Shown here piece after piece: positions 1-64,000 of a stretch of 64,000 bases of DNA. This stretch comes from an uncultured Rhizobiaceae bacterium. GTDB taxonomy: Bacteria > Pseudomonadota > Alphaproteobacteria > Rhizobiales > Rhizobiaceae. A program made the position numbers and the translations under genes. The stretch is taken from NCBI GenBank assembly GCA_951813045.1, contig CATOTF010000001.1, positions 124,001-188,000 on the forward strand. The letters run 5' to 3'. The notes under the pieces were generated by a model. It was not told where the DNA came from and made no database searches. It was given only the letters and a program-made list of their open reading frames with translations. How positions within the stretch are numbered: the stretch's first letter is position 1; the number at the start of each line of letters is the position of its first letter.

Positions 1-641
1 GCCGCCGGGTCACGGGTCAGTTCCACATCACCGCCCTCAACCCGAGCCCAATCGAGGTAACGTTCAACAGGGTCATACCCTTCAGGACTTGCAACACGCA
101 ATTTGAAGTTGAAACGGGCACTGGCCTCCATCATCGAACTGACAACGTTGTTGCCATCGCCTGAATAGGCGAGCGTCTTGCCTTCAATCGGGCCTTTATG
201 TTCCTCAAAGGTCATGACATCCGCCATGATCTGACAGGGGTGTGTCTCATCAGTGAGGCCGTTGATTACGGGAACGGTGGCGTGTTGCGCCAGTTCCAAC
301 AGCCTATCGTGTGCCGTTGTTCGGATCATGATTGCATCAACGTAACGGGACAACACCCGCGCCGTATCGGCGATCGATTCACCCCGACCCATTTGTGACG
401 ATTCCCCATCGAGTATGATGGTTTCTCCCCCCAGTTGGCGCATGCCCACATCAAATGACACGCGCGTTCTCGTGGAAGGTTTGTCGAAGATCATCGCCAG
501 GACTTTGCCTTCCAAAGGCTTCCTGCGGCCAACTTCCAAACGCTCGTTCATCATTTGCGTCTTCATCGCCGTTGCCGAGTTCAAAATAGAACGCAGTTCG
601 GTGGCGGGCACCGAGGCAATATCCAGAAAATGTTTTGGCAT
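1..641 (-). CDS. argF: Ornithine carbamoyltransferase, C-terminus cut by window edge
   Basis: Transfers carbamoyl from carbamoyl phosphate to ornithine to give citrulline, in cytoplasmic arginine synthesis. The reverse strand reads [19 protein letters not shown] from the ATG at 641 and stays open to base 1, so about 213 N-terminal residues are present of the usual 305-310. The carbamoyl-phosphate motif STRTR and the HPCQ motif are both visible, as is the STRTR-linked MRQLGGE stretch. The start lies 4 bases after the argD stop, so argD-argF form one operon and translation is probably coupled. Family assignment is certain; only the C-terminal ornithine-binding half is missing because of the window edge. 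Confidence 0.96.
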
Positions 642-645
642 AATA

Positions 646-1842
646 CTATCCGGCGTTCTGCATCGACATGAGGGCGGCATCCATTTTTTCAACCGCCTCG
701 CGCATATCATCTTCACCAACCGTCAAAGGCGGGATCAGGCGAACAACATTGTCTCCTGCCGGTACGGACAACAGGTGGTGGTCGCGGAATGCAGCAACTA
801 CCTCGGTATTAACTGCCTTACACTTCAGTCCCTGCATCAGTCCGTCACCACGAACCCCTTCTATGATATCCGGGTAACTGTCCGCTAATTCTGCGAGGCG
901 TTGTTTCAGGAATATGGCTTTTTCCATCACTTGATCCAGAAAGCCGTCTTCCAGCACGACGTCGAGTACAGCATTGCCGACGGCCATAGCCAGCGGATTG
1001 CCGCCATATGTTGTGCCATGGGTGCCAGGCTGCATGCCGGACGCCGCTTTTTCAGTTGCAAGGCAGGCGCCGACAGGAAACCCGCCACCGATACCTTTGG
1101 CAATGCCCATGATATCGGGCTCGGCCCCATCTACCCATTGGTGGGCAAAGAGCTTGCCGGTACGGCCAATACCGCACTGGATCTCGTCGTATATCAGCAA
1201 AATACCATGTTCTTCACACAGTTCGCGTAATTCCCGTAACCGCTGGTGGGATACAGGGCGAATACCCCCTTCTCCCTGGACCGGTTCTATCAAAATAGCC
1301 GCCGTCGTGTCCGTGATCGCGGCCTTCAATTGGTCGTAGTCGTCAAAGTCAACTTGATTGAACCCTGCAACCTTGGGGCCAAAACCCATCATGTATTTTT
1401 CATTGCCGCCTGCGGAAATTGCAGCCAATGACCGGCCGTGAAAGGCTCCCTCAAACGTAATTATGTCCACTCGCTCCGGCGCCCCATTGTCATGGTGCCA
1501 ACGTCTGGCCGTTTTAAAGGCGCATTCCATGGATTCCGTGCCGCTGTTGGTGAAAAACACCCGGTCTGCGAAGGAGTTGTCACAAAGCCTGCTGGCAAGG
1601 CTTTCCTGCTGAGGGCTCTCATAAAGGTTGGAGACATGCCAAAGGGTTTGCGCCTGTGTTTGCAGCGCTTCTACTAAATGAGGATGGCAGTGCCCCAACG
1701 CGTTAACAGCAATGCCTGCTGCAAAGTCGAGAAACTCTTCACCTGAACTGGTGTAAAGTCGCACCCCTTCGCCGCGCTCAAAGTGAATTGGCGCTCTGGC
1801 AAATGCACTAAAGAGAGTGGATGGTGATGCGTTTTCAGACAT
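646..1842 (-). CDS. argD: Acetylornithine aminotransferase (class III PLP)
   Basis: PLP-dependent transaminase that makes N-acetylornithine from the semialdehyde in arginine synthesis; it may also act on succinyl-diaminopimelate for lysine. The 398-residue length is normal. Visible are [13 protein letters not shown] (cofactor phosphate region), FEGAFHGRS, the [13 protein letters not shown] block with the cofactor-binding Asp, and AKGIGGGFP with the Schiff-base Lys. I chose the ATG at 1842 ([10 protein letters not shown]) because AAGGA lies 8 bases upstream; an in-frame start at 1890 lacks this. The next gene, argF, begins 4 bases after the stop. A promoter-like site and a terminator-like hairpin lie upstream at 1923-1989. 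Confidence 0.95.
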
Positions 1843-1922
1843 ATTCTTGATCCTTATGAATCCGATTGATTGCGGGGTGATAAACACCACGATGATTTTT
1901 TCGCCATGATGACAAAATACAA

Positions 1923-1953
1923 AAACCGCCCAGCAACACGCTGCGGGCGGTTT
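1923..1953 (-). terminator. Terminator-like hairpin in the argD leader
   Basis: A perfect 9-bp stem, AAACCGCCC at 1923-1931 and GGGCGGTTT at 1945-1953, encloses a 13-base loop. On the minus strand it runs straight into a T-rich tract (TTTTTGTATTTTG), the form of an intrinsic terminator; on the plus strand no T tract follows. It sits about 80 bases upstream of the argD ATG and just after a promoter-like sequence, so it could be an attenuator, a 5-prime stabilising stem, or the end of a very short RNA. Which of these is inference. Confidence 0.6.
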
Positions 1954-1961
1954 CCGGTGTT

Positions 1962-1989
1962 AGTTTAGGGATACGTTTTTGGCTGTCAA
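1962..1989 (-). promoter_or_regulatory. Putative sigma-70 promoter for argD-argF
   Basis: On the minus strand a perfect -35 TTGACA (1989-1984) is followed after 16 bases by TAAACT (1967-1962), four of six matches to the -10 consensus. The predicted transcript start, near 1955, would fall at the base of the terminator-like hairpin. No argR-type operator was recognised. Confidence 0.5.
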
Positions 1990-2080
1990 TCGAAACCAGC
2001 CAGTGTTTCTGGCCGATATGCAAGTCAACAAACGCGGGTGCAGATATAAACAAGAGATTTATTTTCTACAAATATCCCCA

Positions 2081-2230
2081 GATTCCATTCAAAATTGGAA
2101 GATTGATTCTTTTCGTTGGGGACAAAGTGAAAAAATGATTCGTTGCGTTGTCGGTACACTTGCGGGCGAGTCAATGACCATTGTAGTTTCCCCCGAAGGT
2201 TGGAGAGCCTCCTGGTTCTACCTCAGATTC
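2081..2230. promoter_or_regulatory. Cluster of five GANTC sites upstream of gcrA
   Basis: GANTC occurs at 2081-2085, 2105-2109, 2137-2141, 2168-2172 and 2226-2230, five sites in 150 bases where chance in random sequence gives about 0.6. GANTC is the target of the alphaproteobacterial cell-cycle methyltransferase CcrM, and GcrA, encoded just downstream, is known to act at methylated GANTC promoters. The rest of the 500-base argD-gcrA gap holds no further gene that I can support. Confidence 0.5.
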
Positions 2231-2346
2231 AAGCATCAACCCCGCACATTGTGGAGGTTTTTATTCGCCCCTCACCGGGTGAACGAATTGCTGCGGACTG
2301 ACGGAAGGGAATTTCTCCAGATGCGTTACACGACGAGGAAATTGCC

Positions 2347-2865
2347 ATGTCATGGACAGAAGACAGAGTTTCACGCCTTGCCAAACTATGGGCCGAAGGC
2401 TTGAGCGCAAGTCAAATTGCCGCCGATCTTGGCGAAGTCACACGCAATGCCGTCATTGGTAAAGTACACAGGCTTGGCTTGTCAGGCCGTGCAAAACCAG
2501 CCGGTAAATCCAATGCTGCTTCTCGTCGTAAGCCCACCACTCGTTCAACGACGGGTACGAGCTCTGGTGGCGGCGCGAGAAGAACACGCACGACAACCCG
2601 TGTAGTTGGCAATACTGCGCTTAAGATGGAAGTCGAAGAGGAATTGGTGATTGCACCAAAACCGGTGGAAGATGTTGTCGTTCCTATTTCCCGGCAACTG
2701 ACACTGATGCAGTTGACCGAAACAACCTGCAAGTGGCCGACTGGCGACCCAACAATGCCGGGGTTTTCGTTTTGTGGACACAACAGCAAAGATGACAAAC
2801 CCTATTGCGAGTATCACAATAAGCTGGCGTTCCAACCGCCTAGCGAGCGCCGTCGCCGCCGCTGA
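2347..2865 (+). CDS. gcrA: GcrA cell cycle regulator
   Basis: GcrA is an alphaproteobacterial transcription regulator that binds sigma-70 RNA polymerase and methylated GANTC promoters to drive S-phase genes. This 172-residue protein starts MSWTEDRVSRLAKLWAEGLS, the family signature, with the helix-turn-helix running to about residue 45 (ASQIAADLG, NAVIGKVHRLGL). A low-complexity basic linker (about 50-85) leads to the C-terminal domain, where CKWP, FCGH and YCEYH give four cysteines before a terminal arginine tract. GAGGAAATTGCC precedes the ATG. It diverges from argD and has five GANTC sites upstream. It stands as a single gene. Confidence 0.97.
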   Translation: MSWTEDRVSRLAKLWAEGLSASQIAADLGEVTRNAVIGKVHRLGLSGRAKPAGKSNAASRRKPTTRSTTGTSSGGGARRTRTTTRVVGNTALKMEVEEELVIAPKPVEDVVVPISRQLTLMQLTETTCKWPTGDPTMPGFSFCGHNSKDDKPYCEYHNKLAFQPPSERRRRR

Positions 2866-3014
2866 CGCATATTTCAGATTTTGAGCTTCAGTGCAGTCTG
2901 GTTGAGCGCCTTGAGTGCGCTGGTCAGCAATTGCTTTTCAGTTGAATCCGGTTTTCGGGATTATATTGACTCTGCAGTGACACTTTGTGAGCTTTCCCAA
3001 AATCCAAAACAGGG

Positions 3015-3887
3015 ATGGCGAAGATGATTGAACTTACCGTATCCGGCAAGAAACGCGCACTTGATCTTGATGATCCGAAGCTTCCCGACTGGGTCAGCGA
3101 TGACGCATTTTCTTCAGGAGATTATCACTACAACAAGAAACTGAAACGCGCAGACTACGACGGGCAGTTGGAGTCGCTTCATCTGGAACTCGTCAAACTT
3201 CAAAAACACCGGTTGGAGAGCGGGCAGCGGATCATGATAATATTTGAAGGGCGTGATGCCGCCGGTAAGGGCGGTACAATTGGCGCCTTTCGTCAATATC
3301 TCAAACCGCGTCACGCCAGAATTGTTGCGCTTTCCAAGCCAACGGAAACTGAGCAGGGACAATGGTATTATCAAAGGTATATTACCCATTTCCCGACCCA
3401 TGGGGATATGACACTTTTTGACAGATCCTGGTACAATCGCGCGGGGGTAGAACCGGTCATGGGGTTTTGCAGCATAGAACAACACCGCCAATTTCTTTCG
3501 CAAACCCCTGCGTTCGAGAAAGGGATTGTGGATGAGGGAATCTCATTTTTTAAAATCTGGCTCAACGTCGGCCGGGAAATGCAGATTAAACGTTTCCATG
3601 GCCGTCGACATAACCCGCTGAAATCCTGGAAACTTTCGCCTATAGACATAAAGGCGCTTGGCAAATGGGATGAATATACCAAAGCCCGGAATCAGATGTT
3701 GGCCGCGACGCATTCAACGTCTGCGCCATGGACAATCATTCGTTCAAACGACAAACGGCGCGCCCGTCTCAACGCCATTCGCCATGTCCTTTTGAATATG
3801 GATTATGCAGGCAAGAATATTTCGGCAATTGGTGCGCTTGACCCGCAAATCATTAGCAATGACCCGGAATTTATTGTTGGCGCATAA
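3015..3887 (+). CDS. ppk2: Polyphosphate kinase 2 family protein
   Basis: PPK2 enzymes transfer phosphate between polyphosphate and nucleotides (GDP/ADP to GTP/ATP, or AMP to ADP in other classes). The 290-residue single-domain protein has the Walker A stretch GRDAAGKGG (about residue 79-87), the downstream RHARIVALSKPT block, QWYYQRYITHFPTHGD and the Walker B/DRSWYNRAGVE motif, in the order and spacing of the family. A single PPK2 domain of this size fits class I. GGGATGGCG precedes the start; ATG at 3015 was kept, with a further ATG three codons on. It ends 5 bases from the stop of the convergent neighbour, with no room for a terminator. Which nucleotide is used cannot be read by eye. Confidence 0.92.
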   Translation: MAKMIELTVSGKKRALDLDDPKLPDWVSDDAFSSGDYHYNKKLKRADYDGQLESLHLELVKLQKHRLESGQRIMIIFEGRDAAGKGGTIGAFRQYLKPRHARIVALSKPTETEQGQWYYQRYITHFPTHGDMTLFDRSWYNRAGVEPVMGFCSIEQHRQFLSQTPAFEKGIVDEGISFFKIWLNVGREMQIKRFHGRRHNPLKSWKLSPIDIKALGKWDEYTKARNQMLAATHSTSAPWTIIRSNDKRRARLNAIRHVLLNMDYAGKNISAIGALDPQIISNDPEFIVGA

Positions 3888-3892
3888 AATTT

Positions 3893-5062
3893 CTACCCAC
3901 CAATCCGAACCCACACTGAATAAATATCCAGTGCCCGTCCTTCCCCAGCAAGGTCAGTGTTTAATGCCAGATGCGCGTCTTCATCTCGCGCAAGGGGGGC
4001 GTCTTTCACCGTCACGTCGAATATAAACGCTTCAACCTTATTCGATGCGCTGAAGCGTTTACGCCCACAATCTCCCATATCGCCAAATTCGCAATACACA
4101 GCGAACTCATGGGCGATATCTTCAGGGTTTCGCAACATCACTTCAAACGTCACGGATTTCGCACGAAGCGATCCCATCACACCCCGGGGCACTCTTATCA
4201 GCAAATTATTACGTGGACTGCCCGCTCTGGATGTGAGGCGGACAAAATTTGAATTTCCGTCACGAAACAGATCCGCTGTTCCTCGTCCAGCTGATTCTAT
4301 ATTTGCAGCATCATCGGCTGGATTAAATGCAACAATCCAGCCATCAGTATTTTCAGGAATAAAACTACCTGACTCGATGGTTTGGGAGGGGTTGGGGACG
4401 CTGCCACCAAGTTTGGCTTTCATGAAATCCGGGCCGAACGTGATGGCCCACCATATGGCAACTGCAATACCCACAAGAATGATCGTCCAGAGCAGTAATT
4501 TTGCGTGGGACTTCTTTTCCTGAAGAACATCGCCTGAGTAGCTTTCAGGATATTCGACTGGTGCAGGTTCGTCCGGCAGGGAATCTGCCGATACGGCTCC
4601 AAATCGCGCTGTTCGCTCTTCCACAGGTGGTGCGTCGGAGGTCGCAAGGACCTCAACAGTAGCATCAGGGATGGCGATTTCCGGCGTGGCGGCAACTGGT
4701 GTTGCCAAACTTCTGGGTCCTGGTTCGACTGCATATTGCTGCGAAGGTTCCGACTCTTTCAACGTTGGCATTGGGGCTGGATTGCCCGAAGGCCCAGTAC
4801 TGACGGGGGGCGCAACATCTACTGGCTCTCCCACCTCTATCAGCGGCGTATCGTTTACCGAATATTCTGCCTCTATTTCTTCAATCGCGCTCTCAAGCCT
4901 TTGGCGTTGAAGTGCGACGGCGGTTTCACTGAGCGTCGTATTTTGTGCCAACATGCGCTCCAGCGCTTGCTGCGAAGACTTATAAATGGCTGCACGACGC
5001 TCGCGCGTTGGATCGCCCTGTTTGGCTATTGCCCCCCTGATCAAATCCTCAAACCCGGCCAA
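3893..5062 (-). CDS. Unknown single-pass membrane protein with proline/acid-rich linker
   Basis: No function recognised. The 389-residue product has an N-terminal helical, likely coiled-coil region (AGFEDLIRGAIAKQG through about residue 75), a proline- and acid-rich linker to about 185, one membrane helix (LLLWTIILVGIAVAIWWAI) and a C-terminal beta-rich domain of about 170 residues containing two cysteines near YCEFGDMGDCG. With the helix internal, the N-terminus is probably cytoplasmic and the C-terminal domain periplasmic. I prefer the TTG at 5062, because CAGGAGAGG lies just upstream; the alternative GTG at 5083 has only weak pairing. The gene is convergent with ppk2 and stands alone. Genes of this kind occur as unknowns in related bacteria, but I cannot name a family. 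Confidence 0.7.
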   Translation of the reverse strand: MAGFEDLIRGAIAKQGDPTRERRAAIYKSSQQALERMLAQNTTLSETAVALQRQRLESAIEEIEAEYSVNDTPLIEVGEPVDVAPPVSTGPSGNPAPMPTLKESEPSQQYAVEPGPRSLATPVAATPEIAIPDATVEVLATSDAPPVEERTARFGAVSADSLPDEPAPVEYPESYSGDVLQEKKSHAKLLLWTIILVGIAVAIWWAITFGPDFMKAKLGGSVPNPSQTIESGSFIPENTDGWIVAFNPADDAANIESAGRGTADLFRDGNSNFVRLTSRAGSPRNNLLIRVPRGVMGSLRAKSVTFEVMLRNPEDIAHEFAVYCEFGDMGDCGRKRFSASNKVEAFIFDVTVKDAPLARDEDAHLALNTDLAGEGRALDIYSVWVRIGG

Positions 5063-5259
5063 TTGCCTCTCCTGGCAAATCACTTCTTGTTGAAACTTGT
5101 ACCCATGACGCGGTAAATTGCCAAGGTTCCGTTGATCTTTCTTACAGGATAAAGCTCAGAGCCCCATCCTTGGTTTGACGGGGCAAGATTAATTGACGTA
5201 TTGGTAAGAAGTTTTGTTTGCCTACAGATATCGACCGACCGTTCAAAGGAAAATTCACA

Positions 5260-6213
5260 TTGGCCGTCCCCTCCATTCTTAAAGACGGGCTTGCTTTACC
5301 CGCTATTGCCTCCCCTTTATTTATCATTTCGCACCCAACCCTCGTTATTGAACAATGCAAGGCCGGTGTGATTGGCGCATTCCCCGCATTAAACGCAAGA
5401 TCCGCTTCGCAGCTGGACGAATGGTTGGCGGAGATTACCGAGACACTGGACGCATATAATAAGGCCAATCCCGACAAGCCCGCCGCTCCGTTTGCGGTAA
5501 ACCAGATTGTTCATCGTTCCAATGACAGGTTGGAACACGACATCGAAATGTGCGTGAAATATGAGGTGCCAATCGTCATAACATCACTGGGTGCGCGGCC
5601 AGAACTGAACGATGCCATCCATTCTTATGGCGGTATTACGCTGCACGATATCATCAATAATAGGTTCGCACATAAGGCGATCGAAAAGGGTGCGGACGGA
5701 TTGATCGCAATTGCCGCGGGTGCAGGAGGCCATGCGGGAACTCTGTCTCCAATCGCACTGATACAGGAAATTCGCGAATGGTTTGATGGCCCATTGTTAT
5801 TGGGCGGTGCTATTGCAACGGGCAATGCGGTGCTTGCTGCGCAGGCCATGGGTGCCGATATGGGTTATATCGGTTCCGCCTTTATCGCCACAAAAGAAGC
5901 GCGCGCCGTGGACACTTATAAGCAGATGATCGCCGATTCATCCGCCGATGACATCGTCTATTCCAACCTGTTTACCGGAGTGCACGGGAATTACCTTAAA
6001 GGTTCGGTTACTGCCGCAGGGATGGACCCGGATAATCTGCCGCAAGGCGATGTAAAAACAATGGATTTTGGTGGCGATAAAACAAAAGCGTGGAAAGACA
6101 TTTGGGGTTCCGGTCAGGGCATTGGTGCGGTGAAAGATGTTGTCCCCGTTGCCGAGCTCGTTGCACGGTTGGTCGCAGAATATGAAGCCGCAAAGAAAAG
6201 AATTGCCGGCTGA
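5260..6213 (+). CDS. Nitronate monooxygenase / FMN-dependent 2-nitropropane dioxygenase family
   Basis: FMN-binding TIM-barrel oxidoreductase that oxidises alkyl nitronates or related compounds. The family start LPAIASPLFIISHPTLVIEQ, the GAFPALNAR stretch, GADGLIAIAAGAGGHAGTLS with the catalytic His and the phosphate-binding LLLGGAIATGNAVLAAQAMGAD motif are all visible. Length is 317 residues from the TTG at 5260, which follows AAAGGA; the longer frame from a TTG at 5218 adds 14 residues unlike the family N-terminus. It ends 20 bases from the convergent GNAT gene. The physiological substrate is unknown; many members act as quinone reductases or detoxify nitro compounds. Confidence 0.88.
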   Translation: MAVPSILKDGLALPAIASPLFIISHPTLVIEQCKAGVIGAFPALNARSASQLDEWLAEITETLDAYNKANPDKPAAPFAVNQIVHRSNDRLEHDIEMCVKYEVPIVITSLGARPELNDAIHSYGGITLHDIINNRFAHKAIEKGADGLIAIAAGAGGHAGTLSPIALIQEIREWFDGPLLLGGAIATGNAVLAAQAMGADMGYIGSAFIATKEARAVDTYKQMIADSSADDIVYSNLFTGVHGNYLKGSVTAAGMDPDNLPQGDVKTMDFGGDKTKAWKDIWGSGQGIGAVKDVVPVAELVARLVAEYEAAKKRIAG

Positions 6214-6233
6214 GATTTTCGAGCCCGCTTTCG

Positions 6234-6698
6234 TCAAAGAGCCAGTTTGAAACCTTCATGGGTCGCCTGAAATCCCAAACGCTCGTAAAACCTATGGGCG
6301 TCTGGCCGAGTTTTATCAGTCGTCAACTGCACCAGCTTACACCCTCTCGACCGGGCCATTCCAATGGCCCAGTTGAACATGTCCTCGCCAAAGCCGGCAT
6401 TGCGATGGCTTGGTGCCACGCGCACCGCTTCGATTTGACCACGCCATGAGCCCTTACGCGAAATTCCGGGGATGAAGGTCAGTTGGAGGGTCGCGACAAT
6501 TAGCTCTTGATCCACCGCAACTGCAAGAAACTGATTTGGGTCGCTATCGATGGCCTGAAATGCCTCAATGTATTCATTTGCCAAAGGTGTCGAAATTTCT
6601 TCCCGCCCTGACCCAAGCGGATCATCTGCAAGCATCTCGGCAATTGCAACTAAGTCGGCAAATTCTGCGCGACGAATAAGTAGATTATCGTTTTTCAT
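6234..6698 (-). CDS. GNAT family N-acetyltransferase
   Basis: Acetyl-CoA-dependent acetyltransferase of unknown substrate, 154 residues. The GNAT fold is read from the N-terminal IRRAEFADLVAIAEML, the beta-4 region IEAVRVAPSHRNAGFGEDM, which carries the pyrophosphate-binding R/Q-x-x-G-x-G/A motif (here RNAGFG), and the C-terminal HRFYERLGFQATHEGFKL. This pattern fits small-molecule or amine acetylation rather than ribosomal protein acetylation, but nothing nearby indicates a target. It marks the left edge of the repeat-rich accessory patch at 6.7-8.8 kb. Confidence 0.85.
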   Translation of the reverse strand: MKNDNLLIRRAEFADLVAIAEMLADDPLGSGREEISTPLANEYIEAFQAIDSDPNQFLAVAVDQELIVATLQLTFIPGISRKGSWRGQIEAVRVAPSHRNAGFGEDMFNWAIGMARSRGCKLVQLTTDKTRPDAHRFYERLGFQATHEGFKLAL

Positions 6699-6759
6699 CC
6701 GGGTGATCTAACACATACTGGGGTTTCAATTATACCTGACCCCTAACAATCCCAATACC

Positions 6760-6852
6760 GTCATTCCGGGGCCGCAAAGCGGAACCCGGAACCCAGAATC
6801 GGGAGTTCACAGCGCTGGGTTCCGGGTTAGCGTAACCGCGCACCGAAATGAC
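6760..6852. repeat. Palindromic intergenic repeat, about 93 bp
   Basis: An imperfect long palindrome: GTCATTCCGG at the left end mirrors CCGAAATGAC at the right end, and the inner arms CGGAACCCGGAACCCAG and CTGGGTTCCGGGTT pair around a short centre. Such elements, beginning GTCATTCCGGGG, are widespread extragenic repeats in proteobacteria. It would form a strong hairpin in RNA or DNA. No open reading frame is associated with it. Confidence 0.75.
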
Positions 6853-6877
6853 GTTAGTGAGTTTAAGGGACTAAATT

Positions 6878-7042
6878 CACACCACCCCCGTTGTCATCCC
6901 CGCGTAGGCGGGGACCCATGTTGCTGGGGAAAGAAAGACGTTGATCGTACAGAACTTCCCCTCAAACTCCAACCAAATCACCCTTTTCATTCCAAACGAT
7001 AATTGGTTCCCCGCCTGCGTGGGGATGACAACGGGGGGTGTG
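6878..7042. mobile_element. MITE-like element with 38-bp inverted terminal repeats
   Basis: The arms at 6878-6916 and 7005-7042 are inverted copies with only a few mismatches; both contain GTTGTCATCCCC and the GGCGGGG hairpin core. They enclose about 88 bases with no gene. This resembles the common GTCATCCCCGC...GCGGGGA extragenic repeats and small non-autonomous elements. No transposase and no clear target duplication were seen, so mobility is inferred only. Confidence 0.65.
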
Positions 7043-7092
7043 TCAACCAAGACAAATATCTCCCCCGGCAAAACACCGGGAAAGCGGGAACT

Positions 7093-7162
7093 GGCAGAAT
7101 GCTGAGGCTTGCGCCTTCACAGCTGTAAATAAAAAAGGTGGCATAAGACTCAGCATCCTGCC
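7093..7162. repeat. Imperfect 70-bp inverted repeat
   Basis: GGCAGAATGCTGAG (7093-7106) mirrors CTCAGCATCCTGCC (7149-7162) at 13 of 14 positions, and the inner bases GCTTGCGCC and GGTGGCATAAG continue the pairing weakly. It directly follows the MITE-like element, making three inverted-repeat elements in about 400 bases. Confidence 0.55.
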
Positions 7163-7532
7163 CGGTTTTATTGAGGCTCTTGGCCTTTACGGAAAACAGT
7201 GCTTTTCACACCGCACCCGACGCCTGGGTATTATCCGACTTCCACGCATAGAGCTTTGAACGCCGCCTTCACCTGTTGCAGCAGGACGTTACCCCACAAC
7301 ATTAAAAACCGCCCCGCCAAAATGGCAATGGCCGGTCCGAAACCATCGTTCCCAAAAGCGAGGACGGGCAGGATAAGGGAGGAAGTTGGGGCGGGGATAA
7401 GATTGTGTGTCATATATTCCACATTCTTTAACAATCAATCGACGACCCCATATCAGGATTCCCATAGCCATCAAGATACTGTAGTGTTTGAATAAACTTC
7501 TCGCCTCACCATAAATCTTGGGAGAAATCACA
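7163..7532. other. Gap with no supported feature
   Basis: Short open frames exist on both strands (67-98 codons) but none shows a recognisable domain, a good ribosome site or conserved-looking composition. No tRNA, promoter pair or terminator could be supported. It separates the repeat elements from the DUF488 gene and may be remnant sequence. Confidence 0.4.
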
Positions 7533-8033
7533 ATGCTTGCTACAATAGGCTATGAAAAAGCGTCTTCAGAAGACTTCTTCGCTACATTAAAGGACGGCGG
7601 CATTGAGATACTCATAGATATCCGTGATCGAGCCCAATCTCGTAGGAAAGGGTTCTCGAAAACCGCACTGGCGAATGCGGCAAACGCTGCGGGGATTGAA
7701 TATCTACACTTCCGGACATTAGGCGACCCAAAGGAAGGTCGCGAAGCTGCTCGTGCAGGGCGTATGGATGAGTTTCGCGCTATATTCTCTGCTGTATTAG
7801 CAGGGGAGCCCGCGCAATTCGCTCTTACAGAAGTTGAGAGCTTGGCAAAATCAAAACGAATCTGCATGATGTGTTACGAGCGAGATCATCTTTGTTGCCA
7901 TCGTAAGCTCGTTTCAGACGAGCTCGAAAAGATGCTCGACTGCAAAACTGTCCATCTGAGTGTGAGGGAAAATGGAACAGTCCGGAGCAATGAACGACGA
8001 GTGCTTCATTCTCGTCAAAGCGTTGCCGCATAG
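7533..8033 (+). CDS. DUF488 family protein
   Basis: DUF488 is a small family of unknown biochemical role, common in accessory regions. The 166-residue product begins MLATIGYEKAS, the family start, followed by IDIRDRAQSRRKGFSK (about 28-43), YLHFRTLGDP and the cysteine/histidine block ICMMCYERDHLCCHRKLV (about 112-129), which may bind metal or form a catalytic site. I chose ATG 7533 because GGGAG sits 9 bases upstream; a TTG at 7518 overlaps that ribosome site. The last 62 bases overlap the next gene in another frame, so the two are almost certainly translated together. It lies beside three palindromic repeats, in a patch poorer in GC than pheA-kdsB. Confidence 0.85.
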   Translation: MLATIGYEKASSEDFFATLKDGGIEILIDIRDRAQSRRKGFSKTALANAANAAGIEYLHFRTLGDPKEGREAARAGRMDEFRAIFSAVLAGEPAQFALTEVESLAKSKRICMMCYERDHLCCHRKLVSDELEKMLDCKTVHLSVRENGTVRSNERRVLHSRQSVAA

Positions 8034-8763
8034 ATCGAGCAAGTATTTCGAAACGGTATGTTGCGCCGGTGTAGGACGAGACGGTCTCTGGCGCCGTCAA
8101 TATCCGGTACCATTTCGGATTCTCGACCCCAAACAGAAGTTCTCCAGATGGAGTTCAATCAAATATCAGTTCACAAGATCAAAGGCTGATATCAGAACCG
8201 AAAGCCAAAAAGTCTTACCAGAATCCCTGATAGTGGGTGATGAGCTGAAAAGGTCGGAACGAGCAAGGTTTCTCAACCCATTAATCCGTAACTCCTTTAA
8301 TGAAGCTGATGCTCAATGTGAATCACTTGTACTCCTTCGCCCACAGATGGTGCGCTTGACAGCACAACAAAAGTCCAAAAACGACTTGCAGGACGAGCAA
8401 GCTAAACATGCTGAACTCGCTGCGCAAACATCTCTCTTTGATAAACCAGCAAAACCGCTCGAGCCGTGTCCAGTGGAATTTACCGTTGAATGGAAAGATG
8501 CTGCTGGAAAACATCGTAGACACATTTGCGATGATTGGGAGACTTCAACGGCGTATATGAGATTTCAACGGATGTATGGACACCATGAAGCACTACGGGT
8601 GTTGAAGCGAAAGTATGAACAAGAGTATTTTGAGGCGGGATTAGCGTTGGCGTTCAGCACTCACAGTCGGCGAAATATTACCAACGGAATGAAAAACCAA
8701 TGGCTGCTTGTAGGTTTGATCCGAATTGATGTGAATACCCAAGGTGACCTCCTTTTAGGCTGA
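7972..8763 (+). CDS. Unknown protein overlapping and paired with DUF488
   Basis: No named function. The 263-residue product has an N-terminal part with FILVKALPHRSSKYFETVCCAGV and WRRQYPVPFRIL (about 12-50), a mixed middle (60-150), and a C-terminal part with a conserved-looking TVEWKD...CDDWETSTAYMRF and ending FSTHSRR...WLLVGLIRI. From memory, proteins with a KA-P-S-KY-ETVC-AG start and a TH-R...W-GL end occur next to DUF488 genes elsewhere, which supports a real two-gene unit. ATG 7972 follows GAGGGAAA; ATG 7990 follows CGGAG and is an alternative. Sample GC is low (22 of 60 at 8161-8220). A role in nucleic-acid handling or defence is only a guess. Confidence 0.7.
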   Translation: MEQSGAMNDECFILVKALPHRSSKYFETVCCAGVGRDGLWRRQYPVPFRILDPKQKFSRWSSIKYQFTRSKADIRTESQKVLPESLIVGDELKRSERARFLNPLIRNSFNEADAQCESLVLLRPQMVRLTAQQKSKNDLQDEQAKHAELAAQTSLFDKPAKPLEPCPVEFTVEWKDAAGKHRRHICDDWETSTAYMRFQRMYGHHEALRVLKRKYEQEYFEAGLALAFSTHSRRNITNGMKNQWLLVGLIRIDVNTQGDLLLG

Positions 8764-8906
8764 ATTCAGATGTCGACAACGAAATTCTGAAAGACTGGGC
8801 GTGTCTACAATCACTACGGCGTTACCAATCACTGTTATCGAAAAACTGAACCAGTTCTTTCCTCATCTTTCTGACCCGACTCCCCGCTAGTCCCGTCCCC
8901 TCCCAT

Positions 8907-9746
8907 TCACCCCCGCTCGGTCGCGGCCGGATACACCCCCAAAATCTTCCGCTCCGCTGAAAAGAATTCCATTTCCTCAAGCGCGTATTTTACGTTTTGT
9001 TGCTCGGGGTGGCCTTCTATGTCGGCGTAGAAGATTGTGGCGGTGAAGGTGCCGCCCTGATAGCTTTCCAGTTTGGTCATGTTGACGCCGTTCGTGGCGA
9101 AACCGCCCATGACTTTATAGAGTGCGGCGGGGACATTGCGGACGCGGAAGACGAAAGTTGTCACCGCCGGGCCCGCGTCAACGTCGGGAACCTCCGCCTC
9201 GCGGGACAGGATGACGAAACGGGTGGTGTTATGCTCCGCGTCGTCGACATTTTCCTTTAAAATATTCATGCCGTAAAGTTCCGCCGCCAGGACGGGGGAA
9301 AGGGAGGCGGCTTTGCGGTCGTTGTTTTCGGCGATCATGCGCGCGGCACCCGCCGTATCGCCGGCAATAACGCCTTTCCAACCATTGTCGCGGATGACCG
9401 AGCGGCATTGGCCCAGCGCGTGGATGTGGGAATAGACGGTTTCGATATCCTCGATTCTCACCCTGGGCAAAGCCATCAACTGAAAACGGATGGGCAGAAA
9501 ATATTCGCCAATGATCTGAAACCCGGAATCCGGCAGCAATTGGTGGATATCCGCAACACGCCCGGCAAGCGTGTTTTCAATCGGGATCATGGCAAGGTCG
9601 GCCTCGCCGGTTTTCAAGGCGTCGAATGCATCTTCAAACGTCGGGCACGGCAGCGGCGTCATATTGGCATAAACATTACGGCAGGCCGTATCGGAATTGG
9701 CGCCGGGTTCCCCCTGGAACGCGATTTTGCCGGTTCTGTTGGGCAT
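8907..9746 (-). CDS. pheA: Prephenate dehydratase
   Basis: Converts prephenate to phenylpyruvate, the committed step to phenylalanine, in the cytoplasm. The 279-residue protein has the catalytic domain start KIAFQGEPGANSDTACRN, the PIENTLAGRV block, the NTTRFVIL motif containing the catalytic Thr-Arg-Phe, and a C-terminal ACT domain (about 185-270; KLESYQGG) for phenylalanine feedback inhibition. There is no chorismate mutase domain. It follows kdsB by 5 bases, so the two are one operon (kdsB-pheA on the minus strand). Start and length are normal for the monofunctional alphaproteobacterial form. Confidence 0.95.
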   Translation of the reverse strand: MPNRTGKIAFQGEPGANSDTACRNVYANMTPLPCPTFEDAFDALKTGEADLAMIPIENTLAGRVADIHQLLPDSGFQIIGEYFLPIRFQLMALPRVRIEDIETVYSHIHALGQCRSVIRDNGWKGVIAGDTAGAARMIAENNDRKAASLSPVLAAELYGMNILKENVDDAEHNTTRFVILSREAEVPDVDAGPAVTTFVFRVRNVPAALYKVMGGFATNGVNMTKLESYQGGTFTATIFYADIEGHPEQQNVKYALEEMEFFSAERKILGVYPAATERG

Positions 9747-9751
9747 ATTTA

Positions 9752-10495
9752 TCAGCTCGATTTTGAAAGAATTGCGCGGGCGCGTTCAAGATGGTCGGGA
9801 GTATCAACACCAAGCGGGACAGTGTCAACGAGGGCCGCATCAATGCGCATGCCGTTCTCAACGGCACGTAATTGTTCAAGTTTTTCCCGCAGTTCAAGGG
9901 TTGACGGGGGCAGCGAGACGAAACGTTCCAGCGCTTCGCGCCGCCATGCATAAAGGCCGATGTGGTGGTACAGGGGGCCATCTCCATAAGGGTCCGTCGC
10001 GCGGGTGAAATAAAGCGCCCGCAAAAGGTTTTCCCCCGACGGTGTGCCGACAAGTTTCACCACATTGGGATCGGTTCGCTCTTCTTCGAGCGTGATTTCA
10101 GTCGCCAGCGTCGCCAGCCCAACGTCGGCATTCACCAGGGGCCGCAGGCTGGCACGGATGGCGGTTTTGTCGATTGTCGGCAGATCCCCTTGTACATTGA
10201 TTATTCTGTCCACGTTGTTGTCCGGATCAACGGTCTGAATCGCCTCCCAAATCCGATCTGAACCAGAGGCGTGGTCTTCACGAGTCATTACCGCTTCGCC
10301 ACCATGGTCGCGCACCGAATCAGATACCTCCTTTGTGTCCGTCGCGATGACAACAGGGCCAACGTCAGCCTCCAGAGCCCGGTTCATCACCTGAACGATC
10401 ATCGGCAGGCCGGCAATATCGGCCAAAGGCTTCCCCGGGAGGCGGGTTGATGCCATTCTGGCGGGAATTAACACCAGAGTTTTGCTGTTTTTCAT
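9752..10495 (-). CDS. kdsB: 3-deoxy-manno-octulosonate cytidylyltransferase
   Basis: Activates KDO with CTP to CMP-KDO for the inner core of lipopolysaccharide. The 247-residue product begins [20 protein letters not shown], containing the nucleotide-binding [15 protein letters not shown] signature, followed by [24 protein letters not shown] (metal-binding Asp) and [19 protein letters not shown] at 10495 was chosen over the upstream in-frame ATG at 10585, because the family begins here. The gene diverges from the cytochrome c gene across about 185 bases and is followed directly by pheA, a pairing frequently seen in Hyphomicrobiales. Confidence 0.95.
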
Positions 10496-10680
10496 CTGCG
10501 TTCGGGCCTTAAATCGATAAATCTGCAATCCATGACAAAAAGTCTCATGGGAAGCGCTCTTATAGGTGTTGCAACGCCGCAGCAAAAGTCATAGTTTCCG
10601 CGCGAATTTAAAGGCTGATGTGGGTTGCCCCTTCAAACGCATCAAACCCCGGCCTGATTGCGTATCTGGAGCCTAAACGC

Positions 10681-11226
10681 ATGGACTCATTTGAGTGGAA
10701 CAAAGTATTTGCAGCGCTATTGGCGGCTGCGTTTGTGGTTTTGGGGGTCAACTTCCTGGCCGAGGAGCTTTTTCACAGCAATACGCCTGATAAACCGGGC
10801 TACGCCCTTGAAGGGGGTGCGACGGAAGAGGCGACAACGGCTGCTGCCGCACCGACGGTTGAATCTGTTGACGCGTTGTTGGCATCCGCTGATCTGGCAG
10901 CTGGTGAAAAGGCCGGTAAAAAATGTGCCGCCTGCCACAATTTTGCAGAAGGTGCCGGTAATAAGGTCGGCCCCGGACTTTATGGTATTGTAAACCGCGC
11001 CATCGGCGTTGCTGACGGGTTTGGCTATTCCAGCGCCATGAAAGCCTATGGCGCAGGTAAAACATGGACCTATGACGAACTGAACGGCTTTCTCTTTAAG
11101 CCAAAAGCCCACATTAAAGGTACATCGATGGGATTTGCAGGCATCAAGAAAACCGAACAACGGGCGGCTCTAATTGCCTATCTACGGTCCCTTTCAGCTG
11201 ATCCGGCTCCGCTGCCGGGTAGCTGA
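10681..11226 (+). CDS. Membrane-anchored c-type cytochrome (CycM-like)
   Basis: Monohaem cytochrome c that probably passes electrons from the bc1 complex to a terminal oxidase at the periplasmic face of the inner membrane. The 181-residue product begins MDSFEWNKVFAALLAAAF, with one uncleaved N-terminal anchor (about 9-28), an alanine-rich linker, the haem site CAACH near residue 82 and a likely Met ligand in KGTSMGFAG. The architecture and opening sequence match the rhizobial CycM/cytochrome c552 type. ATG 10681 follows GGAG; an upstream in-frame ATG adds 21 unrelated residues. A clear terminator follows at 11250. Confidence 0.93.
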   Translation: MDSFEWNKVFAALLAAAFVVLGVNFLAEELFHSNTPDKPGYALEGGATEEATTAAAAPTVESVDALLASADLAAGEKAGKKCAACHNFAEGAGNKVGPGLYGIVNRAIGVADGFGYSSAMKAYGAGKTWTYDELNGFLFKPKAHIKGTSMGFAGIKKTEQRAALIAYLRSLSADPAPLPGS

Positions 11227-11249
11227 GGGCAGGTTGCTGCAGAATTTGA

Positions 11250-11277
11250 AAAACCGGGCAGTTTGTCCGGTTTTTTT
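11250..11277 (+). terminator. Rho-independent terminator after the cytochrome c gene
   Basis: AACCGG pairs with CCGGTT around a 9-base centre and is followed by seven T on the plus strand. It lies 24 bases after the cytochrome stop and separates that gene from the yej operon. Confidence 0.85.
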
Positions 11278-11327
11278 ATGCCCGCCATTCATCCAATTCA
11301 ATCAAGTATTTCTGACAAGAACGTAAC

Positions 11328-11355
11328 TTGACCTATCTTCCATGATGCCTACCTT
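11328..11355 (+). promoter_or_regulatory. Putative promoter of the yej operon
   Basis: TTGACC (11328-11333) and TACCTT (11350-11355) are spaced by 16 bases, a good -35 and a weak -10. The predicted start would leave a leader of about 27 bases before the first yejA gene, which has CGGAG for ribosome binding. Suggestive only. Confidence 0.35.
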
Positions 11356-11388
11356 ACTGCAGATATTTTGTTATTCGGAGATTTGCCG

Positions 11389-13278
11389 ATGAAGCGTTTC
11401 ATTTCCGCCACCCTTATGCCCTTTGGCTTATCATTTGCCTTGACTTTGGCCAGCCTTATCGCATTTGCGTCGCAGCCGGCATATTCGGATGATCGGGTCT
11501 GGCGGAAATCGACGTCCCTGATCGGAAAATCGAAATACGAAGACGGATTCTCCCATTACGAACACGTGAATCCTGATGCGCCAAAGGGCGGCACTCTCAA
11601 TTCGATGGCGAATGGAACTTTTGACAGTTTCAACCCGTTTATTGTCCCTGGCGCTACCGCCGCCGGGTTAAATTATCAGGGGGGTCTACTTTGGGACCTG
11701 ATGATGTCGAAAGCTATTGACGAACCATCTGCATCCCACCCGCTCATTGCAGAAGCTTTCACCTATCCTGATGATTATTCCTCCGCAACCTACCGACTTG
11801 ATAAGCGCGCTAAATGGCACGACGGCAAACGGATCACACCGGAGGATGTCAAATGGTCAATGGAAACCCTCAAAGAGCACTCACCCCAGTACAACCGCTA
11901 TTTTGGCGATGTAAAAGAAATCCGCATCGACAATGAATATGAGGTTACGTTTTTTTTCGCGCAAAAGAATAACCGGGAACTGCCTTTGATAATCGGTGAT
12001 CTGCCTGTCCTGCCAAAACACTGGTGGGAAGGGGTGGATGCAAAAGGTAAGAAACGAGACTTTACCAAATCATCTTTGGAACCGCCTTTGGGTAGTGGCC
12101 CTTACAAAATTGCGAGTTTTGAACCCGGCTCGTCTGTAACCTATGAAAGGGTGAAGGATTATTGGGCAGCAGAAACGCCGACACGTAAAGGCCGTTTCAA
12201 TTTTGACACCCGCAAATATACCTATTTTAAAGATGAAACCGCCCTGTGGGAAGCTTTCAAAAAAGGTGGGTTTGGTGACCTTCGTTTGGAAAACAGGGCG
12301 GAATTTTGGGCGCGTCGATACAATTTTCCCTCATTTGAAGCCGGTGATGTGAAAAAGGAAGAGTTTAAGGAAACATCCGGATATTCGATGCAGGGCTTTG
12401 TTCTGAATACCAGGCGCCCACAATTCCAGAACCGGCTTGTGCGAAAGGCATTAACCTGGGCCATGAACTTTGAGCAGATGAACAAAAACCTGTTCTTTAG
12501 CCAATACACCCGCACAAAAAGCTATTTCGGTGGAACGGAATTACAATCAAAAGAATTACCAGGCGGTAGAGAGTTGGAAATTCTCAGTGAATATAAATCA
12601 GACCTGCCTCCTGAAATTTTCACAGAAGAATTCGCCTTGCCCGTGTATGAAACCCGTCGTGATGATCGAAAGTTTCTCAGGGTGGCGTTTGATCTTCTCA
12701 AACAGGGTGGATGGACGCAAGAAGGCAGCAAACTTGTCGATTCTAACGGTAATCAGTTCAAGCTGGAAATTCTTGGTTTCAGCCCGGCCAGTGAGAAAAT
12801 TAACGCCCCATGGCTCACCAGCCTTAAGCGTCTTGGAATTGACGCAACATTTCGCGTTGTTGATACGTCACAATACATCGCAAGGGTCAACAATTTTGAC
12901 TATGATGTTATCTCAATTGCCACCCAACAGTCGGCATCGCCTGGTAACGAGCAGCGGGAGTATTGGTCGAGTGGCGCTGCTGATCAATCAGGGTCGCGCA
13001 ACTATATGGGTGCTAAAAACCCGGTAATCGACAAATTGGTTGAACGTATCATCTATGCCAAAGACCGGGCCGAGCTTGTGGCAGTGACGAACGCCCTTGA
13101 CCGTGTTTTATTGTTTAATTATTACGCGGTACCCCAATGGCACGTGTCCATAACCCGTGCAGCCTATTGGGATAAATTTGCCATTCCAAGGCCGCAACCT
13201 TCCTATCGCGGTATAGATCCGGAAAGCTGGTGGATTGACCCGGAAAAAGAAGCGGCTTTAAAGGCTAAATACCAATAG
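11389..13278 (+). CDS. yejA: Peptide ABC transporter substrate-binding protein, Yej type, copy 1
   Basis: Family 5 periplasmic binding protein of a YejABEF-type importer, known to take up peptides including microcin C in other bacteria. The 629-residue product has a Sec signal peptide (MKRFISATLMPF to about residue 33, AYS-DD). The paired domain markers HVNPDAPKGGTLN, WHDGKRITPEDVKWSMETL and PLGSGPYKIASFEPG follow, and the length fits the long YejA subgroup. ATG 11389 was chosen for its ribosome site. It is the first gene of a run yejA-yejA2-yejB-yejE-yejF-Nudix-dehydrogenase. A second homologue lies 23 bases downstream, so the transporter may use two ligand receptors. Confidence 0.9.
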   Translation: MKRFISATLMPFGLSFALTLASLIAFASQPAYSDDRVWRKSTSLIGKSKYEDGFSHYEHVNPDAPKGGTLNSMANGTFDSFNPFIVPGATAAGLNYQGGLLWDLMMSKAIDEPSASHPLIAEAFTYPDDYSSATYRLDKRAKWHDGKRITPEDVKWSMETLKEHSPQYNRYFGDVKEIRIDNEYEVTFFFAQKNNRELPLIIGDLPVLPKHWWEGVDAKGKKRDFTKSSLEPPLGSGPYKIASFEPGSSVTYERVKDYWAAETPTRKGRFNFDTRKYTYFKDETALWEAFKKGGFGDLRLENRAEFWARRYNFPSFEAGDVKKEEFKETSGYSMQGFVLNTRRPQFQNRLVRKALTWAMNFEQMNKNLFFSQYTRTKSYFGGTELQSKELPGGRELEILSEYKSDLPPEIFTEEFALPVYETRRDDRKFLRVAFDLLKQGGWTQEGSKLVDSNGNQFKLEILGFSPASEKINAPWLTSLKRLGIDATFRVVDTSQYIARVNNFDYDVISIATQQSASPGNEQREYWSSGAADQSGSRNYMGAKNPVIDKLVERIIYAKDRAELVAVTNALDRVLLFNYYAVPQWHVSITRAAYWDKFAIPRPQPSYRGIDPESWWIDPEKEAALKAKYQ

Positions 13279-13301
13279 TGTCGCAACAAACGGGATAACC
13301 T

Positions 13302-15176
13302 ATGGCTCTCACTCGCAGACAATTCGGGCGCCTGTCCATCGCCGCTATGCTGGCAGGTCCGCTGGCGTCCATGCCGAAAATTTCACTCGCTGCAAACCCG
13401 ACAGGAGCACCACTGCACGGGTTATCAGCGTTTGGAGAGCTCAAATACGGGCCGGAGTATCCGCGATTTGATTTCGTTAATCCGGATGCTCCAAAAGGCG
13501 GGCTTTTCAATTTCAGTGTTTCGAACTGGGGATATAATCAAAACCCGCAAACATTCGATACACTCAACACATTCGTTTTGAAGGGCAATGCGCCTCCGCG
13601 CATGGAATTGTGCTTTGATGCCTTGATGGTCCGGGCGATTGATGAACCGACGGCGATTTACTGCAGCCTTGCACGCAGCGTCGAGATTTCAGACGACCGG
13701 AACACCTATACGTTTAAATTGAGACCGGAAGCACGGTGGCACGATGGCTCACCCATCACAGCCCACGACGTGGCGTTTTCCTACACGCTTCTTAAAAAGG
13801 ATGGGCATCCGGAAATCGCAATCGTATTGAACAATCTGGAGGCCGCAAAAGCGGTTGACGATGAGACTGTTGTCCTGACTTTCAACGGCAAGCAGTCTGA
13901 CCGGGCCATTTTGACCAATGCATTGATGCCGATTGTATCTAAAACCTATTATGAAAAAGTCGATTTTCTGGCAGCTACCTTGGAATCCCCGCTCACATCA
14001 GGTCCATATCGGGTAAAAACAGCCAACAGTGGGTCATTGATTGAATATGAGAGGGTTGAGGATTATTGGGCAAAAGATCTTCCATTTACAAAGGGTCTCT
14101 ATAATTTTGATGTCCTGCGGATTGAATTCTACCGTGACCGGCAGGCTGCATTTGAAGCCTTTAAAAAGGGTAATATTACTTTTCGCGAGGAATTCACCTC
14201 GAAGACCTGGGCGACGGAATATGACTTTCCTGCCGTAAAGGACGGTCGCGTCAAGCAACGCTTGTTCCCAGCTGAAAAAGTGCCATCATTCCAGGCATGG
14301 GCGGTTAATCAACGGCGCAAAAAGCTGGCCAATCCCAAAACCGTACAAGCCATTGGGCATTGCTTCGATTTTGAGTGGACCAATGAAAATTTCTTTTTCA
14401 ATGCCTATACACGCGGGCAATCGTTCTTCGAAAATTCTGAATTCTCTGCCGCGGGCAAGCCACAGGGTGTAGAATTGAAACTGCTGGAGGGCCTGAAGAA
14501 CGCGCCTGAACCCGCCGTATTTAATGAAGTACCCATGCAACCGGCATCTAACGGGTCCGGCCGGGACCGCAAATTGCTGCGCAAGGCCAATCAACTGTTC
14601 CAGGAAGCCGGATGGAAACGACAGGGAACGCAACTAGTCGATGAAACCGGTACGCCGTTTACACTCGAATTTTTAATCCGATCCCCGACGTTTGAACGCA
14701 TTTTAGGGAAGTTTGTTGCCAACCTGAAGTCCCTTGGTGTTGATGCTTCCATTCGCCTTGTCGACCCGGCCCAGTATCAAAAGCGGTTGGACACCTATGA
14801 TTTTGATGTTTCCGGCATGGCATTTCGGTTTGGAGCGACACCAACGAGCGAAAGCATGCAGCAGTTTTTCGGAGCGGCAAATGCCGACCGTGAAGGTAAC
14901 CGCAATTTTGCCGGGATCAAAAACGCCACAGTTGATGAATTGATCGGCAAAATAGACGGGGCTAATTCCCGCCACGAGCTTGCAGTTATCCTCAAAGCCC
15001 TCGACAGGGTCTTGCGTGTAACGCATAGCTGGATACCTAATTGGGCTTCGGCGAATCACCGTATTGCCTATTGGGATATGTTTGGTTTTCCTGAAACAAA
15101 ACCCGACTACAGTTTCCCCATAGAAACCTTCTGGTGGTTCGACGGGGCAAAAGCCAAGGCAATTGGTAAGGGCTAG
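13302..15176 (+). CDS. Peptide ABC transporter substrate-binding protein, Yej type, copy 2 (Tat signal)
   Basis: Second family 5 binding protein of the same operon, 624 residues. It opens MALTRRQFGRLSIAAMLAG, with a twin-arginine motif and a short hydrophobic core, so export is probably by Tat, in contrast to the Sec-type first copy. Shared landmarks are FVNPDAPKGGLFNF, WHDGSPITAHDVAFSY and LTSGPYRVK. The paralogues have diverged clearly, which points to different ligands rather than a recent duplication. ATG 13302 follows GGATAACCT, a moderate ribosome site. The permease genes follow at 15241. Confidence 0.9.
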   Translation: MALTRRQFGRLSIAAMLAGPLASMPKISLAANPTGAPLHGLSAFGELKYGPEYPRFDFVNPDAPKGGLFNFSVSNWGYNQNPQTFDTLNTFVLKGNAPPRMELCFDALMVRAIDEPTAIYCSLARSVEISDDRNTYTFKLRPEARWHDGSPITAHDVAFSYTLLKKDGHPEIAIVLNNLEAAKAVDDETVVLTFNGKQSDRAILTNALMPIVSKTYYEKVDFLAATLESPLTSGPYRVKTANSGSLIEYERVEDYWAKDLPFTKGLYNFDVLRIEFYRDRQAAFEAFKKGNITFREEFTSKTWATEYDFPAVKDGRVKQRLFPAEKVPSFQAWAVNQRRKKLANPKTVQAIGHCFDFEWTNENFFFNAYTRGQSFFENSEFSAAGKPQGVELKLLEGLKNAPEPAVFNEVPMQPASNGSGRDRKLLRKANQLFQEAGWKRQGTQLVDETGTPFTLEFLIRSPTFERILGKFVANLKSLGVDASIRLVDPAQYQKRLDTYDFDVSGMAFRFGATPTSESMQQFFGAANADREGNRNFAGIKNATVDELIGKIDGANSRHELAVILKALDRVLRVTHSWIPNWASANHRIAYWDMFGFPETKPDYSFPIETFWWFDGAKAKAIGKG

Positions 15177-15240
15177 ACCTTTCATTAATTGCTGACGAAC
15201 AATGATATCCCGCCCGGCGGGGAGGAGAAGCTGCAACCGA

Positions 15241-16356
15241 ATGGGCGCTTATATTGCGAGACGTTTGCTGCTCATGATTCCCACCCTGTTGGGGATTATG
15301 CTGTTGAGCTTCACGGTCATCCAGTTTGCACCGGGTGGCCCGGTGGAGCAGATTATTGCCCAGCTCACCGGTCAGGGAGGTAGCGCTGCTGACCGTATCT
15401 CAGGGGGTGGCGGAGACTTTCAAACAGGCGCGGATAATACCCAGTCTGGCGCGGAATCGACTGGTGGTTCTTCTAAATATCGTGGTTCTCAAGGGCTCGA
15501 CCCGGAATTTATCAAAAAGCTCGAAAAACAGTTTGGGTTTGACAAGCCCGCCCACGAGCGTTTTTTGAAAATGATTTGGGATTATGCCCGGTTTGAGTTC
15601 GGCGAAAGTTATTTCCGATCGATATCTGTGATCGATCTGATCAAGGAAAAGATGCCCGTTTCAATATCATTGGGCATTTGGATCATGTTGATCTCCTACA
15701 TCATCTCCATTCCGCTTGGCATTCGAAAAGCCGTTCATGACGGGTCCACATTCGATATCTGGACCAGCGGGATAATTATCATCGCCTATGCGATACCGGG
15801 CTTTCTGGTTGCCGTCATGCTCATGGTGTTTTTCGCCGGCGGGTCGTTTCTGGACTGGTTTCCGTTGCGCGGTTTGACGTCCGACAATTTTGATGAATTG
15901 TCCTTGTGGGGGAAAATCGTTGACTACTTTTGGCACCTGACGTTACCGCTGATTGCTCTATGTCTTTCCGCATTTGCCACCACGACATTGCTGACCAAAA
16001 ACTCGTTTCTCGACGAAATCAAGAAACAGTATGTGGTGACGGCTCGCGCTAAAGGCTTGAAGGAAAGCCAGGTTCTTTACGGCCATGTTTTCCGCAACGC
16101 GATGCTGATCATCATTGCCGGGTTTCCAAGCGCCTTCATTACGGCATTCTTCTCCGGTTCCTTGCTAATTGAAGCAATCTTTTCGCTGGACGGTCTGGGC
16201 CTGCTGGGGTTTGAAGCCACATTGCAACGGGATTATGCGGTGGTGTTTGCCACACTTTATATTTTCGCGCTGATGGGGCTTATCGTAAATCTGGTTTCTG
16301 ACCTGATGTATACACTTATTGATCCACGCATCGACTTTGACAGGCGGGATGTGTGA
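15241..16356 (+). CDS. yejB: Microcin C/peptide ABC transporter permease YejB
   Basis: Inner-membrane permease, 371 residues, one half of the channel of the Yej importer. It begins [20 protein letters not shown], the typical first helix of DppB/OppB-like permeases, has the YejB-type glycine/serine-rich periplasmic insert (about residues 42-85) and several membrane helices. The EAA-type loop [20 protein letters not shown], which contacts the ATPase, lies near 275-294. The start is set by family N-terminus; GGGGAGGAG is upstream but rather far. The stop TGA overlaps the ATG of yejE, giving coupled translation. Confidence 0.92.
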
Positions 16357-17525
16357 TGAGCGTCGGTGTACTCGAAAAAACCGCCAAGGATGCGCCAGTT
16401 GAGGCGAAAGTGATGGCCCGCATTGGCCCTTTCAAGGTATCACCACTTAACGGACGCCGGTGGCAGAATTTTAAGGCGAACCGCCGCGGGTACTGGTCGC
16501 TCTGGATCTTCCTGTTCCTGTTTGTATTTTCCCTTTTGGCAGAGTTCATCGCCAACGACCGCCCCATTCTGGTTTCCTACAAGGGCGAAATACTAATGCC
16601 GATCTTTGTCGATTATCCGGAGGAGAAGTTTGGCGGGTTTCTTCCGGTGACCGACTATCGTGACCCGGTAAACATTGAAGAAATTGAAGCGAATGGCTGG
16701 ATGCTTTGGCCCCCGATCCGTTATTCCTATACGACCGCGAATGTGGATGTTCCGCGCCCCGTTCCCTCTCCGCCAACCTGGATGCTGGACACGGAGGAGG
16801 CCTGTCATAAATATGAAGGAGGGGCGCAAGACCCGCTTTGTAATTATGGAAACTGGAACTGGTTTGGTACGGATGATCAGGCTCGCGACGTTTCAGCACG
16901 GCTGATCTATGGTTTTCGAATTTCCGTTTTGTTTGGATTAGCGCTCACACTGTTTTCTGCCGTAATCGGCATAAGTGCAGGTGCTGTCCAAGGGTATTAC
17001 GGCGGTTGGACCGACCTTCTTTTCCAACGTTTCATCGAAATCTGGACGGCGATACCCCTGCTTTACCTGTTGATCATCATATCGTCTGTTCTGCCCCCCG
17101 GGTTTTGGGTGTTGCTCGGCATTATGTTGCTGTTTTCATGGACAGGATTCGTTGGTGTTGTGCGGGCAGAGTTTTTACGCGCCCGTAATTTTGAATATGT
17201 AAACGCTGCGCGTGCACTTGGCGTTGGTAATGGTACAATCATGTTCCGCCACCTTTTGCCCAATGCGATGGTGGCGACATTGACCTTCATGCCGTTCATC
17301 CTGTCAGGTTCCATTGGTTCATTGACCGCCCTCGACTTCCTGGGTTTCGGCTTGCCACCGGGCTCCCCTTCACTGGGTGAAATGGTTCAACAGGCGCGCA
17401 ATAATCTACAGGCCCCGTGGCTGGCGATTATGGCGTTTATTGTCATCAGTGTGATGCTTTCGCTGCTGGTGTTCATAGGGGAAGCAACCCGCGACGCCTT
17501 TGACCCGCGCAAGACGTTTAAGTGA
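16356..17525 (+). CDS. yejE: Microcin C/peptide ABC transporter permease YejE
   Basis: Second permease of the Yej importer, 389 residues. A cytoplasmic N-terminal stretch is followed by the first helix (YWSLWIFLFLFVFSLLAEFI). A long periplasmic loop with the family-typical YPEEKFGGFLPVTDYRDP comes next, then the five-helix core from about residue 180. The ATPase-contact loop is NAARALGVGNGTIMFRHLLP. The ATG at 16356 overlaps the yejB stop as TGATG; a GTG one codon upstream is also possible. The next gene, yejF, starts 7 bases after the stop. Confidence 0.92.
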   Translation: MSVGVLEKTAKDAPVEAKVMARIGPFKVSPLNGRRWQNFKANRRGYWSLWIFLFLFVFSLLAEFIANDRPILVSYKGEILMPIFVDYPEEKFGGFLPVTDYRDPVNIEEIEANGWMLWPPIRYSYTTANVDVPRPVPSPPTWMLDTEEACHKYEGGAQDPLCNYGNWNWFGTDDQARDVSARLIYGFRISVLFGLALTLFSAVIGISAGAVQGYYGGWTDLLFQRFIEIWTAIPLLYLLIIISSVLPPGFWVLLGIMLLFSWTGFVGVVRAEFLRARNFEYVNAARALGVGNGTIMFRHLLPNAMVATLTFMPFILSGSIGSLTALDFLGFGLPPGSPSLGEMVQQARNNLQAPWLAIMAFIVISVMLSLLVFIGEATRDAFDPRKTFK

Positions 17526-17532
17526 GGGTGAG

Positions 17533-19161
17533 ATGAGCGAACCATTACTTTCCGTCGAAGAGCTCTCGGTGGCTTTTACAACGTCCGGCAAAACGTCCAC
17601 TGCTGTTGACCAAATCTCCTTTCACATAAGCAAAGGTGAAACTGTCGCCCTTGTGGGCGAATCCGGTTCGGGGAAGTCCGTATCCGCCCTTTCTGTCCTC
17701 AAGCTTTTGCCATACCCTTCCGCAAGTCACCCAACCGGTCAGATCAAATTCAAAGGCGAAGACCTGCTGGATGCGGACGAAAGCGACCTGCGCCGCGTTC
17801 GCGGTAGTGACATTACGATGATTTTCCAGGAGCCTATGACATCGCTCAATCCGCTCCACACCATTGAACGGCAGATTGGTGAAATCCTGTCCCTCCATCA
17901 AGGCATGGGGGAGTCACAGACCCGCGAGCGGACTCTAGAACTGCTGAATCAGGTCGGTATTCGGGAACCGGAAAAACGGCTCGGAGCTTATCCCCATCAG
18001 ATGTCCGGCGGCCAGCGGCAACGGGTCATGATCGCCATGGCACTCGCGAACGAACCAGAACTTCTGATCGCAGACGAACCAACAACAGCACTGGATGTTA
18101 CGGTTCAGGCGCAAATTCTGAAATTGTTGAACGAATTGAAAAGCTCGCGTGGGCTTTCCATGCTGTTTATTACACATGATCTTGGCATCGTGCGTAAATT
18201 TGCTGACCGCGTATGCGTCATGACAAATGGGACAATTGTCGAGCACGGCCCAACGGTGGAGATTTTCGACAATCCACAACACGAATATACCAAACATCTT
18301 TTGGCCGCAGAACCAAAGGGCGATCCACCGCCAACCGACGAAACAGCACCAGTAATCATCGAAGGGGAAGATGTGAAGGTCTGGTTTCCCATCAAGGCCG
18401 GATTTTTACGTAAAACCGTCGACCATGTGAAGGCGGTAGACGGTATCAATCTAACATTAAGAGCAGGGCAAACCCTGGGAGTGGTTGGTGAATCCGGCTC
18501 CGGCAAGACCACATTAGGTCTGGCCCTGACGCGAATGATTTCATCGCAGGGCCGGATTGGATTCGTTGGCAAGGATATCGGCGCCTATTCATTTAAGGAG
18601 ATGAAACCCCTGCGCCGCAAAATGCAGATTGTATTTCAGGATCCCTATGGGTCGCTTTCTCCGCGCATGTCGGTTGCGGAGATTATCGCCGAGGGCATGC
18701 ATATCCACATGGCTAATCTTAGCGCCGCGGAAATCGACGATACAGTTTCCGGTATTTTACAGGAGGTCGGGCTTGACCCTTCAACCCGGCATCGATACCC
18801 GCACGAGTTTTCCGGCGGCCAGCGACAACGTATGGCGATTGCTCGAGCCATGGTCCTGGAACCGAAATTCGTCATGCTCGACGAACCGACATCTGCCCTC
18901 GACATGAGCGTCCAGGCGCAGGTCGTTGAATTGCTGCTGCGTCTTCAAGAGGAACGTAACCTTGCCTATCTCTTCATCAGCCACGATCTAAAAGTCGTGC
19001 GCGCGCTTGCTAATGACGTGATAGTCATGCGGTTGGGCAAGGTGGTTGAACAGGGAGCGTCCGCGCAAATTTTCGATAATCCGGAAACTGATTACACCAA
19101 AGCACTGATGGCTGCGGCATTTGATCTGGAAACGGCTCCGGCCGGAATTGTGAATCAGTGA
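17533..19161 (+). CDS. yejF: Peptide ABC transporter ATP-binding protein YejF (two fused ATPase domains)
   Basis: Energises the Yej importer. The 542-residue protein has two complete ABC domains: Walker A GESGSGKS (about 38-45) and GESGSGKT (second domain, about 321-328), signature motifs SGGQRQR in both halves, and Walker [13 protein letters not shown] and [11 protein letters not shown]. Each domain ends with the OPP-type C-terminal extension ([21 protein letters not shown]). ATG 17533 follows GAGGGTGAG; an upstream in-frame ATG overlaps yejE. It completes a full ABEF set with two binding proteins. Confidence 0.95.
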
Positions 19162-19171
19162 GACGGTTCCT

Positions 19172-19786
19172 GTGAACGACAAAATAGAAGACACTCATCT
19201 GCCTGTGACAATCGAGCGGGAAGAGACCTCGTTTCAAGGATTTCGAAAAGTCGTCACCTATGACTACCGCGAAGATGAATCACTACTGGCTGCAAAACGT
19301 GAAATAGTGAGCGGGAATATTTCCGTAGCGGTGGTCGCATATGACCCTGCGCTTGAGAGTTTGGTGATGATCCGGCAGTTCAGATTGGGCGCACAAATGG
19401 GCACCGGTAAAGGAAGGACCGTTGAGATACCAGCTGGTATGGTTGATGACGGTGATACACCTGAAGATACCGCTAGACGGGAACTTTTAGAGGAAACTGG
19501 GCTGATAGCTCTTTCGTTGAAACCATTGTGCCAGTTTCTCACAACACCGGGTATGACCGACGAGATCGTTCACCTGTTTTATGCACAGGTTGATGCATCT
19601 AACCTGAAGGAAGAAGCGGGCCTTGCCAGTGAAACAGAACAGACTTTTCCGTTCACCCTAACGCTGGAAGAGGCGCTGGAAGCAGTCGATAAAAACGCCT
19701 TGTACAATGGCATTGTTATGCTCGGGCTGTTTTGGTTTGCCCGTCACAGGAATAACCTCATTAATTCGTCGGAGTGTACAGCATGA
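19172..19786 (+). CDS. Nudix hydrolase, ADP-ribose pyrophosphatase-like
   Basis: Hydrolyses a nucleoside diphosphate linked to another group; the context-free best guess is ADP-ribose or a sugar nucleotide. The 204-residue protein has the full Nudix box (G-x5-E-x7-REL-x-EE-x-GL, about residues 89-112) preceded by VEIPAGMVDDG and followed by the TPGMTDEIVHLFYA stretch typical of the NudF/ADPRase branch. It starts at GTG 19172, 10 bases after yejF, and its stop overlaps the next ATG, so it belongs to the yej transcript. Why it sits in a peptide-transport operon is not evident. Confidence 0.88.
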   Translation: MNDKIEDTHLPVTIEREETSFQGFRKVVTYDYREDESLLAAKREIVSGNISVAVVAYDPALESLVMIRQFRLGAQMGTGKGRTVEIPAGMVDDGDTPEDTARRELLEETGLIALSLKPLCQFLTTPGMTDEIVHLFYAQVDASNLKEEAGLASETEQTFPFTLTLEEALEAVDKNALYNGIVMLGLFWFARHRNNLINSSECTA

Positions 19787-20742
19787 CTAATTCATCCATT
19801 TTGCTCGATATGAAATGGGACAATCTGAAATCGGCCGAACCGTTTATCACAGCGCTTCCTCATCTCCACCACATCAATTGGGCTGATAAAAAACAAAAAC
19901 AAACCGATCTCGACACTGTAAAATATGCCCTCGTATGGAAGCCGGAACCTGGTCTCCTCGCCCGATGCCCCAATCTTGAAGTGATTTTTTCCGTGGGAGC
20001 CGGCGTTGACCATATCTTTCGCGACCCGGAACTTCCCGACCTGCCCATAGTGAGGTTTGTTGATCCCAATCTTACCGGGCCGATGGTTGAATGGGTGGTG
20101 TTACAGGTTTTGTTTCACATCAGACAGCAACGCCAATATGGCGCGATGCAACAAAAGAAAGAATGGCGAGAACTGCCACAACCACCAGCTACCAGGTTTC
20201 GAATTGGTATTATGGGGTTTGGTGAACTTGGACAGGCTTCGGCAAAAGCTCTGCTACCTCTTGGCTTTCAGATTTGCGGATGGTCTCAGTCCCCAAAACA
20301 GGTTGATGGGGTCACGAGTTTTCATGGCGCCGGCCAATTAGACGAATTTCTTGGTCAAAGTGACATATTGGTTAGCCTGCTTCCGCTCACCGAACAAACA
20401 CGGGGTGTCTTGAATGCCAGCCTGATCGACCGATTAGCCCGTGACGGACCGTTCGGCGCGGCCATTCTGATCAACGCGGGGCGCGGGGGAAGCCAGGTCG
20501 AAGAAGATATTGCAAAGGCCCTAAATGATGGCCGGTTACACGGTGCGTCGCTCGATGTGTTCGAGACGGAACCACTTCCTCAGTCCAGCCCCTTATGGGG
20601 GGTCGAAAACCTGGTCATCACGCCCCATGCAGCCGCAATTAGTGACCCGGACGCATTGGCAACACATGTCGCCAACCAAATCAGGCGCTACGACAGCGGC
20701 CAATCACTGGAACATCTGGTCGACCGAACCCGCGGATATTAG
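19783..20742 (+). CDS. D-2-hydroxyacid dehydrogenase, glyoxylate/hydroxypyruvate reductase A type
   Basis: NAD(P)H-dependent reductase of glyoxylate, hydroxypyruvate or a related 2-keto acid. The 319-residue protein has VFSVGAGVDHI early, the Rossmann motif GIMGFGELGQ (about 144-153), INAGRGG, the catalytic-Glu region HGASLDVFETEPLP and the catalytic His in ITPHAAA. This order and the GxGVDH feature fit the GhrA branch. ATG 19783 overlaps the Nudix stop as ATGA and follows GGAG; GTG 19774 is a weaker alternative. It is the last gene of the yej run. Confidence 0.87.
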   Translation: MTNSSILLDMKWDNLKSAEPFITALPHLHHINWADKKQKQTDLDTVKYALVWKPEPGLLARCPNLEVIFSVGAGVDHIFRDPELPDLPIVRFVDPNLTGPMVEWVVLQVLFHIRQQRQYGAMQQKKEWRELPQPPATRFRIGIMGFGELGQASAKALLPLGFQICGWSQSPKQVDGVTSFHGAGQLDEFLGQSDILVSLLPLTEQTRGVLNASLIDRLARDGPFGAAILINAGRGGSQVEEDIAKALNDGRLHGASLDVFETEPLPQSSPLWGVENLVITPHAAAISDPDALATHVANQIRRYDSGQSLEHLVDRTRGY

Positions 20743-20781
20743 AACATATTGATGTTTTCATGAATCAGTCTGCTTCGGGGG

Positions 20782-20827
20782 CAACCGGGCTGGACGCAAA
20801 GCGCATTAGTCCGCGCTCAACCCGTTG
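20782..20827. other. Candidate structured RNA or stem-loop region
   Basis: An outer stem CAACCGGG (20782-20789) with CCCGTTG (20821-20827) encloses two competing inner helices: GGAC with GTCC, or AGCGC (20800-20804) with GCGCT (20813-20817). The sequence GGACGCAAAGC recalls part of the cyclic-di-GMP-I riboswitch core, but the second hairpin of that class is missing. It lies in the 210-base gap before the rlpA-like gene. Low confidence. Confidence 0.2.
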
Positions 20828-20952
20828 TTCTAAATCAGATTCTTATCCTTTTGGCAGTTTCCAAAAAGGGGAACAGCTTCAATTCAGAAAAAAGTTGCGG
20901 GCCTTTTTATTGTTGTAATAATTTTGCTGCAATTGCCGACCATACGGTCGCA

Positions 20953-21324
20953 ATGAAAACACTCATTATCTCTTCATTATTCGCTCTGTCCTTTCTTGCG
21001 GTTCCAGCCCACGCATTTACGCAGTGCGGGAAGGCGTCTTGGTATGCGTTGACGTCGATTACAGCGAGTGGGCAGCGGGCAAACCCCAACGGCATGACAG
21101 CCGCCCATCGCACGCTTCCTTTCGGTACGAAAGTTCGTGTCACAAACCGTCGCAACGGGCGGTCGGTTATTGTGCGGATCAACGATCGGGGGCCTTTTAT
21201 AAAAGGGCGTATAATTGATGTAACGCGACGGGCCGCAACAAAACTTGGGTTTAAAGGAGCCGGTTGGACGCATGTGATTGTTACGGCAGCAAACAAAAAA
21301 CCACCCAAACGGGCCTGCCGTTAA
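20953..21324 (+). CDS. Short RlpA-like double-psi beta-barrel protein
   Basis: Exported protein of 123 residues, probably acting on or binding peptidoglycan glycan strands. A signal peptide ([19 protein letters not shown], cut after AHA) is followed by [28 protein letters not shown] and [18 protein letters not shown], the RlpA barrel core with its catalytic-type Asp. It lacks a lipobox and the SPOR domain of full RlpA, so it is a minimal soluble version. ATG 20953 was chosen because the signal peptide starts there; the frame extends upstream without a credible start. It stands alone before ubiE. Confidence 0.85.
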
Positions 21325-21412
21325 GCAAATTCGATATTTGTTACCCGTTTAGCGTGTCAGACATAAACCAACACCAATCGTCGCATGGCACTTGTCTCAA
21401 CTTTGTCCTATA

Positions 21413-21428
21413 TCAAATGCGCATTTGA
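21413..21428. promoter_or_regulatory. Perfect 16-bp palindrome in front of ubiE
   Basis: TCAAATGCGCATTTGA reads the same on both strands and ends 15 bases before the ubiE ATG. It overlaps a -10-like TATATC (21409-21414), the place where a repressor would act. No known operator was recognised. Confidence 0.4.
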
Positions 21429-21443
21429 ATATTGGATTGACGC

Positions 21444-22232
21444 ATGACCGCCGTGACAGACAAGACCCGTGCAATTGAACCCGAAGACATGAGTACGGCT
21501 TATGGCTTTGAGCAGGTTGGAGAAGGCGAAAAACAAGGTAAGGTCAACGACGTCTTTCATTCGGTCGCCAACCGCTATGATCTGATGAATGATTTCATGT
21601 CCGTAGGTGTTCATCGGTTGTGGAAAGACGCGATGGTGGTGAAAGCCGCCCCGTCAAAGATCGCGCAATGGCGATCCCTTGATGTGGCTGGTGGTACCGG
21701 CGATATCGCATTCCGTTTGATTGAAGCTTCAAACCGCAATGCCCATGTTACGGTGTTGGACATCAACGGCTCCATGCTTGATGTGGGGCGTGACCGGGCG
21801 GTGAAAAACGGCCTTGCCAACCACACGGAATTCGTCGAGGCCAATGCGGAGAAACTGCCCTTTGAAGACAATGCATTTGATGCCTATACGGTCGCGTTTG
21901 GCATTCGTAACGTTCCGCGTATGGACCATGCATTAACGGAAGCCTATCGCGTTTTGAAGCCGGGCGGTCAGTTCCTGTGCCTGGAATTTTCCGAGGTTGA
22001 TGTGCCGCTTCTCGACCGCTTTTATGATATGTGGTCGTTCAACGCGATCCCACCTATTGGGCGAATGGTGACGGGGGATGCGGAAAGCTATCAATATCTG
22101 GTGGAAAGCATCCGAAAATTTCCAAACCAACGCAGTTTTGCAAAATTTATCCGCGATGCCGGGTTTGAAAGGGTCGATTATCGCAATATGACAGGTGGCA
22201 TTGCCGCCCTTCACACGGGTTGGAAAATTTAA
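21444..22232 (+). CDS. ubiE: Ubiquinone/menaquinone C-methyltransferase UbiE
   Basis: SAM-dependent C-methylation of the benzoquinol ring in ubiquinone synthesis. The 262-residue protein shows [17 protein letters not shown], the SAM site [30 protein letters not shown] and the closing [12 protein letters not shown], all UbiE/COQ5 signatures. It has an N-terminal extension of about 25 residues, common in alphaproteobacteria. ubiB follows 8 bases after the stop, then coaBC, so the three are probably one operon. Confidence 0.96.
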
Positions 22233-22240
22233 GGGGCATA

Positions 22241-23818
22241 ATGCCAAATCTGCGCGCCTATTTTTCGCTTTTGAAAGCGGCCTATGTGCTGATGCGCGAA
22301 GGGGTGATAACTGCCCTGCCGGAAGAGGGGGCACCACCTCCGGTCAGATTGGCAAAATCAATCGCTAAAGTGATCGAACGCCGTCGCTCCAAATCACAGG
22401 CTCAATCTGAAAATTTGTCAAAAGCCTTAAACCGTCTTGGCCCAAGCTGGGTGAAACTGGGGCAGTTTCTCGCGACGCGACCGGACATTGTTGGTGCATC
22501 CATCGCCCTTGATCTGGAATTGCTGCAAGATCGAATGGATGCATTTCCCGCTGAAGATGCTAAAGCGATGATCGCGGAAACGCTTGGGATGCAAGTCGAG
22601 GAGGCGTTTACCACATTTGGCCCAGCAATCGCTGCCGCATCAATTGCGCAGGTACACCGCGCAACACTTAAAACGGAAAACGGGCAACGTGATGTCGCGG
22701 TTAAAGTCATCCGCCCCGGCGTGCGCGCACGCTTTAACCGTGATCTGGAAACATTTTTCGTCGCGGCTCGTGCCATGGAACGTCATCTGTCGATAGCGAA
22801 GCGCCTGCAACCGGTTCTGGTTGTCGATATGCTGGCGACATCCGCGAAGCTGGAAATGGACCTGCGTATTGAGGCCGCCGGCTTCTCCGAAATGGGAGAA
22901 AATACGACGGGCGATGAGGGCTTTCGCGTTCCCAAGGTTGATTGGGAACGAACGGGGCGCGATTGCGTTACCATGGACTGGGTAGAGGGCACCAAACTCA
23001 CGCGCGTTGAAGAATTGACGGTGGCTGGCCACGACCTTTCTGCGGTGGCTAATACACTCAATCAAAGTTTCCTGCGCCATGTGTTGCGTGACGGATTTTT
23101 CCATGCGGACATGCATCCGGGCAATCTTTTTCTAGATGCTGATTCTACGATCGTTGCTGTGGACCTGGGTATTGCCGGGCGCATGGGAAAAGCTGAACGT
23201 CGTTATCTTGCGGAAATTCTTCTTGGTTTCATTACGCAGGATTATCTGCGGGTCGCTGAAGTGCATTTTGAGGCGGGCTATGTGCCCGATCACCATGATG
23301 TTGCAAGTTTCGCGCAGGCGATACGGGCCGTTGGTGAGCCGATACACGGGCAAGACGCTGATAAAGTCTCCATGGCACGACTATTGACGCTGTTATTTGA
23401 AATCACGGAACTCTTCGACATGAAGACCCAGCCGCAATTGCTGCTGCTGCAAAAGACCATGGTAGTCGTGGAAGGGGTTGCCCGAAAGCTCGACCCGAAA
23501 TTCAATATGTGGAAATCCGCCGAACCCGTCGTTGCCCATTATGTCTCCCGCCTCATCGGGCCGATTGGTAAGCTGGATGAAGCTAAGGACGGGCTCAAGG
23601 CCATGGCAAAAATGGCGCAACTTGCGCCTGAAATGGCGACCCGTGCCGAACGCTTGAGCCATGAAATTGATACGATGGCGCGGGACGGTGTGAGACTGGA
23701 TCAACCCAGCATTGAAGCCATAGGCAAAGCCGAAGCCCGCCATTCAAGATCGGGCCGCGTGGCGCTCTGGGTCATTGCCCTTGGTGTCGTCGCTCTGGTC
23801 TGGCAGCAGGTTTTGTAG
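22241..23818 (+). CDS. ubiB: Ubiquinone biosynthesis protein UbiB (ABC1/ADCK family)
   Basis: Atypical kinase-like ATPase of the inner membrane that supports ubiquinone synthesis. The 525-residue protein has the KxGQ motif in WVKLGQFLATRPDIVG, AAASIAQVHRATL, the ATP-site lysine in VAVKVIRPGV, the HPGNL catalytic-loop equivalent (DMHPGNLFLD) and the VDLG metal motif. A C-terminal membrane segment (VALWVIALGVVALVW) ends the protein. ATG 22241 follows AAGGGG; the longer frame start lies inside ubiE. It ends 12 bases before the coaBC start. Confidence 0.96.
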   Translation: MPNLRAYFSLLKAAYVLMREGVITALPEEGAPPPVRLAKSIAKVIERRRSKSQAQSENLSKALNRLGPSWVKLGQFLATRPDIVGASIALDLELLQDRMDAFPAEDAKAMIAETLGMQVEEAFTTFGPAIAAASIAQVHRATLKTENGQRDVAVKVIRPGVRARFNRDLETFFVAARAMERHLSIAKRLQPVLVVDMLATSAKLEMDLRIEAAGFSEMGENTTGDEGFRVPKVDWERTGRDCVTMDWVEGTKLTRVEELTVAGHDLSAVANTLNQSFLRHVLRDGFFHADMHPGNLFLDADSTIVAVDLGIAGRMGKAERRYLAEILLGFITQDYLRVAEVHFEAGYVPDHHDVASFAQAIRAVGEPIHGQDADKVSMARLLTLLFEITELFDMKTQPQLLLLQKTMVVVEGVARKLDPKFNMWKSAEPVVAHYVSRLIGPIGKLDEAKDGLKAMAKMAQLAPEMATRAERLSHEIDTMARDGVRLDQPSIEAIGKAEARHSRSGRVALWVIALGVVALVWQQVL

Positions 23819-23830
23819 TTGAATAGATTG

Positions 23831-25063
23831 ATGACTATTCAACAAACCCTCTTTGATAAATCCGTGCTCCTGATTATTTCAGGCGGTATAGCCGCCTATA
23901 AGGCGCTGGACCTGATCCGGCGTTTGCGCGAGCGCGGGGCAAATGTGCGATGCGTGATGACAAATGCGGCCACACAGTTTGTCACTCCGATGACAGTTGG
24001 TGCATTAACCGCCCAGCCAGTTTTTACGGACCTATGGGACCGTGAGGCGGAACAGGATATCGGCCATATTCGGCTCTCTCGCGATAGTGATTTGATCATC
24101 GTCGCCCCGGCAACCGCTGATCTGATGGCGAAGATGGCAAATGGGCTGGCGGATGATTTGGCATCCACCACCTTGCTGGCGGCCACCGTACCGATATTGG
24201 TCGCCCCCGCCATGAACCCGGCTGTGTGGGATAACCCCGCTACACAACGTAACGTCAAAACACTTGAAAGCGATGGGATCAACTTCATTGGGCCGACCGA
24301 AGGTGAAATGGCAGAATCCGGCGAAGCTGGCCTTGGGCGGATGTCGGAACCGATGGAAATTCTGGCTGCGGTTGAAGCTCTATTGGACGACATCCCAAAA
24401 CCGCTTCGGGGTAAAACAGCACTGGTGACCTCAGGTCCAACCCGCGAAGACATCGATCCCGTTCGCTATATTTCAAATCGTTCATCGGGCAAACAAGGCC
24501 ATGCAATAGCAGCGGAACTGGCAAGGGCGGGTGCCGAAGTTATTCTCGTATCCGGTCCTGTCAGCATTCCCGACCCGGCCAACGTAACGGTAGTCAATGT
24601 GATATCAGCGCTTGAAATGAAAGAAGCTGTTGACCGTTCATTGCCCGCCGATATCGCCGTATGTGTCGCAGCCGTCGCAGACTGGCGTGTGGGTAATCAG
24701 GCCAGCGAAAAAATAAAAAAGGATAGCTCCGGTAAATTCGCACCACTCGACATGGTGGAAAACCCCGATATTTTAAAAGGTATCGGAACCCGCACCGAAG
24801 GAAGACCGCCACTCGTGGTGGGTTTTGCCGCTGAAACTGAAAATCTAGTGGAAAACGCAAGGGCCAAGCTGGATAAAAAGGGCGTGGACTGGATTATTGC
24901 CAATAACGTGTCCCCGGAAAATAGTGTGTTCGGCGGCGACGAAAATTCGGTTGTTTTGGTGAGTAAAACTGGTGATGAGGCCTGGCCAAAGGCATCAAAG
25001 GAACAGGTTGCGGAGCGCCTTGTCGACAAAATAATTGATCGGTTTGAGGTTATCGAGACCTGA
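23831..25063 (+). CDS. coaBC: Bifunctional phosphopantothenoylcysteine decarboxylase / phosphopantothenate-cysteine ligase
   Basis: Two consecutive steps of coenzyme A synthesis. The N-terminal FMN decarboxylase domain (to about residue 185) shows ISGGIAAYKALDLIRRL and PAMNPAVWDNPATQRN. The C-terminal CTP-dependent ligase domain starts at about 195 with LVTSGPTREDIDPVRYISN and carries SSGKQG, KIKK and AAVADW. Length 410 is normal. ATG 23831 is preferred over TTG 23819, which abuts the ubiB stop. The order ubiE-ubiB-coaBC recurs in alphaproteobacteria. Confidence 0.96.
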   Translation: MTIQQTLFDKSVLLIISGGIAAYKALDLIRRLRERGANVRCVMTNAATQFVTPMTVGALTAQPVFTDLWDREAEQDIGHIRLSRDSDLIIVAPATADLMAKMANGLADDLASTTLLAATVPILVAPAMNPAVWDNPATQRNVKTLESDGINFIGPTEGEMAESGEAGLGRMSEPMEILAAVEALLDDIPKPLRGKTALVTSGPTREDIDPVRYISNRSSGKQGHAIAAELARAGAEVILVSGPVSIPDPANVTVVNVISALEMKEAVDRSLPADIAVCVAAVADWRVGNQASEKIKKDSSGKFAPLDMVENPDILKGIGTRTEGRPPLVVGFAAETENLVENARAKLDKKGVDWIIANNVSPENSVFGGDENSVVLVSKTGDEAWPKASKEQVAERLVDKIIDRFEVIET

Positions 25064-25089
25064 ACCTGAAGCGTCTTAACCTGGGGTGT

Positions 25090-26175
25090 GTGGTGAACAG
25101 AAGAGAGTTTTCGATAGGAAGCACGGCTCTATTGGCATTAGTTCCGTTTGGAGAAAACAGCGTGGCCGCGGAAAATCATCACTTTATTGTACCCCCAGAA
25201 GAAGCGCCTCACGAACGCACTTTCATGCAATGGCCCGTCAATCGGAAGGTTCATCCAGAAGGTGTTTTTCTCGACATCCTGCAGCAAACGATTGCAGATA
25301 TTGCCAATACAATCGTCGAGTTTGAACCGGTCGTCATGCTGGTGGACAAATTGAACCAGCGGAAGGCTCGATCCCGCCTGTTGTCCAAGGTCGAGCTTTG
25401 GGATATTCCAACCGAAGACTTGTGGTGTCGTGATGCGGGGCCATTGTTCGCCCGTGGTGGGGACGGCCAGCTTGTCGTATCACACATAAAGTTCAACGGT
25501 TGGGGCGGTAAACAGATTCACGAACGTGATGGTTTGATCGCTAAACGGGTTGCTGAAAGGCTGGAATTACCAATTGTTTCCAGCGGTGTGATTGGGGAAG
25601 CAGGTGGGGTGGAGCACGATGGCCACGGTCTTCTCATGGCACATGAAAGCTCGTGGGTGAATGAAAATCGTAATCCGGGTCAAACCCGTGCTGATGTAGA
25701 ACGCAAGTTATTAAGCGCATATGGTGCAGACCGTATGATCTGGTCGACCGGTGTATGGGGTGAAGATATAACAGACTATCACATTGACAGCCTCGCGCGT
25801 TTCACAGGGCCAAATAGGGCGTTGATCAACCTGCCCGATAACCCGGATCAAGGTGATCCGTTTCATCAGGCGGCAATTGAAACCTACGACACGTTGGTGG
25901 CTGCCAAACTGGAAGTCGAGGTTATTCCTGAGCCCGAAAAACGACGGGTGAACAATATCGACTTCGTGGCGTCATACGCTAATTTCTATGTCTGCAACGG
26001 TGGCGTAATTGCCGCTCAGTTTGGTGATCAGGAAACTGACACCATAGCTAAAAAAGCGCTCGAAAAACACTACCCGGACCGCGAAGTTGTTACGTTAAAC
26101 GTTGACGCCTTGGGTGAAGTTGGCGGTGGTATTCACTGTGCAACCCAACAGATGCCTGCTGGTTCGACTGCATAA
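25090..26175 (+). CDS. Agmatine deiminase family protein with Tat-like N-terminus
   Basis: Peptidyl-arginine-deiminase-type hydrolase; typical members turn agmatine into N-carbamoylputrescine. The 361-residue protein has the substrate-site WCRDAGPLF, GGVEHDGHG, GEDITDYHIDSLARF and the catalytic cysteine in GGGIHCATQQMP. The unusual part is the N-terminus: NRREFSIGSTALLALVPFG looks like a twin-arginine signal peptide ending near SVAA, whereas agmatine deiminases are normally cytoplasmic. Start is GTG 25090 or GTG 25093. No N-carbamoylputrescine amidase is adjacent. It follows coaBC by 26 bases on the same strand. Confidence 0.85.
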   Translation: MVNRREFSIGSTALLALVPFGENSVAAENHHFIVPPEEAPHERTFMQWPVNRKVHPEGVFLDILQQTIADIANTIVEFEPVVMLVDKLNQRKARSRLLSKVELWDIPTEDLWCRDAGPLFARGGDGQLVVSHIKFNGWGGKQIHERDGLIAKRVAERLELPIVSSGVIGEAGGVEHDGHGLLMAHESSWVNENRNPGQTRADVERKLLSAYGADRMIWSTGVWGEDITDYHIDSLARFTGPNRALINLPDNPDQGDPFHQAAIETYDTLVAAKLEVEVIPEPEKRRVNNIDFVASYANFYVCNGGVIAAQFGDQETDTIAKKALEKHYPDREVVTLNVDALGEVGGGIHCATQQMPAGSTA

Positions 26176-26208
26176 CTATCAAGGCTCGCCATGGGCCGAT
26201 GCAGCGGC

Positions 26209-26862
26209 CTATTTGTTGATTGTTTTGTTCAACGCGTCGACCAGTTTACCCGTGACTGTTCGTTGTGGCAGGTGGTCACTATCGAGTTCGATCACCTCAA
26301 TTGGTGCTCCATCGGCGATCATTTCATCCTGAATATTCGGCGGGATAATTCCGTCATCGTTACATTTGATAAAATAACGCGGAATACTTTCAAAGCCTGT
26401 TGATTTGGGAAATGGTGTATTCAAGGGCCCTTTGGGCTGGCGCGACAGCGCAAACAAAGCGTCAGGTAAATGTTTGGTGTATTCAGCAATAATATCGAGA
26501 GGGTCTGTCCCGGTGCGATCAATGATTTTCTGAATTGTCTCGCCTTCTTTTGGCAGCATCGCTGTGACATAAACGAGTTTTTCAACCCGGCCCGAATATT
26601 TTGCGGCCACTTGCGAGATTATCATTCCACCCATCGAATGGCCAATCAGGATACATTTACCCGATTTGGGAAATGCGTCACTCACAGACTTGATGTAATC
26701 GTCCATAGTCACCGTATTGCTGGTCTTGTCCAGCAAACTTCCCCCATGACCAGCCAGTCTGATTGCAGAAACTGAATGTCCCTCACCAGTCAGTTTTGCC
26801 GGGATTTCAAACCAGCTGTTTTCATTTGCGGCCATGCCATGGACCATAATTACATTAGCCAT
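26209..26862 (-). CDS. Alpha/beta hydrolase
   Basis: Hydrolase of unknown substrate, 217 residues, cytoplasmic. The oxyanion region VIMVHGMAANENSWFEI, the nucleophile elbow GHSMGG with Ser at about residue 81, and a late catalytic His in LDSDHLPQRT complete a standard triad. The fold and small size are like plant-type esterases (methyl ketone synthase / salicylate-binding protein 2 branch). It is convergent with the deiminase gene and stands apart from other genes. Confidence 0.85.
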   Translation of the reverse strand: MANVIMVHGMAANENSWFEIPAKLTGEGHSVSAIRLAGHGGSLLDKTSNTVTMDDYIKSVSDAFPKSGKCILIGHSMGGMIISQVAAKYSGRVEKLVYVTAMLPKEGETIQKIIDRTGTDPLDIIAEYTKHLPDALFALSRQPKGPLNTPFPKSTGFESIPRYFIKCNDDGIIPPNIQDEMIADGAPIEVIELDSDHLPQRTVTGKLVDALNKTINK

Positions 26863-26995
26863 TTAGTGTTCCTTTCAATCAAAAGCGCGACACGCGTTAG
26901 TTCTGCTGATGAGGGTGATGTCCTGAGATATAAAAAGGGGCTGCATTTATAATTCAGGTGGCATCAATACCCTCACCAGCAGTTTCGGCGGGCAC

Positions 26996-27361
26996 TCATC
27001 GGGTGATGATTGCGCCTGTGCTTGTGCGGTACTTGCGATTGCCGATTTTCGTAATCGTATAACAAAGCTCTTTGCCGTTCCGAATTTTTTTCCATCGGTT
27101 ACACAACCGGTTGCCTTTGACGCGCCAGGTCCCTCTGTCGGTTGATCGTTTGGGTTTTTTTATCCTAACCCGGGCTTTGCCATTTTTCGAAAGCCTGTTG
27201 GTACCCGTTGCTCCACTGGCCGTCTTGAAAGAGGATGTTTTACCGGCAAAGGTTTTTATGATTTCGTCGCCTGTCAGGGGTGCAGCGTTCACAGCCACCA
27301 GGCCCGAAACCAGTGTCAAAACCGCACACCCAACGAATATTCTAATTCGCAAATACCTCAA
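26996..27361 (-). CDS. Small exported basic protein, DUF995-like
   Basis: 121 residues with a clear signal peptide (IRIFVGCAVLTLVSGLVAV, cut after NAA) and a mature, lysine/arginine-rich part. The run GTWRVKGNRLCNRWKKI followed by GKELCYTI, with a pair of cysteines that could form a disulphide, resembles the DUF995 type of small exported proteins of Hyphomicrobiales. No function is known. The upstream gap shows no other gene, and the LuxR-type gene upstream ends about 93 bases away on the same strand. Confidence 0.6.
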   Translation of the reverse strand: MRYLRIRIFVGCAVLTLVSGLVAVNAAPLTGDEIIKTFAGKTSSFKTASGATGTNRLSKNGKARVRIKKPKRSTDRGTWRVKGNRLCNRWKKIRNGKELCYTITKIGNRKYRTSTGAIITR

Positions 27362-27454
27362 TGTATCATCTCCCGAGCTGTTTCCTGGAAGACGAAATCA
27401 TATTGATGGATATTCGGTCATCACCCAAATGGTCTATATTTGGAAGAGTATTGC

Positions 27455-28600
27455 TTATTTCAAGAAGTTACTTCCAAAGCCCATCATCAGTCTGACGAAT
27501 TGTGTTCTCGTTGAGCATTGGGTCTTCGAAAGAATTGATTTTACCTGAACGTTAATGGTGGCAACTGATTTATTGCACCGGTCTGCGATCTGCGCATTGG
27601 TCAACCCTTCGCTGACGGCTTCTACAAGGGAAGCCTCGGTTTTCGTCAACCCAAATGCGCGACCAAAAAGTGCGGTATCGCAATGGGCTGGCCGGCTGGT
27701 ATCGGTCGAGTAGATGACGGAGCCGGAAAAAAGAGAAGTCCCAAATTCTTCCGATTTGTTCAATGGTGTCATCTCAATGCACAGGTAATTCTCGTCATCT
27801 GTCGCGATGGCTTCTTTTCGCGGGCGGGCTCCGAATTTACCATGGTTGAGTATACTGCCTTTCAGGTTTTCATATTGGTGCTGGTCCTGTCGCCGCGTCA
27901 GGGTGAGTTCTCCGTTTATTTTTAACTGAAATACATTGTACGCATCCAATTGTCGTTTGAATTCAACGTTGTTCATGACCACACGGCCTTGCGCGTCGAC
28001 AATACAAACACCGATTGTTAATCTATCCATGGCGTTCATGAGATTTTTATGTACGTTCTCAAGCTGGGCACTCGGTCGGCCCACATCGAGGGCTTTTGCG
28101 ATATGCGGCAATACCTGACCAAGATATTGTCGTTCTTCACCCGTCAGGTAACCACGGGATACGCCCAGTTGAACGGAAAATCTTGACTTGGAGATATCGT
28201 CTTTGTTCAGCAATCCGGCCGCGCGGTGCAGAATGCCGAATTTTTGCAAGATCTGAACATTGCCGCGCAGTTTCAACTCGCTGATTGAATTGGCCAACAC
28301 ATCGTCATCAATCAGGTCAATGGCATCGCTATCCAATGAATGAGCCTCGAAAATGTCCTGATCCTCAGCCTCAAATTCAAAGCATTTTTGCAGATAGGTG
28401 TATAATTGGTGTTCGTCATACAGGCCGGAATAGAATGGCGCAGATAATTTTCTTTGCGAATGGCTTCCCTGCCATTCAAATATAATGCATCCGGCAGCAT
28501 TTATGGAATCGGTGATACGGTCCAATACTTCCGGCCACAACGATTGATTTGCTACCGTGTCGTAAATTTTCAGGATTGTTTCGTCTATTTCCTCAGCCAT
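27455..28600 (-). CDS. LuxR-family transcription regulator
   Basis: 381-residue regulator with a C-terminal LuxR/FixJ-type helix-turn-helix at about 312-375 (FGLTKTEASLVEAVSEGLTN, then IADRCNKSVATINVQVKSI). The N-terminal 300 residues show no recognisable autoinducer, receiver or kinase domain; a PAS-like region near 190-290 (MDRLTIGVCIVDAQGRVVMNN) is likely, as in a related group of uncharacterised rhizobial regulators. It stands alone; a target cannot be deduced from neighbours. Confidence 0.82.
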   Translation of the reverse strand: MAEEIDETILKIYDTVANQSLWPEVLDRITDSINAAGCIIFEWQGSHSQRKLSAPFYSGLYDEHQLYTYLQKCFEFEAEDQDIFEAHSLDSDAIDLIDDDVLANSISELKLRGNVQILQKFGILHRAAGLLNKDDISKSRFSVQLGVSRGYLTGEERQYLGQVLPHIAKALDVGRPSAQLENVHKNLMNAMDRLTIGVCIVDAQGRVVMNNVEFKRQLDAYNVFQLKINGELTLTRRQDQHQYENLKGSILNHGKFGARPRKEAIATDDENYLCIEMTPLNKSEEFGTSLFSGSVIYSTDTSRPAHCDTALFGRAFGLTKTEASLVEAVSEGLTNAQIADRCNKSVATINVQVKSILSKTQCSTRTQFVRLMMGFGSNFLK

Positions 28601-28738
28601 TACAGTATTTCTAGCACAAATAGGGTAACGGCGTTAGTAAAATTGATGGGGAACAAGGTTGTGGTGCAGTGGAGCGTGGAATCGAGTGAAAACCACAAAT
28701 ACTCACATTCTGTGCTGAATTGATTGGGTTTATTTCCC

Positions 28739-29905
28739 CTAGCTGTCCATCAACCTGTCAGCGAGTTCATTAATCGTGTCCACATCAACATTGGCAAAAG
28801 CGATACGAAGGTAGTTTTCCTGACTTTGGCCGAAAAACGCACCGGGGACACAGGAAATGCCGAATTCCTTCGCCAGAAACTTCGCCGCTTCTGTGGAGCT
28901 TTTTTCCCGGTACGGATGTTCCACATAGGCGAAATAAGCGCCCATGGAGATGATGTCCCATTCCGGGAGGTCTTCAAATGTTCGGCGCATGGCAGCGGCC
29001 CGTTTGGTGATCTCTTCGCGGTTTTCAGCTCGCCAGTCAGCCAGTGGAGCGATAGCCTTGGCGACCGCAATTTGTGCGGCGCGGGGCGCACAAATCTGAA
29101 TATTATCCATCACTTTTGCCACGGCGTCGATCACCTGCTCACCAGCAACAATCGCGCCCAACCTGTGACCGGGAATGCAAAAGCTCTTTGAAAAACTGTA
29201 CAATTGGATAAGGTTTTCTGCCCAATCAGTTTGGTTGAGTAAATCATGTTTGCCGTCATCATCCATAAAATCACGATAGGTCTCGTCGATAATCAACCAG
29301 ACACCCGCATCCCTGCAGGCGCTGAGAATGTCGAGAAGTAATTGGGGCGGATAAACCGTCCCTGTTGGATTGTTTGGCGAAACAAACGCAAAGACTTTGA
29401 CGTTTTTCAGGGCAGCGCGAATTAAATCGATATCCGGCAGAAATCCATTCGCCGGATCGCAGTCAACTTTAGCAGTTCTAACACCCAGCATTTCCAGCGT
29501 TGTTTCATGATTGAAATAACATGGATTTGTCATCAACACCGTGTCGCCAGCGTCTGCGACCGCCATAATAGAAGCGATAAATGCCTGATTACAACCGGAC
29601 GTAATATGGGTCTGTGAAGGTGTTACCGTTGCGCCATAGAATTTTGAGACGTGATCTGCATAGGCTTCGCGTAGCGCAGGTTCGCCCTCGATGAAACCGT
29701 AACCGAGTGAAGTTGTAGACGTCGCCGCTTCTCCCAACCAATCGAGTAATTTTGGGTGAGGAGGATAGCCGGGGACAGCCTGAGATAGGTCAATCAACCG
29801 GCCTTTGTGCCCATCATAGGCCTTTGCCCATTCCTGTATTTCAGGGATAGGCGGTGTGGCTATTGCATTTACAGCTTTGCTCAGACTGGGTTTGGAAGCG
29901 GCCAT
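28739..29905 (-). CDS. Class I/II PLP-dependent aminotransferase
   Basis: Fold-type I aminotransferase of unknown amino acid range, 388 residues. Visible are TSGCNQAFIASIMAVADAGD, the SPNNPTGTVYPP cofactor Asn block, the LIIDETYRDFM Asp and the Schiff-base Lys in SFSKSFCIPGHRLG. It is the last gene of a minus-strand run, starting 5 bases after the gpmA stop. A role with dapB in amino acid synthesis is possible, but the family alone does not fix the substrate. Confidence 0.88.
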   Translation of the reverse strand: MAASKPSLSKAVNAIATPPIPEIQEWAKAYDGHKGRLIDLSQAVPGYPPHPKLLDWLGEAATSTTSLGYGFIEGEPALREAYADHVSKFYGATVTPSQTHITSGCNQAFIASIMAVADAGDTVLMTNPCYFNHETTLEMLGVRTAKVDCDPANGFLPDIDLIRAALKNVKVFAFVSPNNPTGTVYPPQLLLDILSACRDAGVWLIIDETYRDFMDDDGKHDLLNQTDWAENLIQLYSFSKSFCIPGHRLGAIVAGEQVIDAVAKVMDNIQICAPRAAQIAVAKAIAPLADWRAENREEITKRAAAMRRTFEDLPEWDIISMGAYFAYVEHPYREKSSTEAAKFLAKEFGISCVPGAFFGQSQENYLRIAFANVDVDTINELADRLMDS

Positions 29906-29910
29906 ACGCG

Positions 29911-30552
29911 TTAGTGTGCGCCACTCATGTCACCAAGAACCTCTTTGCTAGCGACGGTAGAATCGGCGTTGAGCTTGTAAATCATCGGAATACCGGTTCC
30001 CAGATTAAGCTTGGTGATAGAATCGGTTGTCATGCTGTCAAGCACCATGACCAGTGAGCGTAGGGAATTTCCGTGGGCCGCTACAAGAACTGTTTCGCCA
30101 CGCAATACCCGCGGTAAAATTTCGCCCATATAATAGGGCCAGACGCGCGCGCCAGTGTCTTTCAGGCTTTCGCCCTCATCCCCCGGAGGTGGCGTGTCAT
30201 ACGAACGACGCCAAATGTGAACTTGATCTTCACCCCATTTTTTCCGTGCGTCGTCTTTGTTGAGCCCCGCAAGGTCGCCATAATTGCGTTCGTTCAGTGC
30301 TTGATCATGAATAGTTTCCAACCCGCCTTGTCCAACACCGTCGAGAATATGTTGGCAGGTCTTTTCCGCCCGCTGCAGGACGGATGTAAAGGCGATATCG
30401 AACTTCATGTCCCGCTCGCCCAGAATACGTCCAGCCTCAATGGCTTCCGCAACGCCCTGCGCCGTCAGGTCCGGGTCTTTCCAACCTGTAAAGAGATTAA
30501 GTTTGTTCCATTCGCTTTGGCCGTGGCGAACAAGGACGAGAGTGCCGGTCAT
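29911..30552 (-). CDS. gpmA: 2,3-bisphosphoglycerate-dependent phosphoglycerate mutase
   Basis: Interconverts 3- and 2-phosphoglycerate in glycolysis and gluconeogenesis. The 213-residue protein starts [20 protein letters not shown] with the catalytic RHG histidine, has [14 protein letters not shown], the acid Glu in [10 protein letters not shown] and the second His in [12 protein letters not shown]. The short form (about 210 residues) is usual in alphaproteobacteria. AGGA precedes the ATG. It lies between dapB and the aminotransferase gene, an arrangement conserved in Hyphomicrobiales. Confidence 0.95.
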
Positions 30553-30573
30553 TTTGGATATTCCTGTTGAGTG

Positions 30574-31404
30574 TTAAGTACGGGGCAGGCCCAATACGTC
30601 GAGCATATCGTATCGGCCCGGTTTTTTGTCGTACGCCCAAGTGGCGGCCTTTACGGCACCACGGGCAAAGAGTAGTCGGTCGGTTGCACGGTGGGCAATT
30701 TCGATTGTTTCACCTTCGCCTGCAAAGAGTACGGAATGCTCTCCGATCACCGATCCACCGCGTAGCGTTGCAAATCCGATGGTACCTTCTTCGCGTGCAC
30801 CGGTTATTCCGTCACGGGTCTTAACCGCCTTATCAGCAAGCGCAATTTCGCGCCCCTCCGCTGCTGCACCCCCCAGTAGAAGGGCGGTGCCGGATGGTGC
30901 ATCAACCTTGTGTTTGTGATGCATCTCCAGCACCTCGATATCAAAATCCGGTGCGGCAAGTGCCCCTGCCGCCTGCCGCACCAAAACTGCAAGCAGGTTA
31001 ACACCAAGGCTCATATTGCCGGATTTGATGACACGGGCATGGCGGGCTGCGGCACTGAATTTCTCTTCATCATCGTCGCTGCATCCGGTTGTGCCGATTA
31101 CATGAACAATTCTGGCCTGTGCGGCTAACTCGCTGAATGATACAGATGCCGCCGGCACCGTAAAATCCAGGACACCATCGGCTTCGGCAAATGCGCCAAG
31201 AGTATCATCGGATATCAAAACGCCATTGGCACCGACGCCTGCAATCTCCCCCGCGTCCTTACCGATGGCAGGTGAACCCGCAATTTCAATCGCGCCTGAT
31301 AACGTTACACCCGAAGTATCCGCAACCGCGCGTATGAGAGTCTTTCCCATGCGACCTGCAGCCCCCACTACAACGAGGTTCATATCACGTCCTGTGTCGG
31401 TCAT
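30574..31404 (-). CDS. dapB: 4-hydroxy-tetrahydrodipicolinate reductase
   Basis: NAD(P)H-dependent step of diaminopimelate and lysine synthesis. The 276-residue frame contains the Rossmann motif [15 protein letters not shown], the catalytic pair in [18 protein letters not shown] (His-His and Lys) and [17 protein letters not shown]. The ATG at 31404 or that at 31383 could be used; the second follows AGGACGTGAT and gives a 269-residue protein nearer the family norm. gpmA follows after 21 bases. Confidence 0.95.
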
Positions 31405-31418
31405 AATTTATTCCAGTA

Positions 31419-33251
31419 TCAAGAAGCATTCACGTCATGAAGTCTTGCGTACACACCGTGGCTTGCAGCGACAAGGTCTTCGTGGCGTCCCTGTTCCACC
31501 AATTCACCACCATCAATGACAATAATCGAATCCGCGCTCGATATAGTCGAGAGGCGATGTGCAATAACCAATGTGGTTTTGTCCTTCATCAGCTCTTCAA
31601 GTGCGGCTTGCACAAGTGCCTCCGATTGATTGTCGAGCGCAGAAGTTGCTTCGTCCAACAACAGAATTGGCGCGTTGCGCACAATGGCCCGCGCAATTGA
31701 CAGGCGCTGGCGTTGCCCTCCAGACAGGTTCGCGCCATTTTCGCCCATCTGGGTATCGTAGCCTTCAGGAAGAGCCGTAATAAAATCATGCGCCTGAGCG
31801 CTTTTCGCGGCTTCCTCAATTTCCATATCACTGGCATCAGGTCTTGCGTATCGCAGATTGTCCCGAACAGACCCCTGAAACAGCACGGGGCTTTGCGAGA
31901 CATAAGCTATTTGGGAGCGCAGGTTATAGACGCCCAATTTCGAAATATCTTCGCCATCAATGAATATAAGCCCATTTTCAGGTTCATAAAACCGTTGCAA
32001 GAGTGAGATGATCGTTGATTTACCGCCGCCAGATGGCCCTACAAGCGCCGTAGTTTTTCCCGCCTGGGCGGTGAAAGTCAGGTTTTTGAGAACTGGAGGT
32101 GTTTTATATACATCCTGTTCTTCGTTGCCCATTCGAGCACCCTGGAAAACATCGTAACTGAACGTAACATCGTCAAATACTATTTCGCCGTCCTTGAATG
32201 TGACAACGTTGTCGTTATCCAAGTCTTTTTTGGGAATTGGAGTGTCGAGCACTTCATAAATCATACGCGCATTGACCATGGAACGTTCCAGGACAATTCG
32301 CAGACGTGCCAGTTTTTTTGCCGGCTCATATGCAAGGAGCAATGCTGTCATAAACGAAGTAAGATCGCTTGGCTCATAACCGTGATTGATCACCCGCCAC
32401 CCGCCATAGGCGGTAACACCTGCAACGGCCAACCCGGTCAAAGTTTCGGTCAATGGTCCGGTACGTGCTGTAATACGCGCTATCTTGTTTGAACGCTCTT
32501 CCGCCAATTTGGTGAGGGCGTTAAGCTTGGTGCGTAATTGGTTTTCCATTGTGAAAGCTTTGAGCACTGAAATTCCGTGCGATGCTTCTTGCATGGCGGT
32601 AGCAACTTGCGCATTGATGCGAATTTCCTGCTGGGCGATGACTTTCACTCTGCGCGCATAGCGAGCCAGCGTCCAAAGGACTATTGGGCCAAAAATGAAA
32701 ACCGCCGACGACATATAAGGATCGCGGTAAAACATCACGCCGATAAGTCCGATGAGTGTCACAAGGTCGCGAACATAACCCAGAATCACAGTGTTGAGCA
32801 TGTCGCGAACACCAATTACGTTTTGATTAAGCTGACTGACGAGCGTCGCTGAATGTTGGCGGCTGAAAAAAGCTACATCGAGGTTCAACAGGTGGTCGAA
32901 AATGCGGCGCTGGTATCGCGCCACAATGTTGTTGCCGATCTTATTTAGGATGACTGTCTGGATGTAGGTTACAAACCCTTTGACGAGGAAGATGCACACA
33001 ATGATGGTCGAAAGAACAATTGCTCGGTTCAAATCGTTCCCGTAAAATACATCTTTTACGATCGGACCCATGATGTATGCGCTGTAGGCGGTGGTGCCTG
33101 CAATAATGAGCAAGCATACGCAGGCGATTGCATATTGACGTTTGTATATCCCGAAGTTTTCAACAGCCATACGCCTGAAAACGCCGGCTTCATCCGGAGT
33201 CTTTAGCAAAAAACTTACGAGTTTTTCCAAGGTTGGGTTCAGCCGGTTCAA
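31419..33251 (-). CDS. ABC exporter, fused membrane and ATPase domains (MsbA/HlyB type)
   Basis: Half-transporter of 610 residues that should act as a homodimer exporting a lipid or drug-like molecule. Six helices span about residues 35-320; the ATPase domain has Walker A GPSGGGKST, QSPVLFQGSVRDNLRYA, signature [16 protein letters not shown], Walker B ILLLDEATSALD and the switch His in VIAHRLSTI. This is the general MsbA-like exporter set; the substrate cannot be assigned. It precedes dapB by 14 bases and follows glk by 68, so it may be cotranscribed with both. Confidence 0.9.
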   Translation of the reverse strand: MNRLNPTLEKLVSFLLKTPDEAGVFRRMAVENFGIYKRQYAIACVCLLIIAGTTAYSAYIMGPIVKDVFYGNDLNRAIVLSTIIVCIFLVKGFVTYIQTVILNKIGNNIVARYQRRIFDHLLNLDVAFFSRQHSATLVSQLNQNVIGVRDMLNTVILGYVRDLVTLIGLIGVMFYRDPYMSSAVFIFGPIVLWTLARYARRVKVIAQQEIRINAQVATAMQEASHGISVLKAFTMENQLRTKLNALTKLAEERSNKIARITARTGPLTETLTGLAVAGVTAYGGWRVINHGYEPSDLTSFMTALLLAYEPAKKLARLRIVLERSMVNARMIYEVLDTPIPKKDLDNDNVVTFKDGEIVFDDVTFSYDVFQGARMGNEEQDVYKTPPVLKNLTFTAQAGKTTALVGPSGGGKSTIISLLQRFYEPENGLIFIDGEDISKLGVYNLRSQIAYVSQSPVLFQGSVRDNLRYARPDASDMEIEEAAKSAQAHDFITALPEGYDTQMGENGANLSGGQRQRLSIARAIVRNAPILLLDEATSALDNQSEALVQAALEELMKDKTTLVIAHRLSTISSADSIIVIDGGELVEQGRHEDLVAASHGVYARLHDVNAS

Positions 33252-33319
33252 AAAAGGTGTTGCTCTTTATACAGCAAATAACTGTGGCATGACGAACACA
33301 CTGGGATTTAATGTTTGGG

Positions 33320-34351
33320 TCAAGAACCGCCACACCGCCAGGTTCTGTGGTCAATATCAAGGCCAAAGTCATCTGGACTGCATGCGTATGCTGCAAGGCC
33401 CAATAGTGCAGGTAATTCATGTGTAACCACTAAAGTGGCAATCTTATGCATCAGGTGTTCATGCGGTGCCTTATTGTCAAATGAGCTGCGGAATGCACTT
33501 TTTTCAAGAAACGGGAGTACTTTTTGCGCGATGCCGCCGCCGATATAAACGCCGCCACGCGCCATTGAGGTGAGTGCGACGTCTCCCGCAATACGACCAA
33601 GCGACCGGCAAAAAATCGAAAGGGCTTCGGTAGCCCTTGGATCGCTTTCTTTAAGGGCGGCAGAGGAAATGTCGGCTGCAAATAAAAATTGGCCCACAAC
33701 ATTTTCGGTTTTACAGCAGGCATTATATAAATTGACCAGCCCGTCTCCGCAGATCACCTGTTCGGCGGAGATTCGACCGCCAACCGTTTCCAAGTGCTTC
33801 CAGATTTCCGCTTCGCGATCATCACCGGGGCCAAGATCCACGTGCCCGCCCTCGCCGGCGACAGGCACCCATTTGTCACCTGCACGAACCAATAGACCTA
33901 CACCAAGCCCGGTTCCCGGTCCTAGGACAGCTTTTGTCCGATCAAATACCTCCCGGGTTTCGTCGGAGGAGCCCAAGTGCACAACGTCTCCATCGCAAAG
34001 GTAAGGCAGCGCCAAAGCCTGCGCTTCAAAATCATTCATTAAAACGAGCTCCTGAAAAGGGCCCGATATTAGGAAATTATCTGGTACAATATCCCAGTGG
34101 CAGTTTGTGAGGTTCAGCCCGTCCAGTGTGATGGGACCTGCGGCTGCCAATATCGCCCGAACGGGAACAAGGTCGGTTTTGTCGAGGACACTTTTGCAGA
34201 TCGCGTTTTCTATGTTGACGAAATCTACTGTTCGGACCGGCTCGAAAGAGATCGGTTCGGCATTTGAGTGTTCAATCACCTGAAAACGGGCATTAGTTCC
34301 TCCAATATCACCGATAAGAACGGGAAACAGATTTGAGGGAGAGCTGCTCAT
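33320..34351 (-). CDS. glk: Glucokinase
   Basis: Phosphorylates glucose with ATP. The 343-residue protein has the phosphate-1 motif LIGDIGGTNARFQV (about 11-24), the catalytic Asp in LVLMNDFEAQALALP, LGPGTGLGVGLLV and the GGVYIGGGIAQKVLP block of the ROK-unrelated bacterial Glk family. Length and order are typical. No strong ribosome site is seen before the ATG at 34351. It is the first gene of the minus-strand run glk-ABC exporter-dapB-gpmA. Confidence 0.94.
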   Translation of the reverse strand: MSSSPSNLFPVLIGDIGGTNARFQVIEHSNAEPISFEPVRTVDFVNIENAICKSVLDKTDLVPVRAILAAAGPITLDGLNLTNCHWDIVPDNFLISGPFQELVLMNDFEAQALALPYLCDGDVVHLGSSDETREVFDRTKAVLGPGTGLGVGLLVRAGDKWVPVAGEGGHVDLGPGDDREAEIWKHLETVGGRISAEQVICGDGLVNLYNACCKTENVVGQFLFAADISSAALKESDPRATEALSIFCRSLGRIAGDVALTSMARGGVYIGGGIAQKVLPFLEKSAFRSSFDNKAPHEHLMHKIATLVVTHELPALLGLAAYACSPDDFGLDIDHRTWRCGGS

Positions 34352-34682
34352 CTAAACGCGTTTTTCTGGTTAGAGTTGAAAACATCGAAAATTCGTTTGA
34401 AGGCGATGTCCGGCAGTGTTTAAGACTAAATCGATTGTTCTGCCACCCCTTCATACTACTTTTGGACACCTGTCACGCTTGTGAATTCAAACAGATATGC
34501 CAAAAAAATTGCATGCATTGATCGTATAAACGTGCCAGTATTTTTATTGGACGTTGCCAGGCCAAGTGTCGGTAACGACATTGCGGCCTTTAGGACGTGT
34601 TGTTCGGGGCTAAAAGCGGGGTACGCATAAAAACCTCGGACAAATAAATTGTATCAGGGAAACCTTTGGAAGGAATCAGCCC
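34352..34682. other. 331-base gap between divergent glk and BMP genes
   Basis: No gene, terminator or confident promoter found. A TGCATGCA palindrome sits at 34510-34517 and a TATAAA at 34525-34530 without a matching -35. GGAAGGAA just before 34683 is the ribosome site of the BMP gene. The promoters of both divergent genes must lie here. Confidence 0.4.
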
Positions 34683-35678
34683 ATGAAAAAAATCATCCTC
34701 GGAATTACCGCAGCAGCGTTTTCCGCGGTTGCTGCATTTGCAGCGGACGTGAAGCCAGCCCTCATTTATGATCTTGGCGGTAAAAACGATAAATCATTCA
34801 ACGAATCCGCTTACACAGGCGCTGAGCGCTTTTTGAAAGAAACCGGGATTGCCTATAAGGATTTTGAAATCCAGAACGACGCCCAGCGTGAACAGGCAGC
34901 CCGCCGTTTTGCCCGTGATGGCCACAACCCGATCGTGGTAATTGGTTTTTCCTGGGCTGCTGCTTTGGAAAAAGTAGCAACGGAGTTTCCCGACACGAAA
35001 TTTGGCATCGTTGACATGGTTGTTGACAAGCCAAACGTCCGCTCAATCCTGTTCACCGAGCATGAAGGTTCATTTCTTGTCGGTGTTATGGCGGCGAAAG
35101 CCTCTAAAACCGGTAAGGTTGGTTTTGTTGGCGGTATGGACATTCCGCTCATCCGTAAATTCGCCTGTGGCTACGTTCAAGGCGTGAAATCCGTCAACGC
35201 TGACGCTGAGGTTTTCCAGAACATGACCGGTACAACTGGTGCTGCATGGAATGACCCGGTTAAAGGTGCTGAATTGGCGAAATCACAATTCGACCGCGGT
35301 GCTGATGTTGTCTATCACGCTGCCGGTGGTACCGGAATTGGCGTACTTCAGGCTGCTGCTGATGCGGGTAAATTGGGTATCGGTGTTGATTCCAACCAGA
35401 ACGGCATGCACCCTGGTAAAGTGCTCACCTCCATGCTCAAGCGTGTTGATAACGCCGTTTTCAACGCGTTTTCTGATGTGAAGAACGATAACTGGAGCAC
35501 TGGCTTCAACGTTCTTGATCTGAAAGCTGGCGGTGTTGGCTACGCAATGGACGACAACAACAAGTCCTTGGTCGATGCAGACATGCAAGCGGCTGTTGAT
35601 GCGGCGGCTGACGGCATTAAATCCGGCTCCGTAAAAGTCCACGACTACATGAGCGATAGCGCCTGCCCAGCTAGCTAA
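34683..35678 (+). CDS. BMP-family substrate-binding protein (basic membrane protein / nucleoside type)
   Basis: Periplasmic ligand-binding protein of 331 residues with a Sec signal peptide (ITAAAFSAVAAFA, cut before ADVKPA). The mature start VKPALIYDLGGKNDKSFNES, the GFSWAAALEKVA block, GFVGGMDIPLIRKFACGY and the closing repeats identify the BMP/PnrA family, whose members bind nucleosides or related compounds for an ABC importer. Here no permease or ATPase gene is adjacent: the flanks are glk and an oxidase. GGAAGG precedes the ATG, and a strong terminator follows, so it is a monocistronic unit. Confidence 0.9.
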   Translation: MKKIILGITAAAFSAVAAFAADVKPALIYDLGGKNDKSFNESAYTGAERFLKETGIAYKDFEIQNDAQREQAARRFARDGHNPIVVIGFSWAAALEKVATEFPDTKFGIVDMVVDKPNVRSILFTEHEGSFLVGVMAAKASKTGKVGFVGGMDIPLIRKFACGYVQGVKSVNADAEVFQNMTGTTGAAWNDPVKGAELAKSQFDRGADVVYHAAGGTGIGVLQAAADAGKLGIGVDSNQNGMHPGKVLTSMLKRVDNAVFNAFSDVKNDNWSTGFNVLDLKAGGVGYAMDDNNKSLVDADMQAAVDAAADGIKSGSVKVHDYMSDSACPAS

Positions 35679-35701
35679 TCGGTTTTATTACTCAATTAAT
35701 C

Positions 35702-35736
35702 AGGCCGCCGGGGGTAACCTCGGCGGCCTTTTTTTG
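35702..35736 (+). terminator. Strong rho-independent terminator after the BMP gene
   Basis: AGGCCGCCG pairs with CGGCGGCCT around GGGTAACCT-type centre and is followed by seven T. It isolates the BMP gene from the downstream oxidase gene. Confidence 0.92.
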
Positions 35737-35801
35737 TGTTCAGTTGGCACGGATCCAAATCAAGGCTTGTCAAAACGGTATCAGGTTGAAATCCTCACAC
35801 C

Positions 35802-37118
35802 ATGACATTGATTACAACACCCTACTGGTGGGAAGGCGGCTCACCGCTACCCACATTCTCCACCCGCCCCCCCGCGAAGGTTGAACTGGCGGTAATCGGC
35901 GGTGGCTTTACCGGCATGTCCGCAGGTCTGACGGCTGCGCAGAAAGGTGCGCAGGTCGCCCTTTTCGATTCCGGTATTCCCGGTCAAGGCGCATCGACAC
36001 GTAACGGAGGCATGATCGGAGCACCCCACAGACCGGGTTTCGTGACGGAGTTGAAAACCTATGGGGAAGAGCTCGCCCACGCCCTGACCCGCGAGGGTAT
36101 TGAAGGGTATGAATTCACAAAGTCGCTTTATACGGCTGGCGATATAGATGCCGGGTTCCAGCAGACCGGGCGCATACAGCTAGCCAATACAAAACCGCAT
36201 TTTGAAAACATGAAAATGCGGGCAAAACTGTTAAACAGTGTTCAGCAACAGGGCATTCAAGTCATCGAACGCGATGCCATCCCCCAGCATATTAATTCCG
36301 ATATTTATTTCGGTGGCTTGTTTTATCCCGACCACGGCGGGCTGCACCCCCGCATGGCCCATGACGGGCTGATGGGTAAAGCGATGTCTGCCGGCGTCGC
36401 GGTTCACGCTAACTGTCCCGTGACCAATCTTGAGAAAAACGCAGACGGGTTCTTACTGACTACTCCACTTGGGAAAACACAAGCCATACGACTGGTGATG
36501 GCGACCAACGGTTATACGACCCCCAGTCCGACTCGTTGGCTGGCACGGCGTATATTCCGTATCCCAAGCTTTTTGATCGCGACGGAAGAATTACCCCGTG
36601 AGGTGATTGATCGGGTTGCACCAGGGCGGCACATGATGGTGGAAAGCCGTGCCCGCCATTCCTATTTCCGCCCGTCTGCGGATGGAAAACGCATCCTGTT
36701 CGGCGGCCGTGCTGCTCTTGTTCCCATCGACGAGGAGTTAGCAGCGAAACGATTACACGAAACGGTAATTTCAATCTGGCCGGAAGCGGTGAGTTGGAAA
36801 ATCTCCCATTGCTGGCGTGGGTTTACCGGTTTCACATTTGCCATGATCCCCCACGTTGGCGAGCATGAAGGCATGCATTTTGCCATGGGTTATTGCGGCA
36901 ATGGGGTGGCCCTTTCTCCCTGGCTTGGCCGCAAGGCGGCGCTGCGCGCACTGGGTGACGCGGAAGGGGAGACGGCCTATGCGCAAACGCGATTAGAAGC
37001 ACGGCCCTATCATATTGGCGGCAATCCATGGTTCATGGGCATCGCGAGCCCATGGTGGCGGTTTATCGTCGATACGATGGACCGAAGACAGGCAGCACGA
37101 GACCGGCGCGAAATTTAG
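35802..37118 (+). CDS. FAD-dependent amine/amino acid oxidoreductase (DAO family)
   Basis: 438-residue FAD enzyme. It opens with TPYWWEGG and the ADP-binding AVIGGGFTGMSAGLTAAQKG (about residues 30-49), then STRNGGMIGAPHRPG, a flavin-site hallmark of gamma-glutamylputrescine oxidase-like enzymes. The C-terminal HCWRGFTGFTFAMIPHVG and GYCGNGVALSPWLG complete the DAO fold. Likely substrates are primary amines, polyamine conjugates or N-methylated amino acids; this cannot be settled by eye. The following acetyltransferase gene starts 2 bases after the stop, so the two probably form an operon. Confidence 0.87.
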   Translation: MTLITTPYWWEGGSPLPTFSTRPPAKVELAVIGGGFTGMSAGLTAAQKGAQVALFDSGIPGQGASTRNGGMIGAPHRPGFVTELKTYGEELAHALTREGIEGYEFTKSLYTAGDIDAGFQQTGRIQLANTKPHFENMKMRAKLLNSVQQQGIQVIERDAIPQHINSDIYFGGLFYPDHGGLHPRMAHDGLMGKAMSAGVAVHANCPVTNLEKNADGFLLTTPLGKTQAIRLVMATNGYTTPSPTRWLARRIFRIPSFLIATEELPREVIDRVAPGRHMMVESRARHSYFRPSADGKRILFGGRAALVPIDEELAAKRLHETVISIWPEAVSWKISHCWRGFTGFTFAMIPHVGEHEGMHFAMGYCGNGVALSPWLGRKAALRALGDAEGETAYAQTRLEARPYHIGGNPWFMGIASPWWRFIVDTMDRRQAARDRREI

Positions 37119-37120
37119 AC

Positions 37121-37582
37121 ATGAACGACCTGATAACGCGACCCTATGTGCCGGATGATTTCGTCGCCTGCCTGGCGATTTTTGACAGCAATGTAGCAAG
37201 ATTTTTTGCACCGGAGGAGCGCGCAGACTTTTGTCAATGCTTGGAGTGCGCCAACTCGAAAAATGCGCCCTATCTGGTATTCACACGCAATGGTTCGGTG
37301 GTCGCCTGTGGAGGATTGATCATCGACGGGGAAAACCAACAGGCGCGGCTTGCATGGGGGATGGTCGACAAACCGCTTCACTGCCAAGGGATGGGAACCA
37401 TATTAACCCAAGCCAGATTGATGCTGGCGCGGGATATCCCTGATATCGCCGAAGTCGGCCTCACCACAAGCCAGCACACCTGCGGATTTTATGAAAGGTT
37501 CGGTTTTACCACCACAAAAATCACAAAAGACGGTTTTGCCCCCGGCCTAGATCGCTGGCATATGATACTGGACCTGACGTAG
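37121..37582 (+). CDS. GNAT family N-acetyltransferase
   Basis: 153-residue acetyltransferase starting MNDLITRPYVPDDFVACLAI. The acetyl-CoA loop is HCQGMGTILTQARLML (Q-x-x-G-x-G/A pattern) and the C-terminal part has TSQHTCGFYERFGF. The ATG at 37121 directly follows the oxidase stop with a weak ribosome site, which suggests translational coupling. An amine acetylating role would fit the upstream amine oxidase, but this is inference. Confidence 0.83.
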   Translation: MNDLITRPYVPDDFVACLAIFDSNVARFFAPEERADFCQCLECANSKNAPYLVFTRNGSVVACGGLIIDGENQQARLAWGMVDKPLHCQGMGTILTQARLMLARDIPDIAEVGLTTSQHTCGFYERFGFTTTKITKDGFAPGLDRWHMILDLT

Positions 37583-37591
37583 CATCACGGA

Positions 37592-38176
37592 TCAATCGGA
37601 AACATAAAGTGGCTCTTTAGGGACCGGCCCAACGCGGAAGTCTGAAAACGCGACCTGGAGTCCCTCGCTGAGCGGTGAACATGCCATCGGCCCAATGCGT
37701 GACCCATGTGAGACGAAATTCGCAACCCGCAAGATCTGCCAACCACCAACCCCGCGTACGTGAATAATCACCGCAGTTTCGGTTGCCGTTATTCGTACCG
37801 TCCAGTCATTCACCGAGGTATCCGCAGGTGCCATTGACCAGTCTGACCTGCCGTCGGTCGTAACCACCGCGAAATTGGCCCGCCCATCGGCGTATTCTAT
37901 TCCCGCCTTTATCCAGCGTGTTTCGTCTTCCCAGAGCAGCAAGCCCGCCTGTTCATATTTGGATGCGAAACGTCCAGAAAACGTGACTTCTGCAACAAAT
38001 TGATCCGGCATGTCGAACAGCAGCGCATGGCCGCTGGAATGGATGAAGCCATAATGGGTCTCGCGCCAGAAATCAGTTTGCGCCGCGGTTTCGATGGTCA
38101 GCCGGTCAGACGTCACCTGACTTTCAACAGGCGGGTTCAGCCATGTACCCCCGTCAAAAGGAATCAACTCCAGCAT
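37592..38176 (-). CDS. DUF1349 domain protein
   Basis: 194-residue cytoplasmic protein of the DUF1349 family, a concanavalin-like beta-sandwich with no established catalytic role. Visible are GFIHSSGHALLF, the YEQAGLLLWEDETRWIKAGIE core and a C-terminal strand series ending QVAFSDFRVGP. ATG 38176 follows TAGGAGG, a strong ribosome site, 7 bases upstream; an upstream in-frame start adds 17 residues without one. It ends 9 bases from the convergent acetyltransferase. Confidence 0.82.
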   Translation of the reverse strand: MLELIPFDGGTWLNPPVESQVTSDRLTIETAAQTDFWRETHYGFIHSSGHALLFDMPDQFVAEVTFSGRFASKYEQAGLLLWEDETRWIKAGIEYADGRANFAVVTTDGRSDWSMAPADTSVNDWTVRITATETAVIIHVRGVGGWQILRVANFVSHGSRIGPMACSPLSEGLQVAFSDFRVGPVPKEPLYVSD

Positions 38177-38328
38177 GTTTTGGCCTCCTATGTGCTTTAA
38201 TACGTCACGATGAGGGTTGCCGATCAACTAAGTTGAGAAAGCCGTATTCTTTTTACTAATTTTTGAACGGGGCATTCTATTCATTGGGCACAATAGCGCT
38301 TTACCACGGTAATTCTTCCAACCAGATG

Positions 38329-38856
38329 TCAGTTTACTGGTTGGCCAGTGACATAGGTATAAGAGCCCTGAATGAGCCGAAAAACGACCTCAAGCTCCTT
38401 ATTCGTCTGCGGTGTATATATCATAACGAAACCTTCCCATCCTTTGCGCCGTTTCGACCATGGATGTAAAACAGCCCACCCTGCATTTATCGCAGATTGA
38501 GCAGTTCGGGGGTGTAACGAGGCATGCAAGCTGCCATCCGGGTGCAGATGAGCAAATTCCCGACCGCCAACAATTGCTTCTGGGCGCGCCAACTTCAAAT
38601 CGTCTTTCAGTTGAAAACCTGTGGCACCAGGAAGGGACACGCGTGTTGGGCCCAAAACGACGTCCGGAATCTCAGCCACACGGCGCAATAACTCCGCCGT
38701 CAGTTCCACATTTGCCTCAACACCAATTTGAACATGTGGCACACTATTTGTGGTTTGAGGTCGGGCCGATTCTCTGGTTGGAAGATCTAAATTTTGTGCC
38801 AGGGCCTGATGACCAGCAAAAAGCAAAACAACGATAGAAGTCACTAGTCTCAACAT
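38329..38856 (-). CDS. Exported luciferase-domain (DUF5519-like) protein
   Basis: 175-residue exported protein with signal peptide MLRLVTSIVVLLFAGHQALA. The mature part holds EFAHLHPDGSLHASLHPRTA, then WAVLHPWSKRRKGWEGFVMIY, which has the HxH and W-HP spacing of the small-molecule-binding domain called luciferase/DUF5519. The name is historical, and light emission is not implied. ATG 38856 follows GGAGGG; the longer frame start lacks such a site. No partner is evident; the DUF1349 gene downstream on the same strand is 150 bases away. Confidence 0.65.
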   Translation of the reverse strand: MLRLVTSIVVLLFAGHQALAQNLDLPTRESARPQTTNSVPHVQIGVEANVELTAELLRRVAEIPDVVLGPTRVSLPGATGFQLKDDLKLARPEAIVGGREFAHLHPDGSLHASLHPRTAQSAINAGWAVLHPWSKRRKGWEGFVMIYTPQTNKELEVVFRLIQGSYTYVTGQPVN

Positions 38857-39348
38857 CTGAATCCCTCCAATAAACGATAGCTCTTGAACGCGTGGCTGCG
38901 CTATATTCGTAACGCGTACCGACAATCAGCGCACGTTACGATTTTGAAATGTTGGGATTAGCTGTCGTGATGCCCTTCATTCAGTGTCACAGGTTCCCGA
39001 TGTTTTTCAATAAATCTCGCGGTTGGGCAGATCACACCCTCCACCCTGATGAGCTTTTGACCTATCAGATCGCTATCTTTCAGCTTTCCGGCCCAGAAGG
39101 TTGCCCGTTGATCTTTCAAGAATGTTTCATATGTATTGCAGAAGGAAAATTTATTGCTACGCCTAACTGCGCTGCATAGAACGGGCAGGATCTTTGTAGG
39201 TCGATTTGATCTGCGTTGAGGTCGGCAAAACGGTTTAACGTTAGATCAATTCGAAAAGTCAATTCACGACAAGAAGAATAGAAAATTCAAGCAAGTTTCA
39301 AAAGAAAGAAACGGGCTCTATCGTTTTCAACATAAGGCCATACTTCAC
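38857..39348. other. Roughly 490-base gap with no supported gene
   Basis: A 76-codon frame on the plus strand at 38949-39179 has no recognisable motif or good ribosome site, and I do not call it. A short inverted repeat GTTTC...GAAAC lies at 39295-39312 in front of the siderophore-interacting protein gene. No iron-box consensus was found. Confidence 0.35.
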
Positions 39349-40164
39349 ATGACATTTATTTCTAATCTCAAGCAAGTGGCCCGTAAAGCTACGGGTCGCC
39401 CCGGACCCCGCCTTCTCACGGTCAGTAAAGCGTGGAGACTTACCCCAAACATGATCCGTGTTGTCTTTGCCGGACCTGAGTTGGACGATTTTCCACAAGG
39501 CCGCGAGGGAGGTAATTGCAAACTGCTTTTGCCGGAACCGAATGAGGCACGAGAATCTTTCGAGGAACGTCTCGCTGAAGGTGCGTCTCTCACAAAACGC
39601 ACCTACACGGTTCGTAGTTTTAATGCGGATACCGGCGAACTTGCGATAGATTTTGTTGCCCACGGCGATGGAGGACCGGCCAGCCGTTGGGCAAGTCATG
39701 CCAAACCTGGTGATTTCCTCGGCTTTGCCGGACCCAGCGGGCCGAAGGTAACCCATTTTGAGGCGGACTTTTACCTTGTTGCAGCCGACCCGTCCGCCAT
39801 TCCTGTTGCAGCGGCAGTGCTTGAAGCCATGCCGAAGGAAGCCAAAGGTGTTGCCATTTTCGAGATCACTTCCCAAGAGGACAAACAAAGCTTCGATGCG
39901 CCAGATGGAATCGATATCCAGTGGCTGATACAGCCTGACCCGCACGTGGTCTCCACCGCCCAGGAAGATTTCATCCGTATGCTGGACTGGCCAGAAGGAC
40001 GCGTACAAACCTGTATTGCCGGTGAATCCAGCGTCATACGTAGTTTGCGGTCGTTCCTACACAACGAAAAGCAATTGCCGCGCGAGGATATCTACATTTC
40101 TGGCTATTGGAAAATTGGATTAGTGGAAGATGAACATCAGCAAATGAAGCAAAAAGAGGGCTAG
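39349..40164 (+). CDS. Siderophore-interacting protein (FAD/NAD(P)H ferric reductase type)
   Basis: Cytoplasmic flavin reductase that releases iron from imported siderophores. The 271-residue protein has the FAD-binding RTYTVRSFN (R-x-Y-T/S motif, about residues 83-92), ELAIDFVAHGDGGPASRWAS and the NAD(P)H domain stretch with AGESSVIRSLRSFL and YISGYWKIG near the C-terminus. This matches the YqjH/ViuB family. No siderophore transporter gene is near. It starts at ATG 39349 and is convergent with htpG. Confidence 0.9.
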   Translation: MTFISNLKQVARKATGRPGPRLLTVSKAWRLTPNMIRVVFAGPELDDFPQGREGGNCKLLLPEPNEARESFEERLAEGASLTKRTYTVRSFNADTGELAIDFVAHGDGGPASRWASHAKPGDFLGFAGPSGPKVTHFEADFYLVAADPSAIPVAAAVLEAMPKEAKGVAIFEITSQEDKQSFDAPDGIDIQWLIQPDPHVVSTAQEDFIRMLDWPEGRVQTCIAGESSVIRSLRSFLHNEKQLPREDIYISGYWKIGLVEDEHQQMKQKEG

Positions 40165-40261
40165 AAAACTAGCCGCGCGCTATCAATGAGCGGGCCTTCG
40201 CAATCAATTTTCAAACAGTCGCCTATCTCCTTTGACTGGAACGGATCTGTAAGTGGTACAA

Positions 40262-42124
40262 CTAAAGAGCACTTTCCAGAACGCCACTTAACCGACGCCC
40301 GAACTCGGCGGGGTTTGTTGGTGCTTCACCGTCCAGTATCCGCGCCTGATCGAGCAGCAAATGCGCGGCATCTTTCAAAAGATCATCCGTGGTTGCTCCC
40401 TCACCATCGGCCCGTTCAGCGAGCTTGCGTACAATCCCGTGGTTTGGGTTAAGTTCCAAAACGCGCGGCATGCCGCCCTCCAATTGGCCGTGACGTTGCA
40501 ACAGGCGTTCAAGATTAACATCCATGTCGCCATCATCCGCAATAAGGCAGACAGGGCTGTCGGTTAGTCTTTTTGAAGGTCGAACGTCTTTAACTGTTTC
40601 ACCGAGTTCGAGTTTGATTGCGGCAATAAGCGCGTCGAGGACGGGGGCTTTCGGTTCATCTTTCTTTTCGTCTTTTTCATCATCCTTGATCGCGTCAAGA
40701 TCAGCAGCTCCCCGCGTGACCGATTTGAAGGACTTTTCTTCAAACTGCGGGATGTGTTGCAACCAGAATTCGTCAACCGAATCTGCGAGCAATAAGACCT
40801 CGACGCCTTTTGCGCGAAATCCTTCCAGATGCGGCGATTGCGAAATCTTGGTCGCGTCCTCTCCGGCAATATAATAGATCGCGTCTTGACCATCTTTCAT
40901 GCGTTCGACATATTCCGCCAGACTGGTCAGGTCGGCATTATGTGTGGAGCTAAAACGGCAGATTTCCAATATGCGGTCGCGGAGCGCAACGTCTTCGACG
41001 AGACCTTCTTTCAGCACGGCTCCAAAATTCTGCCAGAAAGCTGCATAATCTTCCGGCTTTTTCGTCGCTTTCTTTTTCAGTTCCGTCAGCACTTTTTTGG
41101 TGAGGCCGGACTTGATTTTTGCCAGTTTTGGGTCGGTCTGTAACATCTCACGCGAGACGTTCAACGACAGGTCTTCGGAATCCACCACGCCCCGCAGAAA
41201 ACGCATGTAGGTTGGTAACAGGCCCTTGGTTTCCTCCGTAATGAAAACCCGGTTGACGTAAAGTTTCACATGGCTTTTGCGTTCTGGTTCATAAAGATCA
41301 AAAGGCGGTGTTGAGGGGATGTACAGCAAGTTTGTATAACTCACCACGCCTTCAACCTTGTTGTGCATGGTCAGCCAGGGCTGGTCATAGGCACCGGCGG
41401 TGTGGTGGTAGAACTCCGTGTGCTGCTCCTCGCTCACCTCTTTGGTCGGGCGGGTCCAGATTGCCGAGGCTTCATTGAGCGCCTTTCCATCAAACATGAC
41501 CGGGAAACTGATGTGATCTGAATAGGTCTTGATGATATGGCTAATCCGCGCGTCTTCCAAAAATTCCTTCGCGTCTTTCTTTAAATGCAGGGTAACACTT
41601 GTGCCCCGTCCCGCGCGTTCGGATTTTTCGATTGAAAATTGGCCCTTGCCGTCCGACGACCATAACCAAGCTTCGGTTTCCCCGGCTTTGCGGGTGAGGA
41701 CATCAACACTTTCGGCCACCATAAAGGCTGAGTAAAAACCCACGCCGAATTGCCCGATCAGGCCGAGGTCATTTTGTTCATCCTTCTTGATATTCTCAAG
41801 AAATGCCCCCGTGCCCGACTTTGCAATTGTCCCTAGAGTATCGAGCAGGTCTTGATGGTTGAGGCCGATGCCATTGTCTGAAATGGAGAGCGTCTTCGCC
41901 TTTTTGTCGACGGCAATTTCTATACGAAACTCCTGATCACCTTCCACAAGCAATGGAGCGGTAATCGCTTCATACCGAAGCTTGTCACACGCGTCTGAGG
42001 CGTTTGATACCAGCTCACGCAGAAAGATTTCACGGTTCGAATAAAGCGAACCGGCGACGATATCGAGCAATTGGCCGACTTCAGTTTGAAATGAGAATGT
42101 CTCTTTCTCTTCGGGTTTACTCAT
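40262..42124 (-). CDS. htpG: Molecular chaperone HtpG (Hsp90)
   Basis: ATP-dependent Hsp90 chaperone, 620 residues. The N-terminal GHKL ATPase shows ELVSNASDACDKLRYEAI, SDNGIGLNHQD, GTIAKSGTGAF and GQFGVGFYSAFMVA. The middle domain has RGVVDSEDLSLNVSREMLQ; the C-terminal dimerisation part ends GRRLSGVLESAL. An acidic/lysine-rich patch (KDDEKDEKKDEPK) lies near residue 485. A promoter-like sequence is at 42191-42219. It is monocistronic and convergent with the siderophore-interacting protein gene. Confidence 0.96.
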   Translation of the reverse strand: MSKPEEKETFSFQTEVGQLLDIVAGSLYSNREIFLRELVSNASDACDKLRYEAITAPLLVEGDQEFRIEIAVDKKAKTLSISDNGIGLNHQDLLDTLGTIAKSGTGAFLENIKKDEQNDLGLIGQFGVGFYSAFMVAESVDVLTRKAGETEAWLWSSDGKGQFSIEKSERAGRGTSVTLHLKKDAKEFLEDARISHIIKTYSDHISFPVMFDGKALNEASAIWTRPTKEVSEEQHTEFYHHTAGAYDQPWLTMHNKVEGVVSYTNLLYIPSTPPFDLYEPERKSHVKLYVNRVFITEETKGLLPTYMRFLRGVVDSEDLSLNVSREMLQTDPKLAKIKSGLTKKVLTELKKKATKKPEDYAAFWQNFGAVLKEGLVEDVALRDRILEICRFSSTHNADLTSLAEYVERMKDGQDAIYYIAGEDATKISQSPHLEGFRAKGVEVLLLADSVDEFWLQHIPQFEEKSFKSVTRGAADLDAIKDDEKDEKKDEPKAPVLDALIAAIKLELGETVKDVRPSKRLTDSPVCLIADDGDMDVNLERLLQRHGQLEGGMPRVLELNPNHGIVRKLAERADGEGATTDDLLKDAAHLLLDQARILDGEAPTNPAEFGRRLSGVLESAL

Positions 42125-42190
42125 GATGATTGGGCCTCAAGTTATGGGATGTATTTCTGGATCAGCATCGTTCTGTGCTGGGCGATGGTT

Positions 42191-42219
42191 GATATAAGAT
42201 TGGTGGTTTGTCAGGGCAA
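42191..42219 (-). promoter_or_regulatory. Putative htpG promoter
   Basis: On the minus strand TTGCCC (42219-42214) and TATATC (42196-42191) are spaced by 17 bases. The extended form CTTGCC...CTTATATC also resembles the heat-shock sigma-32 pattern (CTTG...C-ATAT). The predicted leader is about 60 bases. Confidence 0.4.
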
Positions 42220-42372
42220 GCCTTGGTCCGCAAAAATTCCGGTAGCTCCCCATTGCCCTCACGGCTCGCATATCAGTAAGATGTACCCAGTAGCAAACTG
42301 ATATCGAAATAGTCCGGGATTTCAGGACCAAAAGAAAACCCATCAGATTTCAGGTGTTTAAAGCATGTCCCC

Positions 42373-43593
42373 TTATTCCCCACCTTCGATGGCACGCAAG
42401 AACGGTTTTCCGGCTTCGCCCTTTTCATCCGCGTCGACCTGGGCGGCGCCCAACTCAAGAGCTTCGATTTTCTCCCCGTGGCGTGTCAGTTTGCGGGTTG
42501 AGACCAATATTTGATCAATATCTTTCCCGGTTAAATCGTGGTGTGTTTTTAGCTTGCCGATGCGCTCGTCAAGCAAAGCAAGGTCTTTGGAGAATTTGCC
42601 AATCTCCGCCTGAATGAGATGGGCCTGTTCGCGCATCCGAGCGTCTTTCAAAATCGCCTGAATTACCTGAATGGACAGCAACAGCAGGGATGGGGAAATG
42701 ATAACCACTCGCGACGTGTGGGCTTTTTGCACCACGCCTTCAAAATTCTCATGAATTTCGGCAAAAATGGATTCAGACGGTACAAACAAAAACGCCGTGT
42801 CCTGTGTTTCACCGCGTATCAGATACTTCTCCGAAATATCCTTGATGTGTACTTCTATATCCCGTTTGAACTGGGTCGCGCCGACCTTCATCTGCTCCGG
42901 GTTTTCCGCCTCTTTCATGAGGTTCCAGGCTTCAAGCGGGAACTTGGCATCGATCACCAGCGACGGTGCGTCATTGGGCATTTTAATCAGGCAGTCGGGC
43001 CGTTTATCATTGCTCAGTTTTGACTGAAACTCAAACGCTCCCATAGGCAAGCCGTCCTGGACGATGGTTTCCATGCGGCTTTGACCAAAAGCCCCGCGCG
43101 TTTGTTTGTTTTGCAATATATTCTGCAGGCCAACCACGTCTTGCGCCAGCGTTTGAATATTATTCTGGGCACTGTCGATAACCGCAAGGCGCTCCTGCAA
43201 TTTGGTCAGGCTTTCCTGGGTGGTTTTGGTCGTATCCGTTAAAGACTGCGAAACCCGCCCGGTCACCGCCGCCAGCCGTTCGTCAAGCTGTTTTGACAAT
43301 GCGGCTTGGGAGTTGGTCGTATTCTGCTGCATGGCAGCCAGATTGCCCGTCAGCGCATTTTGTGCCGCAACCAATTGTTCCATCCGGGCATCTGCATCCC
43401 GCGCTTTTTCCTGCGCTAATGCACGGGTGAGGTGATCCTGCACCTGACGGTTTTTCGTGCCCCGCCAGATGGCAAAAAGCATGGCAAGCACAGCCACGGC
43501 TAGCACCACAATGAAGATCATAAGAGCATCCGCACGGGTCAGCACGGTCTGGCCGATGCGCATGAACTCTTGGTCGGGTTGAAAATGTTCCAT
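42373..43593 (-). CDS. rmuC: DNA recombination protein RmuC
   Basis: RmuC proteins limit inversion of DNA at short inverted repeats and are thought to be nuclease-like. The 406-residue protein has an N-terminal membrane helix ([19 protein letters not shown]), a long coiled-coil of about 120 residues and the conserved C-terminal domain with [35 protein letters not shown]-type [14 protein letters not shown] and [16 protein letters not shown] took the ATG at 43593; that at 43563 is another option. It is divergent from def. Confidence 0.93.
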
Positions 43594-43704
43594 CGCCGCA
43601 CTGTAGATGATTCGCGTGTGAGAATAAAACAAGAACGAACGGAATTTTTGAGCGCGTCAAAACCCATGGTTGACCGGGCCCGGCACACCGCCTATTTCAG
43701 CGCC

Positions 43705-44286
43705 ATGGCACTGCTACCTCTTGTACATATTCCCGATCCGATTTTGCGCACGGAATCCAAGCCCGTTGAGCGTTTTGACGGCGCGTTGCACAAGTTCCTC
43801 GATGATATGCTGGAGACCATGTATGACGCCCCGGGCATCGGACTTGCCGCTGTTCAGGTGGGTCAACCCATTCGCGCCTTTATTGTCGATTGCGCGAAAC
43901 GTTCGGACGACGAGGAAGAGGCGGATGACGGCGAGCCGCAACGGGGTGAAACCGAGGAAGAGTTCCGCGATCCCCTGTTCATGATCAACCCGGAAATTGT
44001 CGCGTTTAGCGATGAGAGGTCGGTCTACGAAGAAGGCTGCCTGTCGATACCGGATTACTACGCAGATGTTGAACGCCCCGCGCAATGCACCGTGCGCTAT
44101 TGGGACAGGGACGGAAAAGAACAGACGTTTGAGGCCGATGGCCTGTGGTCGACCTGCATTCAACATGAATATGACCATCTAAACGGTGTTCTGTTTGTCG
44201 ATTATATCTCGAAACTGAAACGGGATATGGTCATCCGCAAATTCACGAAAATCGCCAAACAATCCGGCACAAAATTTATCGGCTAG
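43705..44286 (+). CDS. def: Peptide deformylase
   Basis: Removes the formyl group from new proteins at the ribosome. The 193-residue protein has the three active-site motifs: [17 protein letters not shown] and the metal-binding HEYDHLNG (HExxH). It has an acidic insert ([19 protein letters not shown], about residues 73-91), seen in alphaproteobacterial enzymes. ATG 43705 begins [14 protein letters not shown], the family start; the frame runs further upstream. fmt follows after 3 bases. Confidence 0.95.
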
Positions 44287-44289
44287 CCC

Positions 44290-45225
44290 ATGGCATTGCG
44301 CATCATCTTTATGGGAACACCGGATTTCTCGGTTCCCACTTTGCGAGCGTTGCATGATGCAGGCCATAAGATCGTCGCCTGTTACAGCCAACCGCCGCGC
44401 CCGTCTGGTCGCAGGGGGCTGGAGACGATTGCCTCTCCGGTTCACCGAGCTGCGGAAGAACTGGGGGCTCCGGTCCACACACCTTTAAACTTCAAAGATG
44501 AAGGTGAGCGGAAGGTCTTCACCGAATATCAGGCCGATGTTGCTGTTGTTGTAGCCTATGGATTGTTGCTGCCGCAGACCATTCTCGACGCTCCCCGCTT
44601 TGGATGTTTCAACGGCCATGCATCACTTTTACCCCGCTGGCGCGGTGCGGCACCTTTGCAACGGGCTATTATGGCGGGCGATAAGGAAACGGGTATCATG
44701 GTTATGAAAATGGAGGCTGGCTTGGATGCCGGCCCCGTAGCCATGACCCATAAAACGACCATTGGGCCAGATATGACAGCGGGTGCGCTTCATGACGCTC
44801 TTGCAGAAGCGGGCGCAAACCTGATGGTCGAGGCCATGGCGGCGCTTGAACAAGGTGAACTGAAATTAACGCCGCAAATAGAAGAAGGCGTTGAATATGC
44901 CCGCAAGATTTTTAAAGCAGAAACGCGGATCAACTGGGATCAACCGGCGGAGGTTTTGCGCAACCACATCATGGGCCTGTCGCCATTTCCCGGCGCATGG
45001 TGCGAGATGGAACTGGGGGGCAACCTTCAGCGGGTGAAAATTCTTGCGGCAAGCGCGTCAAGTAAAACCGGGGAGCCGGGAGAGGTTTTGGACGATGATC
45101 TCACCATCGCCTGCGCCGATGGTGCCGTTGAATTACTGTCTCTCCAAAAGGCCGGTTCCAAAGCCATGGCAAAAGAAGAATTTCTGCGTGGAAATTTTGC
45201 GCCGCCGGGCACCGTGCTGGTCTGA
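44290..45225 (+). CDS. fmt: Methionyl-tRNA formyltransferase
   Basis: Formylates initiator Met-tRNA with 10-formyl-tetrahydrofolate. The 311-residue protein begins with [18 protein letters not shown], has the catalytic [20 protein letters not shown] (Asn and His) and the C-terminal tRNA-binding domain from about residue 205. Start and length are standard; it lies 3 bases after def and 2 bases before truA, the usual alphaproteobacterial trio. Confidence 0.96.
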
Positions 45226-45227
45226 CC

Positions 45228-45983
45228 ATGGCCCGGTATCGCTTCACCATCGAATATGACGGGTCGCCCTATTTTGGCTGGCAGCGGCAGGATAATGTGC
45301 CATCTGTTCAGCGCGCGCTTGAAAATGCCCTGTCGAAACTGGGGGAAGAGAATATTCTGGTACAAGGGGCGGGACGGACTGATGCCGGCGTCCACGCATT
45401 GGGACAGATCGCCCACGCTGATTTGGCGCGACCATGGACACCGTTTCGACTGATGGAAGCCATGAATGCCCATTTACGGCAAGCGGAAGAAACCGTCTCA
45501 ATCCTGAATTGTGAAAAGATCGGTGATGATTTCCACGCCCGATTTTCGGCGATCCAGCGCCACTATATCTACCGGATTATGTGCAGGCGTGCGCCTTTGA
45601 CCGTTGAGAGGGGCAGGGCGTGGAACGTCAAGGCGGAACTTGATGTCACAGCTATGGATGCTGCCGCAAAACTTCTGCTGGGGGAACATGATTTTACAAC
45701 GTTTAGGTCCACCGATTGTCAGGCAAAATCTCCAATAAAGGTTCTCGACACGCTGGATGTTTCCATTCGAGACCTTCACGGCGTGGAGATAATAGAAATC
45801 TCCACAACGGCGCGTTCCTATCTGCACAATCAGGTAAGATCGCTCACCGGATGTTTAAAAGCGGTTGGGGAAGGGCGCTGGTCATGCGACGATCTCGTCA
45901 ATGCCTTCGAAGCGAGAGACCGGTCGGCCTGCGCACCGGTTGCACCCGCCCACGGTCTGTATCTGGTGTCGGTTTCATATTGA
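45228..45983 (+). CDS. truA: tRNA pseudouridine(38-40) synthase TruA
   Basis: Makes pseudouridine in the anticodon arm of tRNAs. The 251-residue protein has YDGSPYFGWQRQ, the catalytic Asp in GAGRTDAGVHALGQ and the FTTFRSTDCQAKSP and FLHNQVRSLTG-type (here YLHNQVRSLTG) motifs. It follows fmt by 2 bases. After a 62-base gap the deoB gene follows on the same strand. Confidence 0.96.
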   Translation: MARYRFTIEYDGSPYFGWQRQDNVPSVQRALENALSKLGEENILVQGAGRTDAGVHALGQIAHADLARPWTPFRLMEAMNAHLRQAEETVSILNCEKIGDDFHARFSAIQRHYIYRIMCRRAPLTVERGRAWNVKAELDVTAMDAAAKLLLGEHDFTTFRSTDCQAKSPIKVLDTLDVSIRDLHGVEIIEISTTARSYLHNQVRSLTGCLKAVGEGRWSCDDLVNAFEARDRSACAPVAPAHGLYLVSVSY

Positions 45984-46045
45984 GCCCCACTTGAGCAAAC
46001 CTCCAAGGTCGGGCACAATCCAGGTTCATATTTCAGGAATTTTCC

Positions 46046-47284
46046 ATGGCCCGCGCATTTCTATTCGTCCTTGATTCAGTCGGTATTGGCGGTGCGGCAG
46101 ATGCCGTAGATTTTGGTGATGAGGGTGCGAATACGCTGGGTCACATCGCTCAGGCCTGTGCGGCTGGAAAAGGGGATCAGCATGGCCTCCGTTCCGGTCC
46201 GCTCAACCTGCCCAATCTGGAACAGTTGGGCATTGGCCTCGCCGCGCAATTGGCGAGCGGGCAACTTCCTGCCGGTTTCGCAACCGATATAAATGTACAA
46301 ACCGGTTGGGGCTGCGCTGCCGAACAATCAGCCGGGAAAGATACGATCACCGGCCACTGGGAAATGGCCGGTGTTCCTTTACAAAAAGACTGGGGTTATT
46401 TTCCAAACAGCACGCCTGCATTCCCGCAGGACCTATTGAGAAACATGATACGCCTTGGAGAATTGCCCGGCACGCTTTGTAATGGACACGGGTCCGGTAC
46501 CGGCGTGTTGGACGAATATGGTGTTGAGCACATAAAATCCGGAAAGCCCATCGTTTATACGTCAGCTGATTCAGTCATCCAGATAGCCGCGCAAGAAGAG
46601 TTCTTTGGCCTTGAGCGGCTCTATAACCTATGCGCATTCACCCGACAATTGGTCGATCCGCTCAATATTGGCCGCGTCATTGCACGGCCTTTCCATGGTA
46701 AAACCGCAGATGGATTTGAGCGCACGGGTGGCCGTCGCGATTATTCCGTACCGCCACCGGAACCAACCTTGCTGGACAGAGTGGAGGATGACGAGCGGTC
46801 GGTTTTTGCTGTTGGAAAAATAGCGGATATTTTCGCCCATCGTGGTGTCACCGACGTTCGAAAGGCAAATGGTAATGACGCCATGTTTGATGTCACTTTG
46901 CAGGCAATGGACGATGCGGCGGATGGTGATTTTGTCTTCACGAATTTCGTCGATTTCGACCAGCTATTCGGTCATCGCCGCGATGTGCCGGGATATGCCG
47001 CCTGTCTGGAACATTTTGACGGCAGGCTCCCGGAACTGTCAGAAAAACTACGTCAAGGCGACATGATGATCATCACCGCCGATCACGGTAATGACCCCAC
47101 ATGGACTGGAACTGACCACACCCGTGAGCAGGTTCCCGTGCTGATTGTCGGCCCCGGCCTGCCGGCGGGGGATTTGGGAAGACGCACAACGTTTGCCGAT
47201 ATAGGCGAAACGATTGCCCAACATCTTGGGCTGCCGCGCGGAAACTACGGCAAGTCTATATTTGATAAGGGAGAGATCAGATGA
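46046..47284 (+). CDS. deoB: Phosphopentomutase
   Basis: Interconverts (deoxy)ribose-1-phosphate and -5-phosphate for nucleoside catabolism. The 412-residue alkaline-phosphatase-superfamily enzyme has the metal site start [15 protein letters not shown], the phospho-Thr region [13 protein letters not shown], and the metal ligands in [22 protein letters not shown]. Normal length. Its stop overlaps the add start as ATGA, so the two are coupled. It is part of a salvage run deoB-add-upp. Confidence 0.95.
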
Positions 47285-48255
47285 CAATCAAAGCCGAAAT
47301 TCATTGTCACATCGAAGGAGCTGCCGACCCGGAGCTAGTTACCAGACTTGCCCGAAAATATAATGCAGACACATCCGATTTTATTCAAAACGGAAGCTAT
47401 GTCTGGCACGACTTTACATCCTTTTTAAACAGCTATGACCAGGCCTCCGCCCTGTTTAGAACCGCAGAAGATTACCGCCTTCTTGCCCATGACTATTTCC
47501 GTCGCCTTGCCGAACAGGGGGCGATTTACGGAGAAGTATTTGGTTCATCCGACCATGCCGCACAGATGGGCATTGATTATAATGAACTCGTAGAAGCGAT
47601 TTCTGACGGCATTGATGATGCTAATAAGGATCACGGTATTGAAGGCCGTATTATTATGACTTGCGTGCGCCATCTTGGGCCTGATGCCGCTTTGTCGGTA
47701 GCACAGCTTGTGACATCCAACCCACACCCTAAGGTGACAGGCTTTGGCATGGGTGGTGATGAGCGGGCCTTTACGATTGAAGATTTTGCCCCTGCTTTTG
47801 ACATCGCAAAAGATGGAGGTCTTGGACTGACGTCCCACGCCGGTGAGTTTGGCGGCCCGCAAAGTGTCATCGATACGCTGGATCATCTGGATGTAGCCCG
47901 TATTGGTCACGGTGTACGATCTATCGAAGACGAAGCGCTGGTGGAAAGACTGGCGGAAGAGCAAATTGTGCTGGAGGTGTGCCCAGGTTCAAACATCTCC
48001 CTTTCTGTCTTTCCGTCATTTGAGCAACACCCTCTGAACCGTCTCCGTGATGCTGGTGTCGCCGTTACGTTGAACTCCGATGATCCACCGTTCTTCCACA
48101 CGAATCTTGAGCGCGAATATGATATCGCGGTTGAGCACTTTGGATTTAACGATGACGATCTCGATACCTGCACAAGAACAGCGCTTCAGGCTGCCTTTGT
48201 CGATGAGCCAACACGGCAACAATTGTTAAAACGGTTGGATAATTCTGCCCCATAA
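47281..48255 (+). CDS. add: Adenosine deaminase
   Basis: Converts adenosine or deoxyadenosine to inosine. The 324-residue protein has the zinc motif in [13 protein letters not shown], the [15 protein letters not shown] block, [15 protein letters not shown] and the metal Asp in [10 protein letters not shown]. The HIEGA variant in place of the usual HLDGS/T is notable but found in the prokaryotic clade. It is coupled to deoB by a 4-base overlap and followed by a promoter-like sequence and upp. Confidence 0.92.
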
Positions 48256-48277
48256 CGTGTTTTGGGCCTCTAACCAC

Positions 48278-48305
48278 TTGTGCAATGTATCGCGCGGTCT
48301 AATCT
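48278..48305 (+). promoter_or_regulatory. Possible promoter before upp
   Basis: TTGTGC (48278-48283) and TAATCT (48300-48305) are spaced by 16 bases in the 81-base gap between add and upp. Each matches the consensus at four positions. Weak on its own. Confidence 0.3.
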
Positions 48306-48336
48306 GAATTAAGTTTAATCAGTTCAGGAGTTTCCC

Positions 48337-48966
48337 ATGGAAAATGTCACCGTGGTCGACCACCCCCTTGTCCAGCACAAGCTTTCCATCATGCGCGACA
48401 AATCCACGTCTACGGCGAGTTTTCGTCAACTGCTGCGCGAGATTTCCCTTCTGCTTTGTTATGAAGTCACCCGTGATCTTGATCTGACGATTAAGGCCAT
48501 TGAAACGCCGATGCAGGAAATGGACGCGCCGACCTTGAAAGGCAAAAAACTGGTTTTCGCCTCAATTCTGCGTGCGGGTAATGGGTTGTTGGAAGGCATG
48601 TTGGATCTGGTTCCTTCCGCCCGTGTCGCCCATGTTGGTCTTTACCGGGATCATGAGACACTTGAGGCGGTGGAATATTATTATAAGGCGCCGACCGACT
48701 TGGAAGACAGGGTCGTTATTGCGGTTGACCCCATGTTGGCGACAGCCAATTCCGCAACACTTGCAGTGGACAAGTTAAAACGCAGCGGCGCTAAAAACCT
48801 TCGCTTTTTGTGCCTGTTGGCGGCGCCAGAGGGCATTAAGGCCTTTGAAGCGGCCCATCCCGATGTGCCCATATTTACCGCCGCACTCGATAGCCATTTA
48901 AATGACAAAGGTTATATCGTACCAGGTCTGGGCGATGCGGGTGACCGCATGTACGGCACAAAATAG
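48337..48966 (+). CDS. upp: Uracil phosphoribosyltransferase
   Basis: Makes UMP from uracil and PRPP in pyrimidine salvage. The 209-residue protein has [20 protein letters not shown] at the start, the [12 protein letters not shown] block, the PRPP-binding [13 protein letters not shown] and the uracil-site [17 protein letters not shown] at the end. CAGGAGTTTCCC precedes the ATG. It follows add and is followed by an SDR gene after 8 bases. Confidence 0.96.
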
Positions 48967-48974
48967 GGTATCTC

Positions 48975-49739
48975 ATGAGTGATATAGCTACCTATCCAAG
49001 CCTTGCGGGCAAGACGGTTGTGATCACCGGCGGTGGCAGCGGTATTGGTAAATCGATGGTTCGGCATTTTGCACAACAAAATGCAAAAGTCGGGTTCCTC
49101 GATATCGCCGATGAACCCTCCATGGCCTTGCAAAACGAATTATTGGAGCAGGGGTGTGAGGTCAAATACGTCCACTGCGATGTCACCGAAACCGAAGCGC
49201 TACGTGGTGCGATTACCATTGTGCGAAGCACCTTTGGACCCATCGGGGTGCTGGTCAATAATGCGGCCCATGATCAACGTCACAGGTTCGAAGACATAAC
49301 CCCGGAGTATTGGGATGATCGTATCGCGATCAATATCAAACATCAGTTTTTTGCAAGCCAAGCGGTTGTCGACGATATGAAAAGCCTCGGCGGCGGGTCG
49401 ATCATCAACATGGGTTCAACATCATGGATGATCGGCACTGGCGGCATGGCCTGTTATACCGCATCAAAATCCGCCGTATTGGGGTTAAGCCGGTCTCTGG
49501 CGCGCGATCTTGGCGAGTTCAATATCCGGGTAAATTCCGTTGCGCCAGGCTGGATTATCACTGAGCGGCAAAAAGAACTGTGGCTCACTCCCGAAGGTGA
49601 AGCCGATATTTTCAAGAACCAATGTTTAAAACGGTTCCTAGCCCCCGACGACATCGCCCGCCCGGTCCTGTTCCTGGCCTCCGATGAATCAGCGGCCTGT
49701 ACCAACCAGAGCTATATTGTCGACGGTGGTTGGACATAA
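48975..49739 (+). CDS. SDR-family oxidoreductase
   Basis: Classical NAD(P)-dependent short-chain dehydrogenase of 254 residues; substrate unknown. The cofactor motif VITGGGSGIGKSMVRHF (TGxxxGxG), the NNAA strand, the Ser in NMGSTSWM, the catalytic YTASK and the ending ESAACTNQSYIVDGGWT are complete. Its position 8 bases after upp suggests one transcript with the salvage genes, perhaps acting on a sugar moiety, but this is conjecture. Confidence 0.9.
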   Translation: MSDIATYPSLAGKTVVITGGGSGIGKSMVRHFAQQNAKVGFLDIADEPSMALQNELLEQGCEVKYVHCDVTETEALRGAITIVRSTFGPIGVLVNNAAHDQRHRFEDITPEYWDDRIAINIKHQFFASQAVVDDMKSLGGGSIINMGSTSWMIGTGGMACYTASKSAVLGLSRSLARDLGEFNIRVNSVAPGWIITERQKELWLTPEGEADIFKNQCLKRFLAPDDIARPVLFLASDESAACTNQSYIVDGGWT

Positions 49740-49900
49740 AGCCCATTTTGTTCGTGTGGATGAATATAAGTGCGACGCACATTAGATTAACCGGCTGTTC
49801 ATCCAAAATGACACTAATCGCCACATCGCCGCGTAATTTAGGAGTGCGGTGAGAGTTGACATATACCCTTGTGTTTGAAATTGCAGCGGGGGTCAGAAAT

Positions 49901-50404
49901 ATGCGTACAATTGTGACTATTGCCGTCGTCACGATGGTGGGAGCATTTTATCTGCCCAAGATGTTGAGCGGAAGCATCGATGGCGATGACGCAGTTGCGC
50001 AGGCCAATTACAGCCAACCGAAGAAAAAGCGATCAAAAACCGCCCGTGCTTACCGCGATGGGCAAGGGCATTTTTCATTCAACGCGAAACTCAACGGAAA
50101 TCATGTCAAGGTTCTTGTCGATACAGGCGCGACTTCGGTTGCGATTAACTGGTCCACCGCCCGCCGCATAGGCATCAACCTGAGTGTCGAGGATTTTCGC
50201 CACCGGGTGAGCACCGCCAACGGTGAAACAAGAATGGCCAGAGCAAATATCGATGAAATTCGAATTGACGGTATTGTTGTGCGCAATGTGACAGCTGCTG
50301 TTCTGGACGACAAAGCGCTTCGTGGCACTTTGCTTGGCATGTCATTTCTAAACAAGCTCAAACGGTTTGAGATTGTGGGCAATACTCTCAATATGATCCA
50401 GTAA
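49901..50404 (+). CDS. TIGR02281-type retroviral-like aspartic protease, membrane-anchored
   Basis: Clan AA aspartic protease of 167 residues, common and uncharacterised in alphaproteobacteria. An N-terminal membrane anchor or signal (IVTIAVVTMVGAFYL) is followed by a linker and the protease domain, with VKVLVDTGATSVAINW as the catalytic Asp-Thr-Gly, the flap/strand region and a hydrophobic-hydrophobic-Gly LLGMSFLNKL near the C-terminus. The active form should be a dimer, facing the periplasm. ATG 49901 follows GGGGGT; a TTG at 49856 is another option. Confidence 0.85.
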   Translation: MRTIVTIAVVTMVGAFYLPKMLSGSIDGDDAVAQANYSQPKKKRSKTARAYRDGQGHFSFNAKLNGNHVKVLVDTGATSVAINWSTARRIGINLSVEDFRHRVSTANGETRMARANIDEIRIDGIVVRNVTAAVLDDKALRGTLLGMSFLNKLKRFEIVGNTLNMIQ

Positions 50405-50544
50405 TCACAGATTTTATCCGCAGCCTTGTTCTGCGGCCTGGAATTCAATCTATTGGATGATCAAAACAGACAGCCACTTGAATATCGCGGAGTTGGGTGA
50501 TTTACTCTTTGGTTTGGGGCCATAGATATTTCGAGGGTCTGACC

Positions 50545-52401
50545 ATGAGAGTTCTTTCTACCGCGCTTTTCATACTGCTTTTTTATGTTGGTGGCGCATT
50601 TGCCCAGTCGACAAACCAGGCCGCGGAAACGGTAAAACGCGATATTCTGTCGGCTCTCAGCACGCCTTTGCCAATCACCGTTATTGGCCCGCTCATCACA
50701 AATGATGTCAAAGTCACTGCGGATGGCAGCGGATTTCGTGCCGAACTCGACAATACTTTGCTTATGGGACTTATCCCCCTTGGTTCGCTGTCCTTCAAGA
50801 TCATTCCGCAGGGTGATGAAGGAAATTACCGGATTACGGAGTTCAGATTTCCCCAAAATATTGAAATTCTCAACACTGCCAATCTTGGTATTGGATCGAC
50901 TGAATTTGACGGTCTTTGGTCGTCCCGCACCCGCTCTTACCAAAGCCTCAATTTCAAGCTGAACGATGTTTCCGTATTACCGAAAAACCTTGCAGGCGGC
51001 GGCGTCAGGTTTGGCTCTCTGGCGCTCAATGTCGAAAAAGAGGGTGAAAACAACGCAACAGAAAGCCGGTTTTCCCTGTCTGCAAGTGAAGTTGTGTCCA
51101 ATGGATTACCTACCGATGATGTGGCAATCGCCCGGTTTTCAGCGGCACTGAAAGCCGATGGCGCAGAAGCGGTTGACCTCTATGCCGTCCTTAGCCGCTT
51201 TGCCTTTTTGACCGCCATGCAGCAAAACCCAAGCGCTATGCTCAGATTTGCCGAAAGCCTGCGTGCGGAAGCCTATGATACCGTCTCCTTGAATTTTGCC
51301 CTTGATGGCCTGGCTGTGAAATCGAATGACGGTGGCGCAGTTAGAAATCTGACAATAGACAGTCTGACCGCCGTTACAGGTCTGATTGATGTCACGCCTG
51401 AAAACTGGGGCAAATTACTGGTCAATTTTGATGCGGCTAACATCGTTGAACGGGGTTACACCGATCTCAAATCGCTCGAAATTGCCAGCGGGAATGCCAC
51501 AATTACCGGCTCGCAAATTCCAATTGGTGCAACGCTCAGCGCTATCTCTCGCTTGCAGGCATTCGCCGACGGGCAGACCGTTCGTATGAAGGCTACTGAG
51601 CTTATCGATGGATTTTTGAGTTTTGGAAGTCTGGCTTTCAGTTCAAAAGCCAGCGGTATTACAACTTTCCCGAAACGCGATCGTGATCCGACCTTTCATA
51701 TCGGGTCATATTCAACCGGTTTTGGTCTTGAAGGTTTTCACAACCAGCAAGGCCGGATTTTTCTCGATACTGATTTCAACGAACTCGCAATTAGCGGCGC
51801 GCGATTGAACAGCGCCCTTGAAGAGCGCATTTTTCAAACGCTAAACCCCAAAAAGATCAGCTATAATTTCAGTATTTCCGAACTCAATGAAGGCCTGTTG
51901 CGCAAACTCATGAGTGATCTGGTTATTTCGTCCCAACAGGACCTTGCTGGGTTAGCTGTCCCGGCAACGACTTATCTGATGGCCATGAGCCCGGTTTTCG
52001 AAACAAAAAACGCGCGTTTTACAAGCGATGAAATTGATGTCTCTACGGCAGGGAAATTCACATTCTACCCCGGGTGGCTTTTAGGCGGGCTGCCTTTTGA
52101 AGGTAAATCGCGGACCTCCATGTCAGGGCTTGAACGGATCTATGCGCTGATTGCTGATATTGAGAAATCGCCAGAATTCAATGTGAGGCCCGGTGGTCCT
52201 GATCCAACCGGGATAGCCGTTTTCAAAGGCCTGCTCAGCACCATGAAGGCTCTGTCAAAAGTGGAGGGTTCCAACATGATTTGGGATATCCTTTATCCCG
52301 AAGCGGGTAAAAGCCTGATTGTTGTCAACGGCGTAACGCTGCGTTTTCCAGATATCGCATCTTACATACCCTTGATTGCCTCAACTTCGCTGCTCCGCTA
52401 G
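50545..52401 (+). CDS. Large unknown periplasmic protein
   Basis: Not recognised. 618 residues with a Sec signal peptide (MRVLSTALFILLFYVGGAFA, cut before Q). The mature protein reads as long beta-rich stretches, with no transmembrane helix, cysteine cluster or catalytic motif I can name. Serine, threonine and asparagine are frequent, and LNDVSVLP- and LDGLAVKSN-like strand patterns recur, in the manner of AsmA/DUF945-like periplasmic proteins. ATG 50545 follows GAGGGT. It stands alone on its strand after the protease gene; a joint role in the envelope is only a guess. Confidence 0.6.
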   Translation: MRVLSTALFILLFYVGGAFAQSTNQAAETVKRDILSALSTPLPITVIGPLITNDVKVTADGSGFRAELDNTLLMGLIPLGSLSFKIIPQGDEGNYRITEFRFPQNIEILNTANLGIGSTEFDGLWSSRTRSYQSLNFKLNDVSVLPKNLAGGGVRFGSLALNVEKEGENNATESRFSLSASEVVSNGLPTDDVAIARFSAALKADGAEAVDLYAVLSRFAFLTAMQQNPSAMLRFAESLRAEAYDTVSLNFALDGLAVKSNDGGAVRNLTIDSLTAVTGLIDVTPENWGKLLVNFDAANIVERGYTDLKSLEIASGNATITGSQIPIGATLSAISRLQAFADGQTVRMKATELIDGFLSFGSLAFSSKASGITTFPKRDRDPTFHIGSYSTGFGLEGFHNQQGRIFLDTDFNELAISGARLNSALEERIFQTLNPKKISYNFSISELNEGLLRKLMSDLVISSQQDLAGLAVPATTYLMAMSPVFETKNARFTSDEIDVSTAGKFTFYPGWLLGGLPFEGKSRTSMSGLERIYALIADIEKSPEFNVRPGGPDPTGIAVFKGLLSTMKALSKVEGSNMIWDILYPEAGKSLIVVNGVTLRFPDIASYIPLIASTSLLR

Positions 52402-52422
52402 CGCGGACTAAACCTGCCCTTC

Positions 52423-52461
52423 CCCTGTGATTGTCAAGGTCGTTTCAACGACAATCCAGGG
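52423..52461. repeat. Long hairpin between converging genes
   Basis: CCCTG and GATTGTC (52423-52435, with one bulged T) pair with GACAATC and CAGGG (52450-52461); an inner GTCGTT/AACGAC adds to the stem. No T-tract follows. It may work as a bidirectional terminator or processing site between the unknown secreted gene and fabI. Confidence 0.5.
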
Positions 52462-52488
52462 CTATACGTTCTGAGCTTGCCGCACTGG

Positions 52489-52509
52489 ATACCCGCTGTC
52501 GTCGGGTAT
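52489..52509. repeat. REP-like palindrome
   Basis: ATACCCG (52489-52495) mirrors CGGGTAT (52503-52509) within the sequence GGATACCCG...CGGGTATGAC, a form of the extragenic palindromes of many proteobacteria and similar in style to the elements at 6.8-7.0 kb. Confidence 0.5.
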
Positions 52510-52590
52510 GACAAATGTGGGTAGGAACCTCAATCCAAACTCAGTTGCCCCCTTCAAAGGGATACCGGGTCGCATCAACAGCAGGATGCA

Positions 52591-53409
52591 TTAGCCTTTG
52601 TCGGCTGCTTTGACTTCATCGAGCCTTGGCATGGAAAGTGTTGAATAGCCTGAATCCACAAAGTGGATTTCGCCGGTCACACCGCCTGACAGGTCGGATA
52701 GAAGATAAAGACCGGACCCACCGACATCATCTAAAGACACAGTGCGCCGTAGCGGGGCGTTGCGTTGCTGGTAATTATACATGGCGCGGGAATCGGAAAT
52801 ACCAGCCCCCGCCAAGGTACGCATCGGACCGGCGGAGATGGCATTGACGCGGATATTTTGAGGACCGTAGTCGGTTGCCAGATAACGAACACTTGCTTCA
52901 AGGGCGGCTTTTGCGACACCCATAACGTTATAATTCGGCATAACCCGTGATGCGCCGCCATAGGTCAGCGTGATCATTGATCCGCCATCATTCATCAGTT
53001 CCGCAGCGCGTTTGGCAACCTCGGTGAATGAAAAACAGGAAACCACCATCGTGCGGGTGAAATTTTCACGGCTCGTATCGGCATAAAGGCCTTTGAGTTC
53101 ACGCTTGTCGGAAAACCCGATTGCATGAACGAGAAAGTCGATATTCCCCCATTCCTGTTTCAACGTGGCAAACACAGCGTCAACTGAATCCAGGTCTTCC
53201 ACGTCGCAGGGAATAAGCAATGAGGTACCGATTGAATCAGCCAGCGGTTTTACCCGTTTGCCAAAGGCGTCCCCCTGATATGTAAACGCCATTTCCGCCC
53301 CATGGGCCGCCAACGTCTGGGCAATGCCCCAGGCAATGGAATGGTCATTGGCAATGCCCATGATGAGGCCGCGCTTACCGGCCATGATATTCGAACTCAA
53401 ATCAGCCAT
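52591..53409 (-). CDS. fabI: Enoyl-[acyl-carrier-protein] reductase (NADH)
   Basis: Last reduction of each fatty acid elongation cycle. The 272-residue SDR-fold protein has GLIMGIANDHSIAWGIAQTL, the cofactor side CDVEDLDSVDAVF, the HAIGFSD loop and the catalytic Tyr-x6-Lys in YNVMGVAKAALEA. It ends NEW-type SGGVTGEIHFVDSGYSTLSM. It is the third gene of fabA-fabB-fabI on the minus strand, 23 bases after fabB. This set beside irr is typical of Hyphomicrobiales. Confidence 0.96.
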   Translation of the reverse strand: MADLSSNIMAGKRGLIMGIANDHSIAWGIAQTLAAHGAEMAFTYQGDAFGKRVKPLADSIGTSLLIPCDVEDLDSVDAVFATLKQEWGNIDFLVHAIGFSDKRELKGLYADTSRENFTRTMVVSCFSFTEVAKRAAELMNDGGSMITLTYGGASRVMPNYNVMGVAKAALEASVRYLATDYGPQNIRVNAISAGPMRTLAGAGISDSRAMYNYQQRNAPLRRTVSLDDVGGSGLYLLSDLSGGVTGEIHFVDSGYSTLSMPRLDEVKAADKG

Positions 53410-53432
53410 CGCTGAGTACTCTTTTCTACAAT

Positions 53433-54653
53433 CTACGTGTAACGCTGGAAAACCAGCGATGCATTGGTGCCGCCGAAGCCGAAGGAATTGGACAGAACCG
53501 TATTCACTTCAACATTGTCCTGCCGTTCACGGATGATCGGCATGTCGGCAAATTCCGGGTCTATTTCGGTGATATGTGCACTTTCGCAGATGAAACCGTT
53601 TTGCATCATCAACAGGGAATAAATGGCTTCTTGTACTCCTGTTGCCCCCAGTGAATGGCCGGTCAGAGATTTGGTGGCGGAGATCGGCGGACAGTTATCG
53701 CCGTAGATTTCCCGCAGTGCACCAATTTCCTTGGCGTCTCCAACACTGGTCGATGTCGCGTGGGGGTTGATGTAATCGATCTTCTCCCCAACCGTGTCGA
53801 TGGCCATTTTAACACAACGAATGGCTCCTTCGCCGGAGGGGGCAACCATGTCGTAACCGTCAGATGTGGCGCCGTAACCGATGATCTCACCGTAAATCTT
53901 TGCCCCGCGTGCCTTGGCGTGTTCGAGTTCTTCCAGAACTAGAACACCGGCACCACCTGCAATGACAAAACCATCGCGAGAGATATCAAAGGCCCGCGAA
54001 GCGCTGGTGGGCGCAGTGTCATTATATTTGGACGACATGGCACCCATAGCGTCGAACAGGTTGGACATGGTCCAGTCGAGGTCTTCCGACCCACCGGCAA
54101 AAATTATGTCCTGCTTGCCCACCTGAATGGTTTCATAGGCATTGCCGATACAATGGTTTGATGTCGCGCAGGCGGATGAAATTGAATAATTCACCCCTTT
54201 TATTTCAAACTGCGTGGCCAGAACAGCTGATGCGGTTGAACTCATCGCCTTTGGAACGGCCGTTGGCCCGATGCGTTTTGGAGAACCGGTCGCAACTGTC
54301 TTTTCAGCAGCTTCAACAATCGTACGGGTAGACGGGCCGCCTGAACCCATAATGATGCCGGTACGCGGGTTGATAATTTCTCCCGTTTCAAGGCCGGAAT
54401 CGGTAATCGCCTGTTGCATGGCGATGTAGTTCCACGCTGTTCCTTTCGACATGAAACGCAGCGTGCGGCGGTCCAGAACTTCTGTAGGGTCTAGGTCAGG
54501 CGCCCCCTGAACCCGGCATCGAAAACCGTGTTCGTCAAATTCTTTTGAAAAACTGATACCGGATTTCGTTTCGCGCAAAGAGGCGAGAACTTCCTGGGAA
54601 TTGTTGCCGATCGAGGAAACAATCCCCATGCCGGTGACCACGACTCTTTTCAT
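53433..54653 (-). CDS. fabB: 3-oxoacyl-ACP synthase I
   Basis: Condenses malonyl-ACP with acyl-ACP, including the unsaturated branch of type II fatty acid synthesis. The 406-residue thiolase-fold protein has the catalytic Cys in [14 protein letters not shown], His in [11 protein letters not shown] and His in [19 protein letters not shown] 54653 was chosen; a TTG one codon upstream is less likely. It follows fabA by 80 bases and is cotranscribed with fabI. Confidence 0.96.
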
Positions 54654-54733
54654 CAAATGGCCCCTTTATCTATATGATTTGGGTTGAAATGGGCGCGATT
54701 CTATTTGCACCTGAATATGTAAACAGCATTGAT

Positions 54734-55240
54734 TTATGAAGTGAATAGGGCAACGCGCAAATCTTTTGCGGTAAATACGGATTCTCCATCCGCTTTTACC
54801 TCTCCGTCGGCGATACCGAGCACCAGGCGACCACGCATGACCCGCTTAAAATCGATTTCAAACTCCACTAGCTTGGTTTCAGGCGTCACCATGCCTTTGA
54901 ATTTAACTTCACCAGTTGAAATGGCGCGCCCTTTGCCCGGTTCCCCCAGCCAGCCGAGGTAAAAGCCGGTTAATTGCCAAAGCGCATCCAGCCCAAGGCA
55001 TCCTGGCATCACCGGGTCTCCCTGAAAATGACAGGGAAAAAACCAAAGGTCTTCGTGGATCGCAAATTTGGCCCGAATGCAGCCTTTGTTATGGGTGCCG
55101 CCGGTCTCGGAAATTTGCGTAATCTCATCGAACATCAGCATTGGCGGCAGCGGCAGTTGCGCATTGCCCGGCCCAAACATTTCACCGCGCGAACAGGTGA
55201 GGATTTCTTCGTATGAATAACTGGATTTCTGTTCAGCCAT
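54734..55240 (-). CDS. fabA: 3-hydroxydecanoyl-ACP dehydratase/isomerase
   Basis: Introduces the cis double bond of unsaturated fatty acids. The 168-residue hot-dog-fold protein has [20 protein letters not shown], with the catalytic His and Asp, and [19 protein letters not shown]. Together with fabB it marks the classical anaerobic unsaturated fatty acid route. It diverges from irr across about 230 bases. Confidence 0.97.
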
Positions 55241-55406
55241 GGATACTTATATGCCTTTTTGAGTTGGCGCAGCCTCTGCACCTTATCGCTAGTTCATCAC
55301 CATGCACTTACAGCGCCCAGCGAAACCGGTCAAACACCTTATGGTTCTAATGTCGTGCACCTTTACCAAATTCCACACCGGTACCTTGCAGCGCATCATT
55401 TTGTCA

Positions 55407-55420
55407 CCTATTCTAATAGG
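55407..55420. promoter_or_regulatory. 14-bp inverted repeat before irr
   Basis: CCTATT and AATAGG flank a 2-base centre, 51 bases upstream of the irr ATG. It is a plausible operator in the shared irr/fabA promoter region, but it does not match the Irr box or the Fur consensus that I know. Confidence 0.35.
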
Positions 55421-55471
55421 GTGTGGTCCAATACAGTTTTAGCGCCGCCATAACCTGAGTAGATTGTCTCA

Positions 55472-55918
55472 ATGCAAGTTTCATCAAATAATGGCCTCCA
55501 AAGCTCCGAGTGCGACACCATAGGTTTGGGTGATAAGCTGCGCGATGCCGGTTTACGCCCCACAAGACAGCGCCTTTCTCTGGCTCATTTGCTGTTTTCC
55601 CAAGGAAATCGCCACGTATCTGCCGAAGCTTTACATGAAGAGGCAATCATTGCCCGCATTCCCGTGTCATTGGCGACCGTCTACAACACGTTGCACCAAT
55701 TCAATGAGGCAGGTCTCTTGCGTGCCGTTGCGGTTGAATCTTCAAAAACCTACTTTGATACGAATACCAGCGACCATCACCATTTTTTTATTGAGTCGGA
55801 AAACCGCGTTGTCGATGTGCCCGCTTCTCATATCACGGTAACCGACCTTCCCGAGCCCCCCGAAGGCAAGGAAATCGCCCGTGTCGACGTCATCGTGCGC
55901 CTGCGCGATAAATCCTGA
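55472..55918 (+). CDS. irr: Iron response regulator Irr (Fur family)
   Basis: Fur-family regulator of iron and haem genes in Hyphomicrobiales. The 148-residue protein has the Fur winged helix (DKLRDAGLRPTRQRLSLAHL, residues 23-42, then VSLATVYNTLHQF). Its histidine-rich DHHHFF segment near residue 102 is the site linked to haem response. The N-terminal Cys-Pro haem motif of the Bradyrhizobium form is absent, as in other rhizobia. The extension before the winged helix and lack of the C-terminal Cys-x2-Cys sets fit Irr rather than Fur. It diverges from fabA, a conserved arrangement. Confidence 0.95.
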   Translation: MQVSSNNGLQSSECDTIGLGDKLRDAGLRPTRQRLSLAHLLFSQGNRHVSAEALHEEAIIARIPVSLATVYNTLHQFNEAGLLRAVAVESSKTYFDTNTSDHHHFFIESENRVVDVPASHITVTDLPEPPEGKEIARVDVIVRLRDKS

Positions 55919-55993
55919 TCCAACTGTTTTAATCCTCGACTTGCCCATCGACATTCTTCCATTGGATTGACCTTCCGTTGGATTTAAGGCCAA

Positions 55994-56012
55994 ATCTGAA
56001 CAAATTTCAGAT
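55994..56012. promoter_or_regulatory. Inverted repeat in front of the DUF1479 gene
   Basis: ATCTGAA and TTCAGAT flank a 5-base centre, 14 bases before the ATG at 56027. It could be a repressor site or an RNA stem that covers the ribosome site. No known regulator was matched. Confidence 0.4.
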
Positions 56013-56026
56013 GGGAATGAGCGGCC

Positions 56027-57256
56027 ATGGACGAACAGATCAAAGCGTATATCAGGCAGACAAAAAGACGACTGCGTGGCCTGCAAGATGTAAAATCCGC
56101 ATTCAGCGCGGTGCGAGACCAGACAAAATGCGACGTCGAGACCATTCGCGAACTGTCGGAAAAAGGTCGCTCGACAATCCCGGAAATTGACTACGCCAGT
56201 GTCAAGGACGGAACCGTATCGGATAAACTGCGGCAGGAATGCCGGGCGCGGGGAGCGGCTATTATCCGTGGCGTGTTTCCACGCGATCAAGTGGAAGACT
56301 GGAACGCCGAACTGGGTTCTTATATCGCCGAAAATGACTACCTCAAGAAAGCCGAGAAAAAGGCCGGGCTCGACCAATATTTTAGTGCTTTGGATTCTGG
56401 AAAACCGCAGATATTCGGTCTGTATTGGTCAAAGCCTCAGGTGATGGCGCGGCAGGCTGAGAGCATGGCCCGCACCAAACAATTCCTCAACGGATTGTGG
56501 GATGTGGCCGGGCCCATGGGGGATGAATTCGACCCCAATGAAGATTTTGCCTATGCCGACCGCACCCGCCGCCGGGAACCCGGTGACAAGACTTTGGGTC
56601 TTTCGCCCCACATGGATTCAGGTTCTTACGAGCGCTGGGTCGACCCGGCCTATCAGCGCATTTACGGCAAGGTATTCGAAGGGGCCTGGCAGGATTATGA
56701 TCCGTGGAAAGCGACATTCAGAACGCAGACCCGCGAATATTCATCTCCTGCGGTCTGTTCCATGTTCCGCACATTTCAGGGGTGGACGGCACTGACCGCC
56801 CAAGGGCCGGATGACGGCACATTGAGCCTTATCCCGTCTGCCTGTGGTATTGCTTATTTCCTTTTACGAGCCTTGCAGGACGATGTCGCCGAAGATGACC
56901 TTTGCGGCGCCGAACCGGGAAGAGCCCTGTCCGCCAGTCCGGAGTGGCACAGTGATATTCTTGAAGGGCTCGTCTCAATTCCGCTGGTTGAACCCGGCGA
57001 CACGGTCTGGTGGCACCCGGACATTATCCATTCCGTTGCAAACCATCATCAAGGTGATGATTTCGCCAATGTCATCTACATCGGCGCTTCACCCAAATGC
57101 GTCAAAAACGAAGCCTACGCCCGCAAACAGGCCACTCACTTTTTAGCAGGAAAAAGCGCCCCGGATTTCGCCGCCGAAGATTACGAAATAGACTTCAAAG
57201 GCAGGGCCACCGTTGATGATCTAACCGATCTGGGAAAACGACAAATGGGGCTGTGA
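56027..57256 (+). CDS. DUF1479 family 2-oxoglutarate/Fe(II)-dependent oxygenase-like protein
   Basis: 409-residue protein of the DUF1479 family (YbiU-type), a predicted 2-oxoglutarate oxygenase of unknown substrate. Visible are a helical N-terminus (about 1-70), RGAAIIRGVFPRDQVEDW, the probable iron-site HxD in LSPHMDSGSYERWVDP, the second His in VWWHPDIIHSVANHH and a conserved WTALTAQGPDDGTLSLIP. It is followed after 29 bases by the module at 57286-58979 on the same strand, so a shared transcript is possible. An inverted repeat sits close to the start. Confidence 0.87.
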   Translation: MDEQIKAYIRQTKRRLRGLQDVKSAFSAVRDQTKCDVETIRELSEKGRSTIPEIDYASVKDGTVSDKLRQECRARGAAIIRGVFPRDQVEDWNAELGSYIAENDYLKKAEKKAGLDQYFSALDSGKPQIFGLYWSKPQVMARQAESMARTKQFLNGLWDVAGPMGDEFDPNEDFAYADRTRRREPGDKTLGLSPHMDSGSYERWVDPAYQRIYGKVFEGAWQDYDPWKATFRTQTREYSSPAVCSMFRTFQGWTALTAQGPDDGTLSLIPSACGIAYFLLRALQDDVAEDDLCGAEPGRALSASPEWHSDILEGLVSIPLVEPGDTVWWHPDIIHSVANHHQGDDFANVIYIGASPKCVKNEAYARKQATHFLAGKSAPDFAAEDYEIDFKGRATVDDLTDLGKRQMGL

Positions 57257-57285
57257 TTACGGTGATAAGGATTACAGGGCGTTAA

Positions 57286-58410
57286 ATGAGCGAAATCGAA
57301 ATAAAGGCGGATTTAGACACGCTCTATGAAAACAATTCTACCATTCCTTTTGAAATTGAATTTTCCAATCCAAAACATCATGGGCTGAGTGCAAAGCTTC
57401 GTATTCGACATATCGTTAATGTACGAGACAGGAGCCCGGAAAATGTCGACAGAGTGGTGTATGAGCAACAGTTCATGGTTGCCGGTCGTATGTGCAAAAT
57501 TGATGTGCATTCAGACAAAATTCTAGCATGGGGATATAACGGCTTTAAGATTGGAATCACCTGTCAAGTAGAGGTGATAGTGGATGACGCGATCTTCTTT
57601 GATTCAAAAGAAAGAGTGAACATTCCTCTTATGCGTCTCAGTCCGGACAATAATGGTTTGGCCGCCAATCCAGGTGAAGAACTGGACCCAGACGATACAA
57701 TTAATTTTATCCGCAATTTTGCAATTATCTCCTTGAAGCAGAAAATCGCATGGATCGCTGCCTTTGGTGCATTTATCTTGGCGGCGATAGGCAATTTTCT
57801 ACTCGCGCTTTTTGATACGTTTATTGCTTCTGTGCCATTTGTGTACTCCGGCGAACCTGAGTTCATATTATTTGGAACGGGTGCGGGTGCTGTCGCCGGT
57901 GGGGTTGGTTTCCTTGCTGTCCATATAAGAATATTACGATCTTACAAAACTGCTAAACTGGTTGAAACACTACCGATTATTTCGAAAGGCAGGAGCTATC
58001 GGTTTTCTGATTTCTTTAACGCGAGATCTACCGTAAAATTGAAACGTGTTACTCTGCGTCTGGTTGTTGCGAATCTTGAATGTGGGCAATACTGGCGCGG
58101 TTCTGGAACTGATCGCAGGTGTGTGAGTTTTACTCACCCAAGTCGAGCGGTTGTATTGTTTGAAAAGACGGTTGCTGAGATACCAAAAGGGGTGGGTATC
58201 GAGGCATATTTCAACGAACGACTGAATCTGGACAAAACATTTGAGTGCATGCTGCCCAATTATATGATTACTAGTACTCATGGCGTAAAGCTCAAAACGG
58301 TGATCCAGATAATGGTCGCCGATTTGGCTGACACAAGTTTGGAATTGCCGCTCTATATCTGGAACAGTAAAGATTTCACAGATAATCATGACCATGAGGA
58401 CGATGATTGA
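57286..58410 (+). CDS. Unknown two-helix membrane protein with beta-rich, arrestin-like flanks
   Basis: Not recognised by name. 374 residues: an N-terminal beta-rich domain (about 1-120) patterned like an arrestin/Spo0M sandwich, two membrane helices (154-178, IAAFGAFILAAIGNFLLALF; 192-215, ILFGTGAGAVAGGVGFLAV), and a C-terminal beta-rich domain (235-360; YMITSTHGVKLKTVIQIMVA), ending in an acidic HD-rich tail. With two helices both large domains should lie on the same, probably cytoplasmic, side. AGGGCG precedes the ATG. GC of 57301-57360 is 20 of 60 against 36 of 60 upstream at 56521-56580. The stop overlaps the next gene's TTG start, so the two act together. Confidence 0.7.
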   Translation: MSEIEIKADLDTLYENNSTIPFEIEFSNPKHHGLSAKLRIRHIVNVRDRSPENVDRVVYEQQFMVAGRMCKIDVHSDKILAWGYNGFKIGITCQVEVIVDDAIFFDSKERVNIPLMRLSPDNNGLAANPGEELDPDDTINFIRNFAIISLKQKIAWIAAFGAFILAAIGNFLLALFDTFIASVPFVYSGEPEFILFGTGAGAVAGGVGFLAVHIRILRSYKTAKLVETLPIISKGRSYRFSDFFNARSTVKLKRVTLRLVVANLECGQYWRGSGTDRRCVSFTHPSRAVVLFEKTVAEIPKGVGIEAYFNERLNLDKTFECMLPNYMITSTHGVKLKTVIQIMVADLADTSLELPLYIWNSKDFTDNHDHEDDD

Positions 58411-58979
58411 GTTTTCAGTTCGATGACTATTTGAACCTATCAAGCTGGCGTCTGGTGAACAAACGAGTTGTCGTTTTTATTGGGTGCAGTGGCGCCGGAA
58501 AATCGAGCTATATCGAGTATCTGTTGAGCCAGCACCCCGACTTTTTTGACCGGGACGTTTATTGGATTGTGGAAGGCCGACCATTGATTTGGAATGAAAT
58601 GGTTCCAACCAAGCCCTCATTGGTAGTCGTTGATGAATTGCTGGTTTTCAGAGATCTCCGGCAGGTGGCCAAGTTGATGTATGCAGGTCATTGCTTGCTG
58701 ATTGCATCTCATTTGCCCAGGTTCTGGCACTGGCCGTTGAGGTTGTTTGGCTCGATGGTGCAATTTCAGATTGATGGCGTGCGTTTGAAAGTGGTCAATG
58801 CGCTTGTAAGGCGTCAAGTGCAATTCAGCGAACGTGCGGTTGATGACTTCATTCGGCAATATGGCGCCAACTACACAGATCTGGATATGATTTTGGAAAC
58901 CTGCCCAATTCCAGATCTTGATACTGCGCTTCATCACTTCAGCAAGTTTTATTCAGTTGAAAGAGTGCGAAATAATTAG
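58407..58979 (+). CDS. Small P-loop ATPase paired with the membrane protein
   Basis: 190 residues, P-loop NTPase. Walker A is GCSGAGKSS (residues 26-34), Walker B is SLVVVDEL (71-78, Asp76-Glu77), and a sensor-like LLIASH lies near 97-102, giving an AAA/transport-type core with the lid-like remainder up to 190. It starts at TTG 58407, inside TTGA shared with the stop of the previous gene, with GAGGA six bases upstream; no ATG fits in this frame, and GTG 58455 is a weaker option. Function unknown; a membrane-linked ATPase complex with the 57286 product is the natural reading. Confidence 0.75.
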   Translation: MSFQFDDYLNLSSWRLVNKRVVVFIGCSGAGKSSYIEYLLSQHPDFFDRDVYWIVEGRPLIWNEMVPTKPSLVVVDELLVFRDLRQVAKLMYAGHCLLIASHLPRFWHWPLRLFGSMVQFQIDGVRLKVVNALVRRQVQFSERAVDDFIRQYGANYTDLDMILETCPIPDLDTALHHFSKFYSVERVRNN

Positions 58980-59026
58980 TGTGGGTTCCAACCCCAATCC
59001 TTGGTAAGTCCCATTGAGATTACCCA

Positions 59027-59866
59027 CTAATACCGAGTGCCACCGTCCTGTTTTGCGCCTGCATAAAGTATGTGCCGTTTGGCTTGGGCGTCCTGTCGGC
59101 AGGCTTCGAAATCATCTTCGTGCAATCGGCCTTTTGGTGGTTGGGCGATTTTGAAATGGCCCCATCTGTCTTCGCCGCTCACATGGGCGACGAGGGATTG
59201 TGTCCCGTCCTGTTGTTTCATCGACGCCTTTATGTAGCGGATGGCGGCACCGATGCGGCGGTCGTCTGTCGTATTGGGCCCGGACGCGTGAAACAGGTGG
59301 CCGTGGTGCATGGACGCCTGACCCGGGGTAAGTTCGACGGCAATTGCGTCATTCTCGTTCACATCCACAGCAATTTCCTGCCCGCGGGACAACAGGTTAT
59401 TGTCGTCAAATGTATCGACGTGATCAACGGCTGATACTTTATGGCTGCCGGGCACGAATTTCATCGCACCGCTGGCAATGCTCACGTCTGACAGGGCGAC
59501 CCAGCAGGTGGTTTCCTCTGCATCGTCGAGCCCCCAATAAGTCAGGTCCTGATGCCAGGATACAATTTTCGGCGAATTGGCTTCCTTGATGAACAGGGCC
59601 GCGCTCCAGACCATGAGGTCAGGCCCCAGCACTTTCGATGCGTGTTCGATCAGTTTGGGATGGCGAACCAAATTATCGAAAGAGGGCAACAGCCGGTCTG
59701 GATAGGAGCGTAGCAGCGCCAGCCGTTCCGGGTCATTGGCAAGCTCGGCCTCAGCGGATTCCAGATCAGCCCGCAACGCAGCCGCGTCCGATGTATCAAC
59801 AATGTCGATCGGGAAAACATAGCCGTCATCTGAATATCGGGCTTCAACGGTGCGATTTTCCTGCAT
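59027..59866 (-). CDS. Phytanoyl-CoA dioxygenase family protein
   Basis: Non-haem Fe(II)/2-oxoglutarate oxygenase of 279 residues. The metal-binding motifs are HQD in SWHQDLTYWGLDD and the second His in HHGHLFHASGPN, with the 2-oxoglutarate-binding Arg in DDRRIGAAIRY. The substrate is unknown; many relatives act on small osmolytes, fatty acids or sugars. It is the last gene of a minus-strand operon after ugpC-fucU-rbsK, 17 bases beyond rbsK, which suggests a hydroxylated or methylated sugar substrate. Confidence 0.88.
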   Translation of the reverse strand: MQENRTVEARYSDDGYVFPIDIVDTSDAAALRADLESAEAELANDPERLALLRSYPDRLLPSFDNLVRHPKLIEHASKVLGPDLMVWSAALFIKEANSPKIVSWHQDLTYWGLDDAEETTCWVALSDVSIASGAMKFVPGSHKVSAVDHVDTFDDNNLLSRGQEIAVDVNENDAIAVELTPGQASMHHGHLFHASGPNTTDDRRIGAAIRYIKASMKQQDGTQSLVAHVSGEDRWGHFKIAQPPKGRLHEDDFEACRQDAQAKRHILYAGAKQDGGTRY

Positions 59867-59883
59867 GATGATCTCCGGAATTA

Positions 59884-60810
59884 CTATTTTGACAAAAGTC
59901 TCTGCACTTCATCCATGCCCGGCATGGAAGGGGCCGTTCCCTTTCGAGTAACCGAAATAGACGCGGTGGCACCACCCAGCCTCATGGCATCCAGCGGGTC
60001 GAGACCCTGCGCCAACCCCACTGCCAGTCCGCCATTAAAGGCGTCACCCGCACCTGTTGTTTCAACCACCGGGCCCGCGTTAAAGGCTGGCAAATGTTCG
60101 GAACTGGTTTTGGTGTGTAGCAATGCCCCTTGCGCACCAAGCGTAACAATCACATTGCCAACGCCTTTATCTAAAAGCGCATCCGCGGCCTTGCGCGCGT
60201 CATCAACGGTTTCGACCGTCATGCCGGTCAACTCCCCGGCCTCGGTTTCATTCGGTGTGAGATAATCGCACAGCGCAAATATACCCTCGTCCAGCTCCGC
60301 GGCGGGGGCCGGGTTTAAAATTGTCAAAACGCCAGCCCCCCGTGCGATTTGCAACGCTTTATGGGCGGTGGGAACGGGTTGTTCCAATTGGGTGATGAAC
60401 ACTTTTGAATTACGAATAAGGGCGGCGTTTTCTTCAATATGGGCAGGCGTTATCTCCTTCGCCGCGCCGGGGCACACGATAATGGCATTGTCGCCACTGG
60501 CTTCTTCAACGAATATATAGGCAGCCCCCGTGTAACTGTTGGGGTCGCGGATGGCGGCGCTTTTAACGCCGGAATCCCGCCAGATATTTTCCGCCATATC
60601 GGCAAAATCATCATCCCCCAAGCGAGTCATCATCGTTACATCACCACCGAGCCGTCCGATAGCGACCGCCTGATTGGAGCCTTTGCCCCCCGGCCCAAGG
60701 GCGAATGAATTGCCGAGAATGGTTTCCCCCATGCGGGGAGGACGGTCGGCCCGATAGCTCGTGTCAGCGACAAATATGCCCAGCACACTGATGTGTTGTG
60801 AGGTGCTCAT
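59884..60810 (-). CDS. rbsK: Ribokinase-type sugar kinase
   Basis: PfkB-family kinase, 308 residues, that phosphorylates a pentose, probably ribose. The N-terminal DTSYRADRPPRMGETILG, GPGGKGSNQAVAIGRLGGDV (substrate-site GGKGxNQA), the NPAPAAELDE block and the catalytic GAGDAFNGGLAVGLAQG are complete. Together with FucU/RbsD-type mutarotase 5 bases upstream and a sugar ABC ATPase it forms a sugar uptake-catabolism operon. Ribose is the family expectation; a related pentose is equally possible. Confidence 0.9.
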   Translation of the reverse strand: MSTSQHISVLGIFVADTSYRADRPPRMGETILGNSFALGPGGKGSNQAVAIGRLGGDVTMMTRLGDDDFADMAENIWRDSGVKSAAIRDPNSYTGAAYIFVEEASGDNAIIVCPGAAKEITPAHIEENAALIRNSKVFITQLEQPVPTAHKALQIARGAGVLTILNPAPAAELDEGIFALCDYLTPNETEAGELTGMTVETVDDARKAADALLDKGVGNVIVTLGAQGALLHTKTSSEHLPAFNAGPVVETTGAGDAFNGGLAVGLAQGLDPLDAMRLGGATASISVTRKGTAPSMPGMDEVQRLLSK

Positions 60811-60815
60811 TGGGC

Positions 60816-61268
60816 TTATTCCCCATCCGGCGGGATTACCCCTTTGCGAAAGGCAAAGCAGCCGTAAAACCGTCGTTCATGGGTCTGTATCACGGCGTAG
60901 GCAGATTTTGCCCGCTCATAAAAAGCGTAACGTTCGATGGAGACCATCAGTAATGGCTCGCCATTAGCCGCATCAACTTCGGCCTGCACTTCTTCCATAA
61001 CGGGCAATATCTCATCCGGATTGCCGACAACTTCCATACGGGCGGCCGCGTCGTCCACAAATGTGTCCAGCGGATATACGGACAGGACCGCCGCCGCCAC
61101 TTCGGCCGCCGGGCGGTCAATGCGCAAAAGCTTACCGTGGGATGTATGTTTAGCAACAGACTCGGCCGGAAAGTTGGTATCCGAGATGATGAGATCATCC
61201 CCGTGCCCCATGGCGCGTAATACCTGCAATACGTCGGCGTTTAAAAGGGGGTTGATGTTTTTCAGCAT
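60816..61268 (-). CDS. fucU: RbsD/FucU family sugar mutarotase
   Basis: 150-residue decameric mutarotase-type protein that speeds interconversion of sugar anomers. The family signature MGHGDDLIISDTNFPAES (about residues 20-37) holds the active-site His and Asp, and the C-terminal FYERAKSAYAVIQTHERRFYG completes it. The FucU branch fits better than RbsD by length. It sits 9 bases after the ABC ATPase and 5 bases before rbsK, so it delivers the right anomer to transporter or kinase. Confidence 0.87.
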   Translation of the reverse strand: MLKNINPLLNADVLQVLRAMGHGDDLIISDTNFPAESVAKHTSHGKLLRIDRPAAEVAAAVLSVYPLDTFVDDAAARMEVVGNPDEILPVMEEVQAEVDAANGEPLLMVSIERYAFYERAKSAYAVIQTHERRFYGCFAFRKGVIPPDGE

Positions 61269-61277
61269 AGGTAACCT

Positions 61278-62360
61278 CTATTCAGTTGTTTCAATGCGCA
61301 TGCCGGTTTTTGGGTCGAATACGTGAAGGGAACCATCGCGCGGTTGGAGGGTAATTTTGTCGCCGGGTGCAAATGTGTGACGATCTTTGAACATGGCTAC
61401 AATCTCCTCTTCCCCGTGTTTGGCGAACACAAGAGTTTCGGACCCGGTGGGCTCCGTTACCGACACCGACGCTGAAAGGTTGGTCTTTCCTCTGGCCTTC
61501 ATAAGCTCCAGATGTTCCGGGCGACAACCGATGGTAATTGGCTGACCATCTTCAAGCGAGAGCTTGGCCGGTAATTTCACCACAGCATCTGTATTGGAGA
61601 CAAACTGGTTACCACGCTTTTTGTAGTTGCCTTCGAGCAGGTTCATCGCGGGTGAGCCGATGAATGTTGCGACAAACAGGTTCTTGGGGTTGTCGTAAAG
61701 CTCTAGCGAGGTGCCGATCTGCTCCACATTACCATCGTTCATGACGACAATCTTGTCGGCCATCGTCATCGCCTCCACCTGATCGTGGGTAACGAAGATC
61801 GTGGTTGTTTTTAGCCGTTGATGAAGTTCCTTGATCTCCTTGCGCATTTGCACGCGCAATTTTGCGTCAAGATTGGAAAGCGGCTCGTCGAAAAGAAAGA
61901 CTTCCGGGTCTCGAACGATCGCGCGACCCATCGCGACACGCTGCCTTTGGCCACCCGACAATTGCCGCGGGTATCGTTTCAGGTAAGGCGTAAGCCCTAG
62001 AATTTTGGCTGCATTGTCCAGCCGTTCTTTCATGATGGCCGGGTCAGTTTTGCGCAATTTGAGAGCAAAAACCATATTATCAGCGACCGTTTTGTGAGGG
62101 TATAATGCGTAGCTCTGAAAAACCATCGCGATATCGCGATCTTTCGGCGGAACGTTGTTGACGACCTTTTCTCCAATTTTAACCGTACCGCCCGTGATGC
62201 TCTCAAGTCCGGCTGTCATGCGAAGAAGGGTAGATTTACCGCAACCGGAAGGCCCGACAAGAACTACAAATTCACCGTCTTCGATCTCGATATCAATACC
62301 GTGCAGGACTTCGGTGTCCCCGTAGGACTTGCGTATCTGACCAACACTTACTCCAGCCAT
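61278..62360 (-). CDS. ugpC: Sugar ABC transporter ATP-binding protein, UgpC/MalK type
   Basis: 360-residue ATPase for a carbohydrate importer. It has Walker [11 protein letters not shown], the LPVYPHKT-type [14 protein letters not shown], signature [16 protein letters not shown], Walker [17 protein letters not shown], the switch His in FVTHDQVEA, and the C-terminal regulatory TOBE domain from about residue 235. ATG 62360 follows GGAAG; the upstream in-frame ATG adds 18 unrelated residues. The membrane components are not in this window and presumably lie downstream of the binding-protein gene at 62636. ugpC here is a family symbol. Confidence 0.9.
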
Positions 62361-62462
62361 TGATAATCTTCCGTCGGAATTGCCGCTTAAAATCCGGAGC
62401 TTATCAGGCTTCATCGCGATGTCTATTCCCGACTTTATCTGTCGTGAATTTTATTGTTTGGG

Positions 62463-62492
62463 TTGACGGGACGAATTTCGCACCCCTACACT
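62463..62492 (+). promoter_or_regulatory. Putative promoter of the sugar-binding protein gene
   Basis: TTGACG (62463-62468) and TACACT (62487-62492) are spaced by 18 bases, reasonable matches to the -35 and -10 consensus. The leader would be about 140 bases to the ATG at 62636. A LacI-type operator was not recognised. Confidence 0.4.
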
Positions 62493-62635
62493 TTAGTCTT
62501 ACTCATTAGGAGTAACTGGCGACAGGTCCGCTGAAACCAGGTCCCATTGTTGGTGTTGGAATTTCCAGCGTCCCGGGGCGTCATTTATTGTTGGATGCAG
62601 GGTAGGTGACTTCCCGCGTCTATTGGGAGGATATT

Positions 62636-64000
62636 ATGAAAGTCCATATTCACGAAAACCTTATGGGGAAGCAGGCCAGCCGCCGCGATGTATTGCGCGG
62701 CACCGCTGTTGCTGCACTGGGGGCAACTACAGCACTCGCTGGCCTGCCAAAATCGGCAAAAGCACAGGATAATGTTCGCGCCGCGATTTTGCAGATTCCC
62801 GGTGTTGGTAAAGGGTCACCAACCGATGCGGACTGGCAAAAGGTCGGTGAAATGTGTCTCGCCGCCACCAAGGCCAACGTCAAGGAAGGCGAATTTGCCG
62901 GTGTTGAACTGACATTTATGGGGCTGAACAACCAGAACCTGCACAACTTCCTGTTCCGCGGGTTCCTGAAACCATGGGAAGCCTATACGGGTGCCAAGAT
63001 TAACTGGATTGACCTTGCACAAGCAGATTATAACGCCCGCCTTCAACAGGCGATTGCCACTGGAACGGTCGATTTCGATATTGCCGAAATGGGAGCCCCG
63101 TTTGAAGGTGACGTGTGCGGTAAAGGCCTGGCGTCCGAGATGCCCGACTGGGTGAAGAAGCAAATCGACATGGACGATTATGTTGATTACCTCAAGGCAC
63201 CTGTTGGCACATGGGAAGGTAAAACCTACCGTATTTCAATTGATGGCGACTGCCACAATTATAATTATCGCACCGACTATTACGACAACGCAGATTTTGC
63301 AAAAGCCTGGAAAGAGGCTGGTAACGATTCTGAGTGGGCACCACCGAAAACCTGGCAGGAAGTGCAGGCGCACACGAAATTCCTGAAAGGCAAGAAAGAC
63401 CCGCTCACTGGCCTGTCAGCCCATGGCTATCTTGATCCGTTGAAAGGCTGGGGTGGATTTGGTTTCTACTTCCTGGGCTCCCGCGCGACAGCCTATGCCA
63501 AACACCCGGATGATCCGGCATTCCTGTTTGACCCGGATACGATGAAACCACGGGTCAACAACGAGGCTTGGGTCCGCGCAATTCAGGACGTGCTAGACGT
63601 CATTGACGCGCAACCCGCTGACCAGATCAATGCTGACCCCGGCACAACCGGCTTCCAGCAGTTTCTTGCCGGTACAGGTTCAGGTCTGTCCTGGTGGGGG
63701 GACATTGGTTCTAACGCAAAAACATCCGACACGTCTGTCGTGGGTGACGTTACCGGATTCTCCATTCTTCCCGGCTCCGATGACGTCTGGAACCACAAGG
63801 AATGCAAATGGGAAACACTAGCCAGCGGCCCGAACTATGCGCCTAATATGGCCTATATCGGCTGGGGTGTTTACGTCATGAAAACCGTTGAAAGCGATGA
63901 CAAGAAAAAGCGCGCTGCTTGGTCCGCTGCGGCCCATCTGGGTGGCAAGGATCTGTCACTTTGGTGTTCAGCTTACCCATCCGGCTTCCAGCCTTACCGC
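62636..64000 (+). CDS. Sugar ABC transporter substrate-binding protein, Tat-exported, C-terminus cut by window edge
   Basis: Family 1 extracellular sugar-binding protein; 455 residues are read before the window ends. The N-terminus (ASRRDVLRGTAVAALGATTA) is a clear twin-arginine signal with predicted cleavage after SAKAQ-DN. The mature protein shows the FMGLNNQNLHNFL, WIDLAQADYNARLQQAIATG, and DGDCHNYNYRTDYY stretches typical of a rhizobial family 1 group. ATG 62636 follows GGGAGGATATT, an excellent site. It is divergent from ugpC-fucU-rbsK-phyH. It likely heads the second half of the sugar operon, with permeases past the edge. Confidence 0.9.
   Translation, partial: MKVHIHENLMGKQASRRDVLRGTAVAALGATTALAGLPKSAKAQDNVRAAILQIPGVGKGSPTDADWQKVGEMCLAATKANVKEGEFAGVELTFMGLNNQNLHNFLFRGFLKPWEAYTGAKINWIDLAQADYNARLQQAIATGTVDFDIAEMGAPFEGDVCGKGLASEMPDWVKKQIDMDDYVDYLKAPVGTWEGKTYRISIDGDCHNYNYRTDYYDNADFAKAWKEAGNDSEWAPPKTWQEVQAHTKFLKGKKDPLTGLSAHGYLDPLKGWGGFGFYFLGSRATAYAKHPDDPAFLFDPDTMKPRVNNEAWVRAIQDVLDVIDAQPADQINADPGTTGFQQFLAGTGSGLSWWGDIGSNAKTSDTSVVGDVTGFSILPGSDDVWNHKECKWETLASGPNYAPNMAYIGWGVYVMKTVESDDKKKRAAWSAAAHLGGKDLSLWCSAYPSGFQPYR

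Follow-up and report, generated by a model that had tools for sequence, protein, structure and literature searches.

Within a window of 64,000 nt, the whole stretch of DNA that we analysed from an uncultured Rhizobiaceae bacterium, two adjoining genes, here termed A and B, lie between two oxygenase genes and encode a predicted membrane protein and a predicted P-loop ATPase, respectively (Table 1). The pair had been picked out in a sequence-only reading of this DNA, and its coordinates, the protein lengths (374 and 190 aa), the overlap of the TTG start of B with the TGA stop of A and the GAGGA site are all as given there, with both reading frames open from end to end.

Table 1. Features of the A-B gene pair and its products; positions are those of the window.
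Feature	Residues	Position (nt)	Strand	Remarks
Gene A		57286..58410	+	374 aa, ATG start; beta-rich domain, membrane helices, beta-rich domain
A, first predicted membrane helix	150-182	57733..57831	+	inside hydropathy segment 146-189, peak 2.29; predicted helix
A, second predicted membrane helix	192-219	57859..57942	+	hydropathy segment 192-217, peak 1.81; predicted helix
A, strongly conserved stretch	256-300	58051..58185	+	32/45 identical to homologue; second beta-rich domain
Probable ribosome-binding site of gene B		58396..58400	+	GAGGA, 6 nt before TTG
Gene B		58407..58979	+	190-aa predicted P-loop ATPase, TTG start; TTGA common to A stop
B, Walker A	26-33	58482..58505	+	GCSGAGKS
B, Walker B with adjacent Glu	73-77	58623..58637	+	VVVDE

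When 57286-58979 was base-shuffled 300 times, the longest stop-free run in any of the six frames averaged 101 codons with a maximum of 202; A is longer than such chance ORFs and B is, by length alone, within their range. It is the homologue and the motifs of B, not its length, that identify it as a real gene, and both A and B are taken as real genes because homologues exist (33% identity for A, 38% for B). Scans for promoters (5 found vs 4.9 expected) and terminators (3 found vs 4.5 expected) were at chance level.

Upstream, a Gig2-like/DUF1479 oxygenase gene (56027-57256) ends 29 nt ahead of A; it matches PF07350 (Gig2-like) at E 3.8e-132 and also stands just above the PhyH cut-off (25.4 bits vs 22). 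On the opposite strand, 47 nt beyond B, is a PhyH oxygenase gene (59027-59866; PF05721, E 9.9e-27), beyond which lie a PfkB kinase, then RbsD/FucU and then a sugar-type ABC ATPase; the two flanking oxygenases described earlier are thus both recovered by Pfam. Matches to the DUF1479/Gig2-like gene occur in 7 of 61 genomes, counting its own, and one of the seven is a fragment only. The PhyH oxygenase, PfkB kinase and RbsD/FucU genes form a cluster at 59027-61268, and PhyH lies beside a PfkB-type gene in 4/4 congeners (L019-L022), with an RbsD/FucU-like gene also in L019, which suggests a sugar-linked oxygenase pathway. Elsewhere in the window, a 634-aa ORF (50497-52401) gave no Pfam match at E 1e-5 and no PADLOC match at E 0.01.

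Distribution and origin of the pair

A second copy of the pair was found on contig JAJFHL010000382.1 of the MAG Hyphomicrobiales bacterium OFTM207 (G038), which belongs to another family of the same order; the entries G038 and L003 share one contig of 44,800 bases and, as far as the eye can tell, its proteins, and are treated as a single genome. The homologue of A in OFTM207 has 371 aa (33% identity, E 2.8e-45 over residues 20-365) and that of B 196 aa (38% identity). A neighbourhood search had been suggested as a check on the pair, and here the two genes are again adjacent, in the same order and on the same strand, 2 nt apart, with neighbours unlike those of the window (a multicopper oxidase gene before the pair and a pyridine-nucleotide oxidoreductase gene after it). 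This second instance, in the same order and in different surroundings, supports a real two-gene unit.

The A-B pair is rare in the genomes searched. Queried singly, A had a match in 2 of 199 order-mates (its own genome and G038), and a two-row A profile found the same two among 397 order genomes, its own genome only in 385 class, 299 phylum and 247 family genomes, and G038 as 1 of 4 genomes in G038's family; these counts are not additive because the draws overlap. The B profile had a match at E 0.001 in 17 of 229 order genomes, at full length in the same two only (383 and 379 bits), and the other 15 matches, at 24.4 bits or less, are ABC-ATPase-like by reading. A had no match in phage, plasmid or viral-contig records and B none in phage or plasmid records, while a scan of genome contigs returned nothing for the single A sequence and only the OFTM207 MAG again for the two-row alignment. 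The B profile also picked up viral contig L004 (E 2e-8, residues 3-58), but its protein reads as a polynucleotide-kinase-like P-loop protein and we rejected it as a relative. In many genomes only part of the first-look candidates were scored (for B at most 14), and very divergent members or singles may therefore be missed. Within that scope, neither of the findings that the sequence-only reading would have held against the pair was seen: no characterised pair was matched, and no genome with A or full-length B alone was encountered (397 order genomes for A, 229 for B). A literature search gave no description of such a pair among the matches listed.

With only two instances, co-occurrence has little statistical weight, and both copies could possibly descend from one shared ancestral linkage. 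A and B might then be orphan neighbours without a shared function, held together by translational coupling and joint transfer. Against this, however, the identities of 33% and 38% suggest long divergence with adjacency kept, both genes are open and the motifs of B are retained, and we regard mere neighbourhood as an improbable account of the pair. A and B probably work together.

Composition was compared over 48 picked ORFs of the window, A and B included (GC mean 51.8%, sd 3.0; GC3 mean 0.541, sd 0.050). A is the lowest of the 48 in both GC (43.1%) and GC3 (0.419) and second-worst in codon fit (z -2.52), whereas B, second lowest in GC (46.2%), is unremarkable in its GC3 (0.529) and in its codon fit (z -0.14). 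The unusual composition marks A, not B. The low GC at the opening of A, earlier counted as 20 and 23 in 60, is borne out at 22/60 (57286-57345), 22/60 (57346-57405) and 18/60 (57321-57380), and the 36/60 reported for the upstream gene at 56521-56580 agrees. In the OFTM207 MAG the pair is near its surroundings in GC (A 58.3%, B 63.1%, locus 60.9%).

The site is variable, since different genes adjoin the flanking oxygenases in relatives: DUF1479 is followed in four of them (L010-L013) by a PfkB-type kinase, a Dabb-like protein twice and a cysteine-synthase-like protein (by reading), and the gene after PhyH differs from the window in 4/4 relatives (L019-L022). The comparison of next neighbours covered these eight and left out L014-L016 and L023-L037; with DUF1479 and PhyH adjoining other genes in the relatives compared, a precise empty site was not definable. 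No tRNA was found within the window, no inverted repeat at 56900-59400, and no integrase was named by Pfam among the seven window and three OFTM207 neighbours scanned. The locus yielded one direct repeat, with two copies of 21 nt at 81%, which we attribute to chance. The earlier description of the pair as an inserted cassette therefore keeps the composition of A on its side, but not that of B, nor a tRNA or an inverted repeat. Acquisition of the pair from elsewhere is plausible, and a cassette with defined ends is at most a lead.

Protein A and its possible likeness to arrestins

Neither A nor B of the window was recognised as a named family, in agreement with the earlier reading, both lying under every Pfam and NCBIfam cut-off. 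For A there is in addition nothing in PHROGs or PADLOC, and a sequence search of PDB chains gave 0 matches at E 1. The AlphaFold model of A, used as a sketch only (pLDDT 44.5), predicts strands, then helices at residues 135-145, 150-182 and 192-219, then strands again. Two membrane helices had been proposed, and window A has two hydropathy segments that fit them, but the homologue has one segment over threshold (142-175) with the second below it. Counts of K+R/D+E, over stretches chosen assuming two helices, are 2/0 and 3/1 on the flanks and 0/3 in the loop of window A, and 3/2 and 6/0 on the flanks and 1/6 in the loop of the homologue. Under the positive-inside rule, these counts point to flanks in the cytosol and a loop outside for both A proteins. 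With one helix only, the homologue would have one beta domain on each side of the membrane, and the hairpin topology would be wrong for it. Conservation between the two A proteins is concentrated, with 32/45 identical positions in residues 256-300 vs 33% overall, and we propose this stretch, from its sequence, as a putative contact with B or a ligand.

The beta-rich flanks of A had been called arrestin-like. In a Foldseek search with the A model, 13 of the 50 matches listed are arrestin, ARRDC or arrestin-complex entries; among the matches listed, however, the best has E 2e-3 and none reaches E 0.001, and many unrelated beta-sandwich proteins are present too. The arrestin clan (arrestins, ARRDC, Vps26) does have bacterial members, Spo0M being one (PMC2515105). 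Unlike the clan, A carries membrane segments, and its beta domains are without mutual similarity, a profile comparison of the N-domain with the C-domain giving no signal of duplication (0.1%). Arrestin-clan Pfam domains were also absent from window A at E <= 1, and from homologue A, the window N- and C-domains and the homologue C-domain in scans at E <= 10, which reach less far than that threshold implies because HMMER filters drop most matches above E 0.1. Since no arrestin-clan Pfam domain is found and the Foldseek list is mixed, we term A beta-sandwich-like, and its arrestin likeness is only a lead.

Protein B and its ATPase class

The broad class of B is clear from its motifs, by which it is predicted, as before, to be a P-loop ATPase. 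Walker A and Walker B, the latter with a Glu next to the Asp, are present in both B proteins (GASGSGKS and IIVDE in the homologue), and this is the pattern of the ASCE division of P-loop proteins. Past that level the matches of window B are faint: the best in Pfam, all under cut-off, go no further than the P-loop (RsgA_GTPase E 0.0024, AAA_22 E 0.0039, guanylate kinase 0.014), ABC_tran is likewise under cut-off at E 0.024, the best in PHROGs and PADLOC have E 0.014 and 0.015, and the 37 PDB sequences found at E 1 are led by a guanylate kinase at E 0.01. The strand after Walker B ends in ASHLP (residues 100-104), further helices follow, and YGAxYTD (residues 152-158) is common to both B proteins, whose identity is 41/85 in residues 20-105 and 25/85 in 106-190. 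A Viral_helicase1 match of the homologue (E 0.00011, 22.5 bits, cut-off 21) was read as the shared Walker A and Walker B and rejected because it is partial (residues 26-81), window B has no such match at E 1 and a two-domain helicase would need a longer protein than B.

By structure, the B model (pLDDT 65.4) comes closest to AAA+ clamp loaders (RFC, DnaX), which by title make up 38 of the 48 PDB rows at E <= 0.001 among the Foldseek matches listed, the rest being RarA/MgsA (4), MutS-beta (3), Lon, Avs4 and PCH-2; clamp loaders also lead in the viral structure library. The four helices after the ATPase core add to this likeness. However, TM scores normalised by B are low (0.23-0.39 over the 50 PDB rows listed, 0.23-0.43 over the viral rows), inspection by eye showed no sensor-2 arginine in the lid helices of the two B proteins, and the B profile compared with 12 DnaX sequences reached 13.1% locally and 0.1% globally, in an alignment confined to residues 20-70.

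Sequence-profile comparison leans elsewhere, to the ABC ATPases, and B could be an ABC-derived ATPase with A as its membrane partner in an atypical transporter. All 15 of the weak B matches in the 229 order genomes are ABC-like, an LSGG motif being visible in the printed stretches of 12 of them, and the P-loop context GxSGxGKS is that of ABC transporter ATPases, the nearest by sequence among these matches. Compared with 15 ABC ATPases, the B profile gave 98.4% in a local alignment of 63 columns and 98.5% in a global one of 160 columns. We discount these figures without dismissing them: the ABC templates had been selected through their resemblance to B, and they form a more varied set than the DnaX sequences. 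The three MutS-beta rows of the Foldseek search, whose ATPase we take to be ABC-type, lean the same way. Yet neither B protein has an LSGGQ-type signature and only 39 residues separate Walker A from Walker B, both unlike ABC transporter ATPases, while A, with two membrane helices at most, would fall short of an ABC permease except as a multimer. Taken with these points, a transporter of this kind seems unlikely to us.

A possible membrane machine and the question of defence

The reading that we favour, tentatively and with somewhat less than even confidence, is that A and B are two subunits of one inner-membrane machine in which the ATP cycle of B switches A. One A-B complex is suggested by gene coupling, co-occurrence and the motifs. 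What is observed are coupled genes side by side in two families, intact ATPase motifs and hydrophobic mid-segments of A; from these we infer a complex, a hairpin in A, a docking site for B and switching driven by ATP. In this machine A would sit in the inner membrane by a helical hairpin, with both beta-rich domains cytosolic, and B, as a soluble P-loop ATPase, would dock on A, most likely at residues 256-300 of the second domain. By binding and hydrolysing ATP, B may then alter the shape of A and so open, close or signal through the membrane segment of A. The role would be that of an accessory trait of rare lineages, with which an envelope stress response, small-molecule transport and phage conflict are alike compatible. 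Structure prediction, put forward earlier as a check, counts against the machine in so far as it went: both single-protein models are poor (pLDDT 44.5 for A and 65.4 for B).

Many defence systems pair a membrane protein with an ATPase, and defence had been one of the roles suggested for the pair. As an anti-phage or conflict module, which would be a special case of the machine, B would sense infection and A would act as a membrane-perturbing effector, or the reverse. The sporadic presence of the pair and the low GC of A are in keeping with such a module, as is the one row for the defence ATPase Avs4 among the 48, mostly clamp-loader, rows of the B model. PADLOC, however, has no model that matches window A, and B and its homologue gave weak partial matches to HEC-01A (E 0.015, 12.3 bits) and mads_8 (E 0.0015, 16.1 bits), respectively, models of 363 and 314 positions vs proteins of 190-196 aa, neither of which A matches; for window A, window B and the B homologue alike, no convincing match to a curated defence model was obtained. 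Eight of nine neighbours (five in the window, four in OFTM207) had no PADLOC match at E 0.01, and the ninth is probably a matter of composition. This is a repetitive protein of 1244 aa (L003:12352-16086), 2.7 kb downstream of the homologous pair, which matches 13 ZorA models (best E 1.4e-21), matches that probably reflect coiled-coil composition. The absence of A from phages, plasmids and viral contigs, and of B from phages and plasmids, also speaks against a conflict module. PADLOC and the neighbours thus gave nothing in support of the defence role that had been suggested; its positive evidence consists of rarity and build, it is at most a lead, and a conflict module is in our judgement a doubtful candidate. 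Still more speculative is the full picture of an undescribed membrane switch, an arrestin-fold hairpin protein with its own mini-AAA+ ATPase that spreads by sporadic horizontal transfer in Hyphomicrobiales as a conflict or stress module, to which we give little credence.

The two-subunit machine aside, A and B represent two linked protein families that are without a name in Pfam, NCBIfam, PHROGs and PADLOC. With two instances known, this clearly bounded orphan pair is chiefly of use as an object of broader searches and structural studies. If the arrestin likeness of A were confirmed, the pair would bring to light a membrane-anchored arrestin relative under ATPase control in bacteria.
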